Positions 1 through 64,000 of a stretch of 64,000 bases of DNA are shown here, in pieces. Location of the stretch: the NCBI GenBank assembly GCA_029254025.1, contig JAQWYK010000047.1:62001-126000 (forward strand), written 5' to 3'. Below the pieces are notes generated by a model. The model was not told the origin of the DNA. It did not search any database and saw only the letters and a list, made by a program, of their open reading frames with translations. The stretch is from Crocinitomicaceae bacterium. Its GTDB lineage: Bacteria > Bacteroidota > Bacteroidia > Flavobacteriales_D > Crocinitomicaceae. Position 1 is the first letter of the stretch. Each line of letters opens with the position of its first letter. Position numbers and translations under genes: made by a program.

Positions 1-1
1 G

Positions 2-1132
2 TTGCAGGAGTATATAAGTGTCCCATGGAAACATTACAGGAATGATCCAATCGGAAAAATGGGCGATGCAGTGAGGGTAGATGTGCGCAATGGAAGTGAG
101 TTAACTGAAAATAATCAAAATGGAAATGTAGCTATTTTGTTGGATGGCGTTGTACAAGGAAACCACCCCCTCAATGGTACGTTTTTGTCAGGCGGAAATA
201 TTAATTATGCGCCGAGAACTACTTATACCTCTTTTCATGATTTTTCTTCAGGTTATGCCTATGATGCAACGCTTCCTAATGATACACTTGCAACGTATGA
301 TTGGGTGGCGAATGCGAGTGCCCAATTCCCAAGCTATGCTCAGAACGATTCTACTTTTGGCCAGCAAATCTTTAAGAATTATTATGCGTATGACGACGGT
401 ACGGCAGAAAAGGCTTATGGCGTAACAGGTCAACAGGCTTTATTAGCATATCAATTTAATGCATATCAAGCAGATTCGTTGGTTGGAATTGATATTCATT
501 TTGTTCCATCAGTAGTGGATGTTTCAAATAATTTATTTCTTCTGGCTGTTTGGAATGATAACAATGGTCAGCCGGGCACCAAAATCTATGAAGATGAGTT
601 TTTCTTCCCAAGACAACCCAAGTATACGAGCGCGCGCAATAAATTTACTACGTATCTGTTTAAGGACACTATGAAAGTGGGTGTTGGTGAAACGTTTTAT
701 ATTGGTATGCGTCAAATTGAAGAAGAACGTTTGAATTTAGGGTTGGATATGAACCATGATCAAGCAGATAAGATATTTTGGAGTGTTGACGGTGGCAATC
801 AATGGAATAATGCTTCATTTCCCGGAGCAGTGATGATGCGTCCTCAGGTATCAAGTAAAATGAATTACTTGTTGAATATGCCAACGGTAGAAACTACTGA
901 CGTGGTAGATTTCACGATCTATCCGAATCCTGCATCATCTCACTTTTCTATTCGAACAGATGTCTCCGGTATTGAGAATGAGGTAATTCTATTGGATTTG
1001 AATGGGAGGCACTTGTTACAGGGAGGCGTGGATGATTTGTTTGATATTTCACGTTTAAACGCAGGAGTGTATTTTGTAAGTCTGGTTCAAGACGGTAGAG
1101 AGGTTACAACGAAAAAATTAGTAATCTACTAA
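2..1132 (+). CDS. C-terminal part of a secreted protein with a T9SS type A sorting domain (partial)
   Basis: The reading frame is open from the first base, so the gene starts left of the window and no true start or signal peptide is visible. The last 75 or so residues form a typical type A T9SS C-terminal domain: a YPNPASS motif, then LLDLNGRHLLQGG, a LNAGVYFVSL strand and a final KKLVIY. In this family the domain directs export through the outer membrane by the type IX system and is normally cleaved off. The part upstream (about 290 residues) is rich in Asn, Tyr and Asp, as in extracellular beta-sandwich proteins, and I do not recognise an enzyme in it. The visible 376 residues are probably a minority of the full protein. 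The gene ends 98 bases before the next start. Confidence 0.85.
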   Translation: MQEYISVPWKHYRNDPIGKMGDAVRVDVRNGSELTENNQNGNVAILLDGVVQGNHPLNGTFLSGGNINYAPRTTYTSFHDFSSGYAYDATLPNDTLATYDWVANASAQFPSYAQNDSTFGQQIFKNYYAYDDGTAEKAYGVTGQQALLAYQFNAYQADSLVGIDIHFVPSVVDVSNNLFLLAVWNDNNGQPGTKIYEDEFFFPRQPKYTSARNKFTTYLFKDTMKVGVGETFYIGMRQIEEERLNLGLDMNHDQADKIFWSVDGGNQWNNASFPGAVMMRPQVSSKMNYLLNMPTVETTDVVDFTIYPNPASSHFSIRTDVSGIENEVILLDLNGRHLLQGGVDDLFDISRLNAGVYFVSLVQDGREVTTKKLVIY

Positions 1133-1202
1133 TTTGTAAAGAATCAATATTGTGTGGGTTGAGTTGTTTTGTCGAGCATCATTTTTCGTGCTGGAATTAT
1201 CC

Positions 1203-1210
1203 TAACTTTG
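1203..1210 (+). promoter_or_regulatory. -7 box TAACTTTG before the rluD-like gene
   Basis: TAACTTTG matches the Bacteroidota -7 consensus TAnnTTTG exactly. It lies 20 bases before the ATG at 1231 and falls inside the in-frame extension that begins at 1150, which argues that translation starts at 1231. No convincing -33 TTG was found at the usual spacing. Confidence 0.6.
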
Positions 1211-1230
1211 CAGCCCAGAATATAGCAACT

Positions 1231-2271
1231 ATGCAAGAAGAATTTGAAGAGCAACACGAGGACCAAGAGGAGTTATACGAGCATTATAAGTTTGTAGCTG
1301 ACCCTGGGCAGGTTGTTGTTCGAGTGGATAAGTTCCTCATGGATCGTATGCCTAATACTTCACGAAATAAAGTCCAAAATGCCGCAAAAAATGGCAATGT
1401 GGTAGTGAATGGTCAGAAAGTAAAGCAAAATTACAAAGTGAAGCCAGGTGAAGAGGTCTCCATTGTGTTACCTTATCCAATTCGTGAAATCGAACTTGTT
1501 GCAGAAGATATCCCGTTGGAGATTCATTATGAGGATGATACAGTAATTGTATTGAACAAGGAGTCAAATATGGTTGTGCATCCCGGTTATGGTAATTATC
1601 GTGGCACTTTAGTCAATGCTTTGGTCTATCATTTTGACCAGTTGCCAACGAAAACAGATGATTATTATGGTCGTCCAGGATTAGTGCATCGATTAGATAA
1701 GCATACGACTGGACTAATGGTTGTCGCTAAAACCGAATATGCGTTGACTCACCTAGCTCAACAGTTTTATGATCGTTCCACAGAACGCCTTTATTGGGCA
1801 CTTGTTTGGGGAGATGTTAAAGAAGATGAAGGAACAATTATTGGTAACTTAGGTCGCTCTCTTCAGAATCGAAAAATAATGACTGTTTTCCCTGAAGGGG
1901 ATTATGGAAAGCATGCTGTGACACATTATAAAGTACTTAAACGGTTCGGTTATGTGACATTGATAGAGTGTAAGCTCGAAACGGGAAGGACACACCAGAT
2001 TCGAGCGCACATGAAGTTTATTGGGCACCCATTATTTCATGATTTAGAGTATGGGGGAGATCGCATTTTAAAGGGAACAACGTATACGAAGTACAAGCAA
2101 TTTATAGAGAATTGTTTTGACCTGTTAGATGGACAAGCTTTACATGCAAAAACGTTAGGATTTGAACATCCTAAAACCAAGGAATTTTTGCAATTTAACA
2201 GTCAACTTCCAGCTGGATTTCAGGCTGTTTTGCAGAAATGGGAAACCTATGTTGATCATGTTAATGATTGA
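1231..2271 (+). CDS. rluD: RluD-type 23S rRNA pseudouridine synthase
   Basis: This is an RluA/RluD-family enzyme that turns specific uridines of ribosomal RNA into pseudouridine. An acidic N-terminus is followed by an S4 RNA-binding domain (about residues 29-90: VRVDKFLMDRM, then NGNVVVNGQ). The catalytic domain carries the signature HRLD at residues 153-156, in which the Asp is the nucleophile, followed by KHTTGLMVVAKT. GRTHQIRAHM further on is the other family block. The 346-residue length and the S4 domain fit RluD better than RluA. I chose the ATG at 1231 over the in-frame start at 1150 because a -7 promoter box lies between them and the extra residues do not look like the family. The exact target uridines cannot be read from the sequence. 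Confidence 0.9.
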   Translation: MQEEFEEQHEDQEELYEHYKFVADPGQVVVRVDKFLMDRMPNTSRNKVQNAAKNGNVVVNGQKVKQNYKVKPGEEVSIVLPYPIREIELVAEDIPLEIHYEDDTVIVLNKESNMVVHPGYGNYRGTLVNALVYHFDQLPTKTDDYYGRPGLVHRLDKHTTGLMVVAKTEYALTHLAQQFYDRSTERLYWALVWGDVKEDEGTIIGNLGRSLQNRKIMTVFPEGDYGKHAVTHYKVLKRFGYVTLIECKLETGRTHQIRAHMKFIGHPLFHDLEYGGDRILKGTTYTKYKQFIENCFDLLDGQALHAKTLGFEHPKTKEFLQFNSQLPAGFQAVLQKWETYVDHVND

Positions 2272-2281
2272 TATTGTTGCA

Positions 2282-2312
2282 GTTAACGTTAAAAAAACAA
2301 AAGTTACGTTAA
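2282..2312 (+). promoter_or_regulatory. Two near-identical direct repeats, possible operator
   Basis: GTTAACGTTAA at 2282-2292 recurs as GTTACGTTAA at 2303-2312, with starts 21 bases apart, about two helical turns. The first copy contains the palindrome GTTAAC. The pair lies about 40 bases upstream of a -7 box (2353) and 106-136 bases before the start of the PorE-like gene. This placement would suit a regulator bound to one face of the DNA, but no regulator is identified. Confidence 0.3.
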
Positions 2313-2352
2313 ATTAATTTCGACAGATTCGCACAATTTAGGATCATAATGC

Positions 2353-2360
2353 TATTTTTG
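2353..2360 (+). promoter_or_regulatory. -7 box TATTTTTG before the PorE-like gene
   Basis: TATTTTTG fits TAnnTTTG and lies 57 bases before the ATG at 2418. No TTG was seen at the usual -33 position, so the match is moderate in an AT-rich leader. Confidence 0.4.
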
Positions 2361-2417
2361 TTTGTTGCATTGGAGTCAGTTGATTTTCAAAACACATTAA
2401 TTACATAATTATTGAAC

Positions 2418-4565
2418 ATGAATATAAAGAACTTATTTTTAGTTTCCCTGCTGTTTTTTTCATTTGCATTGTTAGGGCAACAAGCTTCTTTAAATAAAGC
2501 CAATGAGGCATATACTAATGGTAATTATGCTGAATCAGCAGAGTTAGCATCAGCGGCATACGAGAAGGTTTCGCCAAAGAGCCCTAAGGCTCGTGCGATG
2601 AAGGCGGAAATGGCTAAAAAAGCGGCTTTTTCATACAAAATGATTTTTAATTATGACGAATCAATTGCCTGGTTTCAACGTTCTATTGACTTAAAGCATT
2701 GGGAGAAGGAACCAATCGTGTATTTTGAAATAGCTGAATTATATAGAAAACTTGGAGAGTATGAAAAAGCGAAAACTAATTATCAATCATTTCTAGAATT
2801 AGTTCCTCTTGACAAGCGTGCAGAAAACGCATTAGCAAGTATTAACAAGGCAGTTGTGTTGAAAGATAACAGAACACGTTACTCCGTGAAAAATGAGTTC
2901 AAAGTAAACTCAGATAATATCGATATGGCGCCTGTAATTGCAGACCGAAAAGGAAATGTGATTGTATTCGGTTCTACACGAAAAGCACCTGTGGGTGGAG
3001 GAATTGACCCAGTTATTGGTGAACCTTATTTTAACATCTGGCAGGCTGAGTTTGATAAAAAGGGAAACTGGACAGAGCCTGTTCTATTTGCAAGTGGTGA
3101 TAGCATAAATACTGAATACAATGAGGGGACAATGGCTTTTGACGGTCGTTTCAAAAAAATGTTTTTTACAAGATGCCCAAATGAGAAAAAAAGAAATTTA
3201 GGGTGCCAAATTTGGATAAGTAATGCGAAAGGAAAGGCATGGGAAATTCCATCTCGTCTTGAATTTCAAAGAGCTGAAAACATACCTTTAGTTTCTGACT
3301 CAATAAGTATTGGGCATCCCTGTCCAAGTGAGGATGGAATGACGTTGGTTTTTGCTAGTGATATGCCTGGTGGTATCGGGGGTATGGATTTATGGATGAC
3401 TACCTACAAAAAGAAAGAGGATGTTTGGACAACTCCAGTTAACCTTGGTCCAGAGATTAATACTCTTGGTGACGAATTGTTCCCAACTTTCGCGTTGAAT
3501 GGTGATTTATTGTACTCCTCAAACGGTCTTTCTGGTCTTGGAGGTTTAGATATTTTCCGTGCAGAAAAGCAAGGAGATGATGATAAATGGTCTTCTCCGA
3601 AGAACTTGGGGACCCCTCTGAATTCGGATAAGGATGATTTTCACCTACTTGAAATAGACAAAAGAAACGGTTACTTCTCATCGAACAGAAATGGCGCTAA
3701 AGGTGTGAAGAACTTAGACGATTTATGGTCATATAACTTGCCTCCAAACTTATTCGATTTGAAAGTGATTGTTAGTGAAGTAGGTTCAACTGAGAAAATT
3801 GATGGTGTAACAGTTGAAGTTACTCAAAAAGGTGGAGGAACGTTCAAAGGGGTTACAAATTCTCAAGGAACGGTTTTCTGGGATAAACAACCAAATGGCG
3901 ATCGATTTTTCAATGAAGAATCTGAATACTCCATTCGTTTAGGTGTCAAAGATGGATATCACGAGAATTTAGATGCGGAGACTTTTACAACTGTAGGTCT
4001 TGAATTTGATCAAAACTTTATCATTGAAATGGGCCTTTTGGCGAAAAAACCGATTGTACTTCCTGAAGTTCGTTACGATTTAGGCTCAGCAGTGTTACAA
4101 GTTATAGAAGGACAAATCAACTCTAAAGATTCCTTGAATTATGTGTATGAGTTATTGGAAGAATATCCTGGAATGGTGTTGCAACTTTTGTCACACACGG
4201 ATTCACGTGGTTCTGCTAAATCGAATGAAGACCTAGCTCAGCGTCGTGCTCAATCTTGTGTGGATTATCTTGTGCAAGAGAAAGGGGTTAATCCAAATCG
4301 TTTAGTTGCAGTTGGTAAAGGTGAGAGTTCCCCTCGAACAATTTACAAAGTGGGCGATAACTACCTTGTGAAGAAACCGATTGGTGACGTAGAATTTGAA
4401 GAAATATTATTGACTGAAAAATTCATCAATGAATTCCAGCGTTCGAATAAAGAATTATTCGAACAACTCCATCAGTATAATCGTCGTACGGAAGCTGAAG
4501 TAGTTCGTATGGATTGGATAGCTCCCATTGAGGTTGCTCCTGCTCCACAAGAGGGGGGGGAATAA
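2418..4565 (+). CDS. PorE-like OmpA-family protein: TPR, PD40 propeller, regulatory-like domain, OmpA domain
   Basis: This 715-residue envelope protein starts with a signal peptide (residues 1-20, ending LLGQQ). TPR-like helices follow (about 22-145). PD40/WD40-like propeller repeats span about 160-440, with motifs such as FASDMPGGIGGMDLW and YSSNGLSGLGGLDIF. A carboxypeptidase-regulatory-like beta domain (about 445-540) and a C-terminal OmpA domain complete it; the TDSRG and DLAQRRA motifs hold the Asp and Arg that bind peptidoglycan. The order matches PorE, the T9SS protein thought to anchor the machine to the cell wall. Unlike lipoprotein PorE there is no lipobox Cys. Roughly residues 641-715 after SSPR are an extra tail. 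Paralogous OmpA/PD40 proteins exist in this phylum, so assignment to PorE itself is tentative. A run of eight G ends the gene. Confidence 0.8.
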   Translation: MNIKNLFLVSLLFFSFALLGQQASLNKANEAYTNGNYAESAELASAAYEKVSPKSPKARAMKAEMAKKAAFSYKMIFNYDESIAWFQRSIDLKHWEKEPIVYFEIAELYRKLGEYEKAKTNYQSFLELVPLDKRAENALASINKAVVLKDNRTRYSVKNEFKVNSDNIDMAPVIADRKGNVIVFGSTRKAPVGGGIDPVIGEPYFNIWQAEFDKKGNWTEPVLFASGDSINTEYNEGTMAFDGRFKKMFFTRCPNEKKRNLGCQIWISNAKGKAWEIPSRLEFQRAENIPLVSDSISIGHPCPSEDGMTLVFASDMPGGIGGMDLWMTTYKKKEDVWTTPVNLGPEINTLGDELFPTFALNGDLLYSSNGLSGLGGLDIFRAEKQGDDDKWSSPKNLGTPLNSDKDDFHLLEIDKRNGYFSSNRNGAKGVKNLDDLWSYNLPPNLFDLKVIVSEVGSTEKIDGVTVEVTQKGGGTFKGVTNSQGTVFWDKQPNGDRFFNEESEYSIRLGVKDGYHENLDAETFTTVGLEFDQNFIIEMGLLAKKPIVLPEVRYDLGSAVLQVIEGQINSKDSLNYVYELLEEYPGMVLQLLSHTDSRGSAKSNEDLAQRRAQSCVDYLVQEKGVNPNRLVAVGKGESSPRTIYKVGDNYLVKKPIGDVEFEEILLTEKFINEFQRSNKELFEQLHQYNRRTEAEVVRMDWIAPIEVAPAPQEGGE

Positions 4566-4582
4566 GAGATATTAGAGACTAA

Positions 4583-4611
4583 AAAAGGCAATCAACAAGA
4601 TTGCCTTTTTT
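4583..4611 (+). terminator. Rho-independent terminator after the PorE-like gene
   Basis: AAAAAGGCAATC pairs with GATTGCCTTTTT around a short AACAA loop and runs into a T tract. It lies 18 bases after the stop. The A-rich left arm means it may also serve the leftward hydrolase gene that ends at 4638. Confidence 0.85.
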
Positions 4612-4637
4612 ATGGATAATTTTTAATAAAATTGTTG

Positions 4638-5399
4638 CTAACGCACACAGAATCCGAGCACTTCTTCTATGAACTCTTCAGGAGCCTCGGCATGAATCCA
4701 ATGCCCTGCACGCTCAATGGTTTGTATTTCGGCAATAGGAAAGTATGTTAGAATTTGACCCTCGTCTTCCTCAAGGATATAATTGGATTGTCCTCCGCGC
4801 ATAAACAAAGTTTCAGTAAATACCTCCTTAAATTTTAGGGCGCTTACAATAGCCGGCATTTCCTTCTCTAAAACAGGGATGTTAATTCGCCAACCTAGTT
4901 GTCCTTTTTCAACCCAATAAAGGTTTTTTAATAAAAACTGTCGAATACTATCGTTTTCAATATAGTTTTTCAGTTTTTCGTCTGCACCAGATCGGGTCGT
5001 TACCTCATTCAAATTGATCGCATTGAGCCCTTCGAGTATTCGGTCATGATGTATTGGATAGGATTTTACTCCCATGTCCACGATTATCAATTTTCCCACG
5101 ATAGCTTCATGTTGCTGGGTGTAAAGCATCGCTGTTTTTCCGCCCATCGAATGACCCATAAGTATAATGTCTGCTAGGTTTTCTTTCACAATAAGTTCGT
5201 GCAGGTCATCAGCCATTAGTTGATAGCTGAATTCATCACTCCGAGGAGAATGACCATGATTGCGCTGATCGACAAGGTAGACGCAGAAATAATCTGCTAG
5301 TTTTTTTGCATGTGTCAACCAGTTGTCAGAAGAGCCGAATAGGCCATGTAAGATAATCAATGGTTTCCCCTCACCAAAGGCCTTGTAGTATAACTCCAT
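4638..5399 (-). CDS. Alpha/beta hydrolase (YbfF-like esterase family)
   Basis: This 253-residue protein has the alpha/beta-hydrolase fold pattern. LHGLFGSSDNW near the N-terminus supplies the oxyanion hole. GHSMGGKT is the nucleophile elbow with the catalytic Ser. A late GHWIHAEAP supplies the His. Order and spacing resemble YbfF-type acyl esterases, but the substrate cannot be inferred. No signal peptide is present, so it is probably cytoplasmic. The start codon shares one base with the pdxJ stop (TAATG), so the two genes are almost certainly co-transcribed and translationally coupled. Confidence 0.88.
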   Translation of the reverse strand: MELYYKAFGEGKPLIILHGLFGSSDNWLTHAKKLADYFCVYLVDQRNHGHSPRSDEFSYQLMADDLHELIVKENLADIILMGHSMGGKTAMLYTQQHEAIVGKLIIVDMGVKSYPIHHDRILEGLNAINLNEVTTRSGADEKLKNYIENDSIRQFLLKNLYWVEKGQLGWRINIPVLEKEMPAIVSALKFKEVFTETLFMRGGQSNYILEEDEGQILTYFPIAEIQTIERAGHWIHAEAPEEFIEEVLGFCVR

Positions 5400-6112
5400 T
5401 ATTCTAATAGTTTTTTATACATCCGTACGGTGTTTTCTAATCCAAGATAAAGGGCATCAGAGACTAGTGCGTGACCGATGCTGACTTCTTCAAGAAATGG
5501 AATACCACCTCTGAAATAGGCAAGATTTTCTAAACTTAAATCGTGTCCAGCATTTAAGCCTAAGCCAAGTTCCTTGGCACGATTTGCAGCTGTCACGTAG
5601 GGTCGAATAGCATCTTCTTTGTCCTTAGGAAATTGTTCTGCGTAAGGTCCAGTATATAATTCGATACGATCAACCCCTACCAGTGCTGCTCCTTCAATAT
5701 TGGATAAATCTGTATCGACAAAAATTGATGAGCGGACTCCTAATAAGCGCAATTCATTGCAAATTTTAGTTAGCATCGAAGCATGTTTTTTGGTATCCCA
5801 CCCAGCATTTGAGGTGAGTACATGTGGAGGGTCGGGAACAAGCGTAGCTTGTTCAGGTTTTACGTCTTTAATCAACGCCATGAAGCGCTCATCCGGATAT
5901 CCTTCGATGTTATATTCAGTTGTAACAACCTTTTTAAGGTCGTACACATCCTGCAAGGTGATGTGTCGTTCATCTGGTCTTGGGTGGACCGTTATACCGT
6001 CCGCGCCAAATCGTTCACAATCAGCCGCAACTTTACATACATTTGGAGTGTTGCCGCCACGTGCATTCCGCAGCGTTGCTATTTTATTTACATTGACACT
6101 TAATTTCGTCAT
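5399..6112 (-). CDS. pdxJ: Pyridoxine 5'-phosphate synthase PdxJ
   Basis: PdxJ condenses 1-deoxyxylulose 5-phosphate with 3-amino-2-oxopropyl phosphate to form pyridoxine 5'-phosphate, the last ring-forming step of the DXP-dependent vitamin B6 pathway. The start [20 protein letters not shown] is the family N-terminus, so I chose the ATG at 6112 over an in-frame ATG 14 codons upstream. Other family blocks are [15 protein letters not shown] with the active-site His residues, GHDLSLENL, and [13 protein letters not shown] near the C-terminus for phosphate binding. The length of 237 residues is normal. A -7 box sits 23 bases upstream. It leads a two-gene operon with the hydrolase. Confidence 0.97.
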
Positions 6113-6135
6113 TTGATGTACTAATTTTGTTGTTA

Positions 6136-6143
6136 CAAAGTTA
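6136..6143 (-). promoter_or_regulatory. -7 box TAACTTTG for pdxJ
   Basis: On the minus strand the sequence reads TAACTTTG, an exact TAnnTTTG match, 23 bases upstream of the pdxJ ATG. It falls inside the alternative N-terminal extension of pdxJ and so supports the shorter protein. The rightward CBS gene starts 38 bases away on the other side. Confidence 0.6.
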
Positions 6144-6181
6144 TACAGTTTCACGTAGAATTACTACTTTGGTCGAAGACA

Positions 6182-6844
6182 ATGATAGCGATTGAACTAA
6201 TATCAGAAGAAATCCCCCCGTTGAAACACACCGATAGTGGGGACTTGGCTTTGCAGTGGATGGAGGAATTTAAGGTGAAGCATTTACCGGTAATGAAATT
6301 TGACAACTTTGTTGGATTATTGTCGGAAGATGATGTATTGGATAAAAATGATTCCTCCAAAACATTACATGAGTTATTCTATCATTTGCCTCGACCATAC
6401 GTCTTTGGCAGTTCTCACGTTTTCGAGGTACTCGCTAAGGTTTCTGATGAGCACATCACAGTTCTTCCTGTGTTGGATAATGAAGAGAATTATTTAGGTT
6501 GTATTTCCGTGATTGAGCTCATGCAGCGCATCGCAAATACAGGAAGCATCAAAGAAGTAGGTGGGATAATCGTTCTTGAAATTAATGAATTAGACTATTC
6601 GCTTGCGCATATCGCGCAAATTGTTGAAAGTGAAAACACAAAGGTGTTGAGTAGTTTTATAACTTCGCACCCTAACTCTAAAAAGTTAGAACTCACACTG
6701 AAAATCAATCAAGTTGAATTATCAAGAATTATTCGTTCGTTCGAACGCCATGATTATATCGTAAAAGCATCTTTTCAGAAGAGTGATTATCAGGAAGATC
6801 TTAAAAATAGGTACGACGAATTGATGAAGTACCTGAACATCTAA
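6182..6844 (+). CDS. CBS-pair protein with a C-terminal ACT-like domain
   Basis: The first 125 or so residues form two CBS motifs. The first contains KHLPVMKFDNFVGLLSEDDVL; the second contains HITVLPVLDNEENYLGCISVIELMQ. CBS pairs usually bind adenine nucleotides and act as regulatory sensors. Residues about 130-200 (GGIIVLEINELDYSLAHIAQIVESEN and on) have the beta-alpha-beta pattern of an ACT-like domain, another ligand-sensing fold. No catalytic domain is present. The gene lies three bases before nadK, and a CBS protein next to nadK is, as I recall, a common arrangement in Bacteroidota, which suggests a link to NAD(P) or nucleotide sensing. The ligand is unknown. Confidence 0.85.
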   Translation: MIAIELISEEIPPLKHTDSGDLALQWMEEFKVKHLPVMKFDNFVGLLSEDDVLDKNDSSKTLHELFYHLPRPYVFGSSHVFEVLAKVSDEHITVLPVLDNEENYLGCISVIELMQRIANTGSIKEVGGIIVLEINELDYSLAHIAQIVESENTKVLSSFITSHPNSKKLELTLKINQVELSRIIRSFERHDYIVKASFQKSDYQEDLKNRYDELMKYLNI

Positions 6845-6847
6845 TCC

Positions 6848-7726
6848 ATGAATGTAGCTGTATATTGTAGAAAGCTTGTGAAAAAAGACGAGCCCTTTTT
6901 GCGTCAATTTTTTGAGCACTTGGAAAGATTGGGATGGAATGCTGTTATAGAATCTGATTTTCGCAAGCAGCTTATTGAAAGAACAGGACTTGGTATTAAG
7001 TCACATGTGTTCAGCAGTTACAAGGATCTAAGCACAGGGATTGATTTAGCCATTTCTATTGGTGGGGATGGAACATTTCTAAAAATGGTAAGTTTTATCC
7101 GTTCCAGTGGGATTCCCGTGATGGGAATAAATACTGGGCGTCTAGGTTTTTTGGCGAATACCCCCGTTGAGCATTTAGAACGCACGCTCGACATGGTAAT
7201 CAAGAAGGAATATGTTTTTCAAAAACGTTCTCTGCTTCGGGTAGAAACGGAAGAAGATATTTTTGGTGAAGATAAGTTTGCATTTAACGAATTAGCTGTG
7301 CATAAGAAGGATACTTCATCGATGATTACAGTTCACGCCAGTCTTGATGGTAAATATTTAAATTCATATTGGGCCGATGGGTTAATAGCATCTACCCCAA
7401 CTGGTTCGACGGCTTATTCATTGAGTTGTGGGGGACCTATAATTACACCTGGTTGTGCAGTTCATATACTCACTCCCATTGCACCGCATAACTTAAATGT
7501 TCGTCCAGTTGTAGTTCCAGATCACATGTCGATTGAATTGACTGTAGAAGGTAGGGATCGTAAATATTTGCTTACACTCGATTCTCATTCCAAAGCGGTT
7601 AAGAATGGTACCAAGGTTACTTTACACAAGGCGGATTTCATGATTAATGTAATCAAATTTGAAGAGAATAATTTCCTCGATACCATCAGGAATAAAATGA
7701 TGTGGGGCCTCGATAAGCGGAATTAA
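6848..7726 (+). CDS. nadK: NAD kinase
   Basis: NAD kinase phosphorylates NAD to NADP using ATP or polyphosphate. The hallmark GGDGT motif with the catalytic Asp is at residues 72-76, followed by GIPVMGINTGRLGFL. NELAVHKKD and the glycine-rich block STPTGSTAYSLSCGGPI also match the family. The length of 292 residues is typical. It sits three bases after the CBS/ACT gene and 33 bases before the porG-like gene, in what looks like one rightward operon. Confidence 0.97.
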   Translation: MNVAVYCRKLVKKDEPFLRQFFEHLERLGWNAVIESDFRKQLIERTGLGIKSHVFSSYKDLSTGIDLAISIGGDGTFLKMVSFIRSSGIPVMGINTGRLGFLANTPVEHLERTLDMVIKKEYVFQKRSLLRVETEEDIFGEDKFAFNELAVHKKDTSSMITVHASLDGKYLNSYWADGLIASTPTGSTAYSLSCGGPIITPGCAVHILTPIAPHNLNVRPVVVPDHMSIELTVEGRDRKYLLTLDSHSKAVKNGTKVTLHKADFMINVIKFEENNFLDTIRNKMMWGLDKRN

Positions 7727-7759
7727 TACTAAAAAATGTTTTTTTACGTTGTGATAGCG

Positions 7760-8581
7760 ATGCTTAGAGTTGTTTTATGTTTTTTTGTTAGCCTTTTTGC
7801 CTTGAGTTTGTTTGGGCAGAGCGAAAATTTTCGTTCGCGATCTGCTTTAGGAATAACCGGGGGAGGTTCCTATTATATCGGAGATTTAAATCAATACGGA
7901 CATTTTAAAAACACCAATTTATCAGGGGGATTGATTTACCGTTACTATGTAAATTCACGTCTTGAGTTACGGGCAAACTTCACCTATGCTCAGGTGAATG
8001 CAGATGATGCGGATTCAGATATTGGCATTCATCAATCGAGAAATTTGTCGTTTCAATCGGACATTTGGGAGTTAGGAAGTGGAATTGAATTCAATTATCT
8101 CAATTATAAACTTGGGGATATGAAGTACTTTTTCACGCCCTACATGTTCATTGAACTGGGGGTGTCACGAATCAATCCTCAAGCAGATTACAATGGAGAG
8201 TTAATCGACCTTCAACCTATAGGGACAGAAGGTCAAGGCAGTTCATTGAATAGTAAAGACCCCTATTCATTGACTCAGATAGTCATTCCATTTGGTGTCG
8301 GATTTAAAATTAATATCTCGAAGAGAATAGCTTTTTCTGTAGAATATGGATTGAGAAAGATGTTTACTGATTACTTGGATGATGTCGGTGGCAGTTATGT
8401 AAATTCAGATGTACTGCTGCTAGAAAATGGAAACTTGGCAGCGCAATTAGCAGATAGAAGCCTTGGTGAAGCACGAGCTTACGGACCTAGAGGGAATAGT
8501 GCTACAAAAGATTGGTACAGTAACTTTGGCGCCACATTATCCTTCTCTTTAGGAAAGCCAGGAAAATGTTTTTTCCACTAG
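7760..8581 (+). CDS. porG: DUF6089/PorG-like outer-membrane beta-barrel protein
   Basis: The protein has a signal peptide (MLRVVLCFFVSLFALSLFGQ) followed by RSALGITGGGSYYIGDLNQ. Alternating aromatic strands typical of a small outer-membrane barrel follow, and the C-terminal ATLSFSLGKPG may be the last strand. This pattern and its place after nadK match the DUF6089 family, to which the T9SS outer-membrane component PorG belongs. An in-frame ATG at 7736 would add eight residues; I prefer 7760 because it gives a standard signal peptide. As I recall the family's usual neighbourhood, uppS and bamA follow this gene; here a gene on the opposite strand follows after 10 bases instead. The family call is fairly firm, the PorG name less so. 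Confidence 0.75.
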   Translation: MLRVVLCFFVSLFALSLFGQSENFRSRSALGITGGGSYYIGDLNQYGHFKNTNLSGGLIYRYYVNSRLELRANFTYAQVNADDADSDIGIHQSRNLSFQSDIWELGSGIEFNYLNYKLGDMKYFFTPYMFIELGVSRINPQADYNGELIDLQPIGTEGQGSSLNSKDPYSLTQIVIPFGVGFKINISKRIAFSVEYGLRKMFTDYLDDVGGSYVNSDVLLLENGNLAAQLADRSLGEARAYGPRGNSATKDWYSNFGATLSFSLGKPGKCFFH

Positions 8582-8591
8582 GACCTAAATG

Positions 8592-9113
8592 TTATTTATA
8601 AATGATGGTTCCTTTGGAATTGTCACCGATGTTCCCTGTAATTTCACTTCCACCTACTTCAAACAATGGATTCAGTTGAAGGGCATGTTTGACGTAGTTA
8701 TAAATTCCGGAATCTAATTTGATGTTGGCCCAGAAAACCACGGTGTAATGGGTTACTTTTGGAGTAAAATTAAGAAGTGCAATTTGAGACTCTTCTTTTC
8801 GCTGCTCTAGGTCTTTCAGTGTTCTGCTATATTCTTCTTCAGAGCCTGTGTATGTTCCTTTTTCTTTCGAAGTTACCAACCGCTTAATACTTTTTTCAAT
8901 CGAACCAGTTCGGAGTGAGGCAATGATGTATTCATCTGTATAGTGTGCTGTGAAGTTTTCAAAGCGGGGTTCGTCATACTTGAAAAAGGTGGTGTCAGCC
9001 CATTGTTTTACTGAACGTATAATAATTGCTTTATCTGAATTGTTAGGTTCAGATACTTGGCCAAAAGCAATATTCGCTAGTAGAAATAACAATGCATTAG
9101 TAATAAGTTTCAT
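8592..9113 (-). CDS. Hypothetical secreted protein
   Basis: I do not recognise this 173-residue protein. It begins with a cleavable signal peptide (MKLITNALLFLLANIAFGQ), so it is exported to the periplasm or beyond. A central region is rich in Glu, Lys and Arg (EEEYSRTLKDLEQRKEES) and probably helical. The C-terminal part, from KVTHYTVVFWANIKLDSGIYNYVKHALQLNPLF, resembles the end of the lipoprotein encoded just upstream in the operon, with the same order of strand, charged loop, amphipathic helix and an LxLNPLF/LEFDPYL-type motif. The gene starts four bases after that lipoprotein ends, so the two are probably co-expressed. Confidence 0.75.
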   Translation of the reverse strand: MKLITNALLFLLANIAFGQVSEPNNSDKAIIIRSVKQWADTTFFKYDEPRFENFTAHYTDEYIIASLRTGSIEKSIKRLVTSKEKGTYTGSEEEYSRTLKDLEQRKEESQIALLNFTPKVTHYTVVFWANIKLDSGIYNYVKHALQLNPLFEVGGSEITGNIGDNSKGTIIYK

Positions 9114-9117
9114 ATGT

Positions 9118-10056
9118 TTAAAGATTTTTCGTTTCAGTTAAATTTACGAGCCGCAAGTAAGGGTCAAATTCTAATATAGAATTGATAGTGCCTTGGGCGG
9201 ATTTGCTGTCTTTCCAGGTGACAGTGATTTCATACCCTATTACTTGTTTAGCTGGGTTCTCAATAGCAATTAATGCGCCAATTTCTTTGATTTCAGTTTC
9301 AGATGATTTTTGAGTAATTAATGCACTTGCTATGGATTTAGTTAGTGCTACGTAATCAATTGTATTAATGGTACTCCCCAGTTTCATTAATTGCAATGTG
9401 TGACGCAGAAATGGTTCATGCTCATCAGTACCATATAATTCCATTTCTTTGATCTTGAATAGTCGAATAAAATCTCTTTCTGAAGTTGAGATATATAGCT
9501 CTCGTGGCGTTGTGAAATGCATCTCAAATAAGTAATTTTTGTATTGATTGTAATTTGAACGAGGAATGGAAAAATTGAATTTACGATATACACTAAATAC
9601 AGAATCCATATTGTCTAAATAAAAGATTTCTGATCGTATGGTTTGGTATTGATCTCCACGAACACAATAAATATGCTCTTTTTCGTAGCGTATTTCTTCC
9701 ATTTGTTGTCGCGCTGCCATTTGGTTTTCTTCAATGTAAAGTTCAAGGTTAGATGTGATTATTTCGCGTTGTTGGTTTGTCCGAATCAAACTGTCTTTGA
9801 TGGTATAAAGAGAGTCTAACGTATAAAAAATTTGTGGTTTATATACATATAGTTCTCCAAAGGCAAGTGATTCGTAAATACCTGCCGAGTCTGAAGACTG
9901 TCGAAGGGAGTGCTGAACATGTTGCTCTATTTTCTTCTCTTGCTGTTGGTGCACTTCTTCGAAGGTGGTTATTGGTTCATAGGGTGTTATACACCCATTA
10001 AAAAGGAACGCCATTCCTAAGAGAAAAATGGATAGAGCAGCTACTTTTATTTTCAT
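9118..10056 (-). CDS. Hypothetical lipoprotein
   Basis: This 312-residue protein is unrecognised. The N-terminus is a lipoprotein signal ending in a FNGC lipobox, so Cys22 should be lipidated. Residues about 35-120 are Gln/Glu-rich and probably helical or coiled-coil (HQQQEKKIEQHVQHSLRQ; EENQMAARQQMEEIRYEKEH). The C-terminus (KQVIGYEITVTWKDSKSAQG, then INSILEFDPYLRLV) looks related to the end of the next gene product. It is the first gene of a two-gene leftward operon, with the dnaN terminator just upstream. Function cannot be inferred; paired small envelope proteins might form a complex. Confidence 0.72.
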   Translation of the reverse strand: MKIKVAALSIFLLGMAFLFNGCITPYEPITTFEEVHQQQEKKIEQHVQHSLRQSSDSAGIYESLAFGELYVYKPQIFYTLDSLYTIKDSLIRTNQQREIITSNLELYIEENQMAARQQMEEIRYEKEHIYCVRGDQYQTIRSEIFYLDNMDSVFSVYRKFNFSIPRSNYNQYKNYLFEMHFTTPRELYISTSERDFIRLFKIKEMELYGTDEHEPFLRHTLQLMKLGSTINTIDYVALTKSIASALITQKSSETEIKEIGALIAIENPAKQVIGYEITVTWKDSKSAQGTINSILEFDPYLRLVNLTETKNL

Positions 10057-10112
10057 GCTTAAAGCTACATAAAAATATATCGAAACCTAAGGCGGGGATG
10101 CTCTTTTTGGGC

Positions 10113-10150
10113 AAAAAAAAAGAGACTATTCGTTAGAACTAGCCTCTTTT
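10113..10150 (-). terminator. Terminator after dnaN
   Basis: Read on the minus strand, AAAAGAGGCTA pairs with TAGTCTCTTTT (one internal mismatch) and is followed by a T run. It begins 16 bases after the dnaN stop. Confidence 0.75.
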
Positions 10151-10165
10151 AATATAGTAGTAACC

Positions 10166-11284
10166 TTAATTTCTATTGATAACAACTGGCATAACGAGCA
10201 TTAATATATCTTCATTTTCGTTGTCTGTATCTGCTGGAACTATTATTCCAGCTCTGTTCGGCTGACTCATTAATAATTTAATCTCCTCAGTTTCCAAGTT
10301 GTTCAGCATTTCCAGCAAGAATCGAGAGTTGAATCCAATTTCCATATCTTCTCCATCATAACTGCAAGTAAGGCGCTCGTTTGCTTCATTGTTGAAGTCT
10401 AGGTCTTCTGCGGATATAGCTAATTCTGACCCCGTTATTTTTAATTTAACCTGATGGGTAGTTTTATTAGAGAAAATCGAAACGCGCTTTAAAGAACTAA
10501 GAAAAGATAAACGATCCACAGTGAGAACATTTGGATTTTCTTTGGGGATTACCGCTTCGTAGTTTGGATATTTTCCATCAATCAATCGACATGTCAAAAC
10601 AATCTCATTAAACGTAAAAATAGCATTGGAATCATTGTACTCTAATTTCACCTTTTCATCTCCCTTTACCGTCGTTTTTAATAGATTCAATGCTTTCTTT
10701 GGTAATATAAAAGACGAACTTCCTGTTGCTTGTGAATCAGTTCTTCTGTAGCGCACTAGCTTGTGTGCATCCGTCGCAACAAAAACGATGTATTCTGGAG
10801 AAAATTGACAAAATACACCGCTCATCACTGGTCGAAGGTCGTCCGTTCCAGTTGCAAAGAGCGTCTTATTGATTGCTGAGGAAATGATTTCTCCTTTTAC
10901 GATGATGCTTGTAGTGTTTTCTACCTGAGGTAGTTTTGGAAAATCATCTCCATTAAATCCTACCATTTTTGATTTACCGTTTGTGTACGATATTTCAATG
11001 GAGAAATTATCTTCAAAAGAAAAGGTTAAAGGTTGGTCAGGGAGGTTTTTAAGCACATCTAAGAGTAGCTTCGCTGGGACACAAATTTTTGCAGAATCTT
11101 TAGCTTCAACAGCAAGCGAAGTATTCATTGTTGTTTCTAAGTCAGATGCTGACACGTTCAACATTCCATCCGAAATATGGAATAGAAAATTATCTAAAAT
11201 AGCTAATGAGTTGCTCGTGGTGAGAACTCCGCTAATTGTTTGTAAATGTTTTAATAACGTTGAACTTGATACAACAAAATTCAT
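10166..11284 (-). CDS. dnaN: DNA polymerase III sliding clamp (beta subunit)
   Basis: The beta clamp encircles DNA and tethers polymerase III and repair enzymes. The 372-residue product has the three-repeat clamp layout. Typical blocks are NFVVSSSTLLKHLQTISGVL at the N-terminus, VFCQFSPEYIVFVATDAHKL in the middle domain, and the C-terminal MLMPVVINRN, near the clamp ending MPMRL that lies by the peptide-binding pocket. It has its own -7 box upstream and a terminator downstream, so it can be expressed independently of the gldF-gldG-DUF4340 genes that precede it on the same strand. Confidence 0.97.
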   Translation of the reverse strand: MNFVVSSSTLLKHLQTISGVLTTSNSLAILDNFLFHISDGMLNVSASDLETTMNTSLAVEAKDSAKICVPAKLLLDVLKNLPDQPLTFSFEDNFSIEISYTNGKSKMVGFNGDDFPKLPQVENTTSIIVKGEIISSAINKTLFATGTDDLRPVMSGVFCQFSPEYIVFVATDAHKLVRYRRTDSQATGSSSFILPKKALNLLKTTVKGDEKVKLEYNDSNAIFTFNEIVLTCRLIDGKYPNYEAVIPKENPNVLTVDRLSFLSSLKRVSIFSNKTTHQVKLKITGSELAISAEDLDFNNEANERLTCSYDGEDMEIGFNSRFLLEMLNNLETEEIKLLMSQPNRAGIIVPADTDNENEDILMLVMPVVINRN

Positions 11285-11310
11285 TTTCTACAGGTTAAAA
11301 TTACTGAAAA

Positions 11311-11318
11311 CAAATATA
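11311..11318 (-). promoter_or_regulatory. -7 box TATATTTG (with -33 TTTG) for dnaN
   Basis: On the minus strand TATATTTG lies 26 bases before the dnaN ATG. A TTTG (plus-strand CAAA at 11337-11340) is 18 bases further upstream, giving the usual Bacteroidota -33/-7 pair. It lies in the gap after the DUF4340 gene, so dnaN need not depend on the upstream operon. Confidence 0.65.
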
Positions 11319-11352
11319 CTTTTTTAAGTACAAATACAAATAAAATGTTGAA

Positions 11353-12366
11353 TTAGTTGTTAACGGACTTATCGACAAATACGGTTTGACCGTCAATTAA
11401 TGGACCTACCACATAATATTGCATACGCACCACTTCACCGTGCGGTAATACTCCCCAGAGATAGTCTTGATCATAAATCAATGTGTCAGGGCTTGCTTCG
11501 GGATCTAAACGACGATATAGGTCAAGCTCATAGGCAGAAGAATTGCCAACTATGTTGAGCTCATAATCCGCTGGTTTCGCTTTCATTGCTTGGATATCTG
11601 CATCACTCAAGGTATAATTAGGTTGATTGAAATGGATGTTTTTAAATCCATTCAAGTAAAAAATAAGATTGTCCGGAATTATTCCGTTCAATGGGCTACC
11701 GTTCGAAGTAACAGAGTAGCTGCCGTTAGTTGCTTCAACTTTATAACTTTCTCCGGGGAAAATGCGGTTGATAACCTCTACACTTTTAAGTTCTATTCGG
11801 TCAAAAGAAAATAGGAAGGAACATTGATACTTTTTGGCATCCGCGTGAAAGCGTGGTTCAAGTATGCCGTAAAAACCACGCATACTCATGATCACTGGAT
11901 TATCACTTTTAATATCCGGTGTCTGAAGAAGCATGTGGGTACCATTATGGTCTTGTGTGGGATGTCCGACATACCATGTTTTGGTCCATTTTCCATGTTG
12001 ATAAATCTTCACTGCTTTGTGCTTTGCCATCAATAAATTATACATGTTTTCCGTGGCGCCTTTGGGCACGTATCCTTTAAGTGTAGCCTTTAGGAATGTT
12101 TCAAGCATAATTTTTGGAAGCTCTTGTTGAACGCAGTTACCATCCTTATCCAACCAGGTTCCTCCTGGTGAACGTACAACTGTGAAAGATTCGTCGGTAT
12201 ACGAATCGTAAATCTCAATCTTATCCACACTTGCGGTGTCTTCGATGGCAAAGTCAATTAAACTGAGGTCACCTGAAACTTTTTCACTTTTTGATAAGTT
12301 GAACGCAATATATGCTAAAGCCATAATTGAAAGCGCACCAATAAGTAAAATGATAATTTTTTTCAT
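11353..12366 (-). CDS. DUF4340 domain protein, membrane-anchored
   Basis: One N-terminal transmembrane segment (MKKIIILLIGALSIMALAYI) precedes an extracytoplasmic domain of about 310 residues with many beta strands, matching DUF4340. Such proteins are typically encoded beside ABC transporters of the GldF/GldG type, and here the gene begins five bases after gldG ends. That suggests an accessory envelope subunit of the same complex. I chose the ATG at 12366; an in-frame start 13 codons upstream would overlap the end of gldG and break the membrane signal. The molecular function of the family is not established. Confidence 0.85.
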   Translation of the reverse strand: MKKIIILLIGALSIMALAYIAFNLSKSEKVSGDLSLIDFAIEDTASVDKIEIYDSYTDESFTVVRSPGGTWLDKDGNCVQQELPKIMLETFLKATLKGYVPKGATENMYNLLMAKHKAVKIYQHGKWTKTWYVGHPTQDHNGTHMLLQTPDIKSDNPVIMSMRGFYGILEPRFHADAKKYQCSFLFSFDRIELKSVEVINRIFPGESYKVEATNGSYSVTSNGSPLNGIIPDNLIFYLNGFKNIHFNQPNYTLSDADIQAMKAKPADYELNIVGNSSAYELDLYRRLDPEASPDTLIYDQDYLWGVLPHGEVVRMQYYVVGPLIDGQTVFVDKSVNN

Positions 12367-12370
12367 GAGG

Positions 12371-14146
12371 CTATTTTTTAGCAAATCGTCTTTTTCTCCA
12401 AACACTGATCCCTATTCCTAGTATTAACACAAAGAGCACAGGAATGAAAATAGTAATGAATTTGAAGTATGTTCCTTCTTCTTCTATTTTCAGTTTATTC
12501 AAGGGGTGCATGTCTATAGTTCTGCTGCGGATGGATAACAAGGTAGATTCTCCCATCATATAATCAACGCAATTCTCGAAGAAATCGAAGTTTCCAATCC
12601 TGGTTCCTGCAAATAATTCATCGATTTCATTCCCTCTCGGGTAGCGCGGATTATAACGGTATCTGCCTTCTTCAGCTACAAAAATCGAGTCATAATACGA
12701 GTTCTTCAGAAATGTCCCATTCGAAATGACCATTAGCCTCCCCGGGTTCTCAGACTCTTCTAAAAAGCGTGCATCCGGATTCTCTGCGTAGTCTTCGACG
12801 ATTCGATTTTTAAACGCAGAGGTAAAATTCCCTTCAATTGTCGCTCCCAACATAATACGGTTGTTCAAATCTTCTGGATTATCCTGAAATTTTGGGTTTT
12901 CTCCAAAAGTTTGTTCAATAGCTACTGTAAGTAACGGAGCATTCCCCATAGATTTAGAGTTTGGGGAGGTCGACAGTATGACAGATGGTCGAACGTCGTT
13001 TTTGTTTTCAACAAATTGGAGAGACGAAGCGTAAGGGAGTTTAACAGGATCAACCATACTAGAAACGGGGTGGTCAGTTCCCTGTGCTCTTATGTAGTAA
13101 TACCAATTCACGTAACCTTTAGGAATAGCAGGCATTTGAAAAGGGTCATATGACGCATCAACAACAAGGTCTTCGTTTATTTTTATTCCGTAATCAAACA
13201 TCAATTTTTCAATTTCCGTACCTCTGCGTGTGCTGCTCACCATTCCTTTTCTTCGAATAGTATCATTGTTCACATTTAACGGGTTATAGAATAGCATCAC
13301 TTTTCCACCGCGCATCAAAAATTGATCGATAATGAATTTGTCTTTATCACTAAACTTTTTTGTTGGATCCGCTATTATTATTCCATCAACTTCATCCAAA
13401 GCGGTAATTGATTGGTTGAGATCGATATCGGAAATACTGTACGCATCTTCAATATTCCTTCTAGCACCTTGTGTGTATTGAATGCCTAGTTCTCCATGTC
13501 CGTGAATGAATGCAATTCGTTGTTTCTTTTTACGCGACGCCTTGGCAATCAAACGCATGAACTGATACTCTAAATCGTTGATGCTTTTTTGAATTTGTTG
13601 TTCCAATTGATAGTTCAATTGATATTGACCTCCTTCGAGCAGGCGAATATATCCCAGCGTATTTCCCAGGTATTCCACAACAATTCCAGGAAAAATTTCA
13701 CGGATGCTGGCTTGTCCTTTTGTGCGGTAGGTGATTTGTACTGGACGTACTCCTCGATTTTTATCAAAGAGTTGGTCTTTCAGTGCCTGTTGATCCTCTA
13801 AACTTCCTTGGTCCGGGTCTATAAATTCATACTCAATGCGTCGCCCTGCGTAATATTTGAATTCGTCCAATTTGTCTTTCACAGCATTGCGCAGTCGTTT
13901 TACTTCTGCTGGCAGTTCTCCTTCCAAATAAACTTTGAATAATATGCGATCGTTTAGCTGTGTTTCATCCTCTAGGAATTCAACTGTCGATGGGGTTAGA
14001 CTATAACGTTTGTCAGCCGTAAAATCAACGCGAAAATCCAAAAAAGAAACAATAATGTTAAGGAGTATTACAACTGAAATCGCAATGATGGAAATTAGCC
14101 AATAATAGGCACGTGTCGAAATATTTTTAGCTACTATTTTTTTCAT
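12371..14146 (-). CDS. gldG: GldG-type ABC transporter auxiliary component
   Basis: The 591-residue product has an N-terminal membrane segment (about residues 14-36) and a large extracytoplasmic region with the GldG/ABC-auxiliary pattern: YSLTPSTVEFLEDETQLNDRI, KQRIAFIHGHGELG, and the DGIIIADPTKKFSDKDKFIIDQFLMRGGKVMLF block. A second membrane segment (about 565-585) precedes a basic tail. GldG works with the permease GldF and ATPase GldA in a transporter needed for gliding in Flavobacterium johnsoniae; its cargo is unknown and homologues occur in non-gliders. It starts one base after gldF ends. No ATPase gene is in this window. Confidence 0.93.
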   Translation of the reverse strand: MKKIVAKNISTRAYYWLISIIAISVVILLNIIVSFLDFRVDFTADKRYSLTPSTVEFLEDETQLNDRILFKVYLEGELPAEVKRLRNAVKDKLDEFKYYAGRRIEYEFIDPDQGSLEDQQALKDQLFDKNRGVRPVQITYRTKGQASIREIFPGIVVEYLGNTLGYIRLLEGGQYQLNYQLEQQIQKSINDLEYQFMRLIAKASRKKKQRIAFIHGHGELGIQYTQGARRNIEDAYSISDIDLNQSITALDEVDGIIIADPTKKFSDKDKFIIDQFLMRGGKVMLFYNPLNVNNDTIRRKGMVSSTRRGTEIEKLMFDYGIKINEDLVVDASYDPFQMPAIPKGYVNWYYYIRAQGTDHPVSSMVDPVKLPYASSLQFVENKNDVRPSVILSTSPNSKSMGNAPLLTVAIEQTFGENPKFQDNPEDLNNRIMLGATIEGNFTSAFKNRIVEDYAENPDARFLEESENPGRLMVISNGTFLKNSYYDSIFVAEEGRYRYNPRYPRGNEIDELFAGTRIGNFDFFENCVDYMMGESTLLSIRSRTIDMHPLNKLKIEEEGTYFKFITIFIPVLFVLILGIGISVWRKRRFAKK

Positions 14147-14147
14147 C

Positions 14148-14879
14148 TTATTTTCTTAATGCAGTAAGTACCGTGTGTGAAGCAAATAGGAATAAGAATA
14201 TGATACTTAAAAAATAGAAGACATCACTAAAAACTAGAACTCCTTTCTTGATAGATTCATAATGATAATCCATCCCTGCATATTTAATTACACTATCAAA
14301 ACCAGCAAAATTAGCATAGGAACCGAGCATAGATAATCCACTAAAAAGAAACCAGCAAATAAACATGGCGACGATAAACGCTACAATTTGGTTGGTGGAT
14401 ATTGTACTGCAAAAAATCCCTATGGCTACGAAGGAGGCTCCAAGTAACACTAATCCTAAATATGAAGTAATCGCTGCACCGTCATCTATAACTCCTATAG
14501 GATCTCCTAAATAGTGCATCACAAAATAATAAATGAGCGTTGGTAAAAGGGCTAGAATTACTAAAAAAATGCCCGCCAAATATTTAGCCATCAGTATTTT
14601 GAAATCGGAGATTGGACGAGTATAAAGTAATTCAATGGTGCCGGAACGTTTTTCTTCTGCAAATGACCTCATGGTGATTGCAGGAATCAGTATTAGCAAG
14701 ATGAGCGGTGCTAAATTGAAAAAGGGAATTAAATCAGCAACTCCACCTTCTAATAAGTTGAAATAGTCAGAAACAATCCATAAAAAGAGCCAGCAGGTAA
14801 TTAAGAATATGAGGATAAAAATATATCCGATAATTGAACTTAAAAAACTCTGGATTTCTTTTAGCAATAATGCCCGCAT
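14148..14879 (-). CDS. gldF: GldF-type ABC transporter permease
   Basis: This 243-residue membrane protein has about six transmembrane segments and ABC-2 permease features. The block PAITMRSFAEEKRSGTIELLYTRPISDF is the conserved cytoplasmic loop of GldF-like permeases. The N-terminus MRALLLKEIQSFLSS is also typical. It is the first gene of gldF-gldG-DUF4340, read from a -7 box 13 bases upstream. The partner ATPase (GldA) must lie elsewhere in the genome. Confidence 0.93.
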   Translation of the reverse strand: MRALLLKEIQSFLSSIIGYIFILIFLITCWLFLWIVSDYFNLLEGGVADLIPFFNLAPLILLILIPAITMRSFAEEKRSGTIELLYTRPISDFKILMAKYLAGIFLVILALLPTLIYYFVMHYLGDPIGVIDDGAAITSYLGLVLLGASFVAIGIFCSTISTNQIVAFIVAMFICWFLFSGLSMLGSYANFAGFDSVIKYAGMDYHYESIKKGVLVFSDVFYFLSIIFLFLFASHTVLTALRK

Positions 14880-14892
14880 AGTTCTTTTTTCC

Positions 14893-14900
14893 CAAAATTA
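14893..14900 (-). promoter_or_regulatory. -7 box TAATTTTG for gldF
   Basis: The minus strand reads TAATTTTG, fitting TAnnTTTG, 13 bases before the gldF ATG. It is divergent from the mnmD box at 14968; the two promoters share a gap of about 105 bases. Confidence 0.55.
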
Positions 14901-14967
14901 ATCGTTCTCGGCTATAAATGGCGCCGAAGTCGTTAAAAGTTTTTAAAAAGTGTCCTGTTCAAAATGC

Positions 14968-14975
14968 TAACTTTG
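14968..14975 (+). promoter_or_regulatory. -7 box TAACTTTG for mnmD
   Basis: An exact TAnnTTTG match ending nine bases before the ATG at 14985, implying a very short leader. It also rules out the in-frame ATG at 14964 that would lie upstream of it. Confidence 0.65.
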
Positions 14976-14984
14976 CCCAAGGTC

Positions 14985-15653
14985 ATGAAAAGAGAAATTA
15001 TTACTACAAAAGATGGGTCTAAAACGATTCACTTGTCAGATTGGCAAGAAAATTATCATTCTCATCACGGAGCTGTTCAAGAAGCACTGCATGTTTTCAT
15101 AAAAAGTGGGCTCGACAACAAAGCTCGAGAGAATTCCTCCGTTTCCATATTAGAAGTTGGATTTGGAACGGGTTTGAATGCGATATTGACCTATGCACAT
15201 GCATTGAAAGGTGATTTACATATTCGTTATGAAGGGGTTGAGGCGTATCCGGTGGAGCTAGATGAAATTAATGAATTAGCTTATGCTGAGCTCAAAGAGG
15301 TTGCTGAATATTCAGAAGTATATCATGTATTGCATAGTTCTGAGTGGGAGCAACGGGTTTCTATAACACCCGAATTTGAATTATTGAAGCGAAAGGTTAT
15401 GTTGGCCGAATACACCCCTGAGGCAGGGGTATTTGATTTAGTTTACTTTGATGCATTTGGACCTCGTGTGCAGCCGGAGCTCTGGGAAGCATCGATTTTT
15501 GAAATGTTATACAACGCGATGCGGCCGGGTGCTATATTGGTTACTTATTGCGCCAAGGGACAAGTAAGGAGGGATTTAATTGCGGTAGGTTTTTATGTTG
15601 AGAAAATTCCTGGTCCACCAGGTAAGCGGGAAATGTTGCGCGCCACTAAATGA
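14985..15653 (+). CDS. mnmD: tRNA 5-methylaminomethyl-2-thiouridine methyltransferase (MnmD)
   Basis: MnmD uses S-adenosylmethionine to complete the mnm5(s2)U modification at the wobble position of several tRNAs. The SAM-binding motif is EVGFGTGLNA, and the DUF752/MnmC-N hallmark VYFDAFGPRVQPELW is followed by YCAKGQVRRDL and a basic PGKREMLRA end. At 222 residues it is the stand-alone methyltransferase without the FAD oxidase half found in E. coli MnmC. The start at 14985 is set by the -7 box just upstream. It is transcribed divergently from gldF. Confidence 0.92.
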   Translation: MKREIITTKDGSKTIHLSDWQENYHSHHGAVQEALHVFIKSGLDNKARENSSVSILEVGFGTGLNAILTYAHALKGDLHIRYEGVEAYPVELDEINELAYAELKEVAEYSEVYHVLHSSEWEQRVSITPEFELLKRKVMLAEYTPEAGVFDLVYFDAFGPRVQPELWEASIFEMLYNAMRPGAILVTYCAKGQVRRDLIAVGFYVEKIPGPPGKREMLRATK

Positions 15654-16050
15654 GTGAATTAACCATTCAATTGGGGCTAAGTACTTTTATCCATAATAAT
15701 TGGTGATTAATCTACTTTTTTCCTAATTTTCGTGAACTGCCAATTACGGGGTGCTTAGCAAGGATGAGTATGTAGTGAGATCAGGTGACACGTATACACA
15801 GTTTGTGTAATTTGGAAAAGATGGGGTTGAATAAATCCGTACGTTTGTTCCTTTTGGAAATTTCAATCATGCGGAGAGTCCTTATTTTATGAATTAATCG
15901 CAACTTTTTCAACAAAGTTAAACCAAAAAGATGACACTAAATAAGGAGGCAATTTATTTAGCTGCCGATCGAATATATCATCCAGAATAGATGTTTACTT
16001 CCTGTTAGTAACTAAATTGATGAGCCCTTTTTATTCCCCTTATTTCCTCT
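15654..16050. other. Intergenic region, about 400 bases, no gene recognised
   Basis: No convincing coding frame was seen here. The stretch is AT-rich. It contains TACGTTTG on the plus strand (15840-15847) and TAACTTTG on the minus strand (15913-15920), both -7-like but without a -33 partner at the usual distance. The latter overlaps a small inverted repeat (AACTTT...AAAGTT). It could hold a small RNA or decayed sequence; nothing firmer can be said. Confidence 0.4.
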
Positions 16051-16058
16051 TAAATTTG
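16051..16058 (+). promoter_or_regulatory. -7 box TAAATTTG before the flavin reductase gene
   Basis: TAAATTTG fits TAnnTTTG and lies 15 bases before the ATG at 16074, inside an in-frame extension starting at 16017 that is therefore unlikely to be translated. Confidence 0.55.
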
Positions 16059-16073
16059 CGGAAAAAGTTAGAG

Positions 16074-16970
16074 ATGTTATCCCTTGATCCAAAAGAATTA
16101 TCTGTCCCTCAAGTTCATCGTTATTTGTTAGGAGCCATTGGGCCTCGTCCGATTGCTTTTGCTTCCACGATAGATGAAAATGGTATTCCGAATTTAGCGC
16201 CGTTTAGTTTTTTTAATGTTTTTAGTGCCAACCCTCCAATATTAATTTTTTCACCTGCAAGAAGTGGTCGTTCGAATACTACTAAGGATACATTCGAGAA
16301 TGTAAAGGTTGTAAGGGAGTGTGTCATAAACATCGTAAATTATTCCATTGTTGAGCAGATGTCGTTAGCGTCGAGTCCTTTTGAGAAAGGTGTTGACGAG
16401 TTCGTTAAAAGTGGGTTATCACCCATTCCTTCTGATGTTGTTCGTCCTTTCCGGGTAAAGGAATCTCCCGTTCAGTTCGAATGTGCGGTGAATGAAATTA
16501 TTGAGCTAGGCACAGAAGGTGGAGCGGGAAATCTAATTATTTGTGAAGTTAAGCGAATCCACATTCAAGAGGCTGTGTTGGATAGTAAACAGATGATTAA
16601 TCAAGAAAAGATTGACTTAGTAGCAAGAATGGGCGGTAATTGGTATTGTCGCGCGGATAAAAACTCTATGTTTGAAATAGCCAAACCCATTACTTCAATT
16701 GGAGTGGGATATGACGCAATTCCAGAGGACATAAAAAACAGTATAATCCTTACGGGAAATGATTTAGGAAAACTCGGAGGGATTGAAGAAATTCCTAACG
16801 AAACAGATGTCAATGAGTATAAATTGATAGAGTTATCAGATCTTTTTGTATCTTTAGAAGACGACGCGGCAAAACTCGAGGTAGAACTCCATAAGCTTGC
16901 TCAAGAACTACTTAAAAACGAAAAACTAGAAGAGGCGTGGAAAACCCTCCTCGCATTTAATAACCAATAA
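16074..16970 (+). CDS. Flavin reductase-like FMN-binding split-barrel protein
   Basis: The N-terminal 200 or so residues match the flavin-reductase-like split barrel: GAIGPRPIAFASTIDENGIPNLAPFSFFN is the typical FMN-phosphate-binding entry, and NTTKDTFENV and EFVVNIVN-type segments follow. Proteins of this type bind FMN and reduce flavins or act as NAD(P)H oxidoreductases. The last 90 or so residues are helical and charged and are not part of the minimal domain; their role is unknown. The start is taken at 16074 because of the promoter box at 16051. The DUF3127 gene follows after 15 bases and is probably in the same operon. Confidence 0.87.
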   Translation: MLSLDPKELSVPQVHRYLLGAIGPRPIAFASTIDENGIPNLAPFSFFNVFSANPPILIFSPARSGRSNTTKDTFENVKVVRECVINIVNYSIVEQMSLASSPFEKGVDEFVKSGLSPIPSDVVRPFRVKESPVQFECAVNEIIELGTEGGAGNLIICEVKRIHIQEAVLDSKQMINQEKIDLVARMGGNWYCRADKNSMFEIAKPITSIGVGYDAIPEDIKNSIILTGNDLGKLGGIEEIPNETDVNEYKLIELSDLFVSLEDDAAKLEVELHKLAQELLKNEKLEEAWKTLLAFNNQ

Positions 16971-16985
16971 ATTTTAACAGAGATT

Positions 16986-17360
16986 ATGTTTACACTCAAC
17001 GGAATTCTAAAAGTAAAAAATGATACTCAACAAGTATCTGAGAAATTTAAAAAGAGAGAGTTTGTTGTTACAGATGCCTCAGGTATGTATCCACAAGATA
17101 TTTTATTTCAATTAACGCAAGAGCGCACGGATCAATTGAATCCTATAAATGTGAATGATACCATCAATGTATCGTTTAATTTGCGTGGTCGTGAATGGAC
17201 TAGTCCATCTGGTGAAGTGAAGTACTTTAACTCGTTAGATGTTTGGAAAATAGAAAAAGTAACTGGTGGAGCGGCTCCAACTCCTTCTGATATAACTCCT
17301 TCATCTGCTGACTCAGTAGAGACGTTAGTGGAGGAAGGTGATGATGATTTACCATTTTAA
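16986..17360 (+). CDS. DUF3127 protein with an SSB-like C-terminal tip
   Basis: This 124-residue protein matches DUF3127: MFTLNGILKVKNDTQQVSEKFKKREFVV, then NVSFNLRGREWTSPSGEVKYFNSLDVWKIEKV. The beta-rich core resembles a small OB fold. A flexible Pro/Ser/Thr-rich linker (about residues 97-112) leads to an acidic tail ending DDDLPF. That ending is nearly identical to the conserved tip of bacterial single-stranded-DNA-binding protein (DDDIPF), which recruits DNA-repair and replication proteins. By that likeness the protein may bind nucleic acid or SSB partners; this is inference. A strong terminator follows 20 bases after the stop. Confidence 0.85.
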   Translation: MFTLNGILKVKNDTQQVSEKFKKREFVVTDASGMYPQDILFQLTQERTDQLNPINVNDTINVSFNLRGREWTSPSGEVKYFNSLDVWKIEKVTGGAAPTPSDITPSSADSVETLVEEGDDDLPF

Positions 17361-17379
17361 AGAAAGTGTACTTTATAAG

Positions 17380-17414
17380 AAGTCGCTTTAGGTCATCTAA
17401 AGCGACTTTTTTTT
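17380..17414 (+). terminator. Strong rho-independent terminator
   Basis: AAGTCGCTTTA pairs perfectly with TAAAGCGACTT around a seven-base loop and runs into a T tract. It ends the flavin reductase-DUF3127 operon and separates it from pepT. Confidence 0.95.
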
Positions 17415-17446
17415 GTAATTTATACATAATTTTAAGCAAAAAAATA

Positions 17447-18697
17447 ATGAAAATGCATACCTATAATCATTCAGTAGCAGATCGACTCATGCGCTATGTT
17501 CAAATTGATACAACGGCCGATCCGGAATCGACTTCATTCCCTTCTTCAGAAAAGCAAAAAGACCTCGGTAGATTACTTGTTAGTGAATTATTGGGTCTTG
17601 GTATTTCGGATGCGGAAATGGATGAATGGGGGTATGTATTTGGAACACTAAAAGGGAATGTATCTGGGGGGCCAACGGTCTGTTTTTGTTCACATATGGA
17701 TACGGCTCCGGATTGCAGTGGAACTGATGTAAAGCCAATCTTACATCGAAATTATGATGGGAATCCCATTATTCTTCCGGACGACCCTTCTCAGATCATA
17801 ACAACAGAGAAGCATCCCTATTTGAAAGAAAAAATTGGTGATGATATTATTACAGCGAGTGGGTTGACATTGTTGGGCGCAGATGATAAAGCGGGCATAG
17901 CCTGTATCATGGATTTTGTTGAATACATACAAACTCACCCAGATGTTCGTCATGGAGATATTCGAATTCTTTTTACACCTGACGAAGAGGTTGGAAGAGG
18001 TGTAGACCATTTAGATATGAAAAAGCTCGACGCAGATTATGGCTATACGCTGGATGGAGGGGTTTTGGGGTCGATTGAAGATGAGAGTTTTTCGGCCGAT
18101 GCAGTAAAGATTGTGATCCATGGTGTAAGTGCGCATCCTGGTTATGCCAAGGGGAAACTAGTTAATGCGCTTAAAATCGCTGGTGAATTATTAGACGCTT
18201 TACCAAAAGATGCTTGGTCTCCTGAAACAACCGCTGGTAGGGAAGGCTTCGTGCATCCGATTTCATGTAAGGGGATAGCTGAGCGTGCTGAGATTGACTT
18301 CATAATTCGTGACCACGATACTTCACAGCTTGCCGTGTATGAAGATAAATTGAAGTTGATGGCAGAAGGGATTATCCAAAAATATTCAGGTGCTTTGTTG
18401 GAGTTTCAAGTGAGTGAACAGTATCGTAACATGAAGGAGATATTGCGTGAAGTTCCATTTGTTGCGGAATATGCGATTGCTGCGATGAATGAAGTGGGTG
18501 TTACGCCTCGCCCTGTAATTATTCGTGGGGGTACAGATGGCTCACGATTGTCTTTCATGGGACTTCCTTGCCCAAATATTTTTACTGGTGAAATGGCAAT
18601 TCACTCGAAGCATGAATACTGCAGTGTTCAAGATATGGAAAAGGCAGTTCAAACGATGGTGAAATTGGCTGAAAAATGGGCCACCCACTCTGCTTAG
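17447..18697 (+). CDS. pepT: Peptidase T (tripeptide aminopeptidase)
   Basis: Peptidase T is a dinuclear zinc aminopeptidase of family M20 that removes the N-terminal residue of tripeptides. Metal-site motifs are HMDTAPD (His83, Asp85), GADDKAG (bridging Asp about 146-147) and TPDEEVGRG (catalytic Glu about 180 and ligand Glu). HGVSAHPGYAKGKLVNAL marks the lid domain, and GGTDGSRLSFMGLP and SKHEYCSV are C-terminal active-site blocks. At 416 residues it matches the family. The start at 17447 is chosen because the in-frame upstream ATG lies before the terminator hairpin. No signal peptide, so cytoplasmic. Confidence 0.95.
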   Translation: MKMHTYNHSVADRLMRYVQIDTTADPESTSFPSSEKQKDLGRLLVSELLGLGISDAEMDEWGYVFGTLKGNVSGGPTVCFCSHMDTAPDCSGTDVKPILHRNYDGNPIILPDDPSQIITTEKHPYLKEKIGDDIITASGLTLLGADDKAGIACIMDFVEYIQTHPDVRHGDIRILFTPDEEVGRGVDHLDMKKLDADYGYTLDGGVLGSIEDESFSADAVKIVIHGVSAHPGYAKGKLVNALKIAGELLDALPKDAWSPETTAGREGFVHPISCKGIAERAEIDFIIRDHDTSQLAVYEDKLKLMAEGIIQKYSGALLEFQVSEQYRNMKEILREVPFVAEYAIAAMNEVGVTPRPVIIRGGTDGSRLSFMGLPCPNIFTGEMAIHSKHEYCSVQDMEKAVQTMVKLAEKWATHSA

Positions 18698-18801
18698 AAT
18701 AACGGGTTAGAGCTCTTCCAATTAAACTAATGTATTGTAATCCTAAATTCATAGTTTGTAAATAATCCAAGTAAAAAACGTTGTTTTTGGAAATGAATGA
18801 G

Positions 18802-18809
18802 TATCTTTG
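18802..18809 (+). promoter_or_regulatory. -7 box TATCTTTG for the desaturase operon
   Basis: Exact TAnnTTTG match 41 bases before the ATG, with a TTG at 18781-18783 (18-base spacing) as a -33 candidate. Confidence 0.65.
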
Positions 18810-18850
18810 TGTGTGTTCTGGTCTGTTTTGGAACATTGAAATAATAATTT

Positions 18851-19945
18851 ATGCAGAATATATCAGTTAAGTTCGACCGTAATCATAATGTCGAATTTTA
18901 TCGTACGCTACAGAAGCGAGTGCGTGCGTACTTTAAAGAAAACAGCATTTCGAAATATGCAAATACAAACATGGTGATCAAGACTGTGTTTATGCTTGCT
19001 TTATACCTAGTCCCTTTTGTTCTCTTATTAACCCTTTTTCAAAATAGTTGGTTAATCTTCTTAATGTGGGTAATTATGGGCTTTGGTTTAGCTGGAGTTG
19101 GATTGTCAATTATGCATGATGGAAATCATGGTGCGTACTCAAAGAATAAGAATATAAACAAGTTAGTAGGATGGGTGCTATATTTGGCAGGTGGTAGCGA
19201 TAAAATGTGGAAGATTCAGCACAACGTGTTACACCACACATACACCAATGTGACGGGCATGGACGAAGATATTGATCCAGGTAAAGTTATGCGATTTAGT
19301 CCGCATGAGGAGCGTTTACCTTTGCATAAATATCAACACATTTACGCTTGGTTTTTGTATGGATTAATGACCCTGTTATGGACTACCTCAAAGGACTTCA
19401 AGCAAGTCCACAGATACGCGAAACTAGGTTTGTTGGAAACGCAGAATACGACGTATAGAAAAATGTTAGTGAATATCATTTTGACAAAAATTTTATATTA
19501 CAGCATCATTTTAGTGCTACCGCTAATTTTTAGTGCTGCTCCATGGTGGGTAACAGTTCTTGGGTTTCTAACGATGCACTACATAGCTGGGTTGATTTTA
19601 GGATTGATTTTCCAGCCAGCTCATGTTGTTCCTTCATCTAATTACCCCTTACCTGATGAGTCTGGTAATATTAAAGCTGATTGGGCAGTAAGTCAGTTAA
19701 TTAATACAGCGAATTTCGCGCCTGAAAGTGGTTGGTTCTCATGGTATGTTGGGGGACTGAATTTTCAGATTGAACATCATCTATTTCCAAACATTTGCCA
19801 CGTGCATTACAAGAAGCTTTCTAAAATTGTGAAAGAGACGGCTACCGAATTCAATTTGCCTTACCAGTCAGAAAAAACATTTTTAGGGGCTATTGCTACG
19901 CATGGTAGAATGCTTAAAAAGTTAGGTCAGCAGGATTCACTTTAA
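18851..19945 (+). CDS. Membrane fatty acid desaturase (front-end/linoleoyl-CoA type)
   Basis: The 364-residue protein carries the three His boxes of the di-iron desaturases: HDGNH (His89, His93), HNVLHH (His124, His128, His129) and QIEHH near residue 310. Gln in the third box is typical of front-end (delta-5/delta-6-like) and acyl-lipid enzymes. At least four hydrophobic membrane segments separate the boxes. There is no fused cytochrome b5 domain, so electrons probably come from a separate ferredoxin or cytochrome. It likely adjusts membrane lipid fluidity. It heads a three-gene operon with an MmcQ-like and an S4-domain gene, at 6-base and 4-base-overlap spacing. Confidence 0.93.
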   Translation: MQNISVKFDRNHNVEFYRTLQKRVRAYFKENSISKYANTNMVIKTVFMLALYLVPFVLLLTLFQNSWLIFLMWVIMGFGLAGVGLSIMHDGNHGAYSKNKNINKLVGWVLYLAGGSDKMWKIQHNVLHHTYTNVTGMDEDIDPGKVMRFSPHEERLPLHKYQHIYAWFLYGLMTLLWTTSKDFKQVHRYAKLGLLETQNTTYRKMLVNIILTKILYYSIILVLPLIFSAAPWWVTVLGFLTMHYIAGLILGLIFQPAHVVPSSNYPLPDESGNIKADWAVSQLINTANFAPESGWFSWYVGGLNFQIEHHLFPNICHVHYKKLSKIVKETATEFNLPYQSEKTFLGAIATHGRMLKKLGQQDSL

Positions 19946-19951
19946 TGTCTG

Positions 19952-20305
19952 ATGATGGATGTGGAGCTTTTTCGGGAGTTTTGTTTGTCCAAGTCACACG
20001 CAACCGAAGATTTTCCCTTTGATGCGATAACCTTATGTTTTAAGATTGAGGGTAAGATTTTCGCTACAATACCTCTCGATTCTGCGGACAGAGCAAACTT
20101 GAAGTGCTTTCCTGCTTATGCTGAAGAATTACGTGAGAAATATACAGGTGTTCGCCCCGGTTTTCACATGAACAAGAAGCATTGGAATACGGTTATGTTC
20201 TTCGAAGACCTAGACGACGCTACTATCTTACATTTAGTTAATCATTCCTATGATCAAGTGGTGAGCAAATTACCCCTCAATAAAAGAAAAGAGCTCAAGC
20301 AATGA
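19952..20305 (+). CDS. MmcQ/YjbR family protein
   Basis: The 117-residue protein matches the MmcQ/YjbR family, which has a CyaY-like fold: LSKSHATEDFPFDAITLCFKIEGKIFA at the N-terminus, VRPGFHMNKKHWNTV in the middle, and HLVNHSYDQVVSKLPLNKRKEL at the end. Members are often annotated DNA-binding, but their function is poorly known. Two consecutive ATG codons begin the frame; either could be used. It starts six bases after the desaturase and overlaps the S4 gene by four bases (ATGA). Confidence 0.9.
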   Translation: MMDVELFREFCLSKSHATEDFPFDAITLCFKIEGKIFATIPLDSADRANLKCFPAYAEELREKYTGVRPGFHMNKKHWNTVMFFEDLDDATILHLVNHSYDQVVSKLPLNKRKELKQ

Positions 20306-20676
20306 GTGTGCGAGTTGATAAATTTATGTGGTGTGTGCGTTTGGCTAAAACAAGGTCGGTTGCAACAGAGTTGATTAAAAAAGGTAAGGTTAAAATTAAT
20401 CAAGACACTATTAAACCGTCTCGTGAGGTTAAAGTTGGCGACGTAATTTCACTCACCAAGCACAATGCTGATTTTTCATTTAAAATCTTGTCTCTATTGG
20501 AAAAGCGCGTTGGAGCTAGGTTAGTCGAGGAATTTATACTCGATATTACACCTGCCGGAGAGATTGAGAAGTTCAAGATCTATCAGGAAAGTCAAAAGGT
20601 TTACCGAAATTTCGGAACGGGAAAACCAACCAAAAAGGATCGCAGGGATTTGGAAGAATTTCTAGATTGGGAATAG
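20302..20676 (+). CDS. S4-domain RNA-binding protein (Hsp15-like)
   Basis: An S4 domain occupies residues about 1-65 (VRVDKFMWCVRLAKTRSVATELIKKGKVKIN), followed by a basic tail. This is the layout of Hsp15/HslR, which rescues stalled 50S subunits carrying nascent peptidyl-tRNA. At 124 residues it is close to the usual length. Its start overlaps the MmcQ stop (ATGA), so translation is coupled. The family call is firm; the Hsp15 role is inferred from layout. Confidence 0.87.
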   Translation: MSVRVDKFMWCVRLAKTRSVATELIKKGKVKINQDTIKPSREVKVGDVISLTKHNADFSFKILSLLEKRVGARLVEEFILDITPAGEIEKFKIYQESQKVYRNFGTGKPTKKDRRDLEEFLDWE

Positions 20677-20710
20677 TTCTTACTCAATTCGACAATGCAC
20701 CAATTTTAAA

Positions 20711-20718
20711 TACCTTTG
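20711..20718 (+). promoter_or_regulatory. -7 box TACCTTTG for fabF
   Basis: Exact TAnnTTTG match 17 bases before the ATG at 20736 and after the end of the S4 gene, so fabF has its own promoter. It excludes the longer in-frame start at 20667. Confidence 0.65.
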
Positions 20719-20735
20719 TACAAAAAATCATCTGC

Positions 20736-21971
20736 ATGAGAAGAGTTGTGGTTACAGGAATGGGGGCTTTGACGCCTATTGGCAATGATCTTAATTCATT
20801 TTGGGAGGCTTGTCTCGAAGGAAGAAGTGGTGCTGCGGAAATCACTAAATTTGATACGACTTTATTTAAAACAAAATTTGCGTGTGAGTTAAAGGAGTTT
20901 GATGTCGCTTCATTTTTCGATCGGAAGCAAGTGCGGATGTATGATGACTTCACGAAGTATGCTTTAGTTGCTGTGGAAGAAGCGATTAACAATGCGAAAA
21001 TAGATTTTGAAGCGTTGAACAAAGACCGAATTGGGGTGATTTGGGGTTCAGGAAACGGCGGGGTTAATACGTTTGAGGAACAAATGAAGGAGTTTTCTGA
21101 AGGTGATGGAACTCCACGTTTTAACCCTTATTTTATGCCGCGCATCTTAGTTGACATTGCAGCAGGCATTATCTCTATGAAATATGGATTACGAGGAGTT
21201 AATTATTGTCCTGTTTCTGCATGTGCTACTTCTACTACGGCAATAATTGATGCTTTTAACTACATCCGTTGGAATAAAGCTGATATGATAATTACTGGTG
21301 GTTCTGAGGCGCCTATCGGACCATCGACAATTGGAGGTTTTGGTTCTGCAAAGGCTCTTTCTACGCAAAATGAACAACCTTCTTTAGCTTCTAAACCTTT
21401 TGATGTGAACCGAGATGGCTTTGTTATGGGTGAAGGAGCGGGGGCCCTTGTATTGGAAGAATACGACCATGCTATTGCTCGTGGTGCTCACATCTATTCA
21501 GAAGTTGTTGGTGGTGGAATGGCGGCGGATGCCTACCATTTAACAGGGACTCACCCAGAAGGAGTTGGTGCCGTTTTAGGAATGAAGTTAGCATTAGAAG
21601 AGGCCGAAATCCTACCTGATGAGGTTGGGTACATTAACATGCACGCTACTTCTACACCTCAAGGCGATTTAAGTGAGTTGAAAGCTGTAAGTGCTCTTTT
21701 TGGGGAGAGAAGTGATTTAGTTTTAGGCGCAACGAAATCGATGACGGGGCATTTGCTAGGAGCTGCTGGAGCTATTGAGGCAATCATTGCGGTGCTCAGC
21801 CTCTATCACCAAGAGGCTCCACCATTGATCAATACCCGAGAAGTGGAACCTGATTTCAAGAACAGCTTCATTTTTGGTTTGGGTAAAGCTACGCGGTTGA
21901 ACACTTCGTATGCCTTGAGTAATACTTTTGGATTTGGTGGGCACATCGCGTCTGTACTACTAAAGAAGTAA
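20736..21971 (+). CDS. fabF: 3-oxoacyl-ACP synthase II-like condensing enzyme
   Basis: A beta-ketoacyl-ACP synthase that extends acyl chains with malonyl-ACP. The catalytic triad is present: Cys163 in SACATS, His303 in MHATSTPQGD, and His339 in GHLLGAAGAIE. The 411-residue length equals E. coli FabF. The C-terminal signature reads NTFGFGGHIAS, where the family consensus is NSFGFGGTN, so the usual Thr-Asn pair after the gating loop is His-Ile. It stands alone with its own promoter, without acpP upstream or rnc downstream, so it is probably not the housekeeping copy and may serve unusual fatty acids or a special lipid. The nearby desaturase is suggestive only. Confidence 0.9.
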   Translation: MRRVVVTGMGALTPIGNDLNSFWEACLEGRSGAAEITKFDTTLFKTKFACELKEFDVASFFDRKQVRMYDDFTKYALVAVEEAINNAKIDFEALNKDRIGVIWGSGNGGVNTFEEQMKEFSEGDGTPRFNPYFMPRILVDIAAGIISMKYGLRGVNYCPVSACATSTTAIIDAFNYIRWNKADMIITGGSEAPIGPSTIGGFGSAKALSTQNEQPSLASKPFDVNRDGFVMGEGAGALVLEEYDHAIARGAHIYSEVVGGGMAADAYHLTGTHPEGVGAVLGMKLALEEAEILPDEVGYINMHATSTPQGDLSELKAVSALFGERSDLVLGATKSMTGHLLGAAGAIEAIIAVLSLYHQEAPPLINTREVEPDFKNSFIFGLGKATRLNTSYALSNTFGFGGHIASVLLKK

Positions 21972-22117
21972 TAGTATCCTACCCTGAAAAAGAAGTCCTG
22001 CATCTATCAAGATTACCAGTTTTCGGGTGGAACAAACTTCTAGAGTATTTCTCTGAATATTACCAAATTGTTAACAGAGTATAACCCTAGTTTTAAATTT
22101 TTAATTTTTTAGATTTT

Positions 22118-22150
22118 ACCCGCTTTTGTTCATGAAATAAAGGCGGTTTT
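22118..22150 (+). terminator. Possible terminator downstream of fabF
   Basis: ACCCGCTTTT can pair with AAAGGCGGT (one bulged C and one G-U pair) around a short loop, followed by TTTT. It lies 150 bases after the fabF stop and before the membrane-protein operon. The rest of the 270-base gap is AT-rich and shows nothing else. Confidence 0.4.
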
Positions 22151-22241
22151 AGTCTTCCAATTACAAAGTATTGAAGTAATATTGTGTCAGAAATTTACAA
22201 CTCGCACTTCACCTGCGTCCCGAGTTGTTGCTTGTGAAAAT

Positions 22242-23009
22242 ATGAAAAGAAAATCTCAAAAATATAAAGTATTAGCAATTCATATAATAGGTGAATTTAT
22301 TGGTTCTACCCTCTTCTCGCTGATGTATTTTATGTTTATCGCACGTTACTTGGATAGTGAATTCGAGTTTAGCTTTACGGTACTGGCATTTTTTATTGGA
22401 GCTGCTTATTTTGTGTCTGTCTACATACCATTTCACACTTACCGGATTCATATAATTCCTTTCATTTCCATCATTCGAGCTTTGCAGAAAAAAAAGTGGC
22501 GTATTATACTCAATAAGATTCCTGCTCAAATAATTGGTGCTTTTGCAGGGACCGCTTTGTTTAAGGAGTTTATGACTTTAATGAATTCTGAAGTAGATAT
22601 AATGGATATGTGGTCGTATAGATTGGAGCAGCCTTCAGATGTTCTATTTTTCAACTTGCTCGTTGTATTTGTTCTGTGTTATGCATTTTACATTTTACAA
22701 CTCTTGTTTAAGAGTTTGAATTTTACAAGTACCTTTTTCTTTGCATTGGTCGTCCAGGCCCTATTCATTTTTACATGGCAAGTTTCGGAAATTACAGCCT
22801 TGAATGTGTTTGGCTACCTAAGCCTTATTATGCTAGAAGGTGATTTTGATTTCTTGACGAATGTTTTTTGGACAATCGTGATTCATTTGGTATCTCCTTC
22901 TTTGTTAGCAATAGGGATTTTTTATTATATACGCGATCGGTACTTTAATAAAAATAGAAATATTCCACGTTCTACTAGTGGGAGTATAACGCAGAATTAC
23001 GATGTATAA
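22242..23009 (+). CDS. Aquaporin (MIP)-like membrane protein with degenerate NPA boxes
   Basis: This 255-residue protein has about six hydrophobic segments and the internal layout of the major intrinsic protein family. IHIIGEFIGSTLF resembles the first helix with its Glu. RIHIIPFISII lines up with AHLNPAVTIA of GlpF, followed by KIPAQIIGAFAGTALF, which matches the helix-3 pattern IVAQ.LGA..GA. In the second half, VSEITALNVFGYLS lines up with the second NPA region. The boxes read Ile-Pro-Phe (72-74) and Asn-Val-Phe (188-190) instead of Asn-Pro-Ala, so ordinary water or glycerol selectivity is doubtful. The start is taken at MKRKSQ; an in-frame start 20 codons earlier has no support. It is followed after nine bases by the PiT-like gene. 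The assignment is by eye and needs structural confirmation. Confidence 0.6.
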   Translation: MKRKSQKYKVLAIHIIGEFIGSTLFSLMYFMFIARYLDSEFEFSFTVLAFFIGAAYFVSVYIPFHTYRIHIIPFISIIRALQKKKWRIILNKIPAQIIGAFAGTALFKEFMTLMNSEVDIMDMWSYRLEQPSDVLFFNLLVVFVLCYAFYILQLLFKSLNFTSTFFFALVVQALFIFTWQVSEITALNVFGYLSLIMLEGDFDFLTNVFWTIVIHLVSPSLLAIGIFYYIRDRYFNKNRNIPRSTSGSITQNYDV

Positions 23010-23018
23010 GTTGAATGA

Positions 23019-24173
23019 ATGAGTAACAATAAATCAAATATCACATCACAAATCATAGGAGAAAAGCGCTATAAGTTACTGGAGCTATTTTTTATCCAAG
23101 AGCGCACTTTTTTCAGGTTGTTGGCTTTGTTTCTGGTTGTAGCGGCAATCACTTATCCATACCCTCAAATAGCTATGTGGGTTGGTTTTAGCTTGGCTGC
23201 ATATTCTGCAATTGCCAATGATTCAATTCAAAGTATTGGGACGTTCATTGCTTCAAACTCAGAGCGAAAGTGGTGGCTTCTGTGGCTGTTTATTGGTGGA
23301 ATATTTGTGGTTACCGTATTTTATTCGTGGTATTATTACGGAGGGGATGTTTCTCATGAACGACTTCTCTCAAAGGATAGTGAGGGCAATCTTAAGTTTC
23401 CAGAAGCCGAAAATTTCAAGTTCTTACAACTTGCAGCTCCAATAGTTTTGCTTTTATTGACACGATTAAGAATGCCCGTTTCTACGACATTCATGCTATT
23501 GAGTGTCTTTAGTGCTAATTCTAAAGGGATTCTTTCTGTAGGGCAGAAAAGTTTGATTGGATACCTTATTGCGTTTGGAGTTGCTATGGTCGTTTGGTTT
23601 GGATTAAACTTCTTAATAAAACGTCTGTTAAAAGGGGAGATGTCTTCTTGGTGGATTGTTGCTCAATGGATAATTAGTGGTTGGTTATGGTCCATGTGGG
23701 TGATGCATGATGCGGCAAATATTGCTATTTTTCTTCCTAGATCACTGAGTATAACGGGGTTTGTCGTATTTGCTGGTGTTGTCTTCTTTGGGCTGGGGCT
23801 CTTATTTTATTTGAGGGGAGATAAGATTCAATCCATTGTAACGGAGAAATCTGAGGTAACAGATGTGCGTTCGGCTTCCATAATTGACTTTGCTTACCTT
23901 ATAGTACTGTTTGTATTTAAGGAGATGAGTAACGTACCGATGAGTACTACTTGGGTATTTATAGGTTTATTAGGAGGACGTGAGTTGGCAATGAGATTAT
24001 CTGCAAGAGCTACAAAGAAAATAGAAGCAGAAGGAACTATGTCATTGAGAACAACAATTCTAATGGTGGTGAAAGACTTGTCTTACGCGACTATTGGTCT
24101 TTTGGTGTCAATTACTCTTGCTATCGCAATTAATGATTCATTGCAACAAGAGATCTTAGATTGGTTTAAGTAA
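23019..24173 (+). CDS. PiT (SLC20)-like membrane transporter, divergent
   Basis: The 384-residue protein has roughly ten hydrophobic segments arranged as two inverted halves with the features of PiT phosphate transporters. Each half has a GANDVAN-like block, here AIANDSIQSIGT (Asn67-Asp68) and MHDAANIAIF (230-234), and a PVSTT-like block, here RMPVSTTF (153-157) and NVPMSTTW (307-311). The second block reads HDAAN rather than GANDVAN, so the family call is as a divergent member. PiT proteins import phosphate with sodium or protons. It is co-transcribed with the aquaporin-like gene. The actual substrate is uncertain. Confidence 0.68.
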   Translation: MSNNKSNITSQIIGEKRYKLLELFFIQERTFFRLLALFLVVAAITYPYPQIAMWVGFSLAAYSAIANDSIQSIGTFIASNSERKWWLLWLFIGGIFVVTVFYSWYYYGGDVSHERLLSKDSEGNLKFPEAENFKFLQLAAPIVLLLLTRLRMPVSTTFMLLSVFSANSKGILSVGQKSLIGYLIAFGVAMVVWFGLNFLIKRLLKGEMSSWWIVAQWIISGWLWSMWVMHDAANIAIFLPRSLSITGFVVFAGVVFFGLGLLFYLRGDKIQSIVTEKSEVTDVRSASIIDFAYLIVLFVFKEMSNVPMSTTWVFIGLLGGRELAMRLSARATKKIEAEGTMSLRTTILMVVKDLSYATIGLLVSITLAIAINDSLQQEILDWFK

Positions 24174-24231
24174 TTAAATTTCTGGATCTTCGTCAAGGGG
24201 AGAAGTATCCCTCTTTTTTACCAATATGAAA

Positions 24232-24269
24232 CTAAAAAAATCAACTGAATTCAGTTGACTTTTTTAGTT
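24232..24269. terminator. Bidirectional terminator between convergent operons
   Basis: The 18-base perfect palindrome TCAACTGAATTCAGTTGA (24241-24258) is flanked by an A run on the left and a T run on the right, so it can end transcription from both the PiT-like gene and the acyl-CoA dehydrogenase gene. Confidence 0.93.
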
Positions 24270-24282
24270 TAGTTAAAGGATG

Positions 24283-25425
24283 TTATTCCGCTAAAATACT
24301 TCTTGAAATAACAATCTTCTGTACTTCAGATGTTCCTTCATAGATTTGAGTAATCTTCGCGTCACGCATTAAACGTTCTACATGATATTCTTTTACGAAA
24401 CCATATCCACCATGAATTTGAACGGCTTCAACAGTATGTTTCATGGCAACAGATGAAGCGTGCAATTTTGCCATAGCTCCAGATAGGTCATAGTTCATTC
24501 CGTTGTCCTTATGCCATGCAGCTTTGTGAACAAGCAAACGTGCTGTTTCAATATCTACTGCCATATCGGCTAATTTAAAAGCGATCGCTTGGTGCTTCGA
24601 AATCTCCTTTCCAAAAGCTTTGCGCTCTTTTGAATAGGCTAATGCTAATTCATACGCACCGGCAGCAATACCAAGTGCTTGCGCAGCAATTCCAATTCTT
24701 CCCCCTGAAAGTGTTTTCATCGCGAATTTGAAGCCGAAACCATCTTCACCGATTCTATTTTCTTTAGGAACTTTTACATCGTTGAATAACAAAGTATGTG
24801 TGTCACTACCGCGAATCCCCATTTTATCTTCTTTGGCTCCAACAATAAATCCTTCCATACCGCGCTCAACAATTAACGCGTTTATTCCTTTATGTCCTTT
24901 TTCTACGTCAGTTTGAGCGATTACTAAATAAACTGAAGCTGAAGAACCGTTGGTAATCCAGTTTTTCGTTCCATTCAGAACGTAGTGATCTCCTTTATCA
25001 ATCGCCTTTGTGCGCTGCGATGTCGCATCAGAACCTGCCTCTGGTTCAGACAAGCAGAACGCCCCAATAATTTCTCCTTTGGCTAAAGGCACTAAATATT
25101 TTTGTTTCTGTTCTTCAGTTCCAAAAGTTTCCAATCCCCAACATACTAAGGAGTTGTTCACGCTCATGCATACAGAAGCAGAAGCATCTATTTTCGAAAT
25201 TTCTTCCATGGCAAGAACATAGGACATAGTGTCCATTCCACCTCCTCCATATTTTGGATCAACCATCATTCCCATAAAACCAAGTTCACCAAGTTGCTTG
25301 ATTTCTTCAGCAGGGAAACGCTGTGCATTATCTCTCTCAATAACACCTGGTTTAAGTACGTTTTGAGCAAAGTCTCTTGCAGCATCTCTTACTGCCAAAT
25401 GTTCTTCAGATAATTCAAAGTTCAT
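24283..25425 (-). CDS. Acyl-CoA dehydrogenase (short/butyryl type)
   Basis: The FAD enzyme oxidises acyl-CoA to 2-enoyl-CoA in beta-oxidation. Blocks match the family: FCLSEPEAGSDATSQRTKA and NGTKNWITNGS (FAD and substrate loops), RIGIAAQALGIAAGAYELAL, and YEGTSEVQKIVISR, which holds the catalytic Glu in the position used by short- and medium-chain enzymes. At 380 residues it has the normal length. It is a single-gene unit between a shared terminator and the divergent anmK. Chain-length preference is not readable with confidence. Confidence 0.95.
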   Translation of the reverse strand: MNFELSEEHLAVRDAARDFAQNVLKPGVIERDNAQRFPAEEIKQLGELGFMGMMVDPKYGGGGMDTMSYVLAMEEISKIDASASVCMSVNNSLVCWGLETFGTEEQKQKYLVPLAKGEIIGAFCLSEPEAGSDATSQRTKAIDKGDHYVLNGTKNWITNGSSASVYLVIAQTDVEKGHKGINALIVERGMEGFIVGAKEDKMGIRGSDTHTLLFNDVKVPKENRIGEDGFGFKFAMKTLSGGRIGIAAQALGIAAGAYELALAYSKERKAFGKEISKHQAIAFKLADMAVDIETARLLVHKAAWHKDNGMNYDLSGAMAKLHASSVAMKHTVEAVQIHGGYGFVKEYHVERLMRDAKITQIYEGTSEVQKIVISRSILAE

Positions 25426-25507
25426 ATTTTGTATTTTAATTTGTGTAATATTGGGGGGCTAAAAATACATGGAATATTTCAAATTGACCAATTTATAATT
25501 GTCATTT

Positions 25508-26575
25508 ATGTCAAGTTATCGCATTCTTGGGTTAATGTCGGGGACTTCGTTGGACGGTCTGGATATAGTGGATGTGCTTCTTTCGAAAGTGAGTAAAGAC
25601 CAATGGAAATTTGAAGTGCTTCACGCTGAAACAGTTGATTATTCAGAAGATTGGCAGTTTCGACTCGGTAATTCGGCAAATGAGTCTGGCATAGGTTTAA
25701 CTCAACTAAGTCATGACTTAGGTAATTACTTCGGAGATGCGGTGAATGATTTTTTAGCAAGAAATGTGATACGACGAGATGATATTGCAGCTATTTCGTC
25801 ACATGGACACACTGTTTTTCATCAACCTAAAGAAGGTTATACCCTGCAAATTGGGAATGGTCCTGAATTGGCGCACAAAACGGGATTGCTTACTGTTTGC
25901 GATTTTCGAGTCAATGATGTGCTCCTAGGAGGTAATGGCGCTCCACTAGTTCCAGTTGGTGATCAATTCTTATTTTCTTCAAGTGCAGAAAGTTTTTTAA
26001 ATCTAGGGGGCTTTTCTAATATTTCGTTTCGAGAAAAGGGAACCGTTCTTGCATGTGATATTTGCCCAGTCAATATTGTTTTAAACAAATTGGCAGAGCA
26101 AGTGGGGCAAAAATTTGATAATCTTGGTAGACTAGGAAGAGAAGGCGTGATTGATCGTGACGTCCTATCAAGACTCAATGAACTTCCGTTTTATCATGAA
26201 GCGCCTCCGAAATCATTAGGGGCAGAATGGGTTGCAGATGAAATTCATCCAATTATTGGTGATGGGGTGGACTTGATAACTACATTTTATGAGCATATAG
26301 CCCAGCAAATAGCAGCGGTTTTAACCAGGCACAAATTATCTTCGGTATTTCTTAGTGGAGGAGGTGCCAAAAACCTATTTCTATTAGAGCGACTAAAGTC
26401 GCATTATGGGGGAGCAGTTATTCTTCCCGATTCAACGATTATTGAATTCAAAGAGGCGATTGTTTTTGCCTTGTTGGGGGTGTTGCGCTTAAGGGAGGAA
26501 ATTAATGTATGGTGTTCGGTGACTGGTGCTCGAAGAGACTCCGTTTCTGGAGTTATCCACAATCCGAGTTTGTAA
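25508..26575 (+). CDS. anmK: Anhydro-N-acetylmuramic acid kinase
   Basis: AnmK phosphorylates and opens 1,6-anhydro-MurNAc released during cell-wall turnover, returning it to the recycling pathway as MurNAc-6-phosphate. The family N-terminus GLMSGTSLDGLDIV (ATP/phosphate loop), SHGHTVFHQP, CDFRVNDVLLGGNGAPLVP and VFLSGGGAKNLFLLERL are all present. The length of 355 residues is close to the family's. An ATG at 25508 is preferred over an in-frame TTG three codons earlier. It is transcribed divergently from the acyl-CoA dehydrogenase gene. Confidence 0.95.
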   Translation: MSSYRILGLMSGTSLDGLDIVDVLLSKVSKDQWKFEVLHAETVDYSEDWQFRLGNSANESGIGLTQLSHDLGNYFGDAVNDFLARNVIRRDDIAAISSHGHTVFHQPKEGYTLQIGNGPELAHKTGLLTVCDFRVNDVLLGGNGAPLVPVGDQFLFSSSAESFLNLGGFSNISFREKGTVLACDICPVNIVLNKLAEQVGQKFDNLGRLGREGVIDRDVLSRLNELPFYHEAPPKSLGAEWVADEIHPIIGDGVDLITTFYEHIAQQIAAVLTRHKLSSVFLSGGGAKNLFLLERLKSHYGGAVILPDSTIIEFKEAIVFALLGVLRLREEINVWCSVTGARRDSVSGVIHNPSL

Positions 26576-26613
26576 AATGTTGTCTACTTCAGTTGTCCAT
26601 TAAAATTGTTTTT

Positions 26614-26621
26614 TACTTTTG
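26614..26621 (+). promoter_or_regulatory. -7 box TACTTTTG with -33 TTG for the amino-acid dehydrogenase
   Basis: TACTTTTG fits TAnnTTTG, 20 bases before the ATG at 26642. A TTG at 26593-26595 is 18 bases upstream, a good -33 partner. The in-frame start at 26606 lies before it and is rejected. Confidence 0.65.
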
Positions 26622-26641
26622 CTTACAAACAACTAGAGATT

Positions 26642-27871
26642 ATGAAAGAACTTCTTCACAAATACGAAAATAAGCAACCTGAAATTGTGTTCGAATGGAG
26701 TGACCCAGAAACTGAAGCAAAGGGTTGGGTAGTGATTAATTCGTTACGGGGTGGAGCTGCCGGCGGTGGAACTCGAATGAGAGAAGGGTTAGATAAGCGT
26801 GAGGTCGAGTCCCTAGCAAAAACGATGGAGGTAAAGTTCACAGTAGCAGGCCCTCCAATAGGTGGAGCCAAGTCTGGGATAAATTTCAACCCTAAGGATC
26901 CTCGTAAAAATGGTGTATTGAGACGATGGTATGCAGCGGTTACTCCGTTGTTAAAACATTATTACGGAACTGGGGGTGACTTGAATGTGGATGAAATTCA
27001 TGAAGTCATTCCAATCACCGAAGACTGTGGAGTGTGGCATCCGCAAGAAGGAGTATTCAACGGGCATTTTCAACCAAAAGAGGCACAGAAAATAAATCGT
27101 ATAGGTCAACTTAGAAATGGTGTGCTGAAAGTAATAGAAGATCCTAAGTTTTCTCCAGATGTAAATCGGAAATTTGTAATCGCAGACATGATTACTGGTT
27201 ACGGAGTAGCTGAATCAGTGAAGCATTTCTATTCGATTTGGGGAGGAGATGTGCGGAATAAGCGCGTGATTGTCCAAGGTTGGGGAAATGTAGCTTCTGC
27301 AGCAGCTTTTTATTTAGCACAAGATGGTGCAAAAATCGTTGGTATTTTGGATCGAGCTGGTGGCTTAATTAACGAGCAAGGTTTTTCTTTCGAAGAGATT
27401 AAGAATTTCTTCTTAACAAAGAATGGAAACGAATTATATCATACCCAAATGAAGACATTTGATGAAATAAATGATCGTATTTGGGATGTGCAAGCAGAGG
27501 TATTTTTACCGTGTGCTGCATCTCGTTTAATTACTCAGAATCAAGTAAATAGGATGATTGTGTCTGGCGTAGAGGTGATTTCCGCTGGGGCAAATGTTCC
27601 TTTTGCAGATTCAGAAATATTTTTTGGTTCCATTGCGGACTATACGGATAACAATATTGCTGTAATTCCAGATTTCATTGCAAATTGTGGAATGGCGCGT
27701 GTTTTTGCATATTTGATGTCTTCTGACCTGGAAGAATTAACAGACAAGGGAATATTTGAAGATACTAGTTCTATTATTAAAAAAGCTATGGAAGCTACCC
27801 ATAATGTTAACTCTGGTAAGACTGGAATTGCAAAGGCTGCTTTTGAGATTGCACTTAAACAACTTATATAA
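26642..27871 (+). CDS. Glu/Leu/Phe/Val dehydrogenase family enzyme
   Basis: The protein belongs to the amino-acid dehydrogenase superfamily that interconverts amino acids and 2-oxo acids with NAD(P). GGAAGGGTRM and PPIGGAKSGI (with the catalytic Lys) form the substrate site, GTGGDLNVDEIHEVIP follows, and VQGWGNVASAAAFYLAQDGAKIVGI is the dinucleotide-binding fold. At 409 residues it is nearer to the leucine/phenylalanine-type or short glutamate enzymes than to the roughly 450-residue GdhA. Substrate choice cannot be fixed by eye. nhaD starts 19 bases after the stop, so read-through into the nhaD operon is possible. Confidence 0.92.
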   Translation: MKELLHKYENKQPEIVFEWSDPETEAKGWVVINSLRGGAAGGGTRMREGLDKREVESLAKTMEVKFTVAGPPIGGAKSGINFNPKDPRKNGVLRRWYAAVTPLLKHYYGTGGDLNVDEIHEVIPITEDCGVWHPQEGVFNGHFQPKEAQKINRIGQLRNGVLKVIEDPKFSPDVNRKFVIADMITGYGVAESVKHFYSIWGGDVRNKRVIVQGWGNVASAAAFYLAQDGAKIVGILDRAGGLINEQGFSFEEIKNFFLTKNGNELYHTQMKTFDEINDRIWDVQAEVFLPCAASRLITQNQVNRMIVSGVEVISAGANVPFADSEIFFGSIADYTDNNIAVIPDFIANCGMARVFAYLMSSDLEELTDKGIFEDTSSIIKKAMEATHNVNSGKTGIAKAAFEIALKQLI

Positions 27872-27890
27872 TAACTAGTAAACTACGAAA

Positions 27891-29294
27891 ATGGAAATTT
27901 TTATTGTCACCGTATTTATTCTTGGTTACCTTGCTATTACACTTGAGCACACCATTAAGATAGATAAATTAGTTCCCGCGCTATTAATGATGGCTTTGGC
28001 TTGGGCAGGAGTAACGTTTGGATTAGATGGTTTTGCCCAATGGTTCGATTCGCACGCCAGTGCATTGATGAACGGTGAGAATGGTACCGAAAACTTTGCC
28101 GTGATGGGGCATGAAGATAAATTGCATGTGATGGAGAATACATTACTTCATCATTTCGGTAAGACGTGTGAAATCTTAATCTTTTTAATTGGTGCAATGA
28201 CGATTGTAGAAATTGTGGATCATTTCCACGGGTTTTCTACTATAAAATCTTTTATCCGTACCAACAAGAAAAGAACATTGCTTTGGATTATCGCCATTTT
28301 AGCTTTTATTTTATCAGCAATCATAGATAACCTCACTGCTACAATTGTACTGATAACTATTCTTCGAAAATTATTATCTGATTCTAAGGATAGAATTTGG
28401 TTTGCAGGTATGATTATCATTGCAGCGAATGCCGGTGGCGCATGGTCTCCAATTGGTGATGTAACAACGACAATGCTCTGGATGGGAGGTAAAGTAAGTG
28501 CAATAGATTTATTTGCAAAATTGATTATTCCTTCCATTATTTGTATGGTTGTACCAACCTTAATCGCATCGTTTTCGAAAGCATTCAAAGGCTCATTTGA
28601 ATTACCTCCAGAGTCAGAAGGTTCTAACAAACGTGGACCACTTATGCTGTATTTAGGGTTAGGAATGATTGTATTTGTTCCTATTTTTAAAACAATTACA
28701 CACCTTCCTCCATATGTCGGTATGATGCTTTCTTTAGGGATTGTTGCATTGGTTGCTGAAATTATTAGTGCGCGTCAATTTACATTGTCCTATGCAGGTG
28801 CAGGAAAAGAAGAGAATGATGATGACGTTGGAGATCATGGTGGAGGTGGAGGACATCATGAGAGCCCAACGTTTAGAGCACTTACTAAAATTGAGATGCC
28901 TTCTATTTTATTTTTCCTAGGTATTTTAATGACAGTAGCTGCATTGGAATCTCTAGGTCTTGTATTTAACTTTGGTCAATCAGTAAGTGCTAGTATGCAC
29001 ACGGATGTATTCGTAATGCTTCTTGGACTTGGCTCAGCCGTGATTGATAATGTGCCATTGGTTGCTGCCAGTATGGGAATGTTCCAGAATGAAATGGATC
29101 ATCATGTATGGCATTTTATAGCTTACGCAGCTGGGACAGGAGGTTCAATGTTGATTATTGGTTCGGCCGCCGGAGTTGTTGCAATGGGAATGGAACGCAT
29201 TTCATTTTTCTGGTATCTAAAAAATATTTCTTGGTTGGCTTTAGTAGGGTACGTTGTTGGAGCTTTGGCTTATATTCTAATGAACCCAATGTAA
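27891..29294 (+). CDS. nhaD: NhaD-type sodium:proton antiporter
   Basis: A 467-residue polytopic protein (about 11-13 segments) of the NhaD branch of the ion-transporter superfamily. Diagnostic segments are SAIIDNLTATIVLITIL, AANAGGAWSPIGDVTTTMLW and SAVIDNVPLVAASMGMF. NhaD extrudes sodium against protons and is common in salt-adapted bacteria. A cytoplasmic or periplasmic loop near residues 303-326 is rich in Asp, Gly and His (DDDVGDHGGGGGHHES), which is unusual. It heads a run of same-strand genes: nhaD, exbB, exbD, a tonB-like gene and folC. Confidence 0.95.
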   Translation: MEIFIVTVFILGYLAITLEHTIKIDKLVPALLMMALAWAGVTFGLDGFAQWFDSHASALMNGENGTENFAVMGHEDKLHVMENTLLHHFGKTCEILIFLIGAMTIVEIVDHFHGFSTIKSFIRTNKKRTLLWIIAILAFILSAIIDNLTATIVLITILRKLLSDSKDRIWFAGMIIIAANAGGAWSPIGDVTTTMLWMGGKVSAIDLFAKLIIPSIICMVVPTLIASFSKAFKGSFELPPESEGSNKRGPLMLYLGLGMIVFVPIFKTITHLPPYVGMMLSLGIVALVAEIISARQFTLSYAGAGKEENDDDVGDHGGGGGHHESPTFRALTKIEMPSILFFLGILMTVAALESLGLVFNFGQSVSASMHTDVFVMLLGLGSAVIDNVPLVAASMGMFQNEMDHHVWHFIAYAAGTGGSMLIIGSAAGVVAMGMERISFFWYLKNISWLALVGYVVGALAYILMNPM

Positions 29295-29336
29295 TTTAAG
29301 GTGTAACTATTTTATTTATTAAACGTTTGATTAATC

Positions 29337-30050
29337 ATGAAAACAATGTTTTTACTACAAGCAGCAGAGGATGTGACAACTGCATCCACATCGGGTGCTG
29401 AAGAAAACTTTAAAGAGGTTGCAATTTGGCAAGCTATTCTAGATGCAACTAGTGACTTTATGGGATTAGTAATTATGATTGTGTTGGCTGTGATGTCGGT
29501 CTATGCAGTCTATGTGTTCGTGGAGCGACTATTGGCTCTGCGCCGAGCCTCCAAGAATGATCCAACGTTTCTGAATCGAGTTAAAGATTTGCTAAGCGAG
29601 GGGAAAGTTGATGATGCCAAGAATCTCTGTATAAGAACAGACTCACCTTCAGCACGAATGTTGGAAAAAGGAATAAGCCGATTAGGTAAGTCAGTAGATA
29701 TTGTTGCTACAACAATCGATAATACTGGTAAATTGGAAATTTCTCGTTTGGAACAACGTTTAAGTTTTCTAGCTACAGCTGCAGGTGCTGCTCCAATGAT
29801 TGGTTTCTTGGGAACCACCTTAGGGATGGTGAAGACTTTTAATGCCATGAAAAATTTGGACTCACTAGATTTAGGAACGATTGCTCCGGGAATCATGACG
29901 GCAATGGTAACTACGGTAGCCGGTCTGATTGTTGGAATTATTGCTTATATGGGGTACAATTATTTAGTGTCTAAAATTTCCAAAGTAGTATATCGCATGG
30001 AGAATGACGCCATGGAGTTTATGGATTTATTGCATAAACCAACCAAATAA
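29337..30050 (+). CDS. MotA/TolQ/ExbB proton channel protein
   Basis: The 237-residue protein has three transmembrane segments in the ExbB/TolQ layout: one near residues 35-62 and two in the C-terminal half around GAAPMIGFLGTTLGMVKTFNAM and GIMTAMVTTVAGLIVGIIAYMGY. These helices with ExbD form the proton channel that energises TonB or Tol systems. The N-terminus is extracytoplasmic and rich in Ala, Thr and Glu. The exbD-like gene starts 11 bases downstream and a TonB-like gene after that, so this is one energising complex. Confidence 0.93.
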   Translation: MKTMFLLQAAEDVTTASTSGAEENFKEVAIWQAILDATSDFMGLVIMIVLAVMSVYAVYVFVERLLALRRASKNDPTFLNRVKDLLSEGKVDDAKNLCIRTDSPSARMLEKGISRLGKSVDIVATTIDNTGKLEISRLEQRLSFLATAAGAAPMIGFLGTTLGMVKTFNAMKNLDSLDLGTIAPGIMTAMVTTVAGLIVGIIAYMGYNYLVSKISKVVYRMENDAMEFMDLLHKPTK

Positions 30051-30061
30051 CGTTAGGGAAT

Positions 30062-30493
30062 ATGGGATTTGGTACACAAAATAAAATTAAAGTAGAAGGT
30101 GGGATGGCTTCCATGACCGACCTTGTTTTTCTATTGTTAGTATTCTTTATTATTATGAGTACTATGGCGGAAAAGAATACTCCTGTGGAACTTCCAAAGC
30201 CAACGGAAAAATTAGAAACGTCAAAAGAAAATACAACTACCACTGTTATAATTACTGAGGATGATCTATACAAGGTGATGATGAGTAATTCGGATGCTAC
30301 AAACCCCTTTGGTCCAAAAACAGATGGTTTTGCATTAGAAGAAGTGAGAGACTTCTTGATTACTGAGGTTGAAAACACGCCTGAAATGAAAGTTAAAATA
30401 GCAGGAGCACGCGAAGCGAGTTACGAAGCAGTATTTCAAGTTTTAGCCCTATCAAAAGCGAGAGGGTGGAAGCCTGTATTGGCCTATGACTAA
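30062..30493 (+). CDS. ExbD/TolR family protein
   Basis: This 143-residue protein has a single N-terminal membrane segment beginning GGMASMTDLVFLLLVFFIIMS, with the conserved Asp of ExbD/TolR that takes part in proton flow. The periplasmic domain follows (KVKIAGAREASYEAVFQVLALSKARGWKPVLA). Length and order fit the family. It lies between the ExbB-like and TonB-like genes, so it belongs to the same complex. Whether this set is Ton-like or Tol-like is not decided by sequence. Confidence 0.93.
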   Translation: MGFGTQNKIKVEGGMASMTDLVFLLLVFFIIMSTMAEKNTPVELPKPTEKLETSKENTTTTVIITEDDLYKVMMSNSDATNPFGPKTDGFALEEVRDFLITEVENTPEMKVKIAGAREASYEAVFQVLALSKARGWKPVLAYD

Positions 30494-30504
30494 AGGATGA
30501 ACTT

Positions 30505-31224
30505 ATGGCAAATGTTCCAGTAGTACAGAAAGAGGATGACATCAAGGGAATGATCGCAGCAGCCTTAGCTCTGATGATTACGCTTTTTTTGTTGTTTTTT
30601 ATTAAATACCATGAACCTGACCCGCCCAAAGTGACTATTCCTATTCCTATCACTATGTCTGAAGAGGGGATTGATGAATTTGAAATTTTCAATGCTGGAG
30701 GGGGAGCTCCAAGTTCCACGACGGTTACTGAAGCTGTTACGCAACCCGCAGCTCAAGAACAAGCAACTCAAGAGGAATCGGTTGTTTCTGTTCCATCGGG
30801 GAATCAAGGAGCAACGAATAATTCATCTAGTGAAACGTCACAACAAGCTAGTCCTTTTTCTGGAACGGGCACTGGAGGCTCTGGGACTGATGGTTCAGGT
30901 GGAGGTTTTGGCTCGGATAACGGACCGGGTTCAGGTACTGGAGTCCCTGGAACAGGTTCTGCAGGGGAACGAATTCGGAAAAACAACTTGAAATCCAATC
31001 CAAAAACACCTAATACTGCGCTTTGTCAGATTGCTTTGAAGTTGATTATCGATGCCAATGGAAATGTAGTTTCTGTGCTAGAAATTAGAGAAAATACAAC
31101 AACTACGAATCAAGTTCTTATTGATGAAGTGAAGTCGCTGGTAAAAAAAGAGGTGAAGTATGACGCTCGTCTGGGAGCTCCCAACGCAACAGTTTTCTAT
31201 ACGGTAACTGTCCAACCTGGTTAA
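30505..31224 (+). CDS. TonB/TolA-like energy transducer, Gly/Ser-rich linker
   Basis: The 239-residue protein has one N-terminal membrane anchor (about residues 13-35: MIAAALALMITLFLLFFIKY). A long low-complexity periplasmic stretch follows, first Gln/Thr/Glu-rich and then Gly/Ser/Thr-rich (about 65-155). The C-terminal globular domain (TALCQIALKLIIDANGNVV and on, ending FYTVTVQ) has the TonB/TolA beta-alpha-beta pattern. With the preceding ExbB- and ExbD-like genes it forms a complete transducer. It differs from the Pro/Lys-rich classic TonB and from the second TonB-like gene at 33847. folC follows four bases later. Confidence 0.85.
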   Translation: MANVPVVQKEDDIKGMIAAALALMITLFLLFFIKYHEPDPPKVTIPIPITMSEEGIDEFEIFNAGGGAPSSTTVTEAVTQPAAQEQATQEESVVSVPSGNQGATNNSSSETSQQASPFSGTGTGGSGTDGSGGGFGSDNGPGSGTGVPGTGSAGERIRKNNLKSNPKTPNTALCQIALKLIIDANGNVVSVLEIRENTTTTNQVLIDEVKSLVKKEVKYDARLGAPNATVFYTVTVQPG

Positions 31225-31228
31225 AAAC

Positions 31229-32431
31229 ATGCAGCTACAAAGTTATCAGTCGGCAATCGATTGGCTTTTTCAGCAATTTCCCTCTTACCAAAATATAGGT
31301 GCAGGTGCATATAAACCTAATTTGGATAATATTCATGCTTTGATTAATGAATTGTCTATTCCTCTTAGAACGGTACCATACGTGCATGTGGCCGGGACAA
31401 ATGGAAAAGGGAGTACCTGTTCCATATTAGCGAGTTCTTTAACTGAGGCCGGTTATAAGGTGGGGTTGTTTACATCGCCACATATAAATGATTTTAGGGA
31501 ACGAATACGTATAAACGGTGTATTGATTCAGGAAGAAGCAGTGATTGATTTTGTAACCCATATACAAGACGCCTCAAGCACTGTTGCACCTTCATTCTTT
31601 GAAATTTCTCTAGCGATGGCCTTGGATCATTTCAATCGTGAACAGTGTGATATTGCAATTATTGAAACGGGATTAGGGGGGAGGCTAGATGCAACCAATA
31701 TTATAATTCCTATACTATCGGTAATTACGAATATTTCGTTGGAACATCAGATTTTTTTAGGGGATACGCGTGCTCAGATAGCGGCTGAAAAAGCAGGAAT
31801 CATTAAAACAACTATTCCCGTAGTTATTGGTCAAATGGACGAAGAAATAGGCCCTGTTTTTTCTGAAGTCTCTGAAAATCTTCGATCAGCACTGTATTTG
31901 GCTACTTCAAACCATCCGAATTATTTAGAACGTAATAAGGTAATTGTTCAGAAATGTCTTGAAGTGCTTAAGAATATTGGTTTCCCAACAAAAGAGGAAC
32001 ATTTTGATTTAGGCATTCAACATGTTAAGTCGAATGCAGGTCTAAGGGGGCGTTTACAATTAATCAATTATCAACCTTTGGTTATTGCAGATGCTGCACA
32101 TAATGAGGATGGTATTCGTTCGATGTTTCGTGCCATTGGAACAATGTATCCCAAACCTGATTTGCGTATTGTTTATGGGTCAAGTGCAGATAAAGATTTG
32201 AGTCAAATAGGAAAACTTTTTCCGTCGAAAGCGGACTATTATTTGACACAATTTAAAAACCCTCGCTCTTTAAGTGAAAAGCAGTTATATGAATTCTCGT
32301 CTAATTTCGGTTTAAATGCACTATTTTATTCTTCTCCTAAATTAGCTTTGCAAGCTGCGCAAGATTCTGCAAATGAAAGTACTGTGATAATAGTTTTTGG
32401 TAGCTTCTTTCTTTTAGAAGAAATTTTTTGA
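31229..32431 (+). CDS. folC: Dihydrofolate/folylpolyglutamate synthase
   Basis: FolC adds glutamate to dihydropteroate and folates, with ATP. HVAGTNGKGSTCSILASSL is the Walker-type P-loop; GLFTSPHINDFRERIRING, IIETGLGGRLDATNII and ITNISLEHQIFLGDT are further Mur-ligase-like folate-synthase blocks; ADAAHNEDGI is in the C-terminal domain. The length of 400 residues is close to the family's. It lies four bases after the TonB-like gene. Such coupling of folate synthesis to an energiser is, as I recall, common in this phylum. Confidence 0.95.
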   Translation: MQLQSYQSAIDWLFQQFPSYQNIGAGAYKPNLDNIHALINELSIPLRTVPYVHVAGTNGKGSTCSILASSLTEAGYKVGLFTSPHINDFRERIRINGVLIQEEAVIDFVTHIQDASSTVAPSFFEISLAMALDHFNREQCDIAIIETGLGGRLDATNIIIPILSVITNISLEHQIFLGDTRAQIAAEKAGIIKTTIPVVIGQMDEEIGPVFSEVSENLRSALYLATSNHPNYLERNKVIVQKCLEVLKNIGFPTKEEHFDLGIQHVKSNAGLRGRLQLINYQPLVIADAAHNEDGIRSMFRAIGTMYPKPDLRIVYGSSADKDLSQIGKLFPSKADYYLTQFKNPRSLSEKQLYEFSSNFGLNALFYSSPKLALQAAQDSANESTVIIVFGSFFLLEEIF

Positions 32432-32450
32432 TTTTTTCTTTCAAAATTCC

Positions 32451-32480
32451 TTGCTAGTTTAAATTTCTACTCTATATTTG
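32451..32480 (+). promoter_or_regulatory. Complete -33/-7 promoter for tRNA-Val
   Basis: TTG at 32451-32453 and TATATTTG at 32473-32480 are separated by 19 bases, the best -33/-7 match in the window. It lies 45 bases before the tRNA gene, giving a short leader. Confidence 0.8.
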
Positions 32481-32525
32481 CACCCGCTATTGCAGTGAAC
32501 GCACTGCAAGTTTTAATAGCAAATC

Positions 32526-32600
32526 GGGCTCTTAGCTCAGCTGGTTCAGAGCACCTGCCTTACAAGCAGGGGGTCACTGGTTCGAATCCAGTAGGGCCCA
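32526..32600 (+). tRNA. tRNA-Val, anticodon UAC
   Basis: All parts of a cloverleaf can be read. The acceptor stem GGGCTCT pairs with AGGGCCC, and the D arm is GCTC...GAGC. The anticodon stem CCTGC/GCAGG carries the loop CTTACAA with anticodon TAC, which reads the valine codon GUA. The T arm ACTGG/CCAGT carries the loop TTCGAAT. The discriminator base is A. The 3' CCA is not encoded and must be added by the CCA enzyme. A GNRA-loop terminator begins two bases after the gene. Confidence 0.97.
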
Positions 32601-32602
32601 CG

Positions 32603-32631
32603 AAGCCTCGCAGAAATGCGAGGCTTTTTTT
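32603..32631 (+). terminator. Terminator after tRNA-Val
   Basis: AAGCCTCGCA pairs perfectly with TGCGAGGCTT around a GAAA tetraloop and runs into a T tract. Confidence 0.95.
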
Positions 32632-32669
32632 GTTTCTAAAAAAATAACTTTTTCTTCTATCTTAGGGTT

Positions 32670-33088
32670 ATGAAACATTTTATGTTCTTCTTGTGGAGTA
32701 TTGGTTATGCTCAAAATGGACTTCCTAAAACTGCCGTTCAGGATTTTTTAGAGCATTTCACAAACAAGATACGAGCACAATGCGCAGCTTTTTTCATGTT
32801 TCGGCATCAATTCAAACAGTTACTTCAAATGCAGATGGGACAGTTGTTCGCATAGAATCGGTAAATGAGTTAATTAGAGGAATAGTACGTATTCCAAATG
32901 AAATAAGGTTTGAAGATCGGATTAGGCGTTTTAAAGTGCGATCGGATGGAAAAATAGCTCAAGTATGGGCACCTTATGAGGTTTGGATCAATGGGGAGAA
33001 ATCACATTCAGGCGTGAACTCATTTGTTTTGGTGCAGGTAGGTGATGATTGTAAAATTATTCACCTTATTGATACCCGCAAAAAGTAA
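32670..33088 (+). pseudogene. Frameshifted secreted NTF2-like protein gene
   Basis: Two overlapping frames encode one protein interrupted by a shift. The first (from ATG at 32670) gives a short signal peptide ending SIGYAQ and then KTAVQDFLEHF. The second frame gives HKQDTSTMRSFFHVSASIQTV and continues to VWINGEKSHSGVNSFVLVQ and IIHLIDTRKK. Joined, they match the usual small NTF2-like/SnoaL-type secreted protein (about 140 residues) of this phylum. One extra base near 32759, for example a second C in TTCAC, would restore the frame. The gene is therefore either a recent pseudogene or carries a sequencing error. The second frame's own ATG (32780) could give a 102-residue fragment without signal peptide. 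The sirtuin gene follows seven bases later. Confidence 0.8.
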
Positions 33089-33095
33089 AGTATAG

Positions 33096-33794
33096 ATGAA
33101 AAAGAAGCTGTTTGTATTTTCTGGAGCGGGAGTTTCCGCAGAAAGTGGTATAAATACATTTAGAGATAGTAACGGTTTATGGGAGAATCACTCTATTGAA
33201 GATGTTGCTAGCCCTGAAGGTTGGCGAAAAAATCCTGCATTGGTACTTGAGTTTTACAACAAAAGAAGAGCTCAATTGAAAGAGGTACAACCGAATGAGG
33301 CTCATCTTATTATTGCTAGTCTTGAAGATCAATTTGAGGTAACTGTGGTGACTCAAAATGTGGATAATTTGCATGAACGCGCTGGATCAAGTCATGTCAT
33401 CCATTTACATGGAGAGTTGACCAAAGTGCGACCGGAAAATTCTCTGCGAGGAGAAATTAGTTGGATGGATGATTTAGTATTAGGTGATGTTTCGGCAAAC
33501 GGAATTCAATTGCGTCCCCATATCGTCTGGTTTGGTGAGCTTCTGAATGAAAGTGATATGTTTGTGGCAAGGCAGGCTGCGGAACAGGCTGATATTTGTA
33601 TTGTCATAGGTACGTCTTTACAAGTCTATCCGGCAAACGAAATACCTCATTATACAAAACAAAATTGTCCAATTTTTGTGGTAGACCCAAATGCGAGCAG
33701 CTTATTAAGCATAGGGAATCGCTCGAATATTATTGTGTTAGATGCTCTAGCCTCAGAGGGAATGAGGCATGTAAGAGATGTGCTATTGCGGTAA
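33096..33794 (+). CDS. Sir2-family NAD-dependent deacylase (CobB-like, no zinc cysteines)
   Basis: The protein has the sirtuin NAD fold: FSGAGVSAESGINTFRDSNGLW at the N-terminus, TQNVDNLHERAGS, the catalytic His in HLHGEL, IGTSLQVYP and VDPNA near the end. A class III feature is the YxxR motif in EFYNKRRAQL, which in CobB and SIRT5 prefers succinyl- or malonyl-lysine. The four zinc-binding Cys expected after HGEL are absent; only two Cys occur in the protein, elsewhere. It lies after the frameshifted NTF2-like gene, so it may share its promoter. The substrate is inferred from the motif only. Confidence 0.92.
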   Translation: MKKKLFVFSGAGVSAESGINTFRDSNGLWENHSIEDVASPEGWRKNPALVLEFYNKRRAQLKEVQPNEAHLIIASLEDQFEVTVVTQNVDNLHERAGSSHVIHLHGELTKVRPENSLRGEISWMDDLVLGDVSANGIQLRPHIVWFGELLNESDMFVARQAAEQADICIVIGTSLQVYPANEIPHYTKQNCPIFVVDPNASSLLSIGNRSNIIVLDALASEGMRHVRDVLLR

Positions 33795-33801
33795 CAAAAA
33801 A

Positions 33802-33829
33802 GAGCCAGTAAGTTACTGGCTCCTTTATC
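33802..33829. terminator. Bidirectional terminator
   Basis: GAGCCAGTAA and TTACTGGCTC form a near-perfect palindrome with A residues on the left and T-rich sequence on the right. It can stop both the sirtuin gene and the leftward TonB-like gene. Confidence 0.8.
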
Positions 33830-33846
33830 TAACGCTTTGATTAGGA

Positions 33847-34536
33847 TTATTCTAACGTAAAGTTGATCACCACTGTTTTGTATGAACGGACATACTCACC
33901 TTTTAAGGTTCCAGGCTTCCATTTAGGTGATTTATTGACTACGCGAAGTGCTTCTTTCGCTAAATATCGGTCTACTTTGTTGGCTACTTTAGCATCGGTA
34001 ATCGAGCCATCTTTTTCAACAATAAATTTTACATAAACTTTACCTTGAATTCCCATTTCTTGAGGTATTTCAGGGTATTTTAATTCTGTCTTCAGAAAGG
34101 GAATCCAATTCTCGAAAGAAGCCTCGTTGTCAATCCACTCATGGACCTCTAAATCAGGTGCTTTTTCGTCACCAACATTGATGATGATGTCTCCCACTTT
34201 CGGCAAGCCTACAGTTACCACATTTTTTTCATCTTTGTTGACGTTCCCCACTTCTTTTATGTCTGGAGTCAACACCTTTAGATCTGGCGTTACAGGTTTG
34301 TCGTTAGTTACTTTGACGATTTTTGGAATCTCAATGGGCGTTGGAAGTTCTTCTTTGACCATTTTGATTTCAACGACTTCCCCTTTTCTTTCAATATGCT
34401 CTTTTTGAGCATCATAAATAGGGTGCCTCCACGAGAAGGCCATCAGGAGGCATGCTCCTGTTAAAAATAAGCCGAGTTGGAAATACACAACTCTATCCTT
34501 TTCAGGATTTACTTTAGGGTTCTTTTTCGCGATCAT
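33847..34536 (-). CDS. TonB-like energy transducer (second copy)
   Basis: The 229-residue protein has a basic start, one membrane segment (about residues 19-37: VYFQLGLFLTGACLLMAFSW), a Pro/Lys/Val-rich periplasmic spacer (LPTPIEIPKIVKVTNDKPVTPDLKV) and a C-terminal TonB domain (about 150-229: YPEIPQEMGIQGKVYVKFIVEKDGSI, KWKPGTLKGEYVRSYKTVVINFTL). TonB passes proton-motive energy to outer-membrane receptors. No exbB or exbD lies next to it. A 10-base hairpin covers its start codon. It differs from the Gly-rich transducer at 30505, which suggests different partners. Confidence 0.9.
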   Translation of the reverse strand: MIAKKNPKVNPEKDRVVYFQLGLFLTGACLLMAFSWRHPIYDAQKEHIERKGEVVEIKMVKEELPTPIEIPKIVKVTNDKPVTPDLKVLTPDIKEVGNVNKDEKNVVTVGLPKVGDIIINVGDEKAPDLEVHEWIDNEASFENWIPFLKTELKYPEIPQEMGIQGKVYVKFIVEKDGSITDAKVANKVDRYLAKEALRVVNKSPKWKPGTLKGEYVRSYKTVVINFTLE

Positions 34537-34559
34537 AATTATAAGTTTAAATTATGATC
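34531..34559 (-). promoter_or_regulatory. Inverted repeat covering the tonB-like start codon
   Basis: GATCATAATT (34531-34540) and AATTATGATC (34550-34559) are perfect 10-base inverted repeats nine bases apart. On the minus-strand transcript the start ATG lies in the 3' arm, so a hairpin could hide it, or a dimeric regulator could bind the DNA. Confidence 0.45.
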
Positions 34560-34666
34560 TGTAAGCTCCAAGTTTTATGCCATCAGCGGAATCCTATATG
34601 CATATTGACCTAGAGCATAGTGAGTGTTATTTTTTTGTGAATAGTGTTTACAGAAATTGAGTATTA

Positions 34667-35356
34667 TCAAGAATCTATGAGTTTAAATCCTTTTCCATGA
34701 ATATTCATTATTTCTATAGCTTCATCGTCTTTCAACATTTTTCGCAGCTTAGCAATATAAACATCCATGCTGCGACCATTGAAGTAATTATCATCGCCCC
34801 ATATAGCGCGCAAGGCAGCTTGTCTGTCAAGCACTTCACTTTTATTCTTGGCAAGGAGCTTCAAAAGTTGATTCTCCTTGGTGGTAAGTTTTTGTGATTC
34901 ACCATCTTTAATAAGAAGACGTTTGTCGCTGTCGAAAGTAAATTTACCAATATTGAATTGAGCACTATCTATTTCTCTCTCAAAACCAGAACGTTTGAGA
35001 ATGGCTTCTATTCTGGCAACGAGCTCCTCCATACTAAAAGGTTTTGTTAAGTAATCATCTGCTCCAATCTCAAATCCTTTCAGCTTATCTTCTTTCATCG
35101 ATTTTGCAGTTAGAAAAAGGATGGGAATATTTTTATCAATCTCTCTAATTTCTCTTGCAACGGTAAATCCATCGATTTCAGGCATCATAACGTCGAGAAT
35201 TAAGAAGTCATAATTTCTTTCGTTGAACTTTTCTAGTGCAATCTTACCATTTCTAGCAAGGTCGACTTGGTACCCTTTATTTTTCAAAAAGGTGTTCAAC
35301 AACGTTCCTAGATTTTCGTCGTCCTCTGCGAGAAGCACGGATACAGAATTACTCAT
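34667..35356 (-). CDS. OmpR/PhoB-family response regulator
   Basis: The 229-residue protein has a receiver domain (acidic AEDDE, phosphoacceptor Asp55 in DVMMPEIDG, LTAKS and the KPF motif) and a C-terminal winged-helix DNA-binding domain (LTTKENQLLKLLAKNKSEV, RSMDVYIAKLRKMLKDD, IMNIHGKGFKLI). It is a transcription factor activated by phosphorylation. It overlaps the sensor kinase gene by eight bases, so the two form one two-component system. The stimulus and target genes are not evident. Confidence 0.96.
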   Translation of the reverse strand: MSNSVSVLLAEDDENLGTLLNTFLKNKGYQVDLARNGKIALEKFNERNYDFLILDVMMPEIDGFTVAREIREIDKNIPILFLTAKSMKEDKLKGFEIGADDYLTKPFSMEELVARIEAILKRSGFEREIDSAQFNIGKFTFDSDKRLLIKDGESQKLTTKENQLLKLLAKNKSEVLDRQAALRAIWGDDNYFNGRSMDVYIAKLRKMLKDDEAIEIMNIHGKGFKLIDS

Positions 35357-36974
35357 GGTTTTTACTTTTAGTGATTATTAGTGAAAATGTCGACCCTTCA
35401 CCGAATTTACTTTTGACGCTTAATTTCCAGCCTTGATGGTCCGCAACAGCTTTGACGTAACTTAGGCCCAATCCAAAACCTTTTACATCATGAACATTCC
35501 CTGTAGGAATACGGTATAATTTGTCAAATATTTTATCCAGGTACTCATTTTTTATTCCAATCCCATTATCACGCACATGTAATTCGATTTGATCTCCTTT
35601 TAATTTAGTTATAATCGTAAGATTCGGTTCGTTAGGACTGTATTTTATTGCGTTGTCAATTAAGTTGGTAATAATGTTTGCAGTATGAATAGGGTCGCCA
35701 TATATTGTTAGTTCTTCAGGAGCTAATTCAAGATGCACTGATCCAGATTGTTCTTTTAATTTCAGTTGAAATTGACGTGTTATAGATTGGATTAATGCAT
35801 TTAAAGGAATAGGTTCGTATTTTAATTTAAGCTCACCTTTGTCCAATAATGCACTTTGAAGAATTTGCTCTACCAATCCACTTAAGCGCCTATTTTCCTG
35901 ATGAATCATTGAAACAAAGGGTGCAGTTCCCTCTGGTGTATTGGTCATGCTTTTATCTGATAGCGCTTCGCAGGCAAGAGATATTGTCGATATGGGCGTT
36001 TTGAATTCATGGGTCATGTTACTTATGAAATCATTTTTCGTTTCCGATAATTTTCGTTGACGTACAATTGTTTTATACATAATGCTAAAAGAAAATATCA
36101 CCAGAATTATAAGGAGTAGACTCACAAGAAGTGTAAACCACATTTCTCCGAAAAGAAGGGTGTTCTTTTTTGGAAAGAAGATATGTAAAGTGAGCTCCTC
36201 GTCAAATATATTACCTGGAAATAAGCGAACGTGATAGGTTTTCGTTGTATCTAATCCTGACATATAATCTCTAGTATATGCTGGAAACTCAACAACTTTC
36301 TTGTTTTCATCTGTGATTACATAATTGAATCTGGTTTGAAGATTTTCTGTTTTTAAAGTGTTCGAAATGATTGAATCCAAAAATGCAAGGTCGATGCGCT
36401 GACTAGCGTTTAAATCACCCACGTTTCGAAAGGCATTAATCATGAAATCATTGATGTACTGCGATTTTCTGAACAAGTTGTTCATAGCACGTTTGTCCAA
36501 TTTAAAGCTTAAGTCGGAGGTGTCTTGGGGTACGTTTTTCCCACTTATTTTAACCAATTGACTCAACTCTGTAATATCACGCGTTAATACGCTATGTGTT
36601 GTTTTGACATTCGCGAGAGAGTCGTACGAATTACCCGTAATCAAGAGATATTTTGATTGTTCTCCGTTGGCAAAAATGAACGTGTCTTTGATGCTTACAG
36701 ATTCCTCAACAGGAACAAGGTTTTTAAATTCTTGTTTTAAGGCATTCTTATATTGACCGCTAATATCCCCTTTAAACATAGTTGTATATCGTCTAAAGTC
36801 GGATGCCTTTTCATGTCGTATCGCCACTTTGGAAAGAACATTTTCTAGGTGAGTTTCAAATTCCTCATTGGTTTGCTCAAATAAATCCAATGCATTTTTT
36901 AATTGTAGACCAACTAAAAAAAGTAGAGCTGAGCTCACCAAAACAAGTATTTGTGGTAATTTTATTTTTTTCAC
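35349..36974 (-). CDS. Sensor histidine kinase
   Basis: The 541-residue kinase has a first membrane segment (residues 5-23), an extracytoplasmic domain of about 250 residues with no recognised ligand fold, and a second membrane segment (about 280-300). The dimerisation domain follows with the phosphoaccepting His322 in MTHEFKTPIST, then the ATP-binding domain (NLIDNAIKYSPNEP, DNGIGI, FDKLYR, GFGLGLSYVKAV). It transfers phosphate to the response regulator encoded just downstream. The long periplasmic sensor is typical of Bacteroidota PhoR-like kinases, but the signal is unknown. Confidence 0.96.
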   Translation of the reverse strand: MKKIKLPQILVLVSSALLFLVGLQLKNALDLFEQTNEEFETHLENVLSKVAIRHEKASDFRRYTTMFKGDISGQYKNALKQEFKNLVPVEESVSIKDTFIFANGEQSKYLLITGNSYDSLANVKTTHSVLTRDITELSQLVKISGKNVPQDTSDLSFKLDKRAMNNLFRKSQYINDFMINAFRNVGDLNASQRIDLAFLDSIISNTLKTENLQTRFNYVITDENKKVVEFPAYTRDYMSGLDTTKTYHVRLFPGNIFDEELTLHIFFPKKNTLLFGEMWFTLLVSLLLIILVIFSFSIMYKTIVRQRKLSETKNDFISNMTHEFKTPISTISLACEALSDKSMTNTPEGTAPFVSMIHQENRRLSGLVEQILQSALLDKGELKLKYEPIPLNALIQSITRQFQLKLKEQSGSVHLELAPEELTIYGDPIHTANIITNLIDNAIKYSPNEPNLTIITKLKGDQIELHVRDNGIGIKNEYLDKIFDKLYRIPTGNVHDVKGFGLGLSYVKAVADHQGWKLSVKSKFGEGSTFSLIITKSKNHE

Positions 36975-37169
36975 GACCCTCGAATTTAATCTATTCAGCG
37001 ACGTGCAGATTTGAGTTAACCTTTTTTAACATGAATTTAGACGTATACATAATGCTGCTCATGGTTTTGTGGAGACCTCTCAGAGTTATTGGTTGTTCCG
37101 GTTGGTTATTAACACATTCAAGTGTTGATTAAATAAAATTAATTTGTAGAAATATTCACGGGATTTTTC

Positions 37170-37177
37170 TACATTTG
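37170..37177 (+). promoter_or_regulatory. -7 box TACATTTG before the small T9SS cargo gene
   Basis: TACATTTG fits TAnnTTTG and lies 23 bases before the ATG at 37201. A TTG further upstream (37144) is 23 bases from it, longer than usual. Confidence 0.5.
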
Positions 37178-37200
37178 ATTGAAACATTTAATTAAATCTT

Positions 37201-37953
37201 ATGAAAAAACTATTACTTTCTTTGGCAATTGTTGCATCATCAGCTGCTGTTATCGCACAAAGCTGTTCTCCAAATCAAGTCTGGGCAGATACTGTTTCAG
37301 GTGGTTATGGTGCATATCCTGATACAATTGTAAATTTCCCAACTGCTACGGTAAATACATTTTATTCAACAGATCTGAATTTTTTAGTTCCAGCTCAGGT
37401 GACTGCTGATCTCGATCCTACGGGACTCTTTGTAGGTAGCACTATTAACTACTTCACAGTAGATGATGTGGTTGGACTTCCTGCTGAATTGGCTTATGCA
37501 TGTAATGTTGCTTCTTGTCAATATAATGGAGGTGATAATGGATGTGCTAATGTATATGGTACACCAGTAGATGCTGATGTTATTTATGATATTACGATTC
37601 AAATTACGGCGAATGTGCAAACAATTCTTGGAGCAGTGAACCAAGGTGCTGAGTTTTCAGGCTACAAAATTATTGTGAACGGTCCAACAAGTTCTATTCC
37701 ATTTGAGGTGATTGAGCCTTTATCTGTTGCGCCAAACCCTGCTAGTAATAAAGTGACACTTTCTGGAGTTAATCCTTCTTTGAAGGCTTCTAAGATTACG
37801 GTTACTGATATCACCGGAAAGGTTGTTCATACCATCGAGCCTGGTAACTACAGCAACTATACGTTTGATGTATCTAAATTAGATATGGGTATATACGTGA
37901 TTAACGTAGAACATGCTTATGGTTTTGATAGCATCAAATTCATAAAAGAATAA
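37201..37953 (+). CDS. Small secreted protein with T9SS type A sorting domain
   Basis: The 250-residue protein has a signal peptide (MKKLLLSLAIVASSAAVIAQ) and a Cys-containing middle domain (ACNVASCQYNGGDNGCANVYG) in which Asn, Thr and Val are frequent. The last 80 residues are a T9SS type A sorting domain: VAPNPASNKVTLSG, then ITVTDITGKVVHTIEPG, DVSKLDMGIYVINV and the ending IKFIKE. It is therefore a cargo of the type IX system, secreted or anchored at the cell surface. The function of the middle domain is not recognised. Terminator and promoter mark it as a single-gene unit. Confidence 0.9.
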   Translation: MKKLLLSLAIVASSAAVIAQSCSPNQVWADTVSGGYGAYPDTIVNFPTATVNTFYSTDLNFLVPAQVTADLDPTGLFVGSTINYFTVDDVVGLPAELAYACNVASCQYNGGDNGCANVYGTPVDADVIYDITIQITANVQTILGAVNQGAEFSGYKIIVNGPTSSIPFEVIEPLSVAPNPASNKVTLSGVNPSLKASKITVTDITGKVVHTIEPGNYSNYTFDVSKLDMGIYVINVEHAYGFDSIKFIKE

Positions 37954-37972
37954 ATTCAGATATAACTGAGGA

Positions 37973-37999
37973 AAGAGCATCGGTTGGTGCTCTTTTTTT
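37973..37999 (+). terminator. Terminator after the T9SS cargo gene
   Basis: AAGAGCA pairs with TGCTCTT around an eight-base loop and is followed by a T run. It overlaps the stop of the convergent radical SAM gene by two bases. Confidence 0.85.
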
Positions 38000-39017
38000 A
38001 TGTCCAAACCTTTGTGCCTTCAGAACAGTTTTTGCAAATATCGATAGCTTTTCGGTTACCAAAAACGGCCTTTCTAAAACTGGTATAGCGCCGGGAATTC
38101 CAAATTTCGCGAAAGTCTGACGAAGTTGATAACTCACCCAATACGTGTTGTGCATCTTTGTCAAAGCAACACGGAACCACTTTCCCATCCCAAGTGAGTA
38201 CCGTTGAAGACCACATGCGCCAGCATTGATTCAATAGTTTATATTTAGGGCGATATTTCCCGTCTTTCCCTAGTTTGTAGCGCGCGTATTTATCGTTGTC
38301 AGGCATGAGTGGATTACCATTTTCGTAATCATAGAGCTGTGCTGTTTTTAAGCGTACTTCGTCTACACCTAATTCCTTTCCGAGCTGAAATACCTGTTCG
38401 ATTTCATGTTCGTTTGGATGCACAACTAAAAACTGGAAAATTAATGTCGGTGTACTGGAATTAAATTTCTTTTTTGCAGTAACTACATGTTTAGTACCCT
38501 CAATTACTTTACGCAATTTACCATGAACACGATATTGTTCATAGATTTCTTGTGATAAACCGTCGATTGAAATAATTAAACGGTCTAAACCAGAATGAAC
38601 AATTTCTTCTGCTTTGGATGCTGTAATGAAATGCGCATTCGTTGAAGTCGCTGTATAAATCCTTCTCTTTTTTGCCGAGCGTATTAAATCTAAAAATTGG
38701 GGGTGTAAAAAAGGTTCACCCTGAAAATAATAATTGATGTAGAATAGTTGTTTTCCCAAACTATCTAGCATTCGATCATGTAAATCGGGACTCAATTTCC
38801 CAGTAGGTCGTGTGAACTGTTTCAGACCGCTAGGACATTCTGGGCAGCCCAAGTTGCACGCCGTCGTAGGTTCAATGCTCGCTGCGTATGGAAGTCCACT
38901 ATTACCGGAAGTCTTAAAATATTTAGCAGACCAATACGAAGTTTTTAGCTTCGCTAAGTTCGTCATTCTGTGAAGCGAAAGGTGTTTTATGATATTCCAG
39001 TTATCCAACCAATTCAT
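37998..39017 (-). CDS. Radical SAM/SPASM domain protein
   Basis: The 339-residue protein has the radical SAM iron-sulfur motif CNLGCPEC (Cys54, Cys58, Cys61). A SPASM-like Cys-rich end follows (VVPCCFDKDAQHVLG, then ICKNC), suggesting an extra cluster. Radical SAM enzymes generate a 5'-deoxyadenosyl radical for difficult reactions; SPASM members often modify peptides, but no precursor-peptide gene was found next to it. A -7 box ends four bases before the ATG at 39017, so the transcript may be leaderless. A start at an ATG 17 codons later (38966) would have a normal leader. It lies 79 bases downstream of the DUF5686 gene and may also be read from there. Confidence 0.9.
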   Translation of the reverse strand: MNWLDNWNIIKHLSLHRMTNLAKLKTSYWSAKYFKTSGNSGLPYAASIEPTTACNLGCPECPSGLKQFTRPTGKLSPDLHDRMLDSLGKQLFYINYYFQGEPFLHPQFLDLIRSAKKRRIYTATSTNAHFITASKAEEIVHSGLDRLIISIDGLSQEIYEQYRVHGKLRKVIEGTKHVVTAKKKFNSSTPTLIFQFLVVHPNEHEIEQVFQLGKELGVDEVRLKTAQLYDYENGNPLMPDNDKYARYKLGKDGKYRPKYKLLNQCWRMWSSTVLTWDGKVVPCCFDKDAQHVLGELSTSSDFREIWNSRRYTSFRKAVFGNRKAIDICKNCSEGTKVWT

Positions 39018-39021
39018 TACT

Positions 39022-39029
39022 CAAATGTA
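39022..39029 (-). promoter_or_regulatory. -7 box TACATTTG, four bases before the radical SAM start
   Basis: The minus strand reads TACATTTG then AGTA and ATG. If transcription begins about four to seven bases after the box, the mRNA starts at or beside the start codon. This resembles the DEAD-like gene at 53188. Confidence 0.5.
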
Positions 39030-39096
39030 ACTAGAAAAATGGTGTAAACTTAATTCAATGAGGTGGTAATTGGGATATTGGTTGTCCTGATGAACA

Positions 39097-41493
39097 CTAA
39101 AAATTAAATTTTATAGATAATTTATATACAAAATTATCTTTCATTTCAGGAAGTGCGTAGGCACCATAGCGATGAAATACACCGATGCCCAATCCACTAT
39201 TCCCTAAAATGAGAAGATTATCTACGAGTACACCAGATTCATAGAACCCTTTTTCGTGAACTTTGAAGCTGTGGTTGTGCAGTTGTTGATTGCGCATCTC
39301 TCCTATTCCTGCTGCAGAATGAAGGGAGAATTGCGGTGCTGTAAAGGTAGTTTTGTTCTTAAGCGGGAGAAATGAAAAGCGAAAAAAGAGAGCTGTATGC
39401 TTATCGGTGAAAAATTCTGCCGCGACCATCGTTTCAAAAGTGTTTGGAACGGTGAGATTCCAATTGCGATTCGTTCCATACGGCATCTGAAGTAATGTTA
39501 ATGGTACTTCACCCAACGTTATTCCACTTGTAGAATTGAGAAGTAATTTACCTATTCCACGAACGCTAAATGTTTGCGAAATAGATAGATTAAGTCGGTA
39601 ATAGTCGAATTCTCCATCAAAAATAGAATTCCATCCTTTCATTGCTCGGAATTGTATTTTCGGATATTTGCTACCTAGTGAGACGCGCTGGGTACCCAAA
39701 AGCATTACCTTTTCGCGGATTGTCCAGTTCACCACGACTCCTGTTTCTGCCACATCAAACATATTGGAATAGAGATTGGAGAGAGTTTTTAATCCTTCAA
39801 ACGAATACTCATCAAGGAATGTAATTCGCCGATAATTTGCAATGAATTGCAAGTGAAAGTTTTGAGCTATATATCCTCCCAAAGACATCGTTCCTTTTCG
39901 CTGACGCTCCAGTTGATTGATAAAAAAGTTCCGATATAGCGCTCCTGAGGATAAATCGAAGTTGTTCATCATATAACTCACCCCTCCTCGTTCAAACACA
40001 TCATCTGAATAGCTGAAACTTAAAAGTATTCGACGTTTTTCGGCCAACAAGAAATCTACATTGCCACCCCATTTCCATGCTTCATCTCGAAATCCATATG
40101 CAAAATATCCACCGAGAGAGAAATAGTTAGTCAACCGATCATTGGTTTCTAACCCAAGTCCTAAACGGTAACCTTCGTATTGGTTGAAGTCCGCTAAACG
40201 CCACATCGGAACGCTGATTTTTCCAATTGGTAATTTACCAGTAGATAGGATGGTTGCCATATCTACTAAACGTTCAAAATTCATTTTTTTCGACACGCTG
40301 TCTACTACATGATAAGTTTTTAACTCTTTGTCAGTAGAGGAAGTTCCGCGAGCAACTTCTAAACCGATTGTATCATCTACCGCAGTAGGCAAAACTTCAA
40401 GTTTCACCACATTAAAATCGTTTTTTATTGGTATGTCGAAAATGACATTCTTAATATAAAGATTGCTTTTTCCGACCAGTTCGTGATAGTCACTGATGGC
40501 TAAGCCGGGGAACGAAAATTCTGTACTCAATTGATAGGGAAACCATTTTTTGTTCTCCGTAAATTTATATTCTTGAATGATTTTTACAGTGAATGTTTCT
40601 TGAGCCGTATGTGGTTCAGCGATCACGCGTTGAATGGCCCATTTATTACTGTTTATAAAGAGATAGCCAGAAAGGCCTTCAAAGATTTTTCCTCTTCTCG
40701 GTCGAAATGAAATTGTGTAAGTCGTATCAGATGTATTAATCAACGTATCTTCTAAAATGAACAGATAACGTCGAATTCCTCCTGGAGCAATAGGGTTGAT
40801 GTATTCGATTTCTCCAATATTAAACGAGGCAGTATAAAAACTAAAGGATTGGAATTGATTAACGAGAGATGCAAAAATCGGATTCTTAACACCAGAAACT
40901 TTATAAGAGGTCACTACCTCGTTATCATAGTTAGGAGGAGAGAATGTGCGTTGAGATGCCGTTTCAGTTAAGAAAAGGTATTGCGAACTAAAAAGGTCAA
41001 TCGATTTAAGTAAACTCGTATCAGAAATAGTGTCTCTATTGAGGGGTTTCGTTGCCTCTCCTCCGATAGAGAAACGTGAAAAACCATCGTATTGGAACGA
41101 ATTATTTCGCATAGGGTCATTCTCTTTACGCTGATTCATAGCATTCCGTATAATTCTGTGAGCCGGATTTTCTCCTGGAAGAATTATTACTTCGTCATAG
41201 AGTTGCGAATCAGGAGTTAGAAAGACTTCTTTAGCATTCAATAATTCTTGTCCTGTTAAGACGGTGTCTTTAAAATCATAGAAACTAAAGTAGTACGACG
41301 AGTGAGTAACAATGATCAATTCGAGTTTACCGTCTACATCTGTTAAGAGTGGTGATTTCTTGTTCTCAGAAACCTTAACAAATGGAAGAGGTTCTCCCGT
41401 TTGAGCATCATATACTTGAATAGTATTCGCTTTTTGACCGAATACAACTGAGCTAAACAGCAGGAGGAGCCCAAATCTGAACAATTTGCACAT
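39097..41493 (-). CDS. DUF5686 protein with carboxypeptidase-regulatory-like domain, outer membrane
   Basis: The 798-residue protein starts with a signal peptide (MCKLFRFGLLLLFSSVVFGQ) and a CarboxypepD_reg-like beta domain (IQVYDAQTGEPLPFVKVSENKKS). The long C-terminal part fits DUF5686, where strands such as YRLGLGLETNDRLTNYFSLG and RILLSFSYSD indicate an outer-membrane beta-barrel. The C-terminus VYKLSIKFNF resembles a final barrel strand. The function is unknown; these proteins are widespread in Bacteroidota and lack the TonB-box plug of SusC-type receptors. It lies three bases after the peptidylprolyl isomerase gene, as a possible client of that periplasmic foldase. Confidence 0.88.
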   Translation of the reverse strand: MCKLFRFGLLLLFSSVVFGQKANTIQVYDAQTGEPLPFVKVSENKKSPLLTDVDGKLELIIVTHSSYYFSFYDFKDTVLTGQELLNAKEVFLTPDSQLYDEVIILPGENPAHRIIRNAMNQRKENDPMRNNSFQYDGFSRFSIGGEATKPLNRDTISDTSLLKSIDLFSSQYLFLTETASQRTFSPPNYDNEVVTSYKVSGVKNPIFASLVNQFQSFSFYTASFNIGEIEYINPIAPGGIRRYLFILEDTLINTSDTTYTISFRPRRGKIFEGLSGYLFINSNKWAIQRVIAEPHTAQETFTVKIIQEYKFTENKKWFPYQLSTEFSFPGLAISDYHELVGKSNLYIKNVIFDIPIKNDFNVVKLEVLPTAVDDTIGLEVARGTSSTDKELKTYHVVDSVSKKMNFERLVDMATILSTGKLPIGKISVPMWRLADFNQYEGYRLGLGLETNDRLTNYFSLGGYFAYGFRDEAWKWGGNVDFLLAEKRRILLSFSYSDDVFERGGVSYMMNNFDLSSGALYRNFFINQLERQRKGTMSLGGYIAQNFHLQFIANYRRITFLDEYSFEGLKTLSNLYSNMFDVAETGVVVNWTIREKVMLLGTQRVSLGSKYPKIQFRAMKGWNSIFDGEFDYYRLNLSISQTFSVRGIGKLLLNSTSGITLGEVPLTLLQMPYGTNRNWNLTVPNTFETMVAAEFFTDKHTALFFRFSFLPLKNKTTFTAPQFSLHSAAGIGEMRNQQLHNHSFKVHEKGFYESGVLVDNLLILGNSGLGIGVFHRYGAYALPEMKDNFVYKLSIKFNF

Positions 41494-41495
41494 AC

Positions 41496-42602
41496 TTATT
41501 TTTTCTCCACCTCGAGAATATCTAATTCAAAAATTAAATCAGAATAGGGCGGAATACTCGGCATTCTGCCTTGTGGTCCGTAAGCGAGATAATAAGGAAT
41601 ATAGAGTGTAATCTTCATTCCTGCTTTGGATAATCCCACGCCTTCATTGAAACCAGGGATGAGTCCCATAACAAGGTAATCAAAGTTCAAAGGCGCATTG
41701 CGATCTACGGACGAGTCAAATTTATCGCCATACACATGCGTTCCAGTATAATGAAGGGCTATCCCGTCACCTTTTTCAGGGTGCTCTCCTGTTCCGTCTT
41801 CAAGAATTTCATATACTAAACCACTTTCTGTTTGAAGTACATTTGGGCGATCTTTTTTTATCATTTCATAGAAGTAAGCTTTGTATTCCGGGATATCTCT
41901 TGCTTTACACTCCGCTAAACGAACATTGTCTAGGGCTCTAAGTTTTGCCCTACGTTCTTCCTCTATTTTAGCCAGTTCTGCTAATCGTGCATATTCCGCT
42001 TTAAAAACCTTAGAAGGCTTGTATCCAAACTTGCACTTAAATCCTTTTCGGATAATATTTACCTCATTCATTACGTCACCCTGAGCGATGGCATCTACAA
42101 CATCCTGTCCTGATATAACTTTTCCAAATACAGTATGTTTACCATTTAAATGAGGAGTAGCAACATGTGTGATAAAAAATTGACTACCATTTGTTGCTGG
42201 TCCGGCATTCGCCATTGACAATATACCAGGCCCGGTATGCATTAGACCGTTATCAGCTTCATCAAAAAACTTGTATCCTGGTCCACCAGAACCAGTTCCA
42301 GTTGGATCACCGCCTTGAATCATGAAATTGGCAATAACACGGTGAAACTTGACGCCGTTATAATATGGTTTTGTGTGTTCTATTGTATCAAATACTTTCA
42401 ACTTTCCTTGTGCAAGTCCAACAAAGTTCGCAACAGTTAAAGGCGCTTTTTCATCCGCCAACTCGAGTAAGATTATACCTTTATCAGTAACGATTTCCGC
42501 ATAAAGACCTTTCGCTAGTTTCTCTTTTTTCTCTTGCCCAGAAACTACAAATACCATTGAGCATGCTAATACGAGTGCAGTTGTAATGTGTTTAATTGTC
42601 AT
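41496..42602 (-). CDS. Secreted peptidylprolyl isomerase, cyclophilin-FKBP fusion
   Basis: The 368-residue protein has an N-terminal signal sequence and two different prolyl-isomerase folds. A cyclophilin-type domain covers about residues 30-195 ([53 protein letters not shown]). A charged helical linker follows, then an FKBP-type domain (about 270-368: [54 protein letters not shown]). Both catalyse cis-trans isomerisation of Xaa-Pro bonds. The fusion suggests a periplasmic folding helper. Lipid attachment at the Cys in VLACS is possible but a poor lipobox match. It sits between an ICMT-like gene and the DUF5686 barrel gene. Confidence 0.92.
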
Positions 42603-42625
42603 ATCAAAAAGATTTATTTCTAAAA

Positions 42626-43375
42626 TTAAGAGCGGTCAGCTTCGTAAAGTAATTTAGTATTATGCTTAAGTGTTCTGAAAACCAAAGATATTGCAATCGC
42701 GACGGTCAGTCCTATTCCATAATATGGGCGATAAATAATTTCCCCGGTCATGAACCAGTCTCTGAGAAAGTCTACGAATAAAAAACCAAGCATCGTTGCT
42801 GTTACTCCGCTGTATTCTCGTCTTAAGATAGTCTTCAAGGAAAATGGAATTTGTGTTTTTTCGTAGTTTTTCCAACTTGGAATAAACGCTGGAACTTTGA
42901 GCGACCAATCTAAGTAATCTTGTCCAAATTTACGTTCTAGAAAGCGTTCTTCGGCGAACATGATACGTTCATAATAGAGCCAAAAAGCGAGTGATACCAA
43001 CAAAAAGAACCATATATTCATGGTGTACACCACAATTCCTATCCACATAAAATAATTGCCAACATAGAGAGGGTGACGCATTGTGGAGTATATCCCTTTT
43101 GTGTTTAGGGCTTCAGCAACTTGCTCCTTTGTATTTCTACCAGAAGTATTTTTATTACTAGTACCAATCGCAATCGATCGAATCACTAATCCAAAAAATG
43201 AAAGAAAAGCTGAAAACAACAATAAAGCCAGGTGTGTCCATTCACAGGTGATAAACCAAGCGTAATTCGTATAGTAAACCACAGGGATTGCAGTGATAAA
43301 TAGTACCACAGGGATTTGACCTCTGTAACGAAACAAGATGTTCCCAGATGACTCAAAAGAATGTATTAATGCCAT
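42626..43375 (-). CDS. Isoprenylcysteine carboxyl methyltransferase-like membrane protein
   Basis: This 249-residue integral membrane protein has about five hydrophobic segments and the ICMT/PEMT-type SAM-binding block [21 protein letters not shown], followed by [24 protein letters not shown]. Members methylate membrane lipids or prenylated proteins; in bacteria the substrate is usually unknown. It begins the leftward ICMT-PPIase-DUF5686 run, with 23 bases between it and the isomerase gene. No -7 box was found near its start. Confidence 0.85.
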
Positions 43376-43592
43376 TTGTTGCTTTTAAAAGTGCTAAAAT
43401 AATATATTTCTTAGGAAGCTTCACATAAAAAGTGGAACTCCTTGAGTGATCTACAGATGATGCCTACCTGTATCATTTCAATAAAGAAGGAGGAATTGTG
43501 CTTTTCCGACATTGTAACAAAAGTAGCTGTGAGATCTACCGAAAGTCCCGACCTTTGTAATGTCAAATAAAAACTATTAAGAACATAGGATT

Positions 43593-45005
43593 ATGAGAAT
43601 AGAACAAATTTATACAGGATGCTTAGCGCAAGGGGCCTATTATATGGTGTCCAATGGAGAAGCGGCAATCATTGATCCGTTGCGTGAAACGAAACCATAT
43701 CTTGAAAGATTAGAGAAAGACGGGGTTAAATTGAAATATATTTTTGAAACGCATTTTCATGCAGACTTCGTTTCTGGCCACGTTGATTTATTAAAAGCAA
43801 CTGGTGCACCAATTATTTATGGTCCGAATGCGAATCCTGAGTACGAAGCTATTATTGCTGAAGATGGTCAGTTGTTCAACTTGGGTGGGGTGACTTTTAA
43901 AGTGCTACATACTCCTGGGCACACAATGGAGTCGACTACATATTTGTTAAAGGATGAAAATGGAAAGGATCATGCAATTTTTTCTGGTGATACTTTATTC
44001 TTAGGAGATGTGGGTCGACCAGACTTGGCTCAAAAGGCGGCGTCAATGACACAAGAAGAGTTAGCTGGAACATTATACGAAAGTCTAATGAATAAAATAA
44101 TGCCATTGGCGGATGATGTAACTGTTTATCCGGCTCACGGAGCAGGTTCCGCATGCGGTAAGAACATGATGAAAGAAACAGTAGACAACTTAGGAAACCA
44201 AAAGAAGGTTAATTATGCACTGAATCAACCGTCTAAAGAGGCCTTTATCGCCGCTGTAACCGATGGTTTACTCCCTCCTCCGGCTTATTTCGGAGCGAAT
44301 GTAGCAATGAATAAAAAGGGCTATGAAAACGTGGATGAGATTATCGCTCAAGGAATGACGGCTTTAAACTCTAAAGAGTTTGAAACGGCTGCAGAGGCAA
44401 CTGGAGCGTTAATTTTAGACACTCGTGACAACGGTGATTTTGCTAAAGGGTTTATTCCAGAAACCATTAACATTGGACTGAATGGTGATTTTGCTCCATG
44501 GGTAGGAGATTTAGTGGGAGATGTGAAACTACCAATTTTGTTGGTGACTTATCCTGGTGCCGAAGAAGAATCAATTACACGATTGACACGAATAGGTTTC
44601 GATAATGTAATCGGATATATCAATGGTGGTTTTGAGGCATGGAAAGCAGATGGAAATGAAGTTGATACAGTTGATCGCATTACAGCTGATGAGTTTAAAT
44701 CAAGACTGAAAATTGGAGAGAGCGTAGTTTATGATGTGAGAAAGTCTTCTGAATACGAAGCTGAGCACGTCAACGAAGCTTATAGTCGACCTTTAGCAAG
44801 CATTAATGAGTGGGTGAAAGATATCAATCCAAAGGAGCATTTCTTCCTACACTGTGCCGGTGGTTACAGAAGCATGATTGCAGCGAGTATTCTTCAATCG
44901 CGTGGTTACAGAAACTTTACAGAAATTGAAGGTGGCTTCAAAGCAATCGATGCAGCAGGTGTAGCGAAGTCAGATTTTGTCTGCCAGTCTAAAGTGATGA
45001 AATAA
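43593..45005 (+). CDS. Metallo-beta-lactamase/rhodanese fusion (persulfide dioxygenase-like)
   Basis: The 470-residue protein begins with a metallo-beta-lactamase domain of the persulfide-dioxygenase (ETHE1-like) type: THFHADFVSGH (His54, His56, Asp58), TPGHTMES (His110), FSGDTLF (Asp133) and YPAHGAGS. Two rhodanese domains follow. The first (about 270-355) lacks the catalytic Cys, reading LLVTYPG where a Cys is expected. The second (about 375-460) has Cys421 in HCAGGYRS. ETHE1 oxidises glutathione persulfide to sulfite with iron; rhodaneses move sulfane sulfur. The neighbours are a second rhodanese and two sulfur-transport genes. A variant -7 box GACCTTTG lies about 35 bases before the ATG. 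Confidence 0.92.
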   Translation: MRIEQIYTGCLAQGAYYMVSNGEAAIIDPLRETKPYLERLEKDGVKLKYIFETHFHADFVSGHVDLLKATGAPIIYGPNANPEYEAIIAEDGQLFNLGGVTFKVLHTPGHTMESTTYLLKDENGKDHAIFSGDTLFLGDVGRPDLAQKAASMTQEELAGTLYESLMNKIMPLADDVTVYPAHGAGSACGKNMMKETVDNLGNQKKVNYALNQPSKEAFIAAVTDGLLPPPAYFGANVAMNKKGYENVDEIIAQGMTALNSKEFETAAEATGALILDTRDNGDFAKGFIPETINIGLNGDFAPWVGDLVGDVKLPILLVTYPGAEEESITRLTRIGFDNVIGYINGGFEAWKADGNEVDTVDRITADEFKSRLKIGESVVYDVRKSSEYEAEHVNEAYSRPLASINEWVKDINPKEHFFLHCAGGYRSMIAASILQSRGYRNFTEIEGGFKAIDAAGVAKSDFVCQSKVMK

Positions 45006-45025
45006 AAAAAGTAAAAGGTTACAGG

Positions 45026-45054
45026 TTGCAGGTTTGCAACTTGCAGGTTTGCAA
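45026..45054 (+). repeat. Two 15-base tandem repeats between sulfur genes
   Basis: TTGCAGGTTTGCAA occurs at 45026-45039 and again at 45041-45054, separated by one C, giving two 15-base units. Each unit contains the short inverted repeat TTGCA/TGCAA. No coding or terminator-like T tract follows. It may be a simple slippage repeat or a binding site. Confidence 0.75.
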
Positions 45055-45069
45055 TAAAAACAGATAATT

Positions 45070-45387
45070 ATGGGATTTTTTGATTTTTTAATGGGAAGTT
45101 CAACCTCAAGTGAAGAGTTGACAAAATTGATTGAGGATGGAGCAATGTTAGTAGACGTTCGTTCTCCAGGAGAATTTAGCACGGGAAGCGCAAAAGGAGC
45201 TGTAAACATTCCACTGGATAGAGTAGGGAATAGTTTAGATAAGTTCAAGAACAAGTCGCACATTGTTGTGTTTTGTAGAAGTGGAAACCGATCCGGTCAA
45301 GCGAAGTCAATTTTGGAACATAATGGATTTACCAACGTAACAAACGGCGGGACATGGGATCAAGTGGCTACCCTCATAAATAAATGA
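45070..45387 (+). CDS. Single-domain rhodanese
   Basis: A 105-residue rhodanese domain with the catalytic Cys in VFCRSGNRSGQA, the usual DVRSPGEFSTG block, and IPLDRVG between them. It transfers sulfane sulfur from thiosulfate or persulfides to acceptors. It starts 64 bases after the fusion gene and 52 bases before the first YeeE/YedE gene, so it belongs to the sulfur cluster. No signal peptide is evident, so it is probably cytoplasmic. Confidence 0.93.
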   Translation: MGFFDFLMGSSTSSEELTKLIEDGAMLVDVRSPGEFSTGSAKGAVNIPLDRVGNSLDKFKNKSHIVVFCRSGNRSGQAKSILEHNGFTNVTNGGTWDQVATLINK

Positions 45388-45439
45388 AATATGAATAATT
45401 TGTAATGTTTTCAACTAAATTTAAGATTAATTTAAAAGA

Positions 45440-45997
45440 ATGATTGAGTTTTTGACGCAGCCTTGGTCGTGGTGGTTTTCCGGTATTTTGATCGTTTCCA
45501 TCATGTTTTTCCTACTCTATTTTGGGAAGTCATTTGGTATTTCGGCAAATCTGAGAACCATATGTGCAGCAAGTGGCGTAGGAAAGAGAGTAAAGTTTTT
45601 CGATTTTAATTGGAGAACTCAACTTTGGAATTTAGTATTCCTCGCTGGATCAATTATCGGTGGGTTTGTAGCGCACCAATTCATGTCAAATGGGGAACCT
45701 GTTCAATTGGCAGAGGCGACAATAGCTGATTTGAATGCACTTGGTTTTTCAAATCCGACATCTATTCAACCCGAAGAGCTGTTCAGTTGGGAGGCTGTTT
45801 TCACCTTTAAAGGCTTCTTCATTCTTGCGCTAGGTGGTTTACTTGTCGGTTTTGGGACTCGTTACGCTGGAGGTTGCACATCCGGTCATGCAATAAGTGG
45901 ATTAGCCGATTTGCAGCTTCCATCACTCATTGCAGTAATTGGATTTTTCATTGGAGGCCTCATTATGACTTTTGGGATTTTCCCCCTCTTATTTTAA
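45440..45997 (+). CDS. YeeE/YedE-family (DUF395) sulfur transport protein, first half
   Basis: The 185-residue membrane protein has about four hydrophobic segments and the conserved Cys motif GTRYAGGCTSGHAISGLADL of YeeE/YedE proteins such as TsuA, a thiosulfate importer. The next gene encodes the matching half with its own Cys motif, so the two together resemble one full transporter split into two proteins. Transport of thiosulfate or a related sulfane-sulfur compound is inferred from the family and from the rhodanese neighbours. Confidence 0.9.
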   Translation: MIEFLTQPWSWWFSGILIVSIMFFLLYFGKSFGISANLRTICAASGVGKRVKFFDFNWRTQLWNLVFLAGSIIGGFVAHQFMSNGEPVQLAEATIADLNALGFSNPTSIQPEELFSWEAVFTFKGFFILALGGLLVGFGTRYAGGCTSGHAISGLADLQLPSLIAVIGFFIGGLIMTFGIFPLLF

Positions 45998-46019
45998 TAA
46001 TAGATTGTAATATACCAAT

Positions 46020-46433
46020 ATGAAATCAATTAAGTTTTTAGTACTTGGAATTGTATTTGGAATTGTGATGGCCAAATCCGAGGCACTTTCATGGTACAGG
46101 ATACAAGAAATGTTTCGTTTTCAGTCCTTTCACATGTATGGGATTATTGGCACGGCTGTAGCTCTGGGTGTTCTTGGTATTGCCTTAATTAAGAAGTTCA
46201 ATGTGCGCGATAATGAAGGGAATCCAATAGTTTTTTATCCAAAAGCAAAGTCTGTAACTCGTTACCTTTTAGGAGGTGCAATTTTCGGTCTAGGTTGGGC
46301 GCTTTCAGGTGCTTGTCCGGGACCAATTGCAGTAAATATTGGATACGGTTATTTATCGATGGCAATGGTTTTTCTTTTTGCCATAATCGGAACATTTATT
46401 TACGGGTTGGTAAAAGATAAATTACCACATTAG
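46020..46433 (+). CDS. YeeE/YedE-like (DUF6691) sulfur transport protein, second half
   Basis: The 137-residue membrane protein has about four segments and the motif LGWALSGACPGPIAVNIGYG, which holds the conserved Cys of the second YeeE/YedE half. It begins 22 bases after the first half. Together with persulfide-oxidising and rhodanese genes it completes an uptake-and-oxidation set for reduced sulfur. The convergent trhO gene ends 73 bases downstream. Confidence 0.9.
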   Translation: MKSIKFLVLGIVFGIVMAKSEALSWYRIQEMFRFQSFHMYGIIGTAVALGVLGIALIKKFNVRDNEGNPIVFYPKAKSVTRYLLGGAIFGLGWALSGACPGPIAVNIGYGYLSMAMVFLFAIIGTFIYGLVKDKLPH

Positions 46434-46506
46434 AAGTTGTTTAGGTATATCCATTTTCAACTAAAGACAAAGTTAATAGGAATGTGGGCTTGAACTCTTT
46501 GACGTT

Positions 46507-47586
46507 TCATTTTAATTGTGAAGCCACTTTTTCTTTGAAAGAAGGAATATTTGTTTTAAACGGTAGCTTTTCTGAACGCCCTTTATTGAAAATCTTATTA
46601 CTGTAATCTTTTCCTTTTCGAAGTGCCTTTTGTTCTTCATCGGGCAAATGAATTACTTCTTGACATTCTGTTGAACAACATCCTTCTAAGGCTTGCTTGC
46701 AGCTTTCGCATTGGATAAAGAGCAAATGGCAACCGTCATTTACACAATTGGTATGGGTGTCACAAGCTTCTCCACATTGATGGCAAACAGCGATTATGTC
46801 TTCAGTAATGCGTTCTCCTCTTCGCTCATCGAATACGAAGTTTTTACCAATAAATTTATTTTCAAGACCATTTTCTTTGCAGTCGTTGGCGTACTTTATA
46901 ATTCCTCCCTCTAGTTGATGAACTTTTTGAAAACCACGATGTTTGTACCATGCAGAAGCCTTTTCACAACGAATCCCCCCTGTACAATACATGACGATAT
47001 TTTTATCTTCGTTCCCTTTTAAAATTTCCTCTTCGATAATAGGCAAGGAATCTCTAAAAGTATCCACATCAGGAGTAATCGCTCCTTTGAAATGACCTAC
47101 TTCTGTCTCGTAGTGATTTCGCATGTCAATTAAAATGGTATTCGGATCATCGGATAATGCGTTGAATTCTTCTGCTTTCAAATGTTTCCCTCGATTGGTA
47201 ACGTCAAATGATTCATCGTTCAATCCATCCGCTAAAATTTTATCGCGTACCTTAATTTTCAGCTTCAGAAAAGGAAACTCTGCTTCTGATTCATCCACGG
47301 CTAAATTTAAACGAATTCCATTTAGAAATGAGATGAGATAAAGTTCTTCCTTAAATTGATGAAATTTATCGGCAGGAACCCCAATCTGAGCATTAATTCC
47401 TTCTGTAGCCGCGTAAGTGCGACCAACAATGCCAATTTTAGACCACATCTGAAATAAGTGATCTCTGAAAACTTGAGGATTCGGAATGTGCGCATATTGA
47501 TAAAATGAAACCGTCACAAATCGGGTTCCGCGCTCTTTTAACTTTTCAACCAATTCCTCCTTACTTAATGTGTTCCACAGTTGCAT
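46507..47586 (-). CDS. trhO: tRNA uridine(34) hydroxylase TrhO
   Basis: TrhO hydroxylates the wobble uridine of tRNA to 5-hydroxyuridine using oxygen. The 359-residue protein has an N-terminal ferredoxin-like domain and a rhodanese domain with the catalytic Cys in VMYCTGGIRCEKASA. The family's Cys-rich C-terminal region (CHQCGEACDTHTNC, ECCS-type pairs near residues 270-312) and a basic tail follow. The ATG at 47586 gives the family N-terminus. A weak -7-like TAACTTTA lies 31 bases upstream on the minus strand. It converges with the sulfur cluster, which may be coincidental. Confidence 0.94.
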   Translation of the reverse strand: MQLWNTLSKEELVEKLKERGTRFVTVSFYQYAHIPNPQVFRDHLFQMWSKIGIVGRTYAATEGINAQIGVPADKFHQFKEELYLISFLNGIRLNLAVDESEAEFPFLKLKIKVRDKILADGLNDESFDVTNRGKHLKAEEFNALSDDPNTILIDMRNHYETEVGHFKGAITPDVDTFRDSLPIIEEEILKGNEDKNIVMYCTGGIRCEKASAWYKHRGFQKVHQLEGGIIKYANDCKENGLENKFIGKNFVFDERRGERITEDIIAVCHQCGEACDTHTNCVNDGCHLLFIQCESCKQALEGCCSTECQEVIHLPDEEQKALRKGKDYSNKIFNKGRSEKLPFKTNIPSFKEKVASQLK

Positions 47587-48046
47587 GCTATGTTTTTTAT
47601 TGAATAAAGAATGGTGTAAAGTTAGAAAAACAGAAGAACATTCTGAAATTACTGATGAAAATCAGTTTTATACTATTAAAGTTTAAATCCAATAATTGAA
47701 TTTTAAAAATGAATGTTTGTATAAGACAAGGTAATGAGAAGTAGTGTGTTCGGAACAAATGCTATTAAAAAAAGAAGATATTGAAAGATCATTGCTTTAT
47801 TGCAATACTTGTTTAAGTTGTGCATAATTAAGTGTATTAATTGGTAATTCGATGGATAGTTCCAAATAAACAGTTAGTCGAAAGGGACAACCACTTATTT
47901 CTTTCAATTTCCATCCTCATGTGAAAGTGAGTGATTCTTAAACTTTACTTCGTTATGGAAAACGAGTTACGTTCGTCTTTCGATTGAGAACGGCTCAAAA
48001 TCTCCACATCTTACTATATTTACACCTAAATTAAAAATACAGCATT
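47587..48046. other. Intergenic region, 460 bases, no gene recognised
   Basis: The gap lies between the divergent trhO and lgt genes. It is AT-rich and contains a weak hairpin, ACTGAT-GAAA-ATCAGT at 47651-47666, and -7-like elements TAACTTTA (minus, 47617-47624) and TATATTTA (plus, 48015-48022). No coding frame looks real. It is larger than needed for two promoters, so a small RNA or remnant gene is possible but not shown. Confidence 0.4.
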
Positions 48047-48889
48047 GTGATTTTTGGAATAGACTGGAAAGTAAGCGCTCAATTAATTGAAGGATGGAGT
48101 GTACCTAATTTGTACGGGTTATTATTTGTCTCTGGATTAATAATAGGATATTTCGTGATTAAACGGATGTTCGAGAAAGAAGGTGTCCCAGAGGCGTGGT
48201 TAGATTCACTGTTGATATATATCGTCATTGCTACAATCGTAGGTGCGCGCTTAGGACATGTGTTTTTCTATGAATGGGAGTATTATTCCCAACATCTCTC
48301 AGAAATACCGAAAGTATGGGAAGGCGGACTAGCCTCTCATGGTGGAGCAGTGGCTATTCTGATTGCCTTGTTCATTTACAGTAAAAAGGTTTCAAAACAG
48401 TCGATGTTTTGGATTCTTGACAGAATCGTTGCGCCCATTGCTATTGCTGGATGTTTCATTCGATTGGGAAACTTAGTGAATCATGAAATTATTGGTGTTC
48501 CGACAAACCTGCCATGGGGCTTTAAATTTTGGAATGAGAGCGCCGATAATTTAGTATTAGTAAATGGTGAATTCGAACATGTTTTTCGTCATCCTGCCCA
48601 ATTGTATGAGGCAATTGCCTATTTCATTATCTTCATAGTACTGTTTCGTTTGTTTTGGAAAACGGATCTCAAACAAAAACAAGGATTTATTTTTGGTGTG
48701 TTCTTAGTGATTCTATGGGGTGCTCGATTTGCGATAGAATTTGTGAAAATTGGTCAAGCAGCACGTGACGAAGGAATGGTGTTAAACACGGGTCAATGGC
48801 TTAGTGTTCCATTTATTATTGCTGGATTTGTTATCATTTATTTGGCCAACAAAGGGAAGTTGGGAGGCCGTTCGCGATCGGCAGCATAG
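48047..48889 (+). CDS. lgt: Prolipoprotein diacylglyceryl transferase
   Basis: Lgt moves a diacylglyceryl group from phosphatidylglycerol to the lipobox Cys of prolipoproteins, the first step of lipoprotein maturation. The 280-residue protein has about seven membrane segments and family blocks GGLASHGGAVAILIALFIYSKK, the signature GCFIRLGNLVNHEIIG (with Arg and Asn), and FRHPAQLYEAIAYF. A GTG start at 48047 gives the best family N-terminus. Bacteroidota lipoproteins such as the one at 9118 would be clients. It is followed after 22 bases by the NMO-family gene. Confidence 0.95.
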   Translation: MIFGIDWKVSAQLIEGWSVPNLYGLLFVSGLIIGYFVIKRMFEKEGVPEAWLDSLLIYIVIATIVGARLGHVFFYEWEYYSQHLSEIPKVWEGGLASHGGAVAILIALFIYSKKVSKQSMFWILDRIVAPIAIAGCFIRLGNLVNHEIIGVPTNLPWGFKFWNESADNLVLVNGEFEHVFRHPAQLYEAIAYFIIFIVLFRLFWKTDLKQKQGFIFGVFLVILWGARFAIEFVKIGQAARDEGMVLNTGQWLSVPFIIAGFVIIYLANKGKLGGRSRSAA

Positions 48890-48911
48890 TTATGAGAAAA
48901 AATGTTACCGT

Positions 48912-49862
48912 ATGACCAATAGAATTACAACACTTTTTAATATTCAATATCCGCTGATTCAAGCGGGAATGATTTGGTGTTCAGGTTGGAAATTGGCTGC
49001 TGCTATATCGAACTCAGGTGGATTGGGAATCATAGGTTCGGGGAGTATGTATCCTGATGTTTTAGAAGAGCATGTGGTCAAATGCAAAAAAGCAACTGAT
49101 AAACCTTTTGCAGTGAATTTGCCGATGCTTTATCCTGATATTGATAAGCATATTGAGACGATTATCAAACATAAAGTCCCCATTGTGTTTACTTCTGCTG
49201 GAAATCCCAAAACGTGGACGGCTCATCTTCAACAACACGGAATTATTGTGGTACATGTTGTGTCGAGCGTAAAGTTTGCATTGAAAGCTCAGGAAGCGGG
49301 AGTAGATGCTATTGTAGCCGAAGGTTTTGAAGCGGGCGGACACAACGGTCGTGATGAAACAACCACTTTTTGCTTGATTCCAATGGTGCGAGAAGCGATT
49401 TCTATACCACTCATTGCTGCTGGGGGAATTGGAACGGGCCGTGGAATGTTAGCTGCGATGAACCTTGGCGCTGATGCAGTGCAAATTGGAAGTCGATTTG
49501 TGGCGTCGGATGAATCTTCAGCCCACCAGAATTTTAAAAATACCGTTGTTGATGCGAAAGAAGGAGATACCATGCTCACGTTAAAAGAGCTGACGCCTGT
49601 CCGACTGATAAAGAATTCGTTTTATGATCAGGTAGCGACTGCATACGAAAATGGAAAATCAATTGATGATTTAAAGGCGCTCTTGGGAAGAGGTCGTGCG
49701 AAAAAAGGAATGTTCGAAGGTGATTTAGTGGAAGGAGAGCTCGAAATTGGCCAAATCTCTGGATTGATTCATGAAATCAAACCCGCTGCGGCAATTTTAG
49801 GGGAGATTATTTCAGAATTTAGAATAGCGCGTGACGAACAACATACAAAATTTATTTTTTAA
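48912..49862 (+). CDS. Nitronate monooxygenase family (NMO/FabK-like) flavoprotein
   Basis: This 316-residue TIM-barrel FMN protein matches the NMO/2-nitropropane dioxygenase family: QYPLIQAGMIWCSGWKLAAAISNSGGLGIIG, then PFAVNLPMLYPD, VAEGFEAGGHNGRDET and LIAAGGIGTGRGMLAAMNLGADAVQIGSRF. Some relatives are FabK-type enoyl-ACP reductases; the sequence does not decide between them. The start at 48912 is chosen because the in-frame upstream region lies inside lgt. Its stop shares one base with the next M16 gene (TAATG), so translation of the two is probably coupled. Confidence 0.9.
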   Translation: MTNRITTLFNIQYPLIQAGMIWCSGWKLAAAISNSGGLGIIGSGSMYPDVLEEHVVKCKKATDKPFAVNLPMLYPDIDKHIETIIKHKVPIVFTSAGNPKTWTAHLQQHGIIVVHVVSSVKFALKAQEAGVDAIVAEGFEAGGHNGRDETTTFCLIPMVREAISIPLIAAGGIGTGRGMLAAMNLGADAVQIGSRFVASDESSAHQNFKNTVVDAKEGDTMLTLKELTPVRLIKNSFYDQVATAYENGKSIDDLKALLGRGRAKKGMFEGDLVEGELEIGQISGLIHEIKPAAAILGEIISEFRIARDEQHTKFIF

Positions 49863-51100
49863 TGATTCATTTCGAAAAGTTTACGCTTGCAAATGGACTT
49901 CGAGTTTTATTTCACAACGACCCGAATACTCCTATGGCTGTTGTCAATACACTCTATGATGTAGGAGCTCGTGATGAAGATCCGAACAGGACAGGATTTG
50001 CTCATTTGTTCGAGCATTTGATGTTTGGAGGTTCTGTTAATATTCCCGATTTTGATGGGCCTTTGCAACGGGCCGGTGGAGAGAGTAATGCATTTACTAG
50101 TAACGACATAACAAATTACTATGATAGTTTGCCTGCTCATAATTTAGAAACAGCGCTTTGGCTGGAAAGCGATAGAATGTTGTCTTTGGCGTTTACACCA
50201 CAAAGTTTAGAAGTACAACGAAGTGTTGTGATCGAAGAGTTCAAACAACGTTATTTAAACCAGCCTTATGGAGATGTTTGGTTGGAATTTCGTCCTTTGG
50301 CGTATAAAGAACATCCATATCAGTGGGCAACAATTGGGAAAAATATCCAACACATTGAAGAAGCAACAATGGAAGATGTTAAAGCGTTTTTTAAACGTTT
50401 TTATACTCCTTCTAATGCCATTTTATGTATAGCTGGTAACTTGGAGCCAGACTACGTGAAATCTGCTGTTGAAAAATGGTTTGGAGAGATTCCAAGTGTT
50501 CAAGTCCCAAAAAGAAGCTTGGTTCAAGAACCAGTTCAGCAGGAATATAGAATTAAGACCATCGAGCGAAAGGTGCCTTCTGATGCATTTTACTATGGGT
50601 TTAAAATGCCCGGAAGAACTGAAGAAGGTTATTATACGGCGGACTTACTGTCTGATGTGCTAGGCCGCGGACAGTCCTCGCGCTTGTTCGTTCGGTTGAA
50701 AAAGGAATTGGACTTAGTGACAGAAATTAATGCATATGTGATGGGCTCGCATGATACTGGACTCTTAATGATTTCAGGAAAAGCGAACGAAGGTGTTGAG
50801 TTAGAACAAATCGATAGTGAGATTTGGAGAGTTATTGAGGAGTTGAAAGTAGCTGAAATTTCTTCCTTAGAACACCAGAAAAATGTAAATAAGGTAAGAA
50901 CAACGAAAGTGTTTTCTGAACAAGGGATTCTAAACAAGGCCATCGCTTTGTGTTTACATGAATTATTTGGAGATGCCAATGGAGTCAATCTCGAAAATGA
51001 ACAATATGACCAAATCACTCCGAAGGAAATTTGGGAAAAGGCCAATGGTATGCTTCACGAGAAGAATTGTTCACGTATGTTTATTAAAGCAATTAAGTAA
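49862..51100 (+). CDS. M16 zinc metallopeptidase, catalytic subunit
   Basis: The 412-residue protein is an inverzincin of family M16. The inverted zinc motif HLFEH (His48, Glu51, His52) is intact, and the distal zinc-binding Glu is likely in the VIEEFKQRY block about 78 residues later. The C-terminal half lacks the usual substrate-binding Arg/Tyr pair expected of a lone enzyme; that pair is in the next gene. This matches the catalytic half of a two-subunit M16B peptidase. There is no signal peptide, so it is probably cytoplasmic. It overlaps the preceding and following genes by one base each. Confidence 0.93.
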   Translation: MIHFEKFTLANGLRVLFHNDPNTPMAVVNTLYDVGARDEDPNRTGFAHLFEHLMFGGSVNIPDFDGPLQRAGGESNAFTSNDITNYYDSLPAHNLETALWLESDRMLSLAFTPQSLEVQRSVVIEEFKQRYLNQPYGDVWLEFRPLAYKEHPYQWATIGKNIQHIEEATMEDVKAFFKRFYTPSNAILCIAGNLEPDYVKSAVEKWFGEIPSVQVPKRSLVQEPVQQEYRIKTIERKVPSDAFYYGFKMPGRTEEGYYTADLLSDVLGRGQSSRLFVRLKKELDLVTEINAYVMGSHDTGLLMISGKANEGVELEQIDSEIWRVIEELKVAEISSLEHQKNVNKVRTTKVFSEQGILNKAIALCLHELFGDANGVNLENEQYDQITPKEIWEKANGMLHEKNCSRMFIKAIK

Positions 51101-52356
51101 TGTTAGATAGAACGAAAGCACCAGCTATAAACCCCGTAGAACAGATTCAGTTCGTGGCTCCAGAACGCATCGAGGTAGGTTCGTTCACAGAACTTTTATG
51201 GGTAAAGGAGGTGGATGATGAGGCAGTGAAAATTGATTTTATTTTCAATGCCGGGAAACTCAGGGATTCAAAGATAGTTGCTGAATTATCAGGGGAACTG
51301 CTTTTAAGTGGAACACCCGAAATGACATCTACTGAATTCAATGAAGCCATCGATTTATTAGGTGGATTTGTGAATGTAGAAGTAGGCTCCGAAGATGCCA
51401 CTGTAAGTATATACGGGCTAACGACAACCATTGCTGAGTTGATTCCAATTGTTATGGATGCAATTATCAATGCGGATTTTTCGCAAAAGGAATTTGACCA
51501 ACAACTCCAAACTTTGAAGCAGGGATTTTTGATTGCGCAAGAAAAAGTTAGCACTATTGCACGACGTGCATTTGTGGAACGACTACTTGGTAATACAGAT
51601 TATGGACGCCTAACACAATTGGAAGATTTTTCGAGTGTTGATAGAACTAGTTTGGTGGATTTTCATACTGCTCATTACCTCAAAGGTTTAATGAAAATCT
51701 GTGTTGTGGGTAACATTGAGCCTGCAATTATTGAGGAACTTGTTCAACGTGCAAAATACCTAAGCGCTGAAGAAGAATATTCATTCGATTATCCGTTCGA
51801 AACGAAACCAGCGAGCGTTTATGTAAAAAAGGATGGAGCAGTTCAAACCGCTATTCGCGTGGGCAGAATTTTATTTAATCGTACACATGAAGATTATATT
51901 GCTTTCTCTGTGCTAAATACCATTTTCGGTGGTTACTTTGGAAGTCGTTTGATGTCCAACATCCGTGAAGACAAAGGCTATACCTACGGCATCGGAAGCG
52001 GTGTGGCTCAATTTAAAGAATCTGGCTATTTCTTCATATCCACAGAAGTAGGGAAAGATGTTGCGGATGCCGCTTTGGCCGAAATTAAAAAGGAAATGGA
52101 GCGCTTAGCAACAGAAGTTATCCCGGCGGAAGAATTAGAACGCGTTAGAAGCTACTCCATCGGAAAACTTCTAAAAGGCTCTGACGGTCCCTTCGCTATG
52201 ATGGATCGCTATTTAGCAGTTGAACGTTTCGGCATGGATTTAAGTCACTACGATGAGGTCATTCAAACCATCCGAACCATCACCCCAGAAAGACTCCAAG
52301 AACTCGCTAAAAAATACTTAGTGTGGGAAGATATGATTGTAGTGAAAGCCGGTTAG
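51100..52356 (+). CDS. M16 peptidase-like partner subunit (no HxxEH)
   Basis: A 418-residue M16-fold protein without the zinc motif: the corresponding region reads ELSGELLLSGTPEMTSTEF. The C-terminal half has SRLMSNIREDKGYTYGIGSG, with the Arg and Tyr that bind substrate in family M16B. By comparison with two-subunit M16B enzymes it is the non-catalytic partner of the preceding protein. Start and stop codons overlap the previous gene (TAATG), as expected for subunits made in equal amounts. Confidence 0.92.
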   Translation: MLDRTKAPAINPVEQIQFVAPERIEVGSFTELLWVKEVDDEAVKIDFIFNAGKLRDSKIVAELSGELLLSGTPEMTSTEFNEAIDLLGGFVNVEVGSEDATVSIYGLTTTIAELIPIVMDAIINADFSQKEFDQQLQTLKQGFLIAQEKVSTIARRAFVERLLGNTDYGRLTQLEDFSSVDRTSLVDFHTAHYLKGLMKICVVGNIEPAIIEELVQRAKYLSAEEEYSFDYPFETKPASVYVKKDGAVQTAIRVGRILFNRTHEDYIAFSVLNTIFGGYFGSRLMSNIREDKGYTYGIGSGVAQFKESGYFFISTEVGKDVADAALAEIKKEMERLATEVIPAEELERVRSYSIGKLLKGSDGPFAMMDRYLAVERFGMDLSHYDEVIQTIRTITPERLQELAKKYLVWEDMIVVKAG

Positions 52357-52364
52357 ACCTAACT

Positions 52365-52404
52365 CTAAACTCAAAATTCTAAACTTAAAATTCAAAATTC
52401 AAAT
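52365..52404 (+). repeat. 14-base AT-rich tandem repeats between convergent genes
   Basis: CTAAACTCAAAATT (52365-52378) and CTAAACTTAAAATT (52379-52392) are followed by CAAAATT (52393-52399) and a partial unit. It lies between the stops of the M16 partner and the leftward MBL gene and shows no hairpin or T tract. Confidence 0.75.
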
Positions 52405-52407
52405 CAC

Positions 52408-53049
52408 CTACCCCCACAATATTGGGTTACTTTCTTTCTCAGCGCCAATTGTTGTTTCTCCACCATGTCCTGTATAAACTACTGTATCATCCGGCAAAGA
52501 AAACATACGTTCGGTGATGGTTTTTTTGAGCTGAGCCATATTTCCACCTGGTAAATCAATACGACCATAGCTTCCTTGAAATAAAATATCCCCGTTAATC
52601 ACGAATTTGTTTTCTGCATTGTAAAACGCCACATGACCTGGTGCGTGTCCAGGCCCTAAAATCACCTCAAAGTTCATTTTACCGAATTGCAGCGTTTGCC
52701 CATCTTCTAACCATTTGTCAGGTTCAGGAGAGGCTTTAAACTGATCTAAACCATACAATTGAGCAGATTTCTCCGCCATAGCAAAAGTTGGTTTATCCTT
52801 TGGGTGTAAATAAATATCAATTCCAAAATTCGATGTGATAAATTGATTTCCCATAATGTGATCTAAGTGGGCGTGAGTGTTTAAAAGAGCAACAGGTTTC
52901 AATTGATATTCTTCTATAAATTCCATGAAGTGCTGTTCCTCCTCTCTGAAATAGCAGCCCGGATCAATGATGACGCAGTTTTTATTCTCGTCACTAACGA
53001 CATACATATTCTCTTGGAAAGGATTGTATGTTAATTTGTAAATCTGCAT
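52408..53049 (-). CDS. MBL-fold hydrolase (glyoxalase II-like)
   Basis: The 213-residue protein carries the metallo-beta-lactamase motif THAHLDH, a downstream GPGHAPGHV His block, the Asp in INGDILF and a final TGHG block. These match glyoxalase-II-like hydrolases of thioesters such as S-lactoylglutathione or related substrates. The start MQIYKLTYNPFQENMYVVSDE is the family N-terminus, so I chose 53049 over an in-frame ATG 23 codons upstream. A -7-like TATTTTCG (minus, 53061-53068) just upstream supports this. Its substrate is not known. Confidence 0.9.
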   Translation of the reverse strand: MQIYKLTYNPFQENMYVVSDENKNCVIIDPGCYFREEEQHFMEFIEEYQLKPVALLNTHAHLDHIMGNQFITSNFGIDIYLHPKDKPTFAMAEKSAQLYGLDQFKASPEPDKWLEDGQTLQFGKMNFEVILGPGHAPGHVAFYNAENKFVINGDILFQGSYGRIDLPGGNMAQLKKTITERMFSLPDDTVVYTGHGGETTIGAEKESNPILWG

Positions 53050-53175
53050 ATCAACGGTTTTTGCGAAAATAAGGATACTCACGATATTATTTAGATTTCT
53101 GCTGAAGGATTCATTCATGTATTCGTTATTTTCCTGTCTTCTGTGTCAACTGAGCTTTCCAAAGTTCTTATTCCC

Positions 53176-53183
53176 TATCTTTG
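53176..53183 (+). promoter_or_regulatory. -7 box TATCTTTG four bases before the DEAD-like start
   Basis: TATCTTTG is an exact TAnnTTTG match and is followed by CCTC and then ATG at 53188. If transcription starts at the usual few bases after the box, the mRNA begins at the start codon. Confidence 0.6.
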
Positions 53184-53187
53184 CCTC

Positions 53188-53799
53188 ATGTCGTTTAAAA
53201 AATTATTACCCGAAGTAAAGGAAGCCTTAGCATCGATTGAGATTTTGAGTGTTTCTGAGTTCGGTAAGGTGTTATTTAGCACCATTAAATCTGGGAGCCA
53301 TGTTTTGGCTATCGCACCGGAAAAAACTGGAAAAACAGAGGCGGCTATCGTTGCTTGTTTTAATAAGGTGAACAAAGAATTGGAAGGAGCACCAAGAGTA
53401 ATTTTTATTTGCAAGAGCATTGATGCAGCGGTGAATATGCACGAACGGATATCGAGGGCAGCTGAGAAGCTCGATGTTACGGTTGATCTGGCCCATGATA
53501 AAGGCAATATGGTGCAGCAGCGCAATGATATTTTCGATGGAACAGAAATTATCGTTGGAACCATCAAGCGGATTCATGATTTGTTCATTCAAAATGGTAT
53601 TAATTTTAAGCTGTTAGATTACCTTATTATCGACGACTTTGAAGATGTCCTTATGCAAGGTAAAGTGGGAGAAATTAAACGACTCATCGAGAGTTTCGGA
53701 AAAACACAATTGATTTGTTTGGCGAATGGGAGTAATTCTAGGGTGGAGCAGTTTGTGAGTAGTGTGGAATTGGATTTAAGAGTCCTTGAAGCAGAGTAA
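53188..53799 (+). CDS. Isolated degenerate DEAD-box-like RecA domain protein
   Basis: The 203-residue protein resembles only the first RecA-like domain of a DEAD-box helicase. APEKTGKT (residues 43-50) fits motif I, IIVGTIKRI fits the Ib region, and IDDFEDV (Asp149, Asp150, Glu152) replaces DEAD. LICLAN stands where the SAT motif should be, and there is no second RecA domain. It cannot be a normal helicase by itself; it may still bind ATP or RNA, or be a partner or decoy. The start at 53188 rather than an in-frame ATG at 53143 is supported by the promoter box between them. It lies divergent to the MBL gene. Confidence 0.75.
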   Translation: MSFKKLLPEVKEALASIEILSVSEFGKVLFSTIKSGSHVLAIAPEKTGKTEAAIVACFNKVNKELEGAPRVIFICKSIDAAVNMHERISRAAEKLDVTVDLAHDKGNMVQQRNDIFDGTEIIVGTIKRIHDLFIQNGINFKLLDYLIIDDFEDVLMQGKVGEIKRLIESFGKTQLICLANGSNSRVEQFVSSVELDLRVLEAE

Positions 53800-53891
53800 A
53801 TGCTAATCAGTTCAATTAGTTTTCGTTATTGGGTCTTTGGCCGCTAAAAAAAATCTGTGCTGCACTTCTGATTTTTAACTATCTTACCTTC

Positions 53892-54962
53892 ATGGATAAA
53901 AGGAAAATACATAAACGCAAGTCGAAAATGGGATTGGCCCCAGGTTCATTTGTTTTTACGGGGATGCAGAAGGTGGACAATGTAGGTATTGAATTAATTC
54001 AGTACCGAGAAAAGGAGTTTATTCAGACTTCTTTGGATACTATCCAAGACGCTATTCAAAACGTCAAAAAGTCCACGGAATATACCAACTGGCTTAATAT
54101 TGAAGGGATTCATGAAGTTGAGTTAGTGGAAGAGTTATGCAAGCATTTTGGAATCCATCGCCTTACAGGAGAAGATATCGTAAGCGTAGGTCAGCGACCG
54201 AAGTTGGACGAATTTGATGACTATTTACATTTGGTGTTAAAAATGGTCATGCTCGAAGGAGGAACATATATGTCCTTCGAGCAAACGACGTTTATCTTGA
54301 AGGATGGATTGCTCATTACATTTCAAGAGAAATCAGGTGATGTGTTCGATCATGTTCGGAAAAGATTGGAGGAAGGTAAGGGACAAATCCGGATGCGTTC
54401 GGCAGATTACTTGATGTATGCCTTGGTGGACGCTGTAGTGGATCATTATTTTGTGATTTTGGAAGAAGTAGGGGAGCGCTTGGATGAACTGGAGGTGGAG
54501 ATGCTTGATAATCCATCTGAAAAAATATTAGCGAAATTACATGGAATTCGACGGGAAGCACTTCAGTTGAGAAGGTCAGTCTATCCACTCCGAGAGGTGG
54601 TCAGTCAATTGAGCAAAATTGAAAAATCGTTGATTCATCCAGAAACAAAATTGTTTTTACGCGACCTGTATGATCATACTATTCAAGCGATAGAAACCAT
54701 AGAGGTCTTCCGCGATATGGCTTCAGGTATGTTAGATCTATACATGAATAGCATTTCCAACAAGATGAATAACGTGATGAAGGTCTTGACCGTCATCTCC
54801 ACGATATTTATTCCGCTGACCTTCATTGCGGGGATCTACGGAATGAATTTCAAATATATGCCTGAGTTAGCTTTTTCTTGGGCATATCCTATTGTGATGT
54901 TATTTATGTTTATTATTGCAGCTGGAATGGTCATTTATTTTAGAAGAAAGAAGTGGTTCTAA
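53892..54962 (+). CDS. corA: CorA-family magnesium/divalent cation transporter
   Basis: The 356-residue protein has a large cytoplasmic N-terminal domain, a long helix region, and two C-terminal membrane segments joined by the signature YGMNFKYMPE (GMN motif), followed by a basic RRKKWF tail. CorA moves magnesium, cobalt or related cations. A TATCTTAC element (53880) precedes the ATG by four bases, a poor -7 match with the same layout as the DEAD-like gene. It starts a rightward four-gene run with the retropepsin-like, RimK and AstE-like genes, nine bases before the second. Confidence 0.93.
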   Translation: MDKRKIHKRKSKMGLAPGSFVFTGMQKVDNVGIELIQYREKEFIQTSLDTIQDAIQNVKKSTEYTNWLNIEGIHEVELVEELCKHFGIHRLTGEDIVSVGQRPKLDEFDDYLHLVLKMVMLEGGTYMSFEQTTFILKDGLLITFQEKSGDVFDHVRKRLEEGKGQIRMRSADYLMYALVDAVVDHYFVILEEVGERLDELEVEMLDNPSEKILAKLHGIRREALQLRRSVYPLREVVSQLSKIEKSLIHPETKLFLRDLYDHTIQAIETIEVFRDMASGMLDLYMNSISNKMNNVMKVLTVISTIFIPLTFIAGIYGMNFKYMPELAFSWAYPIVMLFMFIIAAGMVIYFRRKKWF

Positions 54963-54971
54963 GGGTTAAGC

Positions 54972-55412
54972 ATGAAAAAACAGCAGCTAATTATAGGAAG
55001 AAAAGATAGAGCCGATCTGCCTAGATTTGGGCTTGCGGGTGTGCAAGTGAAAATTGATTCTGGTGCATATACATCAACAATACATTGTACAAAAGTTGAA
55101 GAAGCAGACGGGAGACTTGAGGTCGTTTTTTTAGATAAGAAAGATGAATCATTTACAGGTGAAAAAGTTGTTTTTGAAGAGTTTACCGTAAAAAAAGTAC
55201 GCAGTTCTTCAGGTCAATCACAGTTTCGATATAAGGTGAAAGGAAACATTACCTTGTTTGGAAAGAAATATAATACAGAGTTTACATTGTCGCGAAGGAC
55301 AAAGATGCGATATCCCGTACTTTTGGGTAGGAAATTATTAAATAAGCGATTTTTGATTGATACCTCCTTGGCCGATCAATCATGGAATGCAAAAACGATG
55401 GAAAGAAAATGA
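54972..55412 (+). CDS. Retropepsin-like protease (ATP-dependent zinc protease family)
   Basis: This 146-residue protein belongs to a family annotated as ATP-dependent zinc protease, but its motif looks like a retroviral-type aspartic protease. [16 protein letters not shown] holds the DSGA catalytic block (Asp29), with VLLGRKLL near the C-terminus. RimB, a protein linked to RimK in Pseudomonas and relatives, is of this kind. The ATGA at its end is shared with rimK, so they are co-translated. Its peptide substrate is unknown. Confidence 0.85.
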
Positions 55413-56287
55413 AGATTGCTATTTTAAGCAGAGACGCTAGTTTATATTCAACGCGCAGGTTGGTGGAAGCAGCACAAAAAAATGGACACCAAGTGGATGT
55501 AATTGATCATTTGAGGTGTAATATTTTGATTGAGCGCGAACACCCGCGTTTATTTTATGTGGATCATTTTCTAGAGGGATATGATGCCGTAATTCCTCGA
55601 ATCGGTGCTTCCGTAACCTTCTATGGAACAGCAGTGGTGCGTCAATTTGAAATGATGGGTGTGTTTACTGCCGTTAAATCTCGAGGATTAACTGATTCGA
55701 GGGATAAACTACGATCGTTACAGCTTCTTACAAAATCAGGAATAGGACTTCCAAAAACGGTTTTTACCAACTATTCACGGAATGTTGAAAGTGTTATCGA
55801 TTCGGTTGGTGGTGCTCCTATAGTTATTAAACTTTTAGAAGGAACACAAGGGCTTGGTGTTGTTTTGGCAGAAAATAAGAAATCAGCGACATCAGTATTG
55901 GAGGCTTTTAATGGCCTCAAAGCCCGTGTGATTGTTCAAGAATTTATCAAGGAATCCGGAGGTGCTGATATTCGTGCATTTGTGGTTGATGGAAAAGTTG
56001 TTGGAGCGATGAAACGTCAGGGTAAAACAGGAGAATTTAGATCGAATCTGCATCGAGGAGGTTCTGCTGAAATCATAAAACTATCTCCAGAAGAAGAAGA
56101 GACGGCCATAAAATCCGCGAAAGCACTGAACCTTGGTGTAGCAGGTGTAGATATGCTACAGTCGAAGCGGGGACCTCTTGTGCTAGAGGTGAATTCATCA
56201 CCGGGAATTGAGGGGATTGAGCGCGCTACACATCATGATATTGCTGGAGAAATTATTAGTTATTTAGAGAGAAACTATACTAAATGA
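55409..56287 (+). CDS. rimK: RimK-like ATP-grasp amino-acid ligase
   Basis: RimK uses ATP to add glutamate residues, in E. coli to the C-terminus of ribosomal protein S6. The 292-residue protein has an N-terminal domain ([21 protein letters not shown]) and an ATP-grasp domain with the loop [39 protein letters not shown] and [12 protein letters not shown], which hold the Mg/ATP ligands. The start at 55409 overlaps the protease stop (ATGA). The target in this organism is not known; S6 or another protein or peptide is possible. Confidence 0.92.
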
Positions 56288-57246
56288 GTTCAAAAGTAGA
56301 ACCTTTTTCCATTCTCGGTCAAGAAGTTCAACCTGGAAAGGGTGGGCGATTTACATTGGAGATTGCGAAGCTACATACCAACACACCAATTCAGGTGCCG
56401 GTTGTAGTTCAACACGCTAAAAAGAAGGGTCCAGTTCTCTTGTTAATTGCCGCTTTGCACGGGGATGAGATTAATGGAACGGAAATCGTGCGTCAATTCA
56501 TTAAGAACGGTTGGAACAAGCCGGACAAAGGAACAGTCGTATGTATTCCAGTATTTAACATTTTTGGCTTTTTAAATTTAAGTCGTGAACTTCCAGATAA
56601 ACGCGACTTGAATCGCGTATTCCCAGGAACAAAAAATGGATCATTGGCGGGTCAATTTGCCTATCACTTTATGACTGAAATTGCTCCGCTGGTAGATATT
56701 GTAATTGACTTACATACCGGTTCTGTCCAACGAAATAATTTTCCTCAAACGCGTTGTGATTTCAAACACGAGCGGTCAATGGAATTGTGTAAGACATTTG
56801 GTTCTCCTTTTATTTTAAACTCCTCATTGATCTCCAAGACAATTCGGGCTACCATGCAGAAGATGGGGAAGGATTACATCCTTTTCGAAGGAGGTAAAGC
56901 TAACCGCATTGATGATTTTATTGTACAACACGGAATTGATGGGATTAAGCGCGTTATGAATTATTTGGGTATTCGGAAGTTTCCTGTAGAATCTCATGTT
57001 GAGAATATTATTGAACTAACAGAATCTCAGTGGTTGAGGTCACCTAATTCTGGAGTATTAAACTTGAAAGTTAAAAATGGTATCCGGGTTGAGCGGGGTA
57101 CATTGCTAGCCACAGTATCCGATCCGTATGGAAACTTCGAGCGCGCAGTGAAATCACCGAGAGGAGGATTTGTTATTTGTGTGAATGAAAGTCCACTCGT
57201 CAATAAGGGGGATGCGCTTTTTCACATCGGGAAGTTACGGTATTAA
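56284..57246 (+). CDS. Succinylglutamate desuccinylase/aspartoacylase-family zinc hydrolase
   Basis: This 320-residue M14-like zinc hydrolase has [11 protein letters not shown] (His59, Glu62), DLHTGS (His144) and LFEGGK (likely catalytic Glu near 202), the zinc and active-site set of AstE/aspartoacylase proteins. [15 protein letters not shown] is a second family block. These enzymes remove an acyl or amino-acid group from an amino acid; placed after rimK it could remove what RimK adds. It begins with a 4-base overlap of rimK (ATGA). Its stop overlaps that of the convergent polysaccharide gene. Confidence 0.9.
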
Positions 57247-58481
57247 ATCGGATCATTTACTGCGGAAGTTGGGCGGTAATTTGCAATAAGGCAAAGAATA
57301 AAAGCTCCTGGTACTATTCCTGCTTGAGTTTCAAAGAAGGATTCAGTGAATAAGGAGAGGAATAAAATAACTACGAGTGACCTAACAACGAATTGATATT
57401 CTCCTCTAATTCGCCAAAAGGGTATAAGAAAACTCAATAGGAGAGTCAGAAATCCTAATATGCCAATAGCTAGATAACTATTTAAAAATTGATTGTGGGC
57501 ATTCAAATGCATTTCAGCAACTCCAGTATAACGATTAGTTAGGTTTCGCTGGTATAATTCATCTTTGATATCACCAGTACCAACACCCCATATTGGGTGT
57601 TCTTTAATTTCATCCATTGCACTGGACCAAACTAATATGCGTGCGGCATTACTTTCTGTTGACGTTGGTGAGATACTGTTCGTGCTCGTCAACGATTGCA
57701 TGCCTGCTTGTATGCGCGTGCGTAATTGAGGGGAATAGGTGTATGTTGTTCCTCCAATAATCAGAAATAGCAGTAATGATAACGCTCCCATGACATAGGC
57801 TTTCTTTTTCAATACCACGTAAGTGACCCATGCGAGTGTTGTCAGAATTAAGATGAGAATACCCATTTTTGAACCTGACATGAAAGTCAATAAACTAAAA
57901 AGTAACAGAAGAAAAATCGAGATTATCGTAGGTAGTAGTTTTTTATTGTATAGAAACCACGTCAAGCTGTAGGCCATCACTAAATAAGTCGCCCAATAAC
58001 TCCTGTGCATCAGAAAGGAAAGGTGAGAGTCGAAAAAATTCGAGACAAACCCATCTCGCCAATAGGTTATGGTCGCATTAATTAAACATAGAATAATCGA
58101 GAAAACTGCTCCGGCTATGAAAGATTTTCCGAAGTTTTTCCAATTTACGGATTTAGGATAGAACAAGAAAATAATTGGGAAAAGAACAAAACTTGCTTTC
58201 ATTCCTATGTCGGACCAAGCGAATGCCGTATTACTTGAATACAGGATTCCTGTAAGATGAAGAATAAAAAAAAGTACCAACCCAACGTTGAACCTTGTGA
58301 TTAATGAAGCACTATGATGATTTTTTTGACGAAGTGAAACTCTTCGAATAATCAAGTCAATAAGGAGTGCTAGAATTCCAAGTGTATAGAATTTGGGATA
58401 GATCGGTAGTAAAAACGCGAATAGATAGATGCCCACTGGATGGGAAAGAAATCGTTCTTTGATAGTAATTACTTTTCCCAT
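57243..58481 (-). CDS. O-antigen ligase/polymerase-like membrane protein
   Basis: The 412-residue protein has about ten hydrophobic segments and a long extracytoplasmic loop with WSSAMDEIKEHPIWGVGTGD, then HLNAHNQFLNSYLAIGILG, the pattern of O-antigen ligase (WaaL) and Wzy-like polymerases. In such proteins a His in the loop is catalytic; here it lies in the AHNQ motif. It is the last gene of the leftward cluster and overlaps the aminotransferase by 13 bases. Ligase and polymerase roles cannot be separated by sequence; a second such protein starts the cluster. Confidence 0.85.
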   Translation of the reverse strand: MGKVITIKERFLSHPVGIYLFAFLLPIYPKFYTLGILALLIDLIIRRVSLRQKNHHSASLITRFNVGLVLFFILHLTGILYSSNTAFAWSDIGMKASFVLFPIIFLFYPKSVNWKNFGKSFIAGAVFSIILCLINATITYWRDGFVSNFFDSHLSFLMHRSYWATYLVMAYSLTWFLYNKKLLPTIISIFLLLLFSLLTFMSGSKMGILILILTTLAWVTYVVLKKKAYVMGALSLLLFLIIGGTTYTYSPQLRTRIQAGMQSLTSTNSISPTSTESNAARILVWSSAMDEIKEHPIWGVGTGDIKDELYQRNLTNRYTGVAEMHLNAHNQFLNSYLAIGILGFLTLLLSFLIPFWRIRGEYQFVVRSLVVILFLSLFTESFFETQAGIVPGAFILCLIANYRPTSAVNDPI

Positions 58482-59629
58482 GAAATAAGTTCGTCCATGT
58501 TATCTAGTAAAAAGCGTAACACTTTTTGGGCGTTTTTGGTATCTGTCGGTAAGTTAAGAACGTGGTTGGAGTAAAATTCGGCTTTCGGAAATTGTTGTGG
58601 ATCGAGTTGCCATAATTGATAGTTCTCTGTTACGGGATGAATAGGGGATAAGAACCAATCGCCCAACTGGACTTTAGCCTTCTCTGCTTTTTGCATAAAA
58701 CGCTTCCTGTCCTTCACAAAGACAGGATATTTTAAAAATGAGTGGTTATGAAGATCTGAATCAGGATAATTCCATTGTCTATGCTTGCGCATAAATTCAT
58801 TGTAAATCAAACCACTTTTTTGCCTCAATTTTGAAAATTCATGGAGTGATTTTAAGCTTTGAAGACCTACTTTTTCTTGTTCAGAGGATGATGCCATAAA
58901 ATAACCTTCTGGAAGGTCGATTGTCTCTAATTCAGTAGCAGTACTCGATCCAACAACGGCTCCTGTTTTGCTCCAACTGCGATAGAGACGAAGTAATGGC
59001 CAATAGGTACTGTCATGCAGCATGAATTTTCGCACCCGAATTAACATTCCCAGCGTTTTTCGTTGTTTTAGACTTGGTGAAATTAATTCTTGATTTACTT
59101 CTTTCAATCGCTTCTCCAAAACATGATTATTGAGCAATGAAAATCCACCTACACCGGTTGAAAAAGGTTTGTTCCATTGGGTCGAATAAAAGGCAGCATC
59201 GCAATATGTACCGTTGGGTTTTCCGTTAAAGGATCCCCCGAATCCATGTGTACAATCTTCAATAGTATAGATCGAATGAGCTTGCGCAAAGGCGGCTATT
59301 TGATCCACTTCAGATGACAAGCCAAAAGTGTTCTGAACCAATATACAGCGTGTATTAGGTGTAACTTTTTCTTTGATATGAGCGAACGTTGTATTAAGGT
59401 GGTCGTCACTTATGTCTACATAAACAGAGGTCGCTCCTAAGTACAATATGGCATTCGGTACAACTACACAAGTGAAAGCCGGAAGAATGACTTCATCCCC
59501 TTTTCCGATTCCCATCGCTTTAAGAAGCGCATATAAGCCAACACGACCTTTCCAGTAGAGTGATATCTGTTTAGGTGATGCGTTGAGATGCGCTGCAATT
59601 TCTTGTTTGTATTTCTCAGTTGAGGTCAT
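58469..59629 (-). CDS. DegT/DnrJ/EryC1 aminotransferase
   Basis: A 386-residue PLP-dependent sugar aminotransferase of the DegT family, which makes amino-sugars for surface glycans. Blocks are GIGKGDEVILPAFTCVVVPNAI, then VDQIAAFAQAHSIYTIEDCTHGFGG, and FYSTQWNKPFSTGVGGF with the likely PLP-binding Lys. It overlaps the GT2 gene by 14 bases and the ligase-like gene by 13, so the cluster is tightly coupled. The sugar made cannot be deduced. Confidence 0.9.
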   Translation of the reverse strand: MTSTEKYKQEIAAHLNASPKQISLYWKGRVGLYALLKAMGIGKGDEVILPAFTCVVVPNAILYLGATSVYVDISDDHLNTTFAHIKEKVTPNTRCILVQNTFGLSSEVDQIAAFAQAHSIYTIEDCTHGFGGSFNGKPNGTYCDAAFYSTQWNKPFSTGVGGFSLLNNHVLEKRLKEVNQELISPSLKQRKTLGMLIRVRKFMLHDSTYWPLLRLYRSWSKTGAVVGSSTATELETIDLPEGYFMASSSEQEKVGLQSLKSLHEFSKLRQKSGLIYNEFMRKHRQWNYPDSDLHNHSFLKYPVFVKDRKRFMQKAEKAKVQLGDWFLSPIHPVTENYQLWQLDPQQFPKAEFYSNHVLNLPTDTKNAQKVLRFLLDNMDELISWEK

Positions 59630-60620
59630 TCTTGATTAACTTATTCAGCTGTACTCCTCCCACAATAGAACCCATCCCATATGCAAAGTGGAGTACAATA
59701 AAAGTAATGAATATATGTAGAAATGTAGTTTCTCCTCGGTTCATTTTTGAACTCGCAAAAATTACAGCACCGGAGTACATAGTAAATGAGAGAGCCGATA
59801 AAAGACCAAGTGCCGGATAAAGCACCATTCCCAGTAACGGCAACAAAATAAAGAGCACGAACAAGAGTGGAACAAAATGGCGCACACTAAGGGAACTAAA
59901 GTCTTTCGTTATATATACCGTCAGTAGATTCCATTTTCCGTTATTGAAATTATTTTTCGCCAATGCTCCCCAAGTTTCTCTTGCATAATAAACACAAGAG
60001 GCGGCCGGAGTCAAAAAAATAGATGTATTTAGCCTTTTGAGTCGCTTCGAGAGCTCGATGTCGTGATTTCGAATGAGTCGCTCATCATAACCGTTCACTG
60101 ACTTAAGTAATTCTGTTTTATATAGTCCGAAAGGGACAGTGTCTACTAGAGTGTCTTCGGATACACCTGTTCGAAAGAGTGCATTTCCAACCCCTAAAGG
60201 ATGGGCAAGAACACGCTGTATAGCAACAGATGTATGCGTTCTGTTTTTTATGGCAGTTTCCATACTTCCTCCAACAACGTCTGCCTTAAGCGTGTGCATT
60301 TTATGAACAAGTGTTTCAATATAACCAGGATGAAATGAAGAGTGTGCACTTGCAATCAACGTGAAATAACCTGTTGCATGTTTTATACCTAGGTTGAGTG
60401 CGAAGGGTGTTTTCATTCGTTCATTATCAATGCACTTTATTTGGGGATATTTTTCGCTTAGTGCATGCACGAATGTTCTAGTGTTATCCGTGCTCATCCC
60501 ATCCACTAAAAGTAGCTCTAGGAATTCAGCGGGGTATCCATTCTTTAATAGAGAACGCAAGCAACCTTCGATGTGCTTTTCTTCATTGTGACAGGGAATA
60601 ATGATACTAACAGTTTGCAT
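59616..60620 (-). CDS. Family 2 glycosyltransferase with C-terminal membrane segments
   Basis: A GT2 glycosyltransferase: VSIIIPCHNEEKHIEGCLRSLL at the start, LLVDGMSTDNT (metal-binding region), ASAHSSF, and a central RNHDIELSKRL. Residues about 245-330 form about three membrane segments, as in ExoA-like enzymes, so it works at the inner membrane on a lipid-linked sugar. It starts two bases after the upstream GT4 gene ends. Donor and acceptor sugars are not known. Confidence 0.92.
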   Translation of the reverse strand: MQTVSIIIPCHNEEKHIEGCLRSLLKNGYPAEFLELLLVDGMSTDNTRTFVHALSEKYPQIKCIDNERMKTPFALNLGIKHATGYFTLIASAHSSFHPGYIETLVHKMHTLKADVVGGSMETAIKNRTHTSVAIQRVLAHPLGVGNALFRTGVSEDTLVDTVPFGLYKTELLKSVNGYDERLIRNHDIELSKRLKRLNTSIFLTPAASCVYYARETWGALAKNNFNNGKWNLLTVYITKDFSSLSVRHFVPLLFVLFILLPLLGMVLYPALGLLSALSFTMYSGAVIFASSKMNRGETTFLHIFITFIVLHFAYGMGSIVGGVQLNKLIKNDLN

Positions 60621-60622
60621 AA

Positions 60623-61735
60623 TTAGGAAATCATTATTTTTTGGTAAAATTCATCCAATAACTTGAATTGACCTTCCCATGAAAATGCTTCACAACGCTG
60701 AATAGACCGGAGGGCTAGTTTTTCATACAAGTCAGTATTTTCAATGAGTTGATTAATGCTTGAGGCAATTAATTTCGGTTGTGCCGGAGCTAATCGTAGT
60801 GAACACCCATCGAAGTAGGGTTTCCAATATTCAAAGTCGCTCATCACTAATGGAATACCGGCTGCCATATATTCGAATCCCTTCGTTGGAAGGCTTTGTA
60901 GATAATTCTGTTCGGCATGTAAAACCGAAAGTCCAATTTTAGCACCACCGAGAAGCTGGCTTAACTCATCGAGTGTTTTGTATCCAAGGTAATCGACTCT
61001 TTTCCATCCCGGTATTCGTTTGCATTCCTCAAGAAGTTGTTCAGGAATAAATCGACCTATTAATAATAGTCTATAAGGCTCAGGAATCCATTCAAGAGCA
61101 TGAATGTAGTCCAAAACACCTCTTGGTTTGGTAATGCTACCAACGTAAACGAGCTGTGCTTTGCGCTCTGAAATAGGTAGTCGCGCATCGATTATATGTT
61201 GAATTATTGGAAAGTTTTTTATCGTAATCTTTGATAAACACTCGAATTGGTCAGTGATTTCGTCGATGACAGAAATAAGTCCATCAAATTTTTGGACTTT
61301 TCCTTTTTCAAAGCGGTTGTAGGCTTTAGCGATAACTTTTCTGAGGAATAAGGGGCCTAACCATGTTTTATATAAGATTTGTCTAGGTACATCTTCGTGA
61401 CTATCATAAACCACCCTTTTGTTTAAGCGTTTTAGCTTTATTCCTGTTGAAAGCAATTCTGGGTCATGGAACTGATAAATATCTGCATCAATGATACTTA
61501 ACCTGTCAAACATGGATTTCGTACCATTCGCGATACGTTTAATCCGTCCACCACTTATTTTGCCGATGTCAATTATATTCACGCCATAGCTCAATTCGTC
61601 CCCTTTACCATCCGCAACTACAAGAGTTACCTCATAACCGGCATTTGCAGCAGATACACATTGTTTAAAAAAAACTCGGCCATCATCTCTAGGATGAACT
61701 GTGGTGAAGTGGCAAATATGTATTCCAGACTTCAT
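60623..61735 (-). CDS. Family 1/4 glycosyltransferase (GT-B fold)
   Basis: The 370-residue GT-B glycosyltransferase has YDSHEDVPRQILYK in the N-terminal half, VYVGSITKPRGVLDYIHALEW in the C-terminal half, and PTKGFEYMAAGIPLVMSDFEYW near the sugar-nucleotide site, where the usual EALA glutamate block reads EYMAAG. It has no signal or membrane segment, so it is cytoplasmic or peripheral. It overlaps the next upstream GT4 gene by four bases. The sugar donor cannot be read. Confidence 0.9.
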   Translation of the reverse strand: MKSGIHICHFTTVHPRDDGRVFFKQCVSAANAGYEVTLVVADGKGDELSYGVNIIDIGKISGGRIKRIANGTKSMFDRLSIIDADIYQFHDPELLSTGIKLKRLNKRVVYDSHEDVPRQILYKTWLGPLFLRKVIAKAYNRFEKGKVQKFDGLISVIDEITDQFECLSKITIKNFPIIQHIIDARLPISERKAQLVYVGSITKPRGVLDYIHALEWIPEPYRLLLIGRFIPEQLLEECKRIPGWKRVDYLGYKTLDELSQLLGGAKIGLSVLHAEQNYLQSLPTKGFEYMAAGIPLVMSDFEYWKPYFDGCSLRLAPAQPKLIASSINQLIENTDLYEKLALRSIQRCEAFSWEGQFKLLDEFYQKIMIS

Positions 61736-62799
61736 ATGGTTTCCTTTTTTATAAATAGGACGGCCTCAATGGCTTCTTCGAATTTTTGAGTACAAGCCTC
61801 AGGAGTAGCAGTTTTATTAATCAGTGCTTTGTTCGTTGCAATAGCAGTTGAGCAGTTCATCTTCATTGCCTCAGCTAGAAAGTTTTCCTTCAAATCGGAT
61901 ACCACGTATCCATTTTCTGAATGATGGATCCATTCTTTGTTTGCAGGTAAATCGGATACTATTGGAATACAGCCGTAATACATTGCTTCTAGCAAAGAAA
62001 CAGCTGTTCCATCGGACTCAGGAATCGAAATGTAATATGTTGAACGACTATACCAGTTGGCATTTTCAAAGGCGGAAAGAAATCCGACAAATTGAACTTT
62101 TTCCGTGAGTTTTAACTCGTCCACCAACTTTTGAAGCCCTAAAGTTTCCGGTCCTTCCCCTGCAATGACGAGTTTCCATTCGTTGGCAGTTGAATTTGAT
62201 TGAAACCTGTGAAAGGCCAAAATAACTTCATTTATTCTATACAGTGATTTGTGCCCACGATTGGAAAAGATGACTTTTTCCTTTTCCGGGGAAATATCAA
62301 TAGGATTAATACCAAACTGGCAAATGTGCAGCGGAATATTAGCTTTAGGACTAAGTTCTATCGCTTGTTCCCCTAAGAATTTGGCATCGGCAGTAATCAG
62401 GTCTACTTTACTCAATATGTACCGTGTCATACGTCGTATCCACCAAGTTTTTTTAGGAGCGACAAGGATATCGCTTCCCCAAACAGTTAAAATAATTGGA
62501 TATTTCTTCTTTAAGGCTAGAATAGGGTAGAGTGAAAATGAGTTGGCTTGATGGAGCCAAACAACGTCTGGCTCGAATTGATGAGCTATTTTTTTAATTT
62601 TTAAAGGAGTAAATAAGAAATTCCAAAATTTGATTAATGAGAAATTTACACGTAAGTTATTTTTACAAGTGATGTGCCTCTTACCAGAAGAAATCACTTG
62701 AAGGTTGTAGGTGTTGGTATCAAACCTATTGACAAAATTGGCTATGTGGGGACTATCTGGGCCAACAATGAGAAGTTTAATTTTAGTTTGTTTGATCAT
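61732..62799 (-). CDS. Family 4 glycosyltransferase (GT-B fold)
   Basis: The 355-residue protein has the GT4 layout: DVVWLHQANSF in the N-terminal domain, LVIAGEGPETLGLQKLVDEL in the C-terminal domain, and SIPESDGTAVSLLEAMYYGCIPIVSDLP, the EX7E-like donor-binding block. VWGSDILVAPKKTWW is also typical. It overlaps the polymerase gene upstream by 17 bases and the next GT gene by four. It is a surface-glycan assembly enzyme with unknown sugar specificity. Confidence 0.92.
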   Translation of the reverse strand: MIKQTKIKLLIVGPDSPHIANFVNRFDTNTYNLQVISSGKRHITCKNNLRVNFSLIKFWNFLFTPLKIKKIAHQFEPDVVWLHQANSFSLYPILALKKKYPIILTVWGSDILVAPKKTWWIRRMTRYILSKVDLITADAKFLGEQAIELSPKANIPLHICQFGINPIDISPEKEKVIFSNRGHKSLYRINEVILAFHRFQSNSTANEWKLVIAGEGPETLGLQKLVDELKLTEKVQFVGFLSAFENANWYSRSTYYISIPESDGTAVSLLEAMYYGCIPIVSDLPANKEWIHHSENGYVVSDLKENFLAEAMKMNCSTAIATNKALINKTATPEACTQKFEEAIEAVLFIKKETI

Positions 62800-64000
62800 C
62801 CGATTCGAAAAGTGACACTGCCATTACAGTACCCAAAATTAATGCAATTTTTGGAGATTGAAGGGGGTTGTTGGTAATGGCTCCTGTCAGATAAACAAAT
62901 GCTACTAAAATGGCAAGCGGATTCCTACGGAACGTCTTCAATGCATAATTTTTTAGCCATACCGCCCAAAATAGTAGGAAAGCCATTATTCCGAGCAAAC
63001 CATACCGAAAAAGAATTAAAAAATATTCGCTTTCTGAATAAATGGTATGCCGTTCAAAATATTCTTTTTCTGGCGCGTGGCCAATGATCCAATGTCCAGG
63101 CATGGCATCAATTATTTTTTGCCATGGTTCTACCCTTCCTATACCTGCATTTTTTAATATCCCTGGATTCGCCAATGAGTTAAGGTATAAATTCCCCAAA
63201 AGTGAAAGTCCGAAATAAATGAGAATGGAGAAAAGAAGTATTTGCAAAATCTTTCTCCAATTGCTCGGATTACTTATATAAAAAACAATGAGGACGATGA
63301 TATATGTTAAGATTCCAGTGCGCGTTTGACAGAGAAGCAAACCTGTAATAGCGAGCCCTAACAAAAGGGTGTTACGCGACGGGTATGACGTACTTTTTGG
63401 AAGAAATAACAGAATGAAGCTCAAAAAGAATAATCCATTCGTGTTAGGATTTCCTAGTACCCCTAAAGCTCTTTTAGTTGCTGGCTCTCCTAGGGAGTTT
63501 AAACCGAAGAAATCAAGGTGATGAGGCGCAGCATAAAACGGTTCAATAATCGAATTAAATCCGAAAATATTGAAATAATGAAGCAGGTTGAAAATGAAAG
63601 CAAGAATAAAAAGAGGAACGATTACACGGAAATACTGATGCTGGTTAAAGAAAAAATAAATAAACCCGATAAATGCAATAAACTTTATGTACTTGAGCAC
63701 CTCAAACCAATCTCTTAGTTCCCCCCACCGCCCATTGCCTAGAATGGATACTACAGTGAAGGCAATGAAAACCAGAAATACGAAAATAATCTGTCGATGT
63801 TTTTTGATGCGTTGAAGGAAATCGCTTCGGAAGAAAAATAGTATTGATAAGACTAAAATTGGGAATGCGATATCGGATACTTCAAGTGCAGGAAAACCAT
63901 CGCCTATGCGTATAGGAGGAAGAAGTATGGCCCCCACCAAAGAAAGACTGAGAAGTAGTTGGTTTAACTGAACAACGTAAGGTTTTTTTATTTCCCCGCC
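62783..64000 (-). CDS. O-antigen polymerase/ligase-like membrane protein (partial at right edge)
   Basis: The frame stays open to the last base of the window: upstream of the first candidate start (a TTG at 63940) it continues for 20 codons, so the true start lies beyond the edge. The visible 405 residues are strongly hydrophobic (about ten membrane segments). A loop near IDAMPGHWIIGHAPEKEYFERHTIYSESEYF resembles the extracytoplasmic loop of Wzy/WaaL-like proteins. It is the most upstream visible gene of the leftward glycan cluster. A second member of this type ends the cluster at 57243. Confidence 0.8.
   Translation of the reverse strand, partial: GGEIKKPYVVQLNQLLLSLSLVGAILLPPIRIGDGFPALEVSDIAFPILVLSILFFFRSDFLQRIKKHRQIIFVFLVFIAFTVVSILGNGRWGELRDWFEVLKYIKFIAFIGFIYFFFNQHQYFRVIVPLFILAFIFNLLHYFNIFGFNSIIEPFYAAPHHLDFFGLNSLGEPATKRALGVLGNPNTNGLFFLSFILLFLPKSTSYPSRNTLLLGLAITGLLLCQTRTGILTYIIVLIVFYISNPSNWRKILQILLFSILIYFGLSLLGNLYLNSLANPGILKNAGIGRVEPWQKIIDAMPGHWIIGHAPEKEYFERHTIYSESEYFLILFRYGLLGIMAFLLFWAVWLKNYALKTFRRNPLAILVAFVYLTGAITNNPLQSPKIALILGTVMAVSLFESDDQTN

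Follow-up and report, generated by a model that had tools for sequence, protein, structure and literature searches.

Two membrane-protein genes that lie close together on a Crocinitomicaceae contig raise the question of whether an aquaporin-like protein with altered pore boxes and a divergent relative of the PiT transporters work as one system and, if so, on which solute. The genes lie in a stretch of 64,000 nucleotides, here called the window, which was analysed as a whole. A first-pass annotation, made from the letters alone, had described them as adjacent genes, nine bases apart and with a common terminator; it had read IPF and NVF at the NPA positions of gene 1, and AIANDS, PVSTT, HDAAN and PMSTT in gene 2, and had suggested a solute other than water or phosphate. 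The gene arrangement and all of these motifs (the AND of AIANDS being residues 66-68) were recovered on re-analysis and are listed in Table 1.

Organization of the locus

Upstream of the pair is a fabF-like gene, and on its other side a convergent gene resembling that of an acyl-CoA dehydrogenase (names assigned by eye). Since terminator-like hairpins flank it on both sides, the pair looks like a free-standing bicistron of its own, the count of such hairpins being barely above that of shuffled sequences. The Bacteroidota promoter consensus (TTG, 20 nt, TAnnTTTG) showed no excess in the window and gave no plus-strand site before the pair. The genome to which the window belongs is 2.7 Mb in size and 99.9% complete, its closest named relatives being Crocinitomicaceae. 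A large membrane protein resembling an NhaD-type Na+/H+ antiporter, as judged by eye, is encoded a few genes downstream of the pair (27,891-29,294).

Table 1. Features of the two-gene locus, in window positions
Feature	Position	Strand	Description
Terminator-like hairpin	22120..22146	+	Between fabF-like gene and the pair; consensus match only
Gene 1	22242..23009	+	ATG 22242 to TAA 23009; 255 aa; MIP-fold (aquaporin-like) membrane protein without canonical NPA boxes
First NPA position, I72-P73-F74	22455..22463	+	Start of first half-helix; P73 and F74 invariant in 14 aligned members
Second NPA position, N188-V189-F190	22803..22811	+	Followed by G191 where MIPs carry the ar/R Arg
Gene 2	23019..24173	+	ATG 23019 to TAA 24173; 384 aa; divergent PiT-superfamily transporter (by sequence profile)
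First PiT signature block, altered, A66-N-D68-S-I-Q71	23214..23231	+	N67, D68 and Q71 invariant in 37 members; D68 aligns with PiT2 D28
First PVSTT loop, residues 153-157	23475..23489	+	P153, S155 and T156 the same in all 37 members and T157 in 35 of them; S155 aligns with PiT2 S113
Second signature block, altered, H230-D231-A-A-N234	23706..23720	+	D231 (aligns with PiT2 D506) and N234 invariant
Second PMSTT loop, residues 307-311	23937..23951	+	Invariant in 37 members; S309 aligns with PiT2 S593
Two terminator-like hairpins 3' of gene 2	24196-24212 and 24241-24258	+	Consensus match only

Fold of gene 1

The AF2 model of gene 1, for which the window protein and its counterparts from related loci were aligned (17 sequences), is of fair quality (pLDDT 73.4, pTM 0.73) and comprises six transmembrane helices and two half-helices (helical residues 2-36, 43-66, 73-83, 87-113, 131-157, 164-180, 189-199 and 208-239), the half-helices being predicted to start at the two NPA positions. 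When the model was searched against the PDB with Foldseek, the best 50 matches were all aquaporins (probability 1.00, TM-score 0.50-0.68 normalised to query length), the best E-value being 1.2e-3, with no match passing 0.001 by E alone. Profile-profile alignment (hhalign) of gene 1 with 12 MIPs yielded an E-value of 1.6e-8 over 206 columns, as compared to 3.2e-4 for the best of 20 block-shuffled controls. The gene 1 profile also recovers ordinary aquaporins with NPA boxes, from the same order and class, with E-values from about 1e-4 down to 9.5e-9, and PF00230 matches one of the 14 gene 1 members (E 4e-8) while leaving the window protein unmatched. An internal repeat was not significant in a profile test. 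By fold and by profile similarity, gene 1 is a member of the MIP (aquaporin) superfamily, as the first-pass annotation had anticipated.

Pore motifs of gene 1 and water conduction

The NPA boxes had been described as lost, and this holds for the first box, where Asn is replaced by I, L or F, and Ala by Phe, in all 14 members; in L135 the box reads IPL. The second box retains its Asn in 12 of the 14 and its Pro in 7, while Ala has become Phe in 12. It reads NPF in most relatives and NVF or NIF in the clade of the window, and is wholly lost only in two remote members, L038 and L039. Judged from these aligned sequences, the second box is eroded but not lost family-wide, the NVF of the window being a feature of its clade. 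The selectivity-filter Arg position is occupied by Gly in 12 members and by Gln in two. Gene 1 thus carries neither the two NPA boxes with both Asn nor the filter Arg after the second box, which mark a functional aquaporin or aquaglyceroporin; because Phe stands at both Ala positions, and the Asn of the first box and the filter Arg are gone, the protein is probably unable to conduct water.

In another reading, gene 1 is a working channel of altered selectivity, passing an ion or a small solute in place of water or glycerol beside gene 2 and, for example, balancing charge or volume during phosphate uptake. The complete predicted architecture of six helices and two half-helices, the Asn-containing NPF of loop E in most members, and the conservation of Arg68 and His70 directly before the first half-helix in 12 of 14 members all speak for such a channel. 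However, L038 and L039 keep the pair yet lack both Arg68 and His70, the pore motifs differ between clades whereas the pairing does not, and the two Phe that stand in place of Ala should constrict the pore, to go by known MIP structures. A channel function is considered unlikely on this balance, and a role as an accessory partner of gene 2 is preferred.

Relationship of gene 2 to PiT transporters

Alignment of a profile of 37 gene 2 family members with one of 18 PiT proteins (hhalign) resulted in 244 collinear columns, near full length, with an E-value of 5.7e-7 and a score of 57.8, as against scores of at most 24.3 (best E 0.03) for 20 block-shuffled controls and 27.1 for a reversed control. 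A smaller gene 2 profile against a few PiT proteins was too weak, and the relationship was settled with the 37 and 18 sequences. PF01384 matches 14 of the 37 members, with a best E-value of 6.4e-6, and does not match the gene 2 protein of the window at E up to 10. Pfam and NCBIfam gave no match of weight for either protein of the window. In the search with PF00230 and PF01384 that the first-pass annotation had proposed, only relatives of the two proteins were matched. The predicted model of gene 2 is poor (pLDDT 61.3), and its PDB fold search gave no significant match; in a half-versus-half profile test for an internal repeat, the STT loop alone was aligned, without significance. On the profile evidence gene 2 is a divergent relative of the PiT superfamily, in agreement with the earlier assignment.

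The PiT family is defined by two signature sequences with a GANDVAN(A) core, and D28, E55, S113, H502, D506, E575 and S593 are critical in human PiT2 (PMC3126765). The canonical pair of cores is absent from gene 2, which reads AIANDSIQ and HDAAN, with one Asn changed in each block. When the seven PiT2 residues were mapped through the profile alignment with bacterial PiT proteins, they corresponded to Asp68, Gly94, Ser155, Trp227, Asp231, Asp290 and Ser309 of gene 2, all of which except position 94 are invariant in the 37 members. Four of the seven (D28, S113, D506 and S593) are kept, E575 is replaced by Asp, E55 by Gly and H502 by Trp.

Gene 2 also has an N-terminal extension of about 45 aa. 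Its use as a docking part for gene 1 was ruled out, as solo gene 2 homologs of other families have the extension too. A replacement of the ordinary PiT by gene 2 was likewise considered: of 61 genomes of the phylum, eight carry gene 2, none of these eight with a full classical PF01384 match and two with a match of the long divergent kind, which is suggestive but too few.

Conservation and descent of the pair

A scan of 84,980 genomes for gene 1 gave 16 loci in 15 genomes, in each of which gene 1 is followed by a gene 2 homolog with the same orientation. The window, L038, L039 and L135 bring this to 20 gene 1 homologs in 19 genomes, every one of them immediately ahead of gene 2, with a spacing of -8 to +41 bases; L129, L130, L132 and L133 are also paired and may come from species that the counted loci already represent. 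Conservation of the pair across the 20 loci is far beyond chance, and the pairing with largely the same changed motifs, which the first-pass annotation had looked for in Flavobacteriales, was found there and in nearby lineages. Two copies of the pair occur on different contigs of one Lishizhenia assembly (L020 and L021, G035), for which about 6% contamination is listed. In L135, a photolyase-like gene (2346-3650), named by eye, is located just upstream of the divergent pair.

The coordination of the two genes, as first described, holds in one direction only. Gene 2 was detected in 44 of 296 sampled Bacteroidota genomes (about 15%), and gene 1 stands beside it in none of the 29 inspected gene 2 loci of the phylum other than that of the window, most gene 2 homologs of the phylum being alone. 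Gene 2 is thus often found alone and gene 1 never (0 of 20 loci), which indicates a one-way dependence, of gene 1 on gene 2. All paired gene 2 proteins fall into a single clade (support 100/99), and a single label change is needed on the tree. Short solo forms of gene 2 (about 318 aa) from the window's own family occur in L008 and L007, the next protein (2483-3322 in L008, 2550-3392 in L007) being two-domain and universal-stress-protein-like, as judged by eye.

By the median distance ratio, gene 1 evolves at about 2.8 times the rate of gene 2, and the distances of the two are correlated with r = 0.64, a value that common descent alone could give. The faster change, and the frequency of solo gene 2, are in keeping with genes that are merely co-transcribed, gene 1 having an unrelated or decaying role without effect on gene 2. 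Such an explanation is very unlikely in our judgement, for gene 1 does not occur without gene 2 in the 20 loci, its frame is intact in each inspected copy, and the adjacency of the pair was held while the flanking genes changed.

Phosphate genes around the pair

An NptA-type Na/Pi cotransporter gene (PF02690 with a PhoU domain) adjoins the pair in 11 of the 16 database loci, mostly close kin and hence few independent events, and a gene for a phosphate-selective porin (Porin_O_P, porin O/P) lies directly upstream in 7 of the 16. A pst operon with phoU is found upstream of the pair in L029 and L033, and in L027 NptA is on the other side of the pair, with a PhoBR-like response regulator and histidine kinase nearby. 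Solo gene 2 genes of two families, f34 and f19, also adjoin Na/Pi cotransporter genes. The cases counted as independent are the downstream-NptA arrangement, L027 and these two solo families. In L033, phoU and gene 1 are separated by an oppositely oriented gene (6942-7724) for a voltage-gated-type ion channel (PF00520).

No phosphate genes adjoin the pair in the genome of the window or in its four nearest loci (L019-L022), and nothing weakens the phosphate reading more where the window itself is concerned. In a search by family, PF01384, PF00230, PstC and a separate PhoU were not found in that genome, which has one NptA, on a contig other than that of the pair. A PitR or PhoU domain fused to gene 2, or located beside it, was likewise absent from the window.

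The suggestion of a solute other than phosphate is not borne out, as the genes around the pair suggest phosphate and gene 2 retains four of the seven PiT2-critical residues, with E575 replaced by Asp. In a related explanation, the substrate is a different oxyanion or a metalloid, such as arsenate, arsenite or phosphite; a MIP combined with a phosphate-like carrier would suit this. AqpS and other MIPs of arsenic operons are encoded in oxyanion-handling clusters; as far as is known they keep their NPA boxes, conduct, and have no PiT-like partner. In two loci of close kin, L028 and L032, arsR, arsenite-methyltransferase-type (arsM), acr3 and arsC-like genes (3914-6548 and 3915-6549, respectively) are arranged divergently beside a porin-gene 1-gene 2-NptA cluster. 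These neighbours, along with the altered GANDVAN blocks of gene 2, favour the oxyanion explanation; but arsenic genes adjoin the pair in these two loci only, every other informative neighbour is a phosphate gene, and the STT loops and both Asp of gene 2 are invariant, so that this explanation is regarded as quite unlikely.

Proposed working of the pair

That the pair constitutes a conserved two-gene phosphate unit, with gene 2 as a PiT-type transporter and gene 1 as a MIP-derived accessory partner, has about an even chance of being correct in our view. The analysis shows the MIP fold of gene 1, the profile relationship of gene 2 to PiT, the pairing, the single clade and the phosphate neighbourhood; phosphate as the substrate of gene 2, the direction of transport, a physical interaction of the two proteins and the loss of water conduction by gene 1 are what we infer. 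Gene 2 would import Pi as a secondary transporter, export being less likely. Its cation coupling has probably been changed, a proposal made because gene 2 retains its STT loops and the two essential Asp while the GANDVAN cation-site blocks are altered. Gene 1 may have been recruited once, as a membrane partner obligately tied to gene 2, in the ancestor of a clade centred on Flavobacteriales; it would assemble with gene 2, stabilise it or regulate it in a role like that of PhoU-type proteins for other importers. Each family of bacterial phosphate importers has a dedicated accessory regulator, namely PhoU for Pst, PitR for Pit and a PhoU domain for NptA (PMC13170248). More tentatively, and with some doubt, the aquaporin fold may have been turned into an obligate subunit of a PiT-type transporter, regulatory or structural in role and no longer water-conducting, so as to give a two-component MIP-PiT system.

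Comparison with known systems

Among MIPs (PF00230), gene 1 is nearest to the GlpF-type aquaglyceroporins, with which it shares the fold, the half-helices at the NPA positions, the conserved TM1 Glu, the AQ..GA stretch and the profile match, but it differs in the first box (IPF), in the second (NPF or NVF), in the change of the filter Arg to Gly and in the missing PF00230 match of the window protein. Gene 2 resembles the PiT proteins (PF01384, SLC20, PitA) in its near full-length collinear profile alignment, the two STT loops and the two critical Asp; it differs in both GANDVAN blocks and at the positions of H502 (Trp) and E575 (Asp), the window protein being below PF01384 detection. The PitA-PitR and NptA-PhoU pairs are alike in that a phosphate importer family has its own accessory protein; their accessories are PhoU-like proteins or domains, whereas the candidate here is a membrane protein of aquaporin fold (PMC13170248). 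Each of the two proteins is a remote member of a superfamily already known, and no description of their pairing was found. A literature search disclosed neither a MIP-PiT pair nor an NPA-less MIP in a phosphate locus, in keeping with the first-pass annotation, which knew of no described system of this form, although most subscription journals lay outside the search and the evidence is weak accordingly.

If the proposal is true, a channel fold has been reused as the partner of a transporter, and bacterial phosphate import would gain a fourth kind of accessory, next to PhoU, PitR and the PhoU domain of NptA. As about 15% of the sampled genomes carry the gene 2 family and Pfam and NCBIfam miss most of its members, annotation of phosphate transport in Bacteroidota is probably incomplete. 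In genomes like that of the window, which have no recognisable PiT or Pst, only two phosphate importers may be recognisable, gene 2 being one of them.
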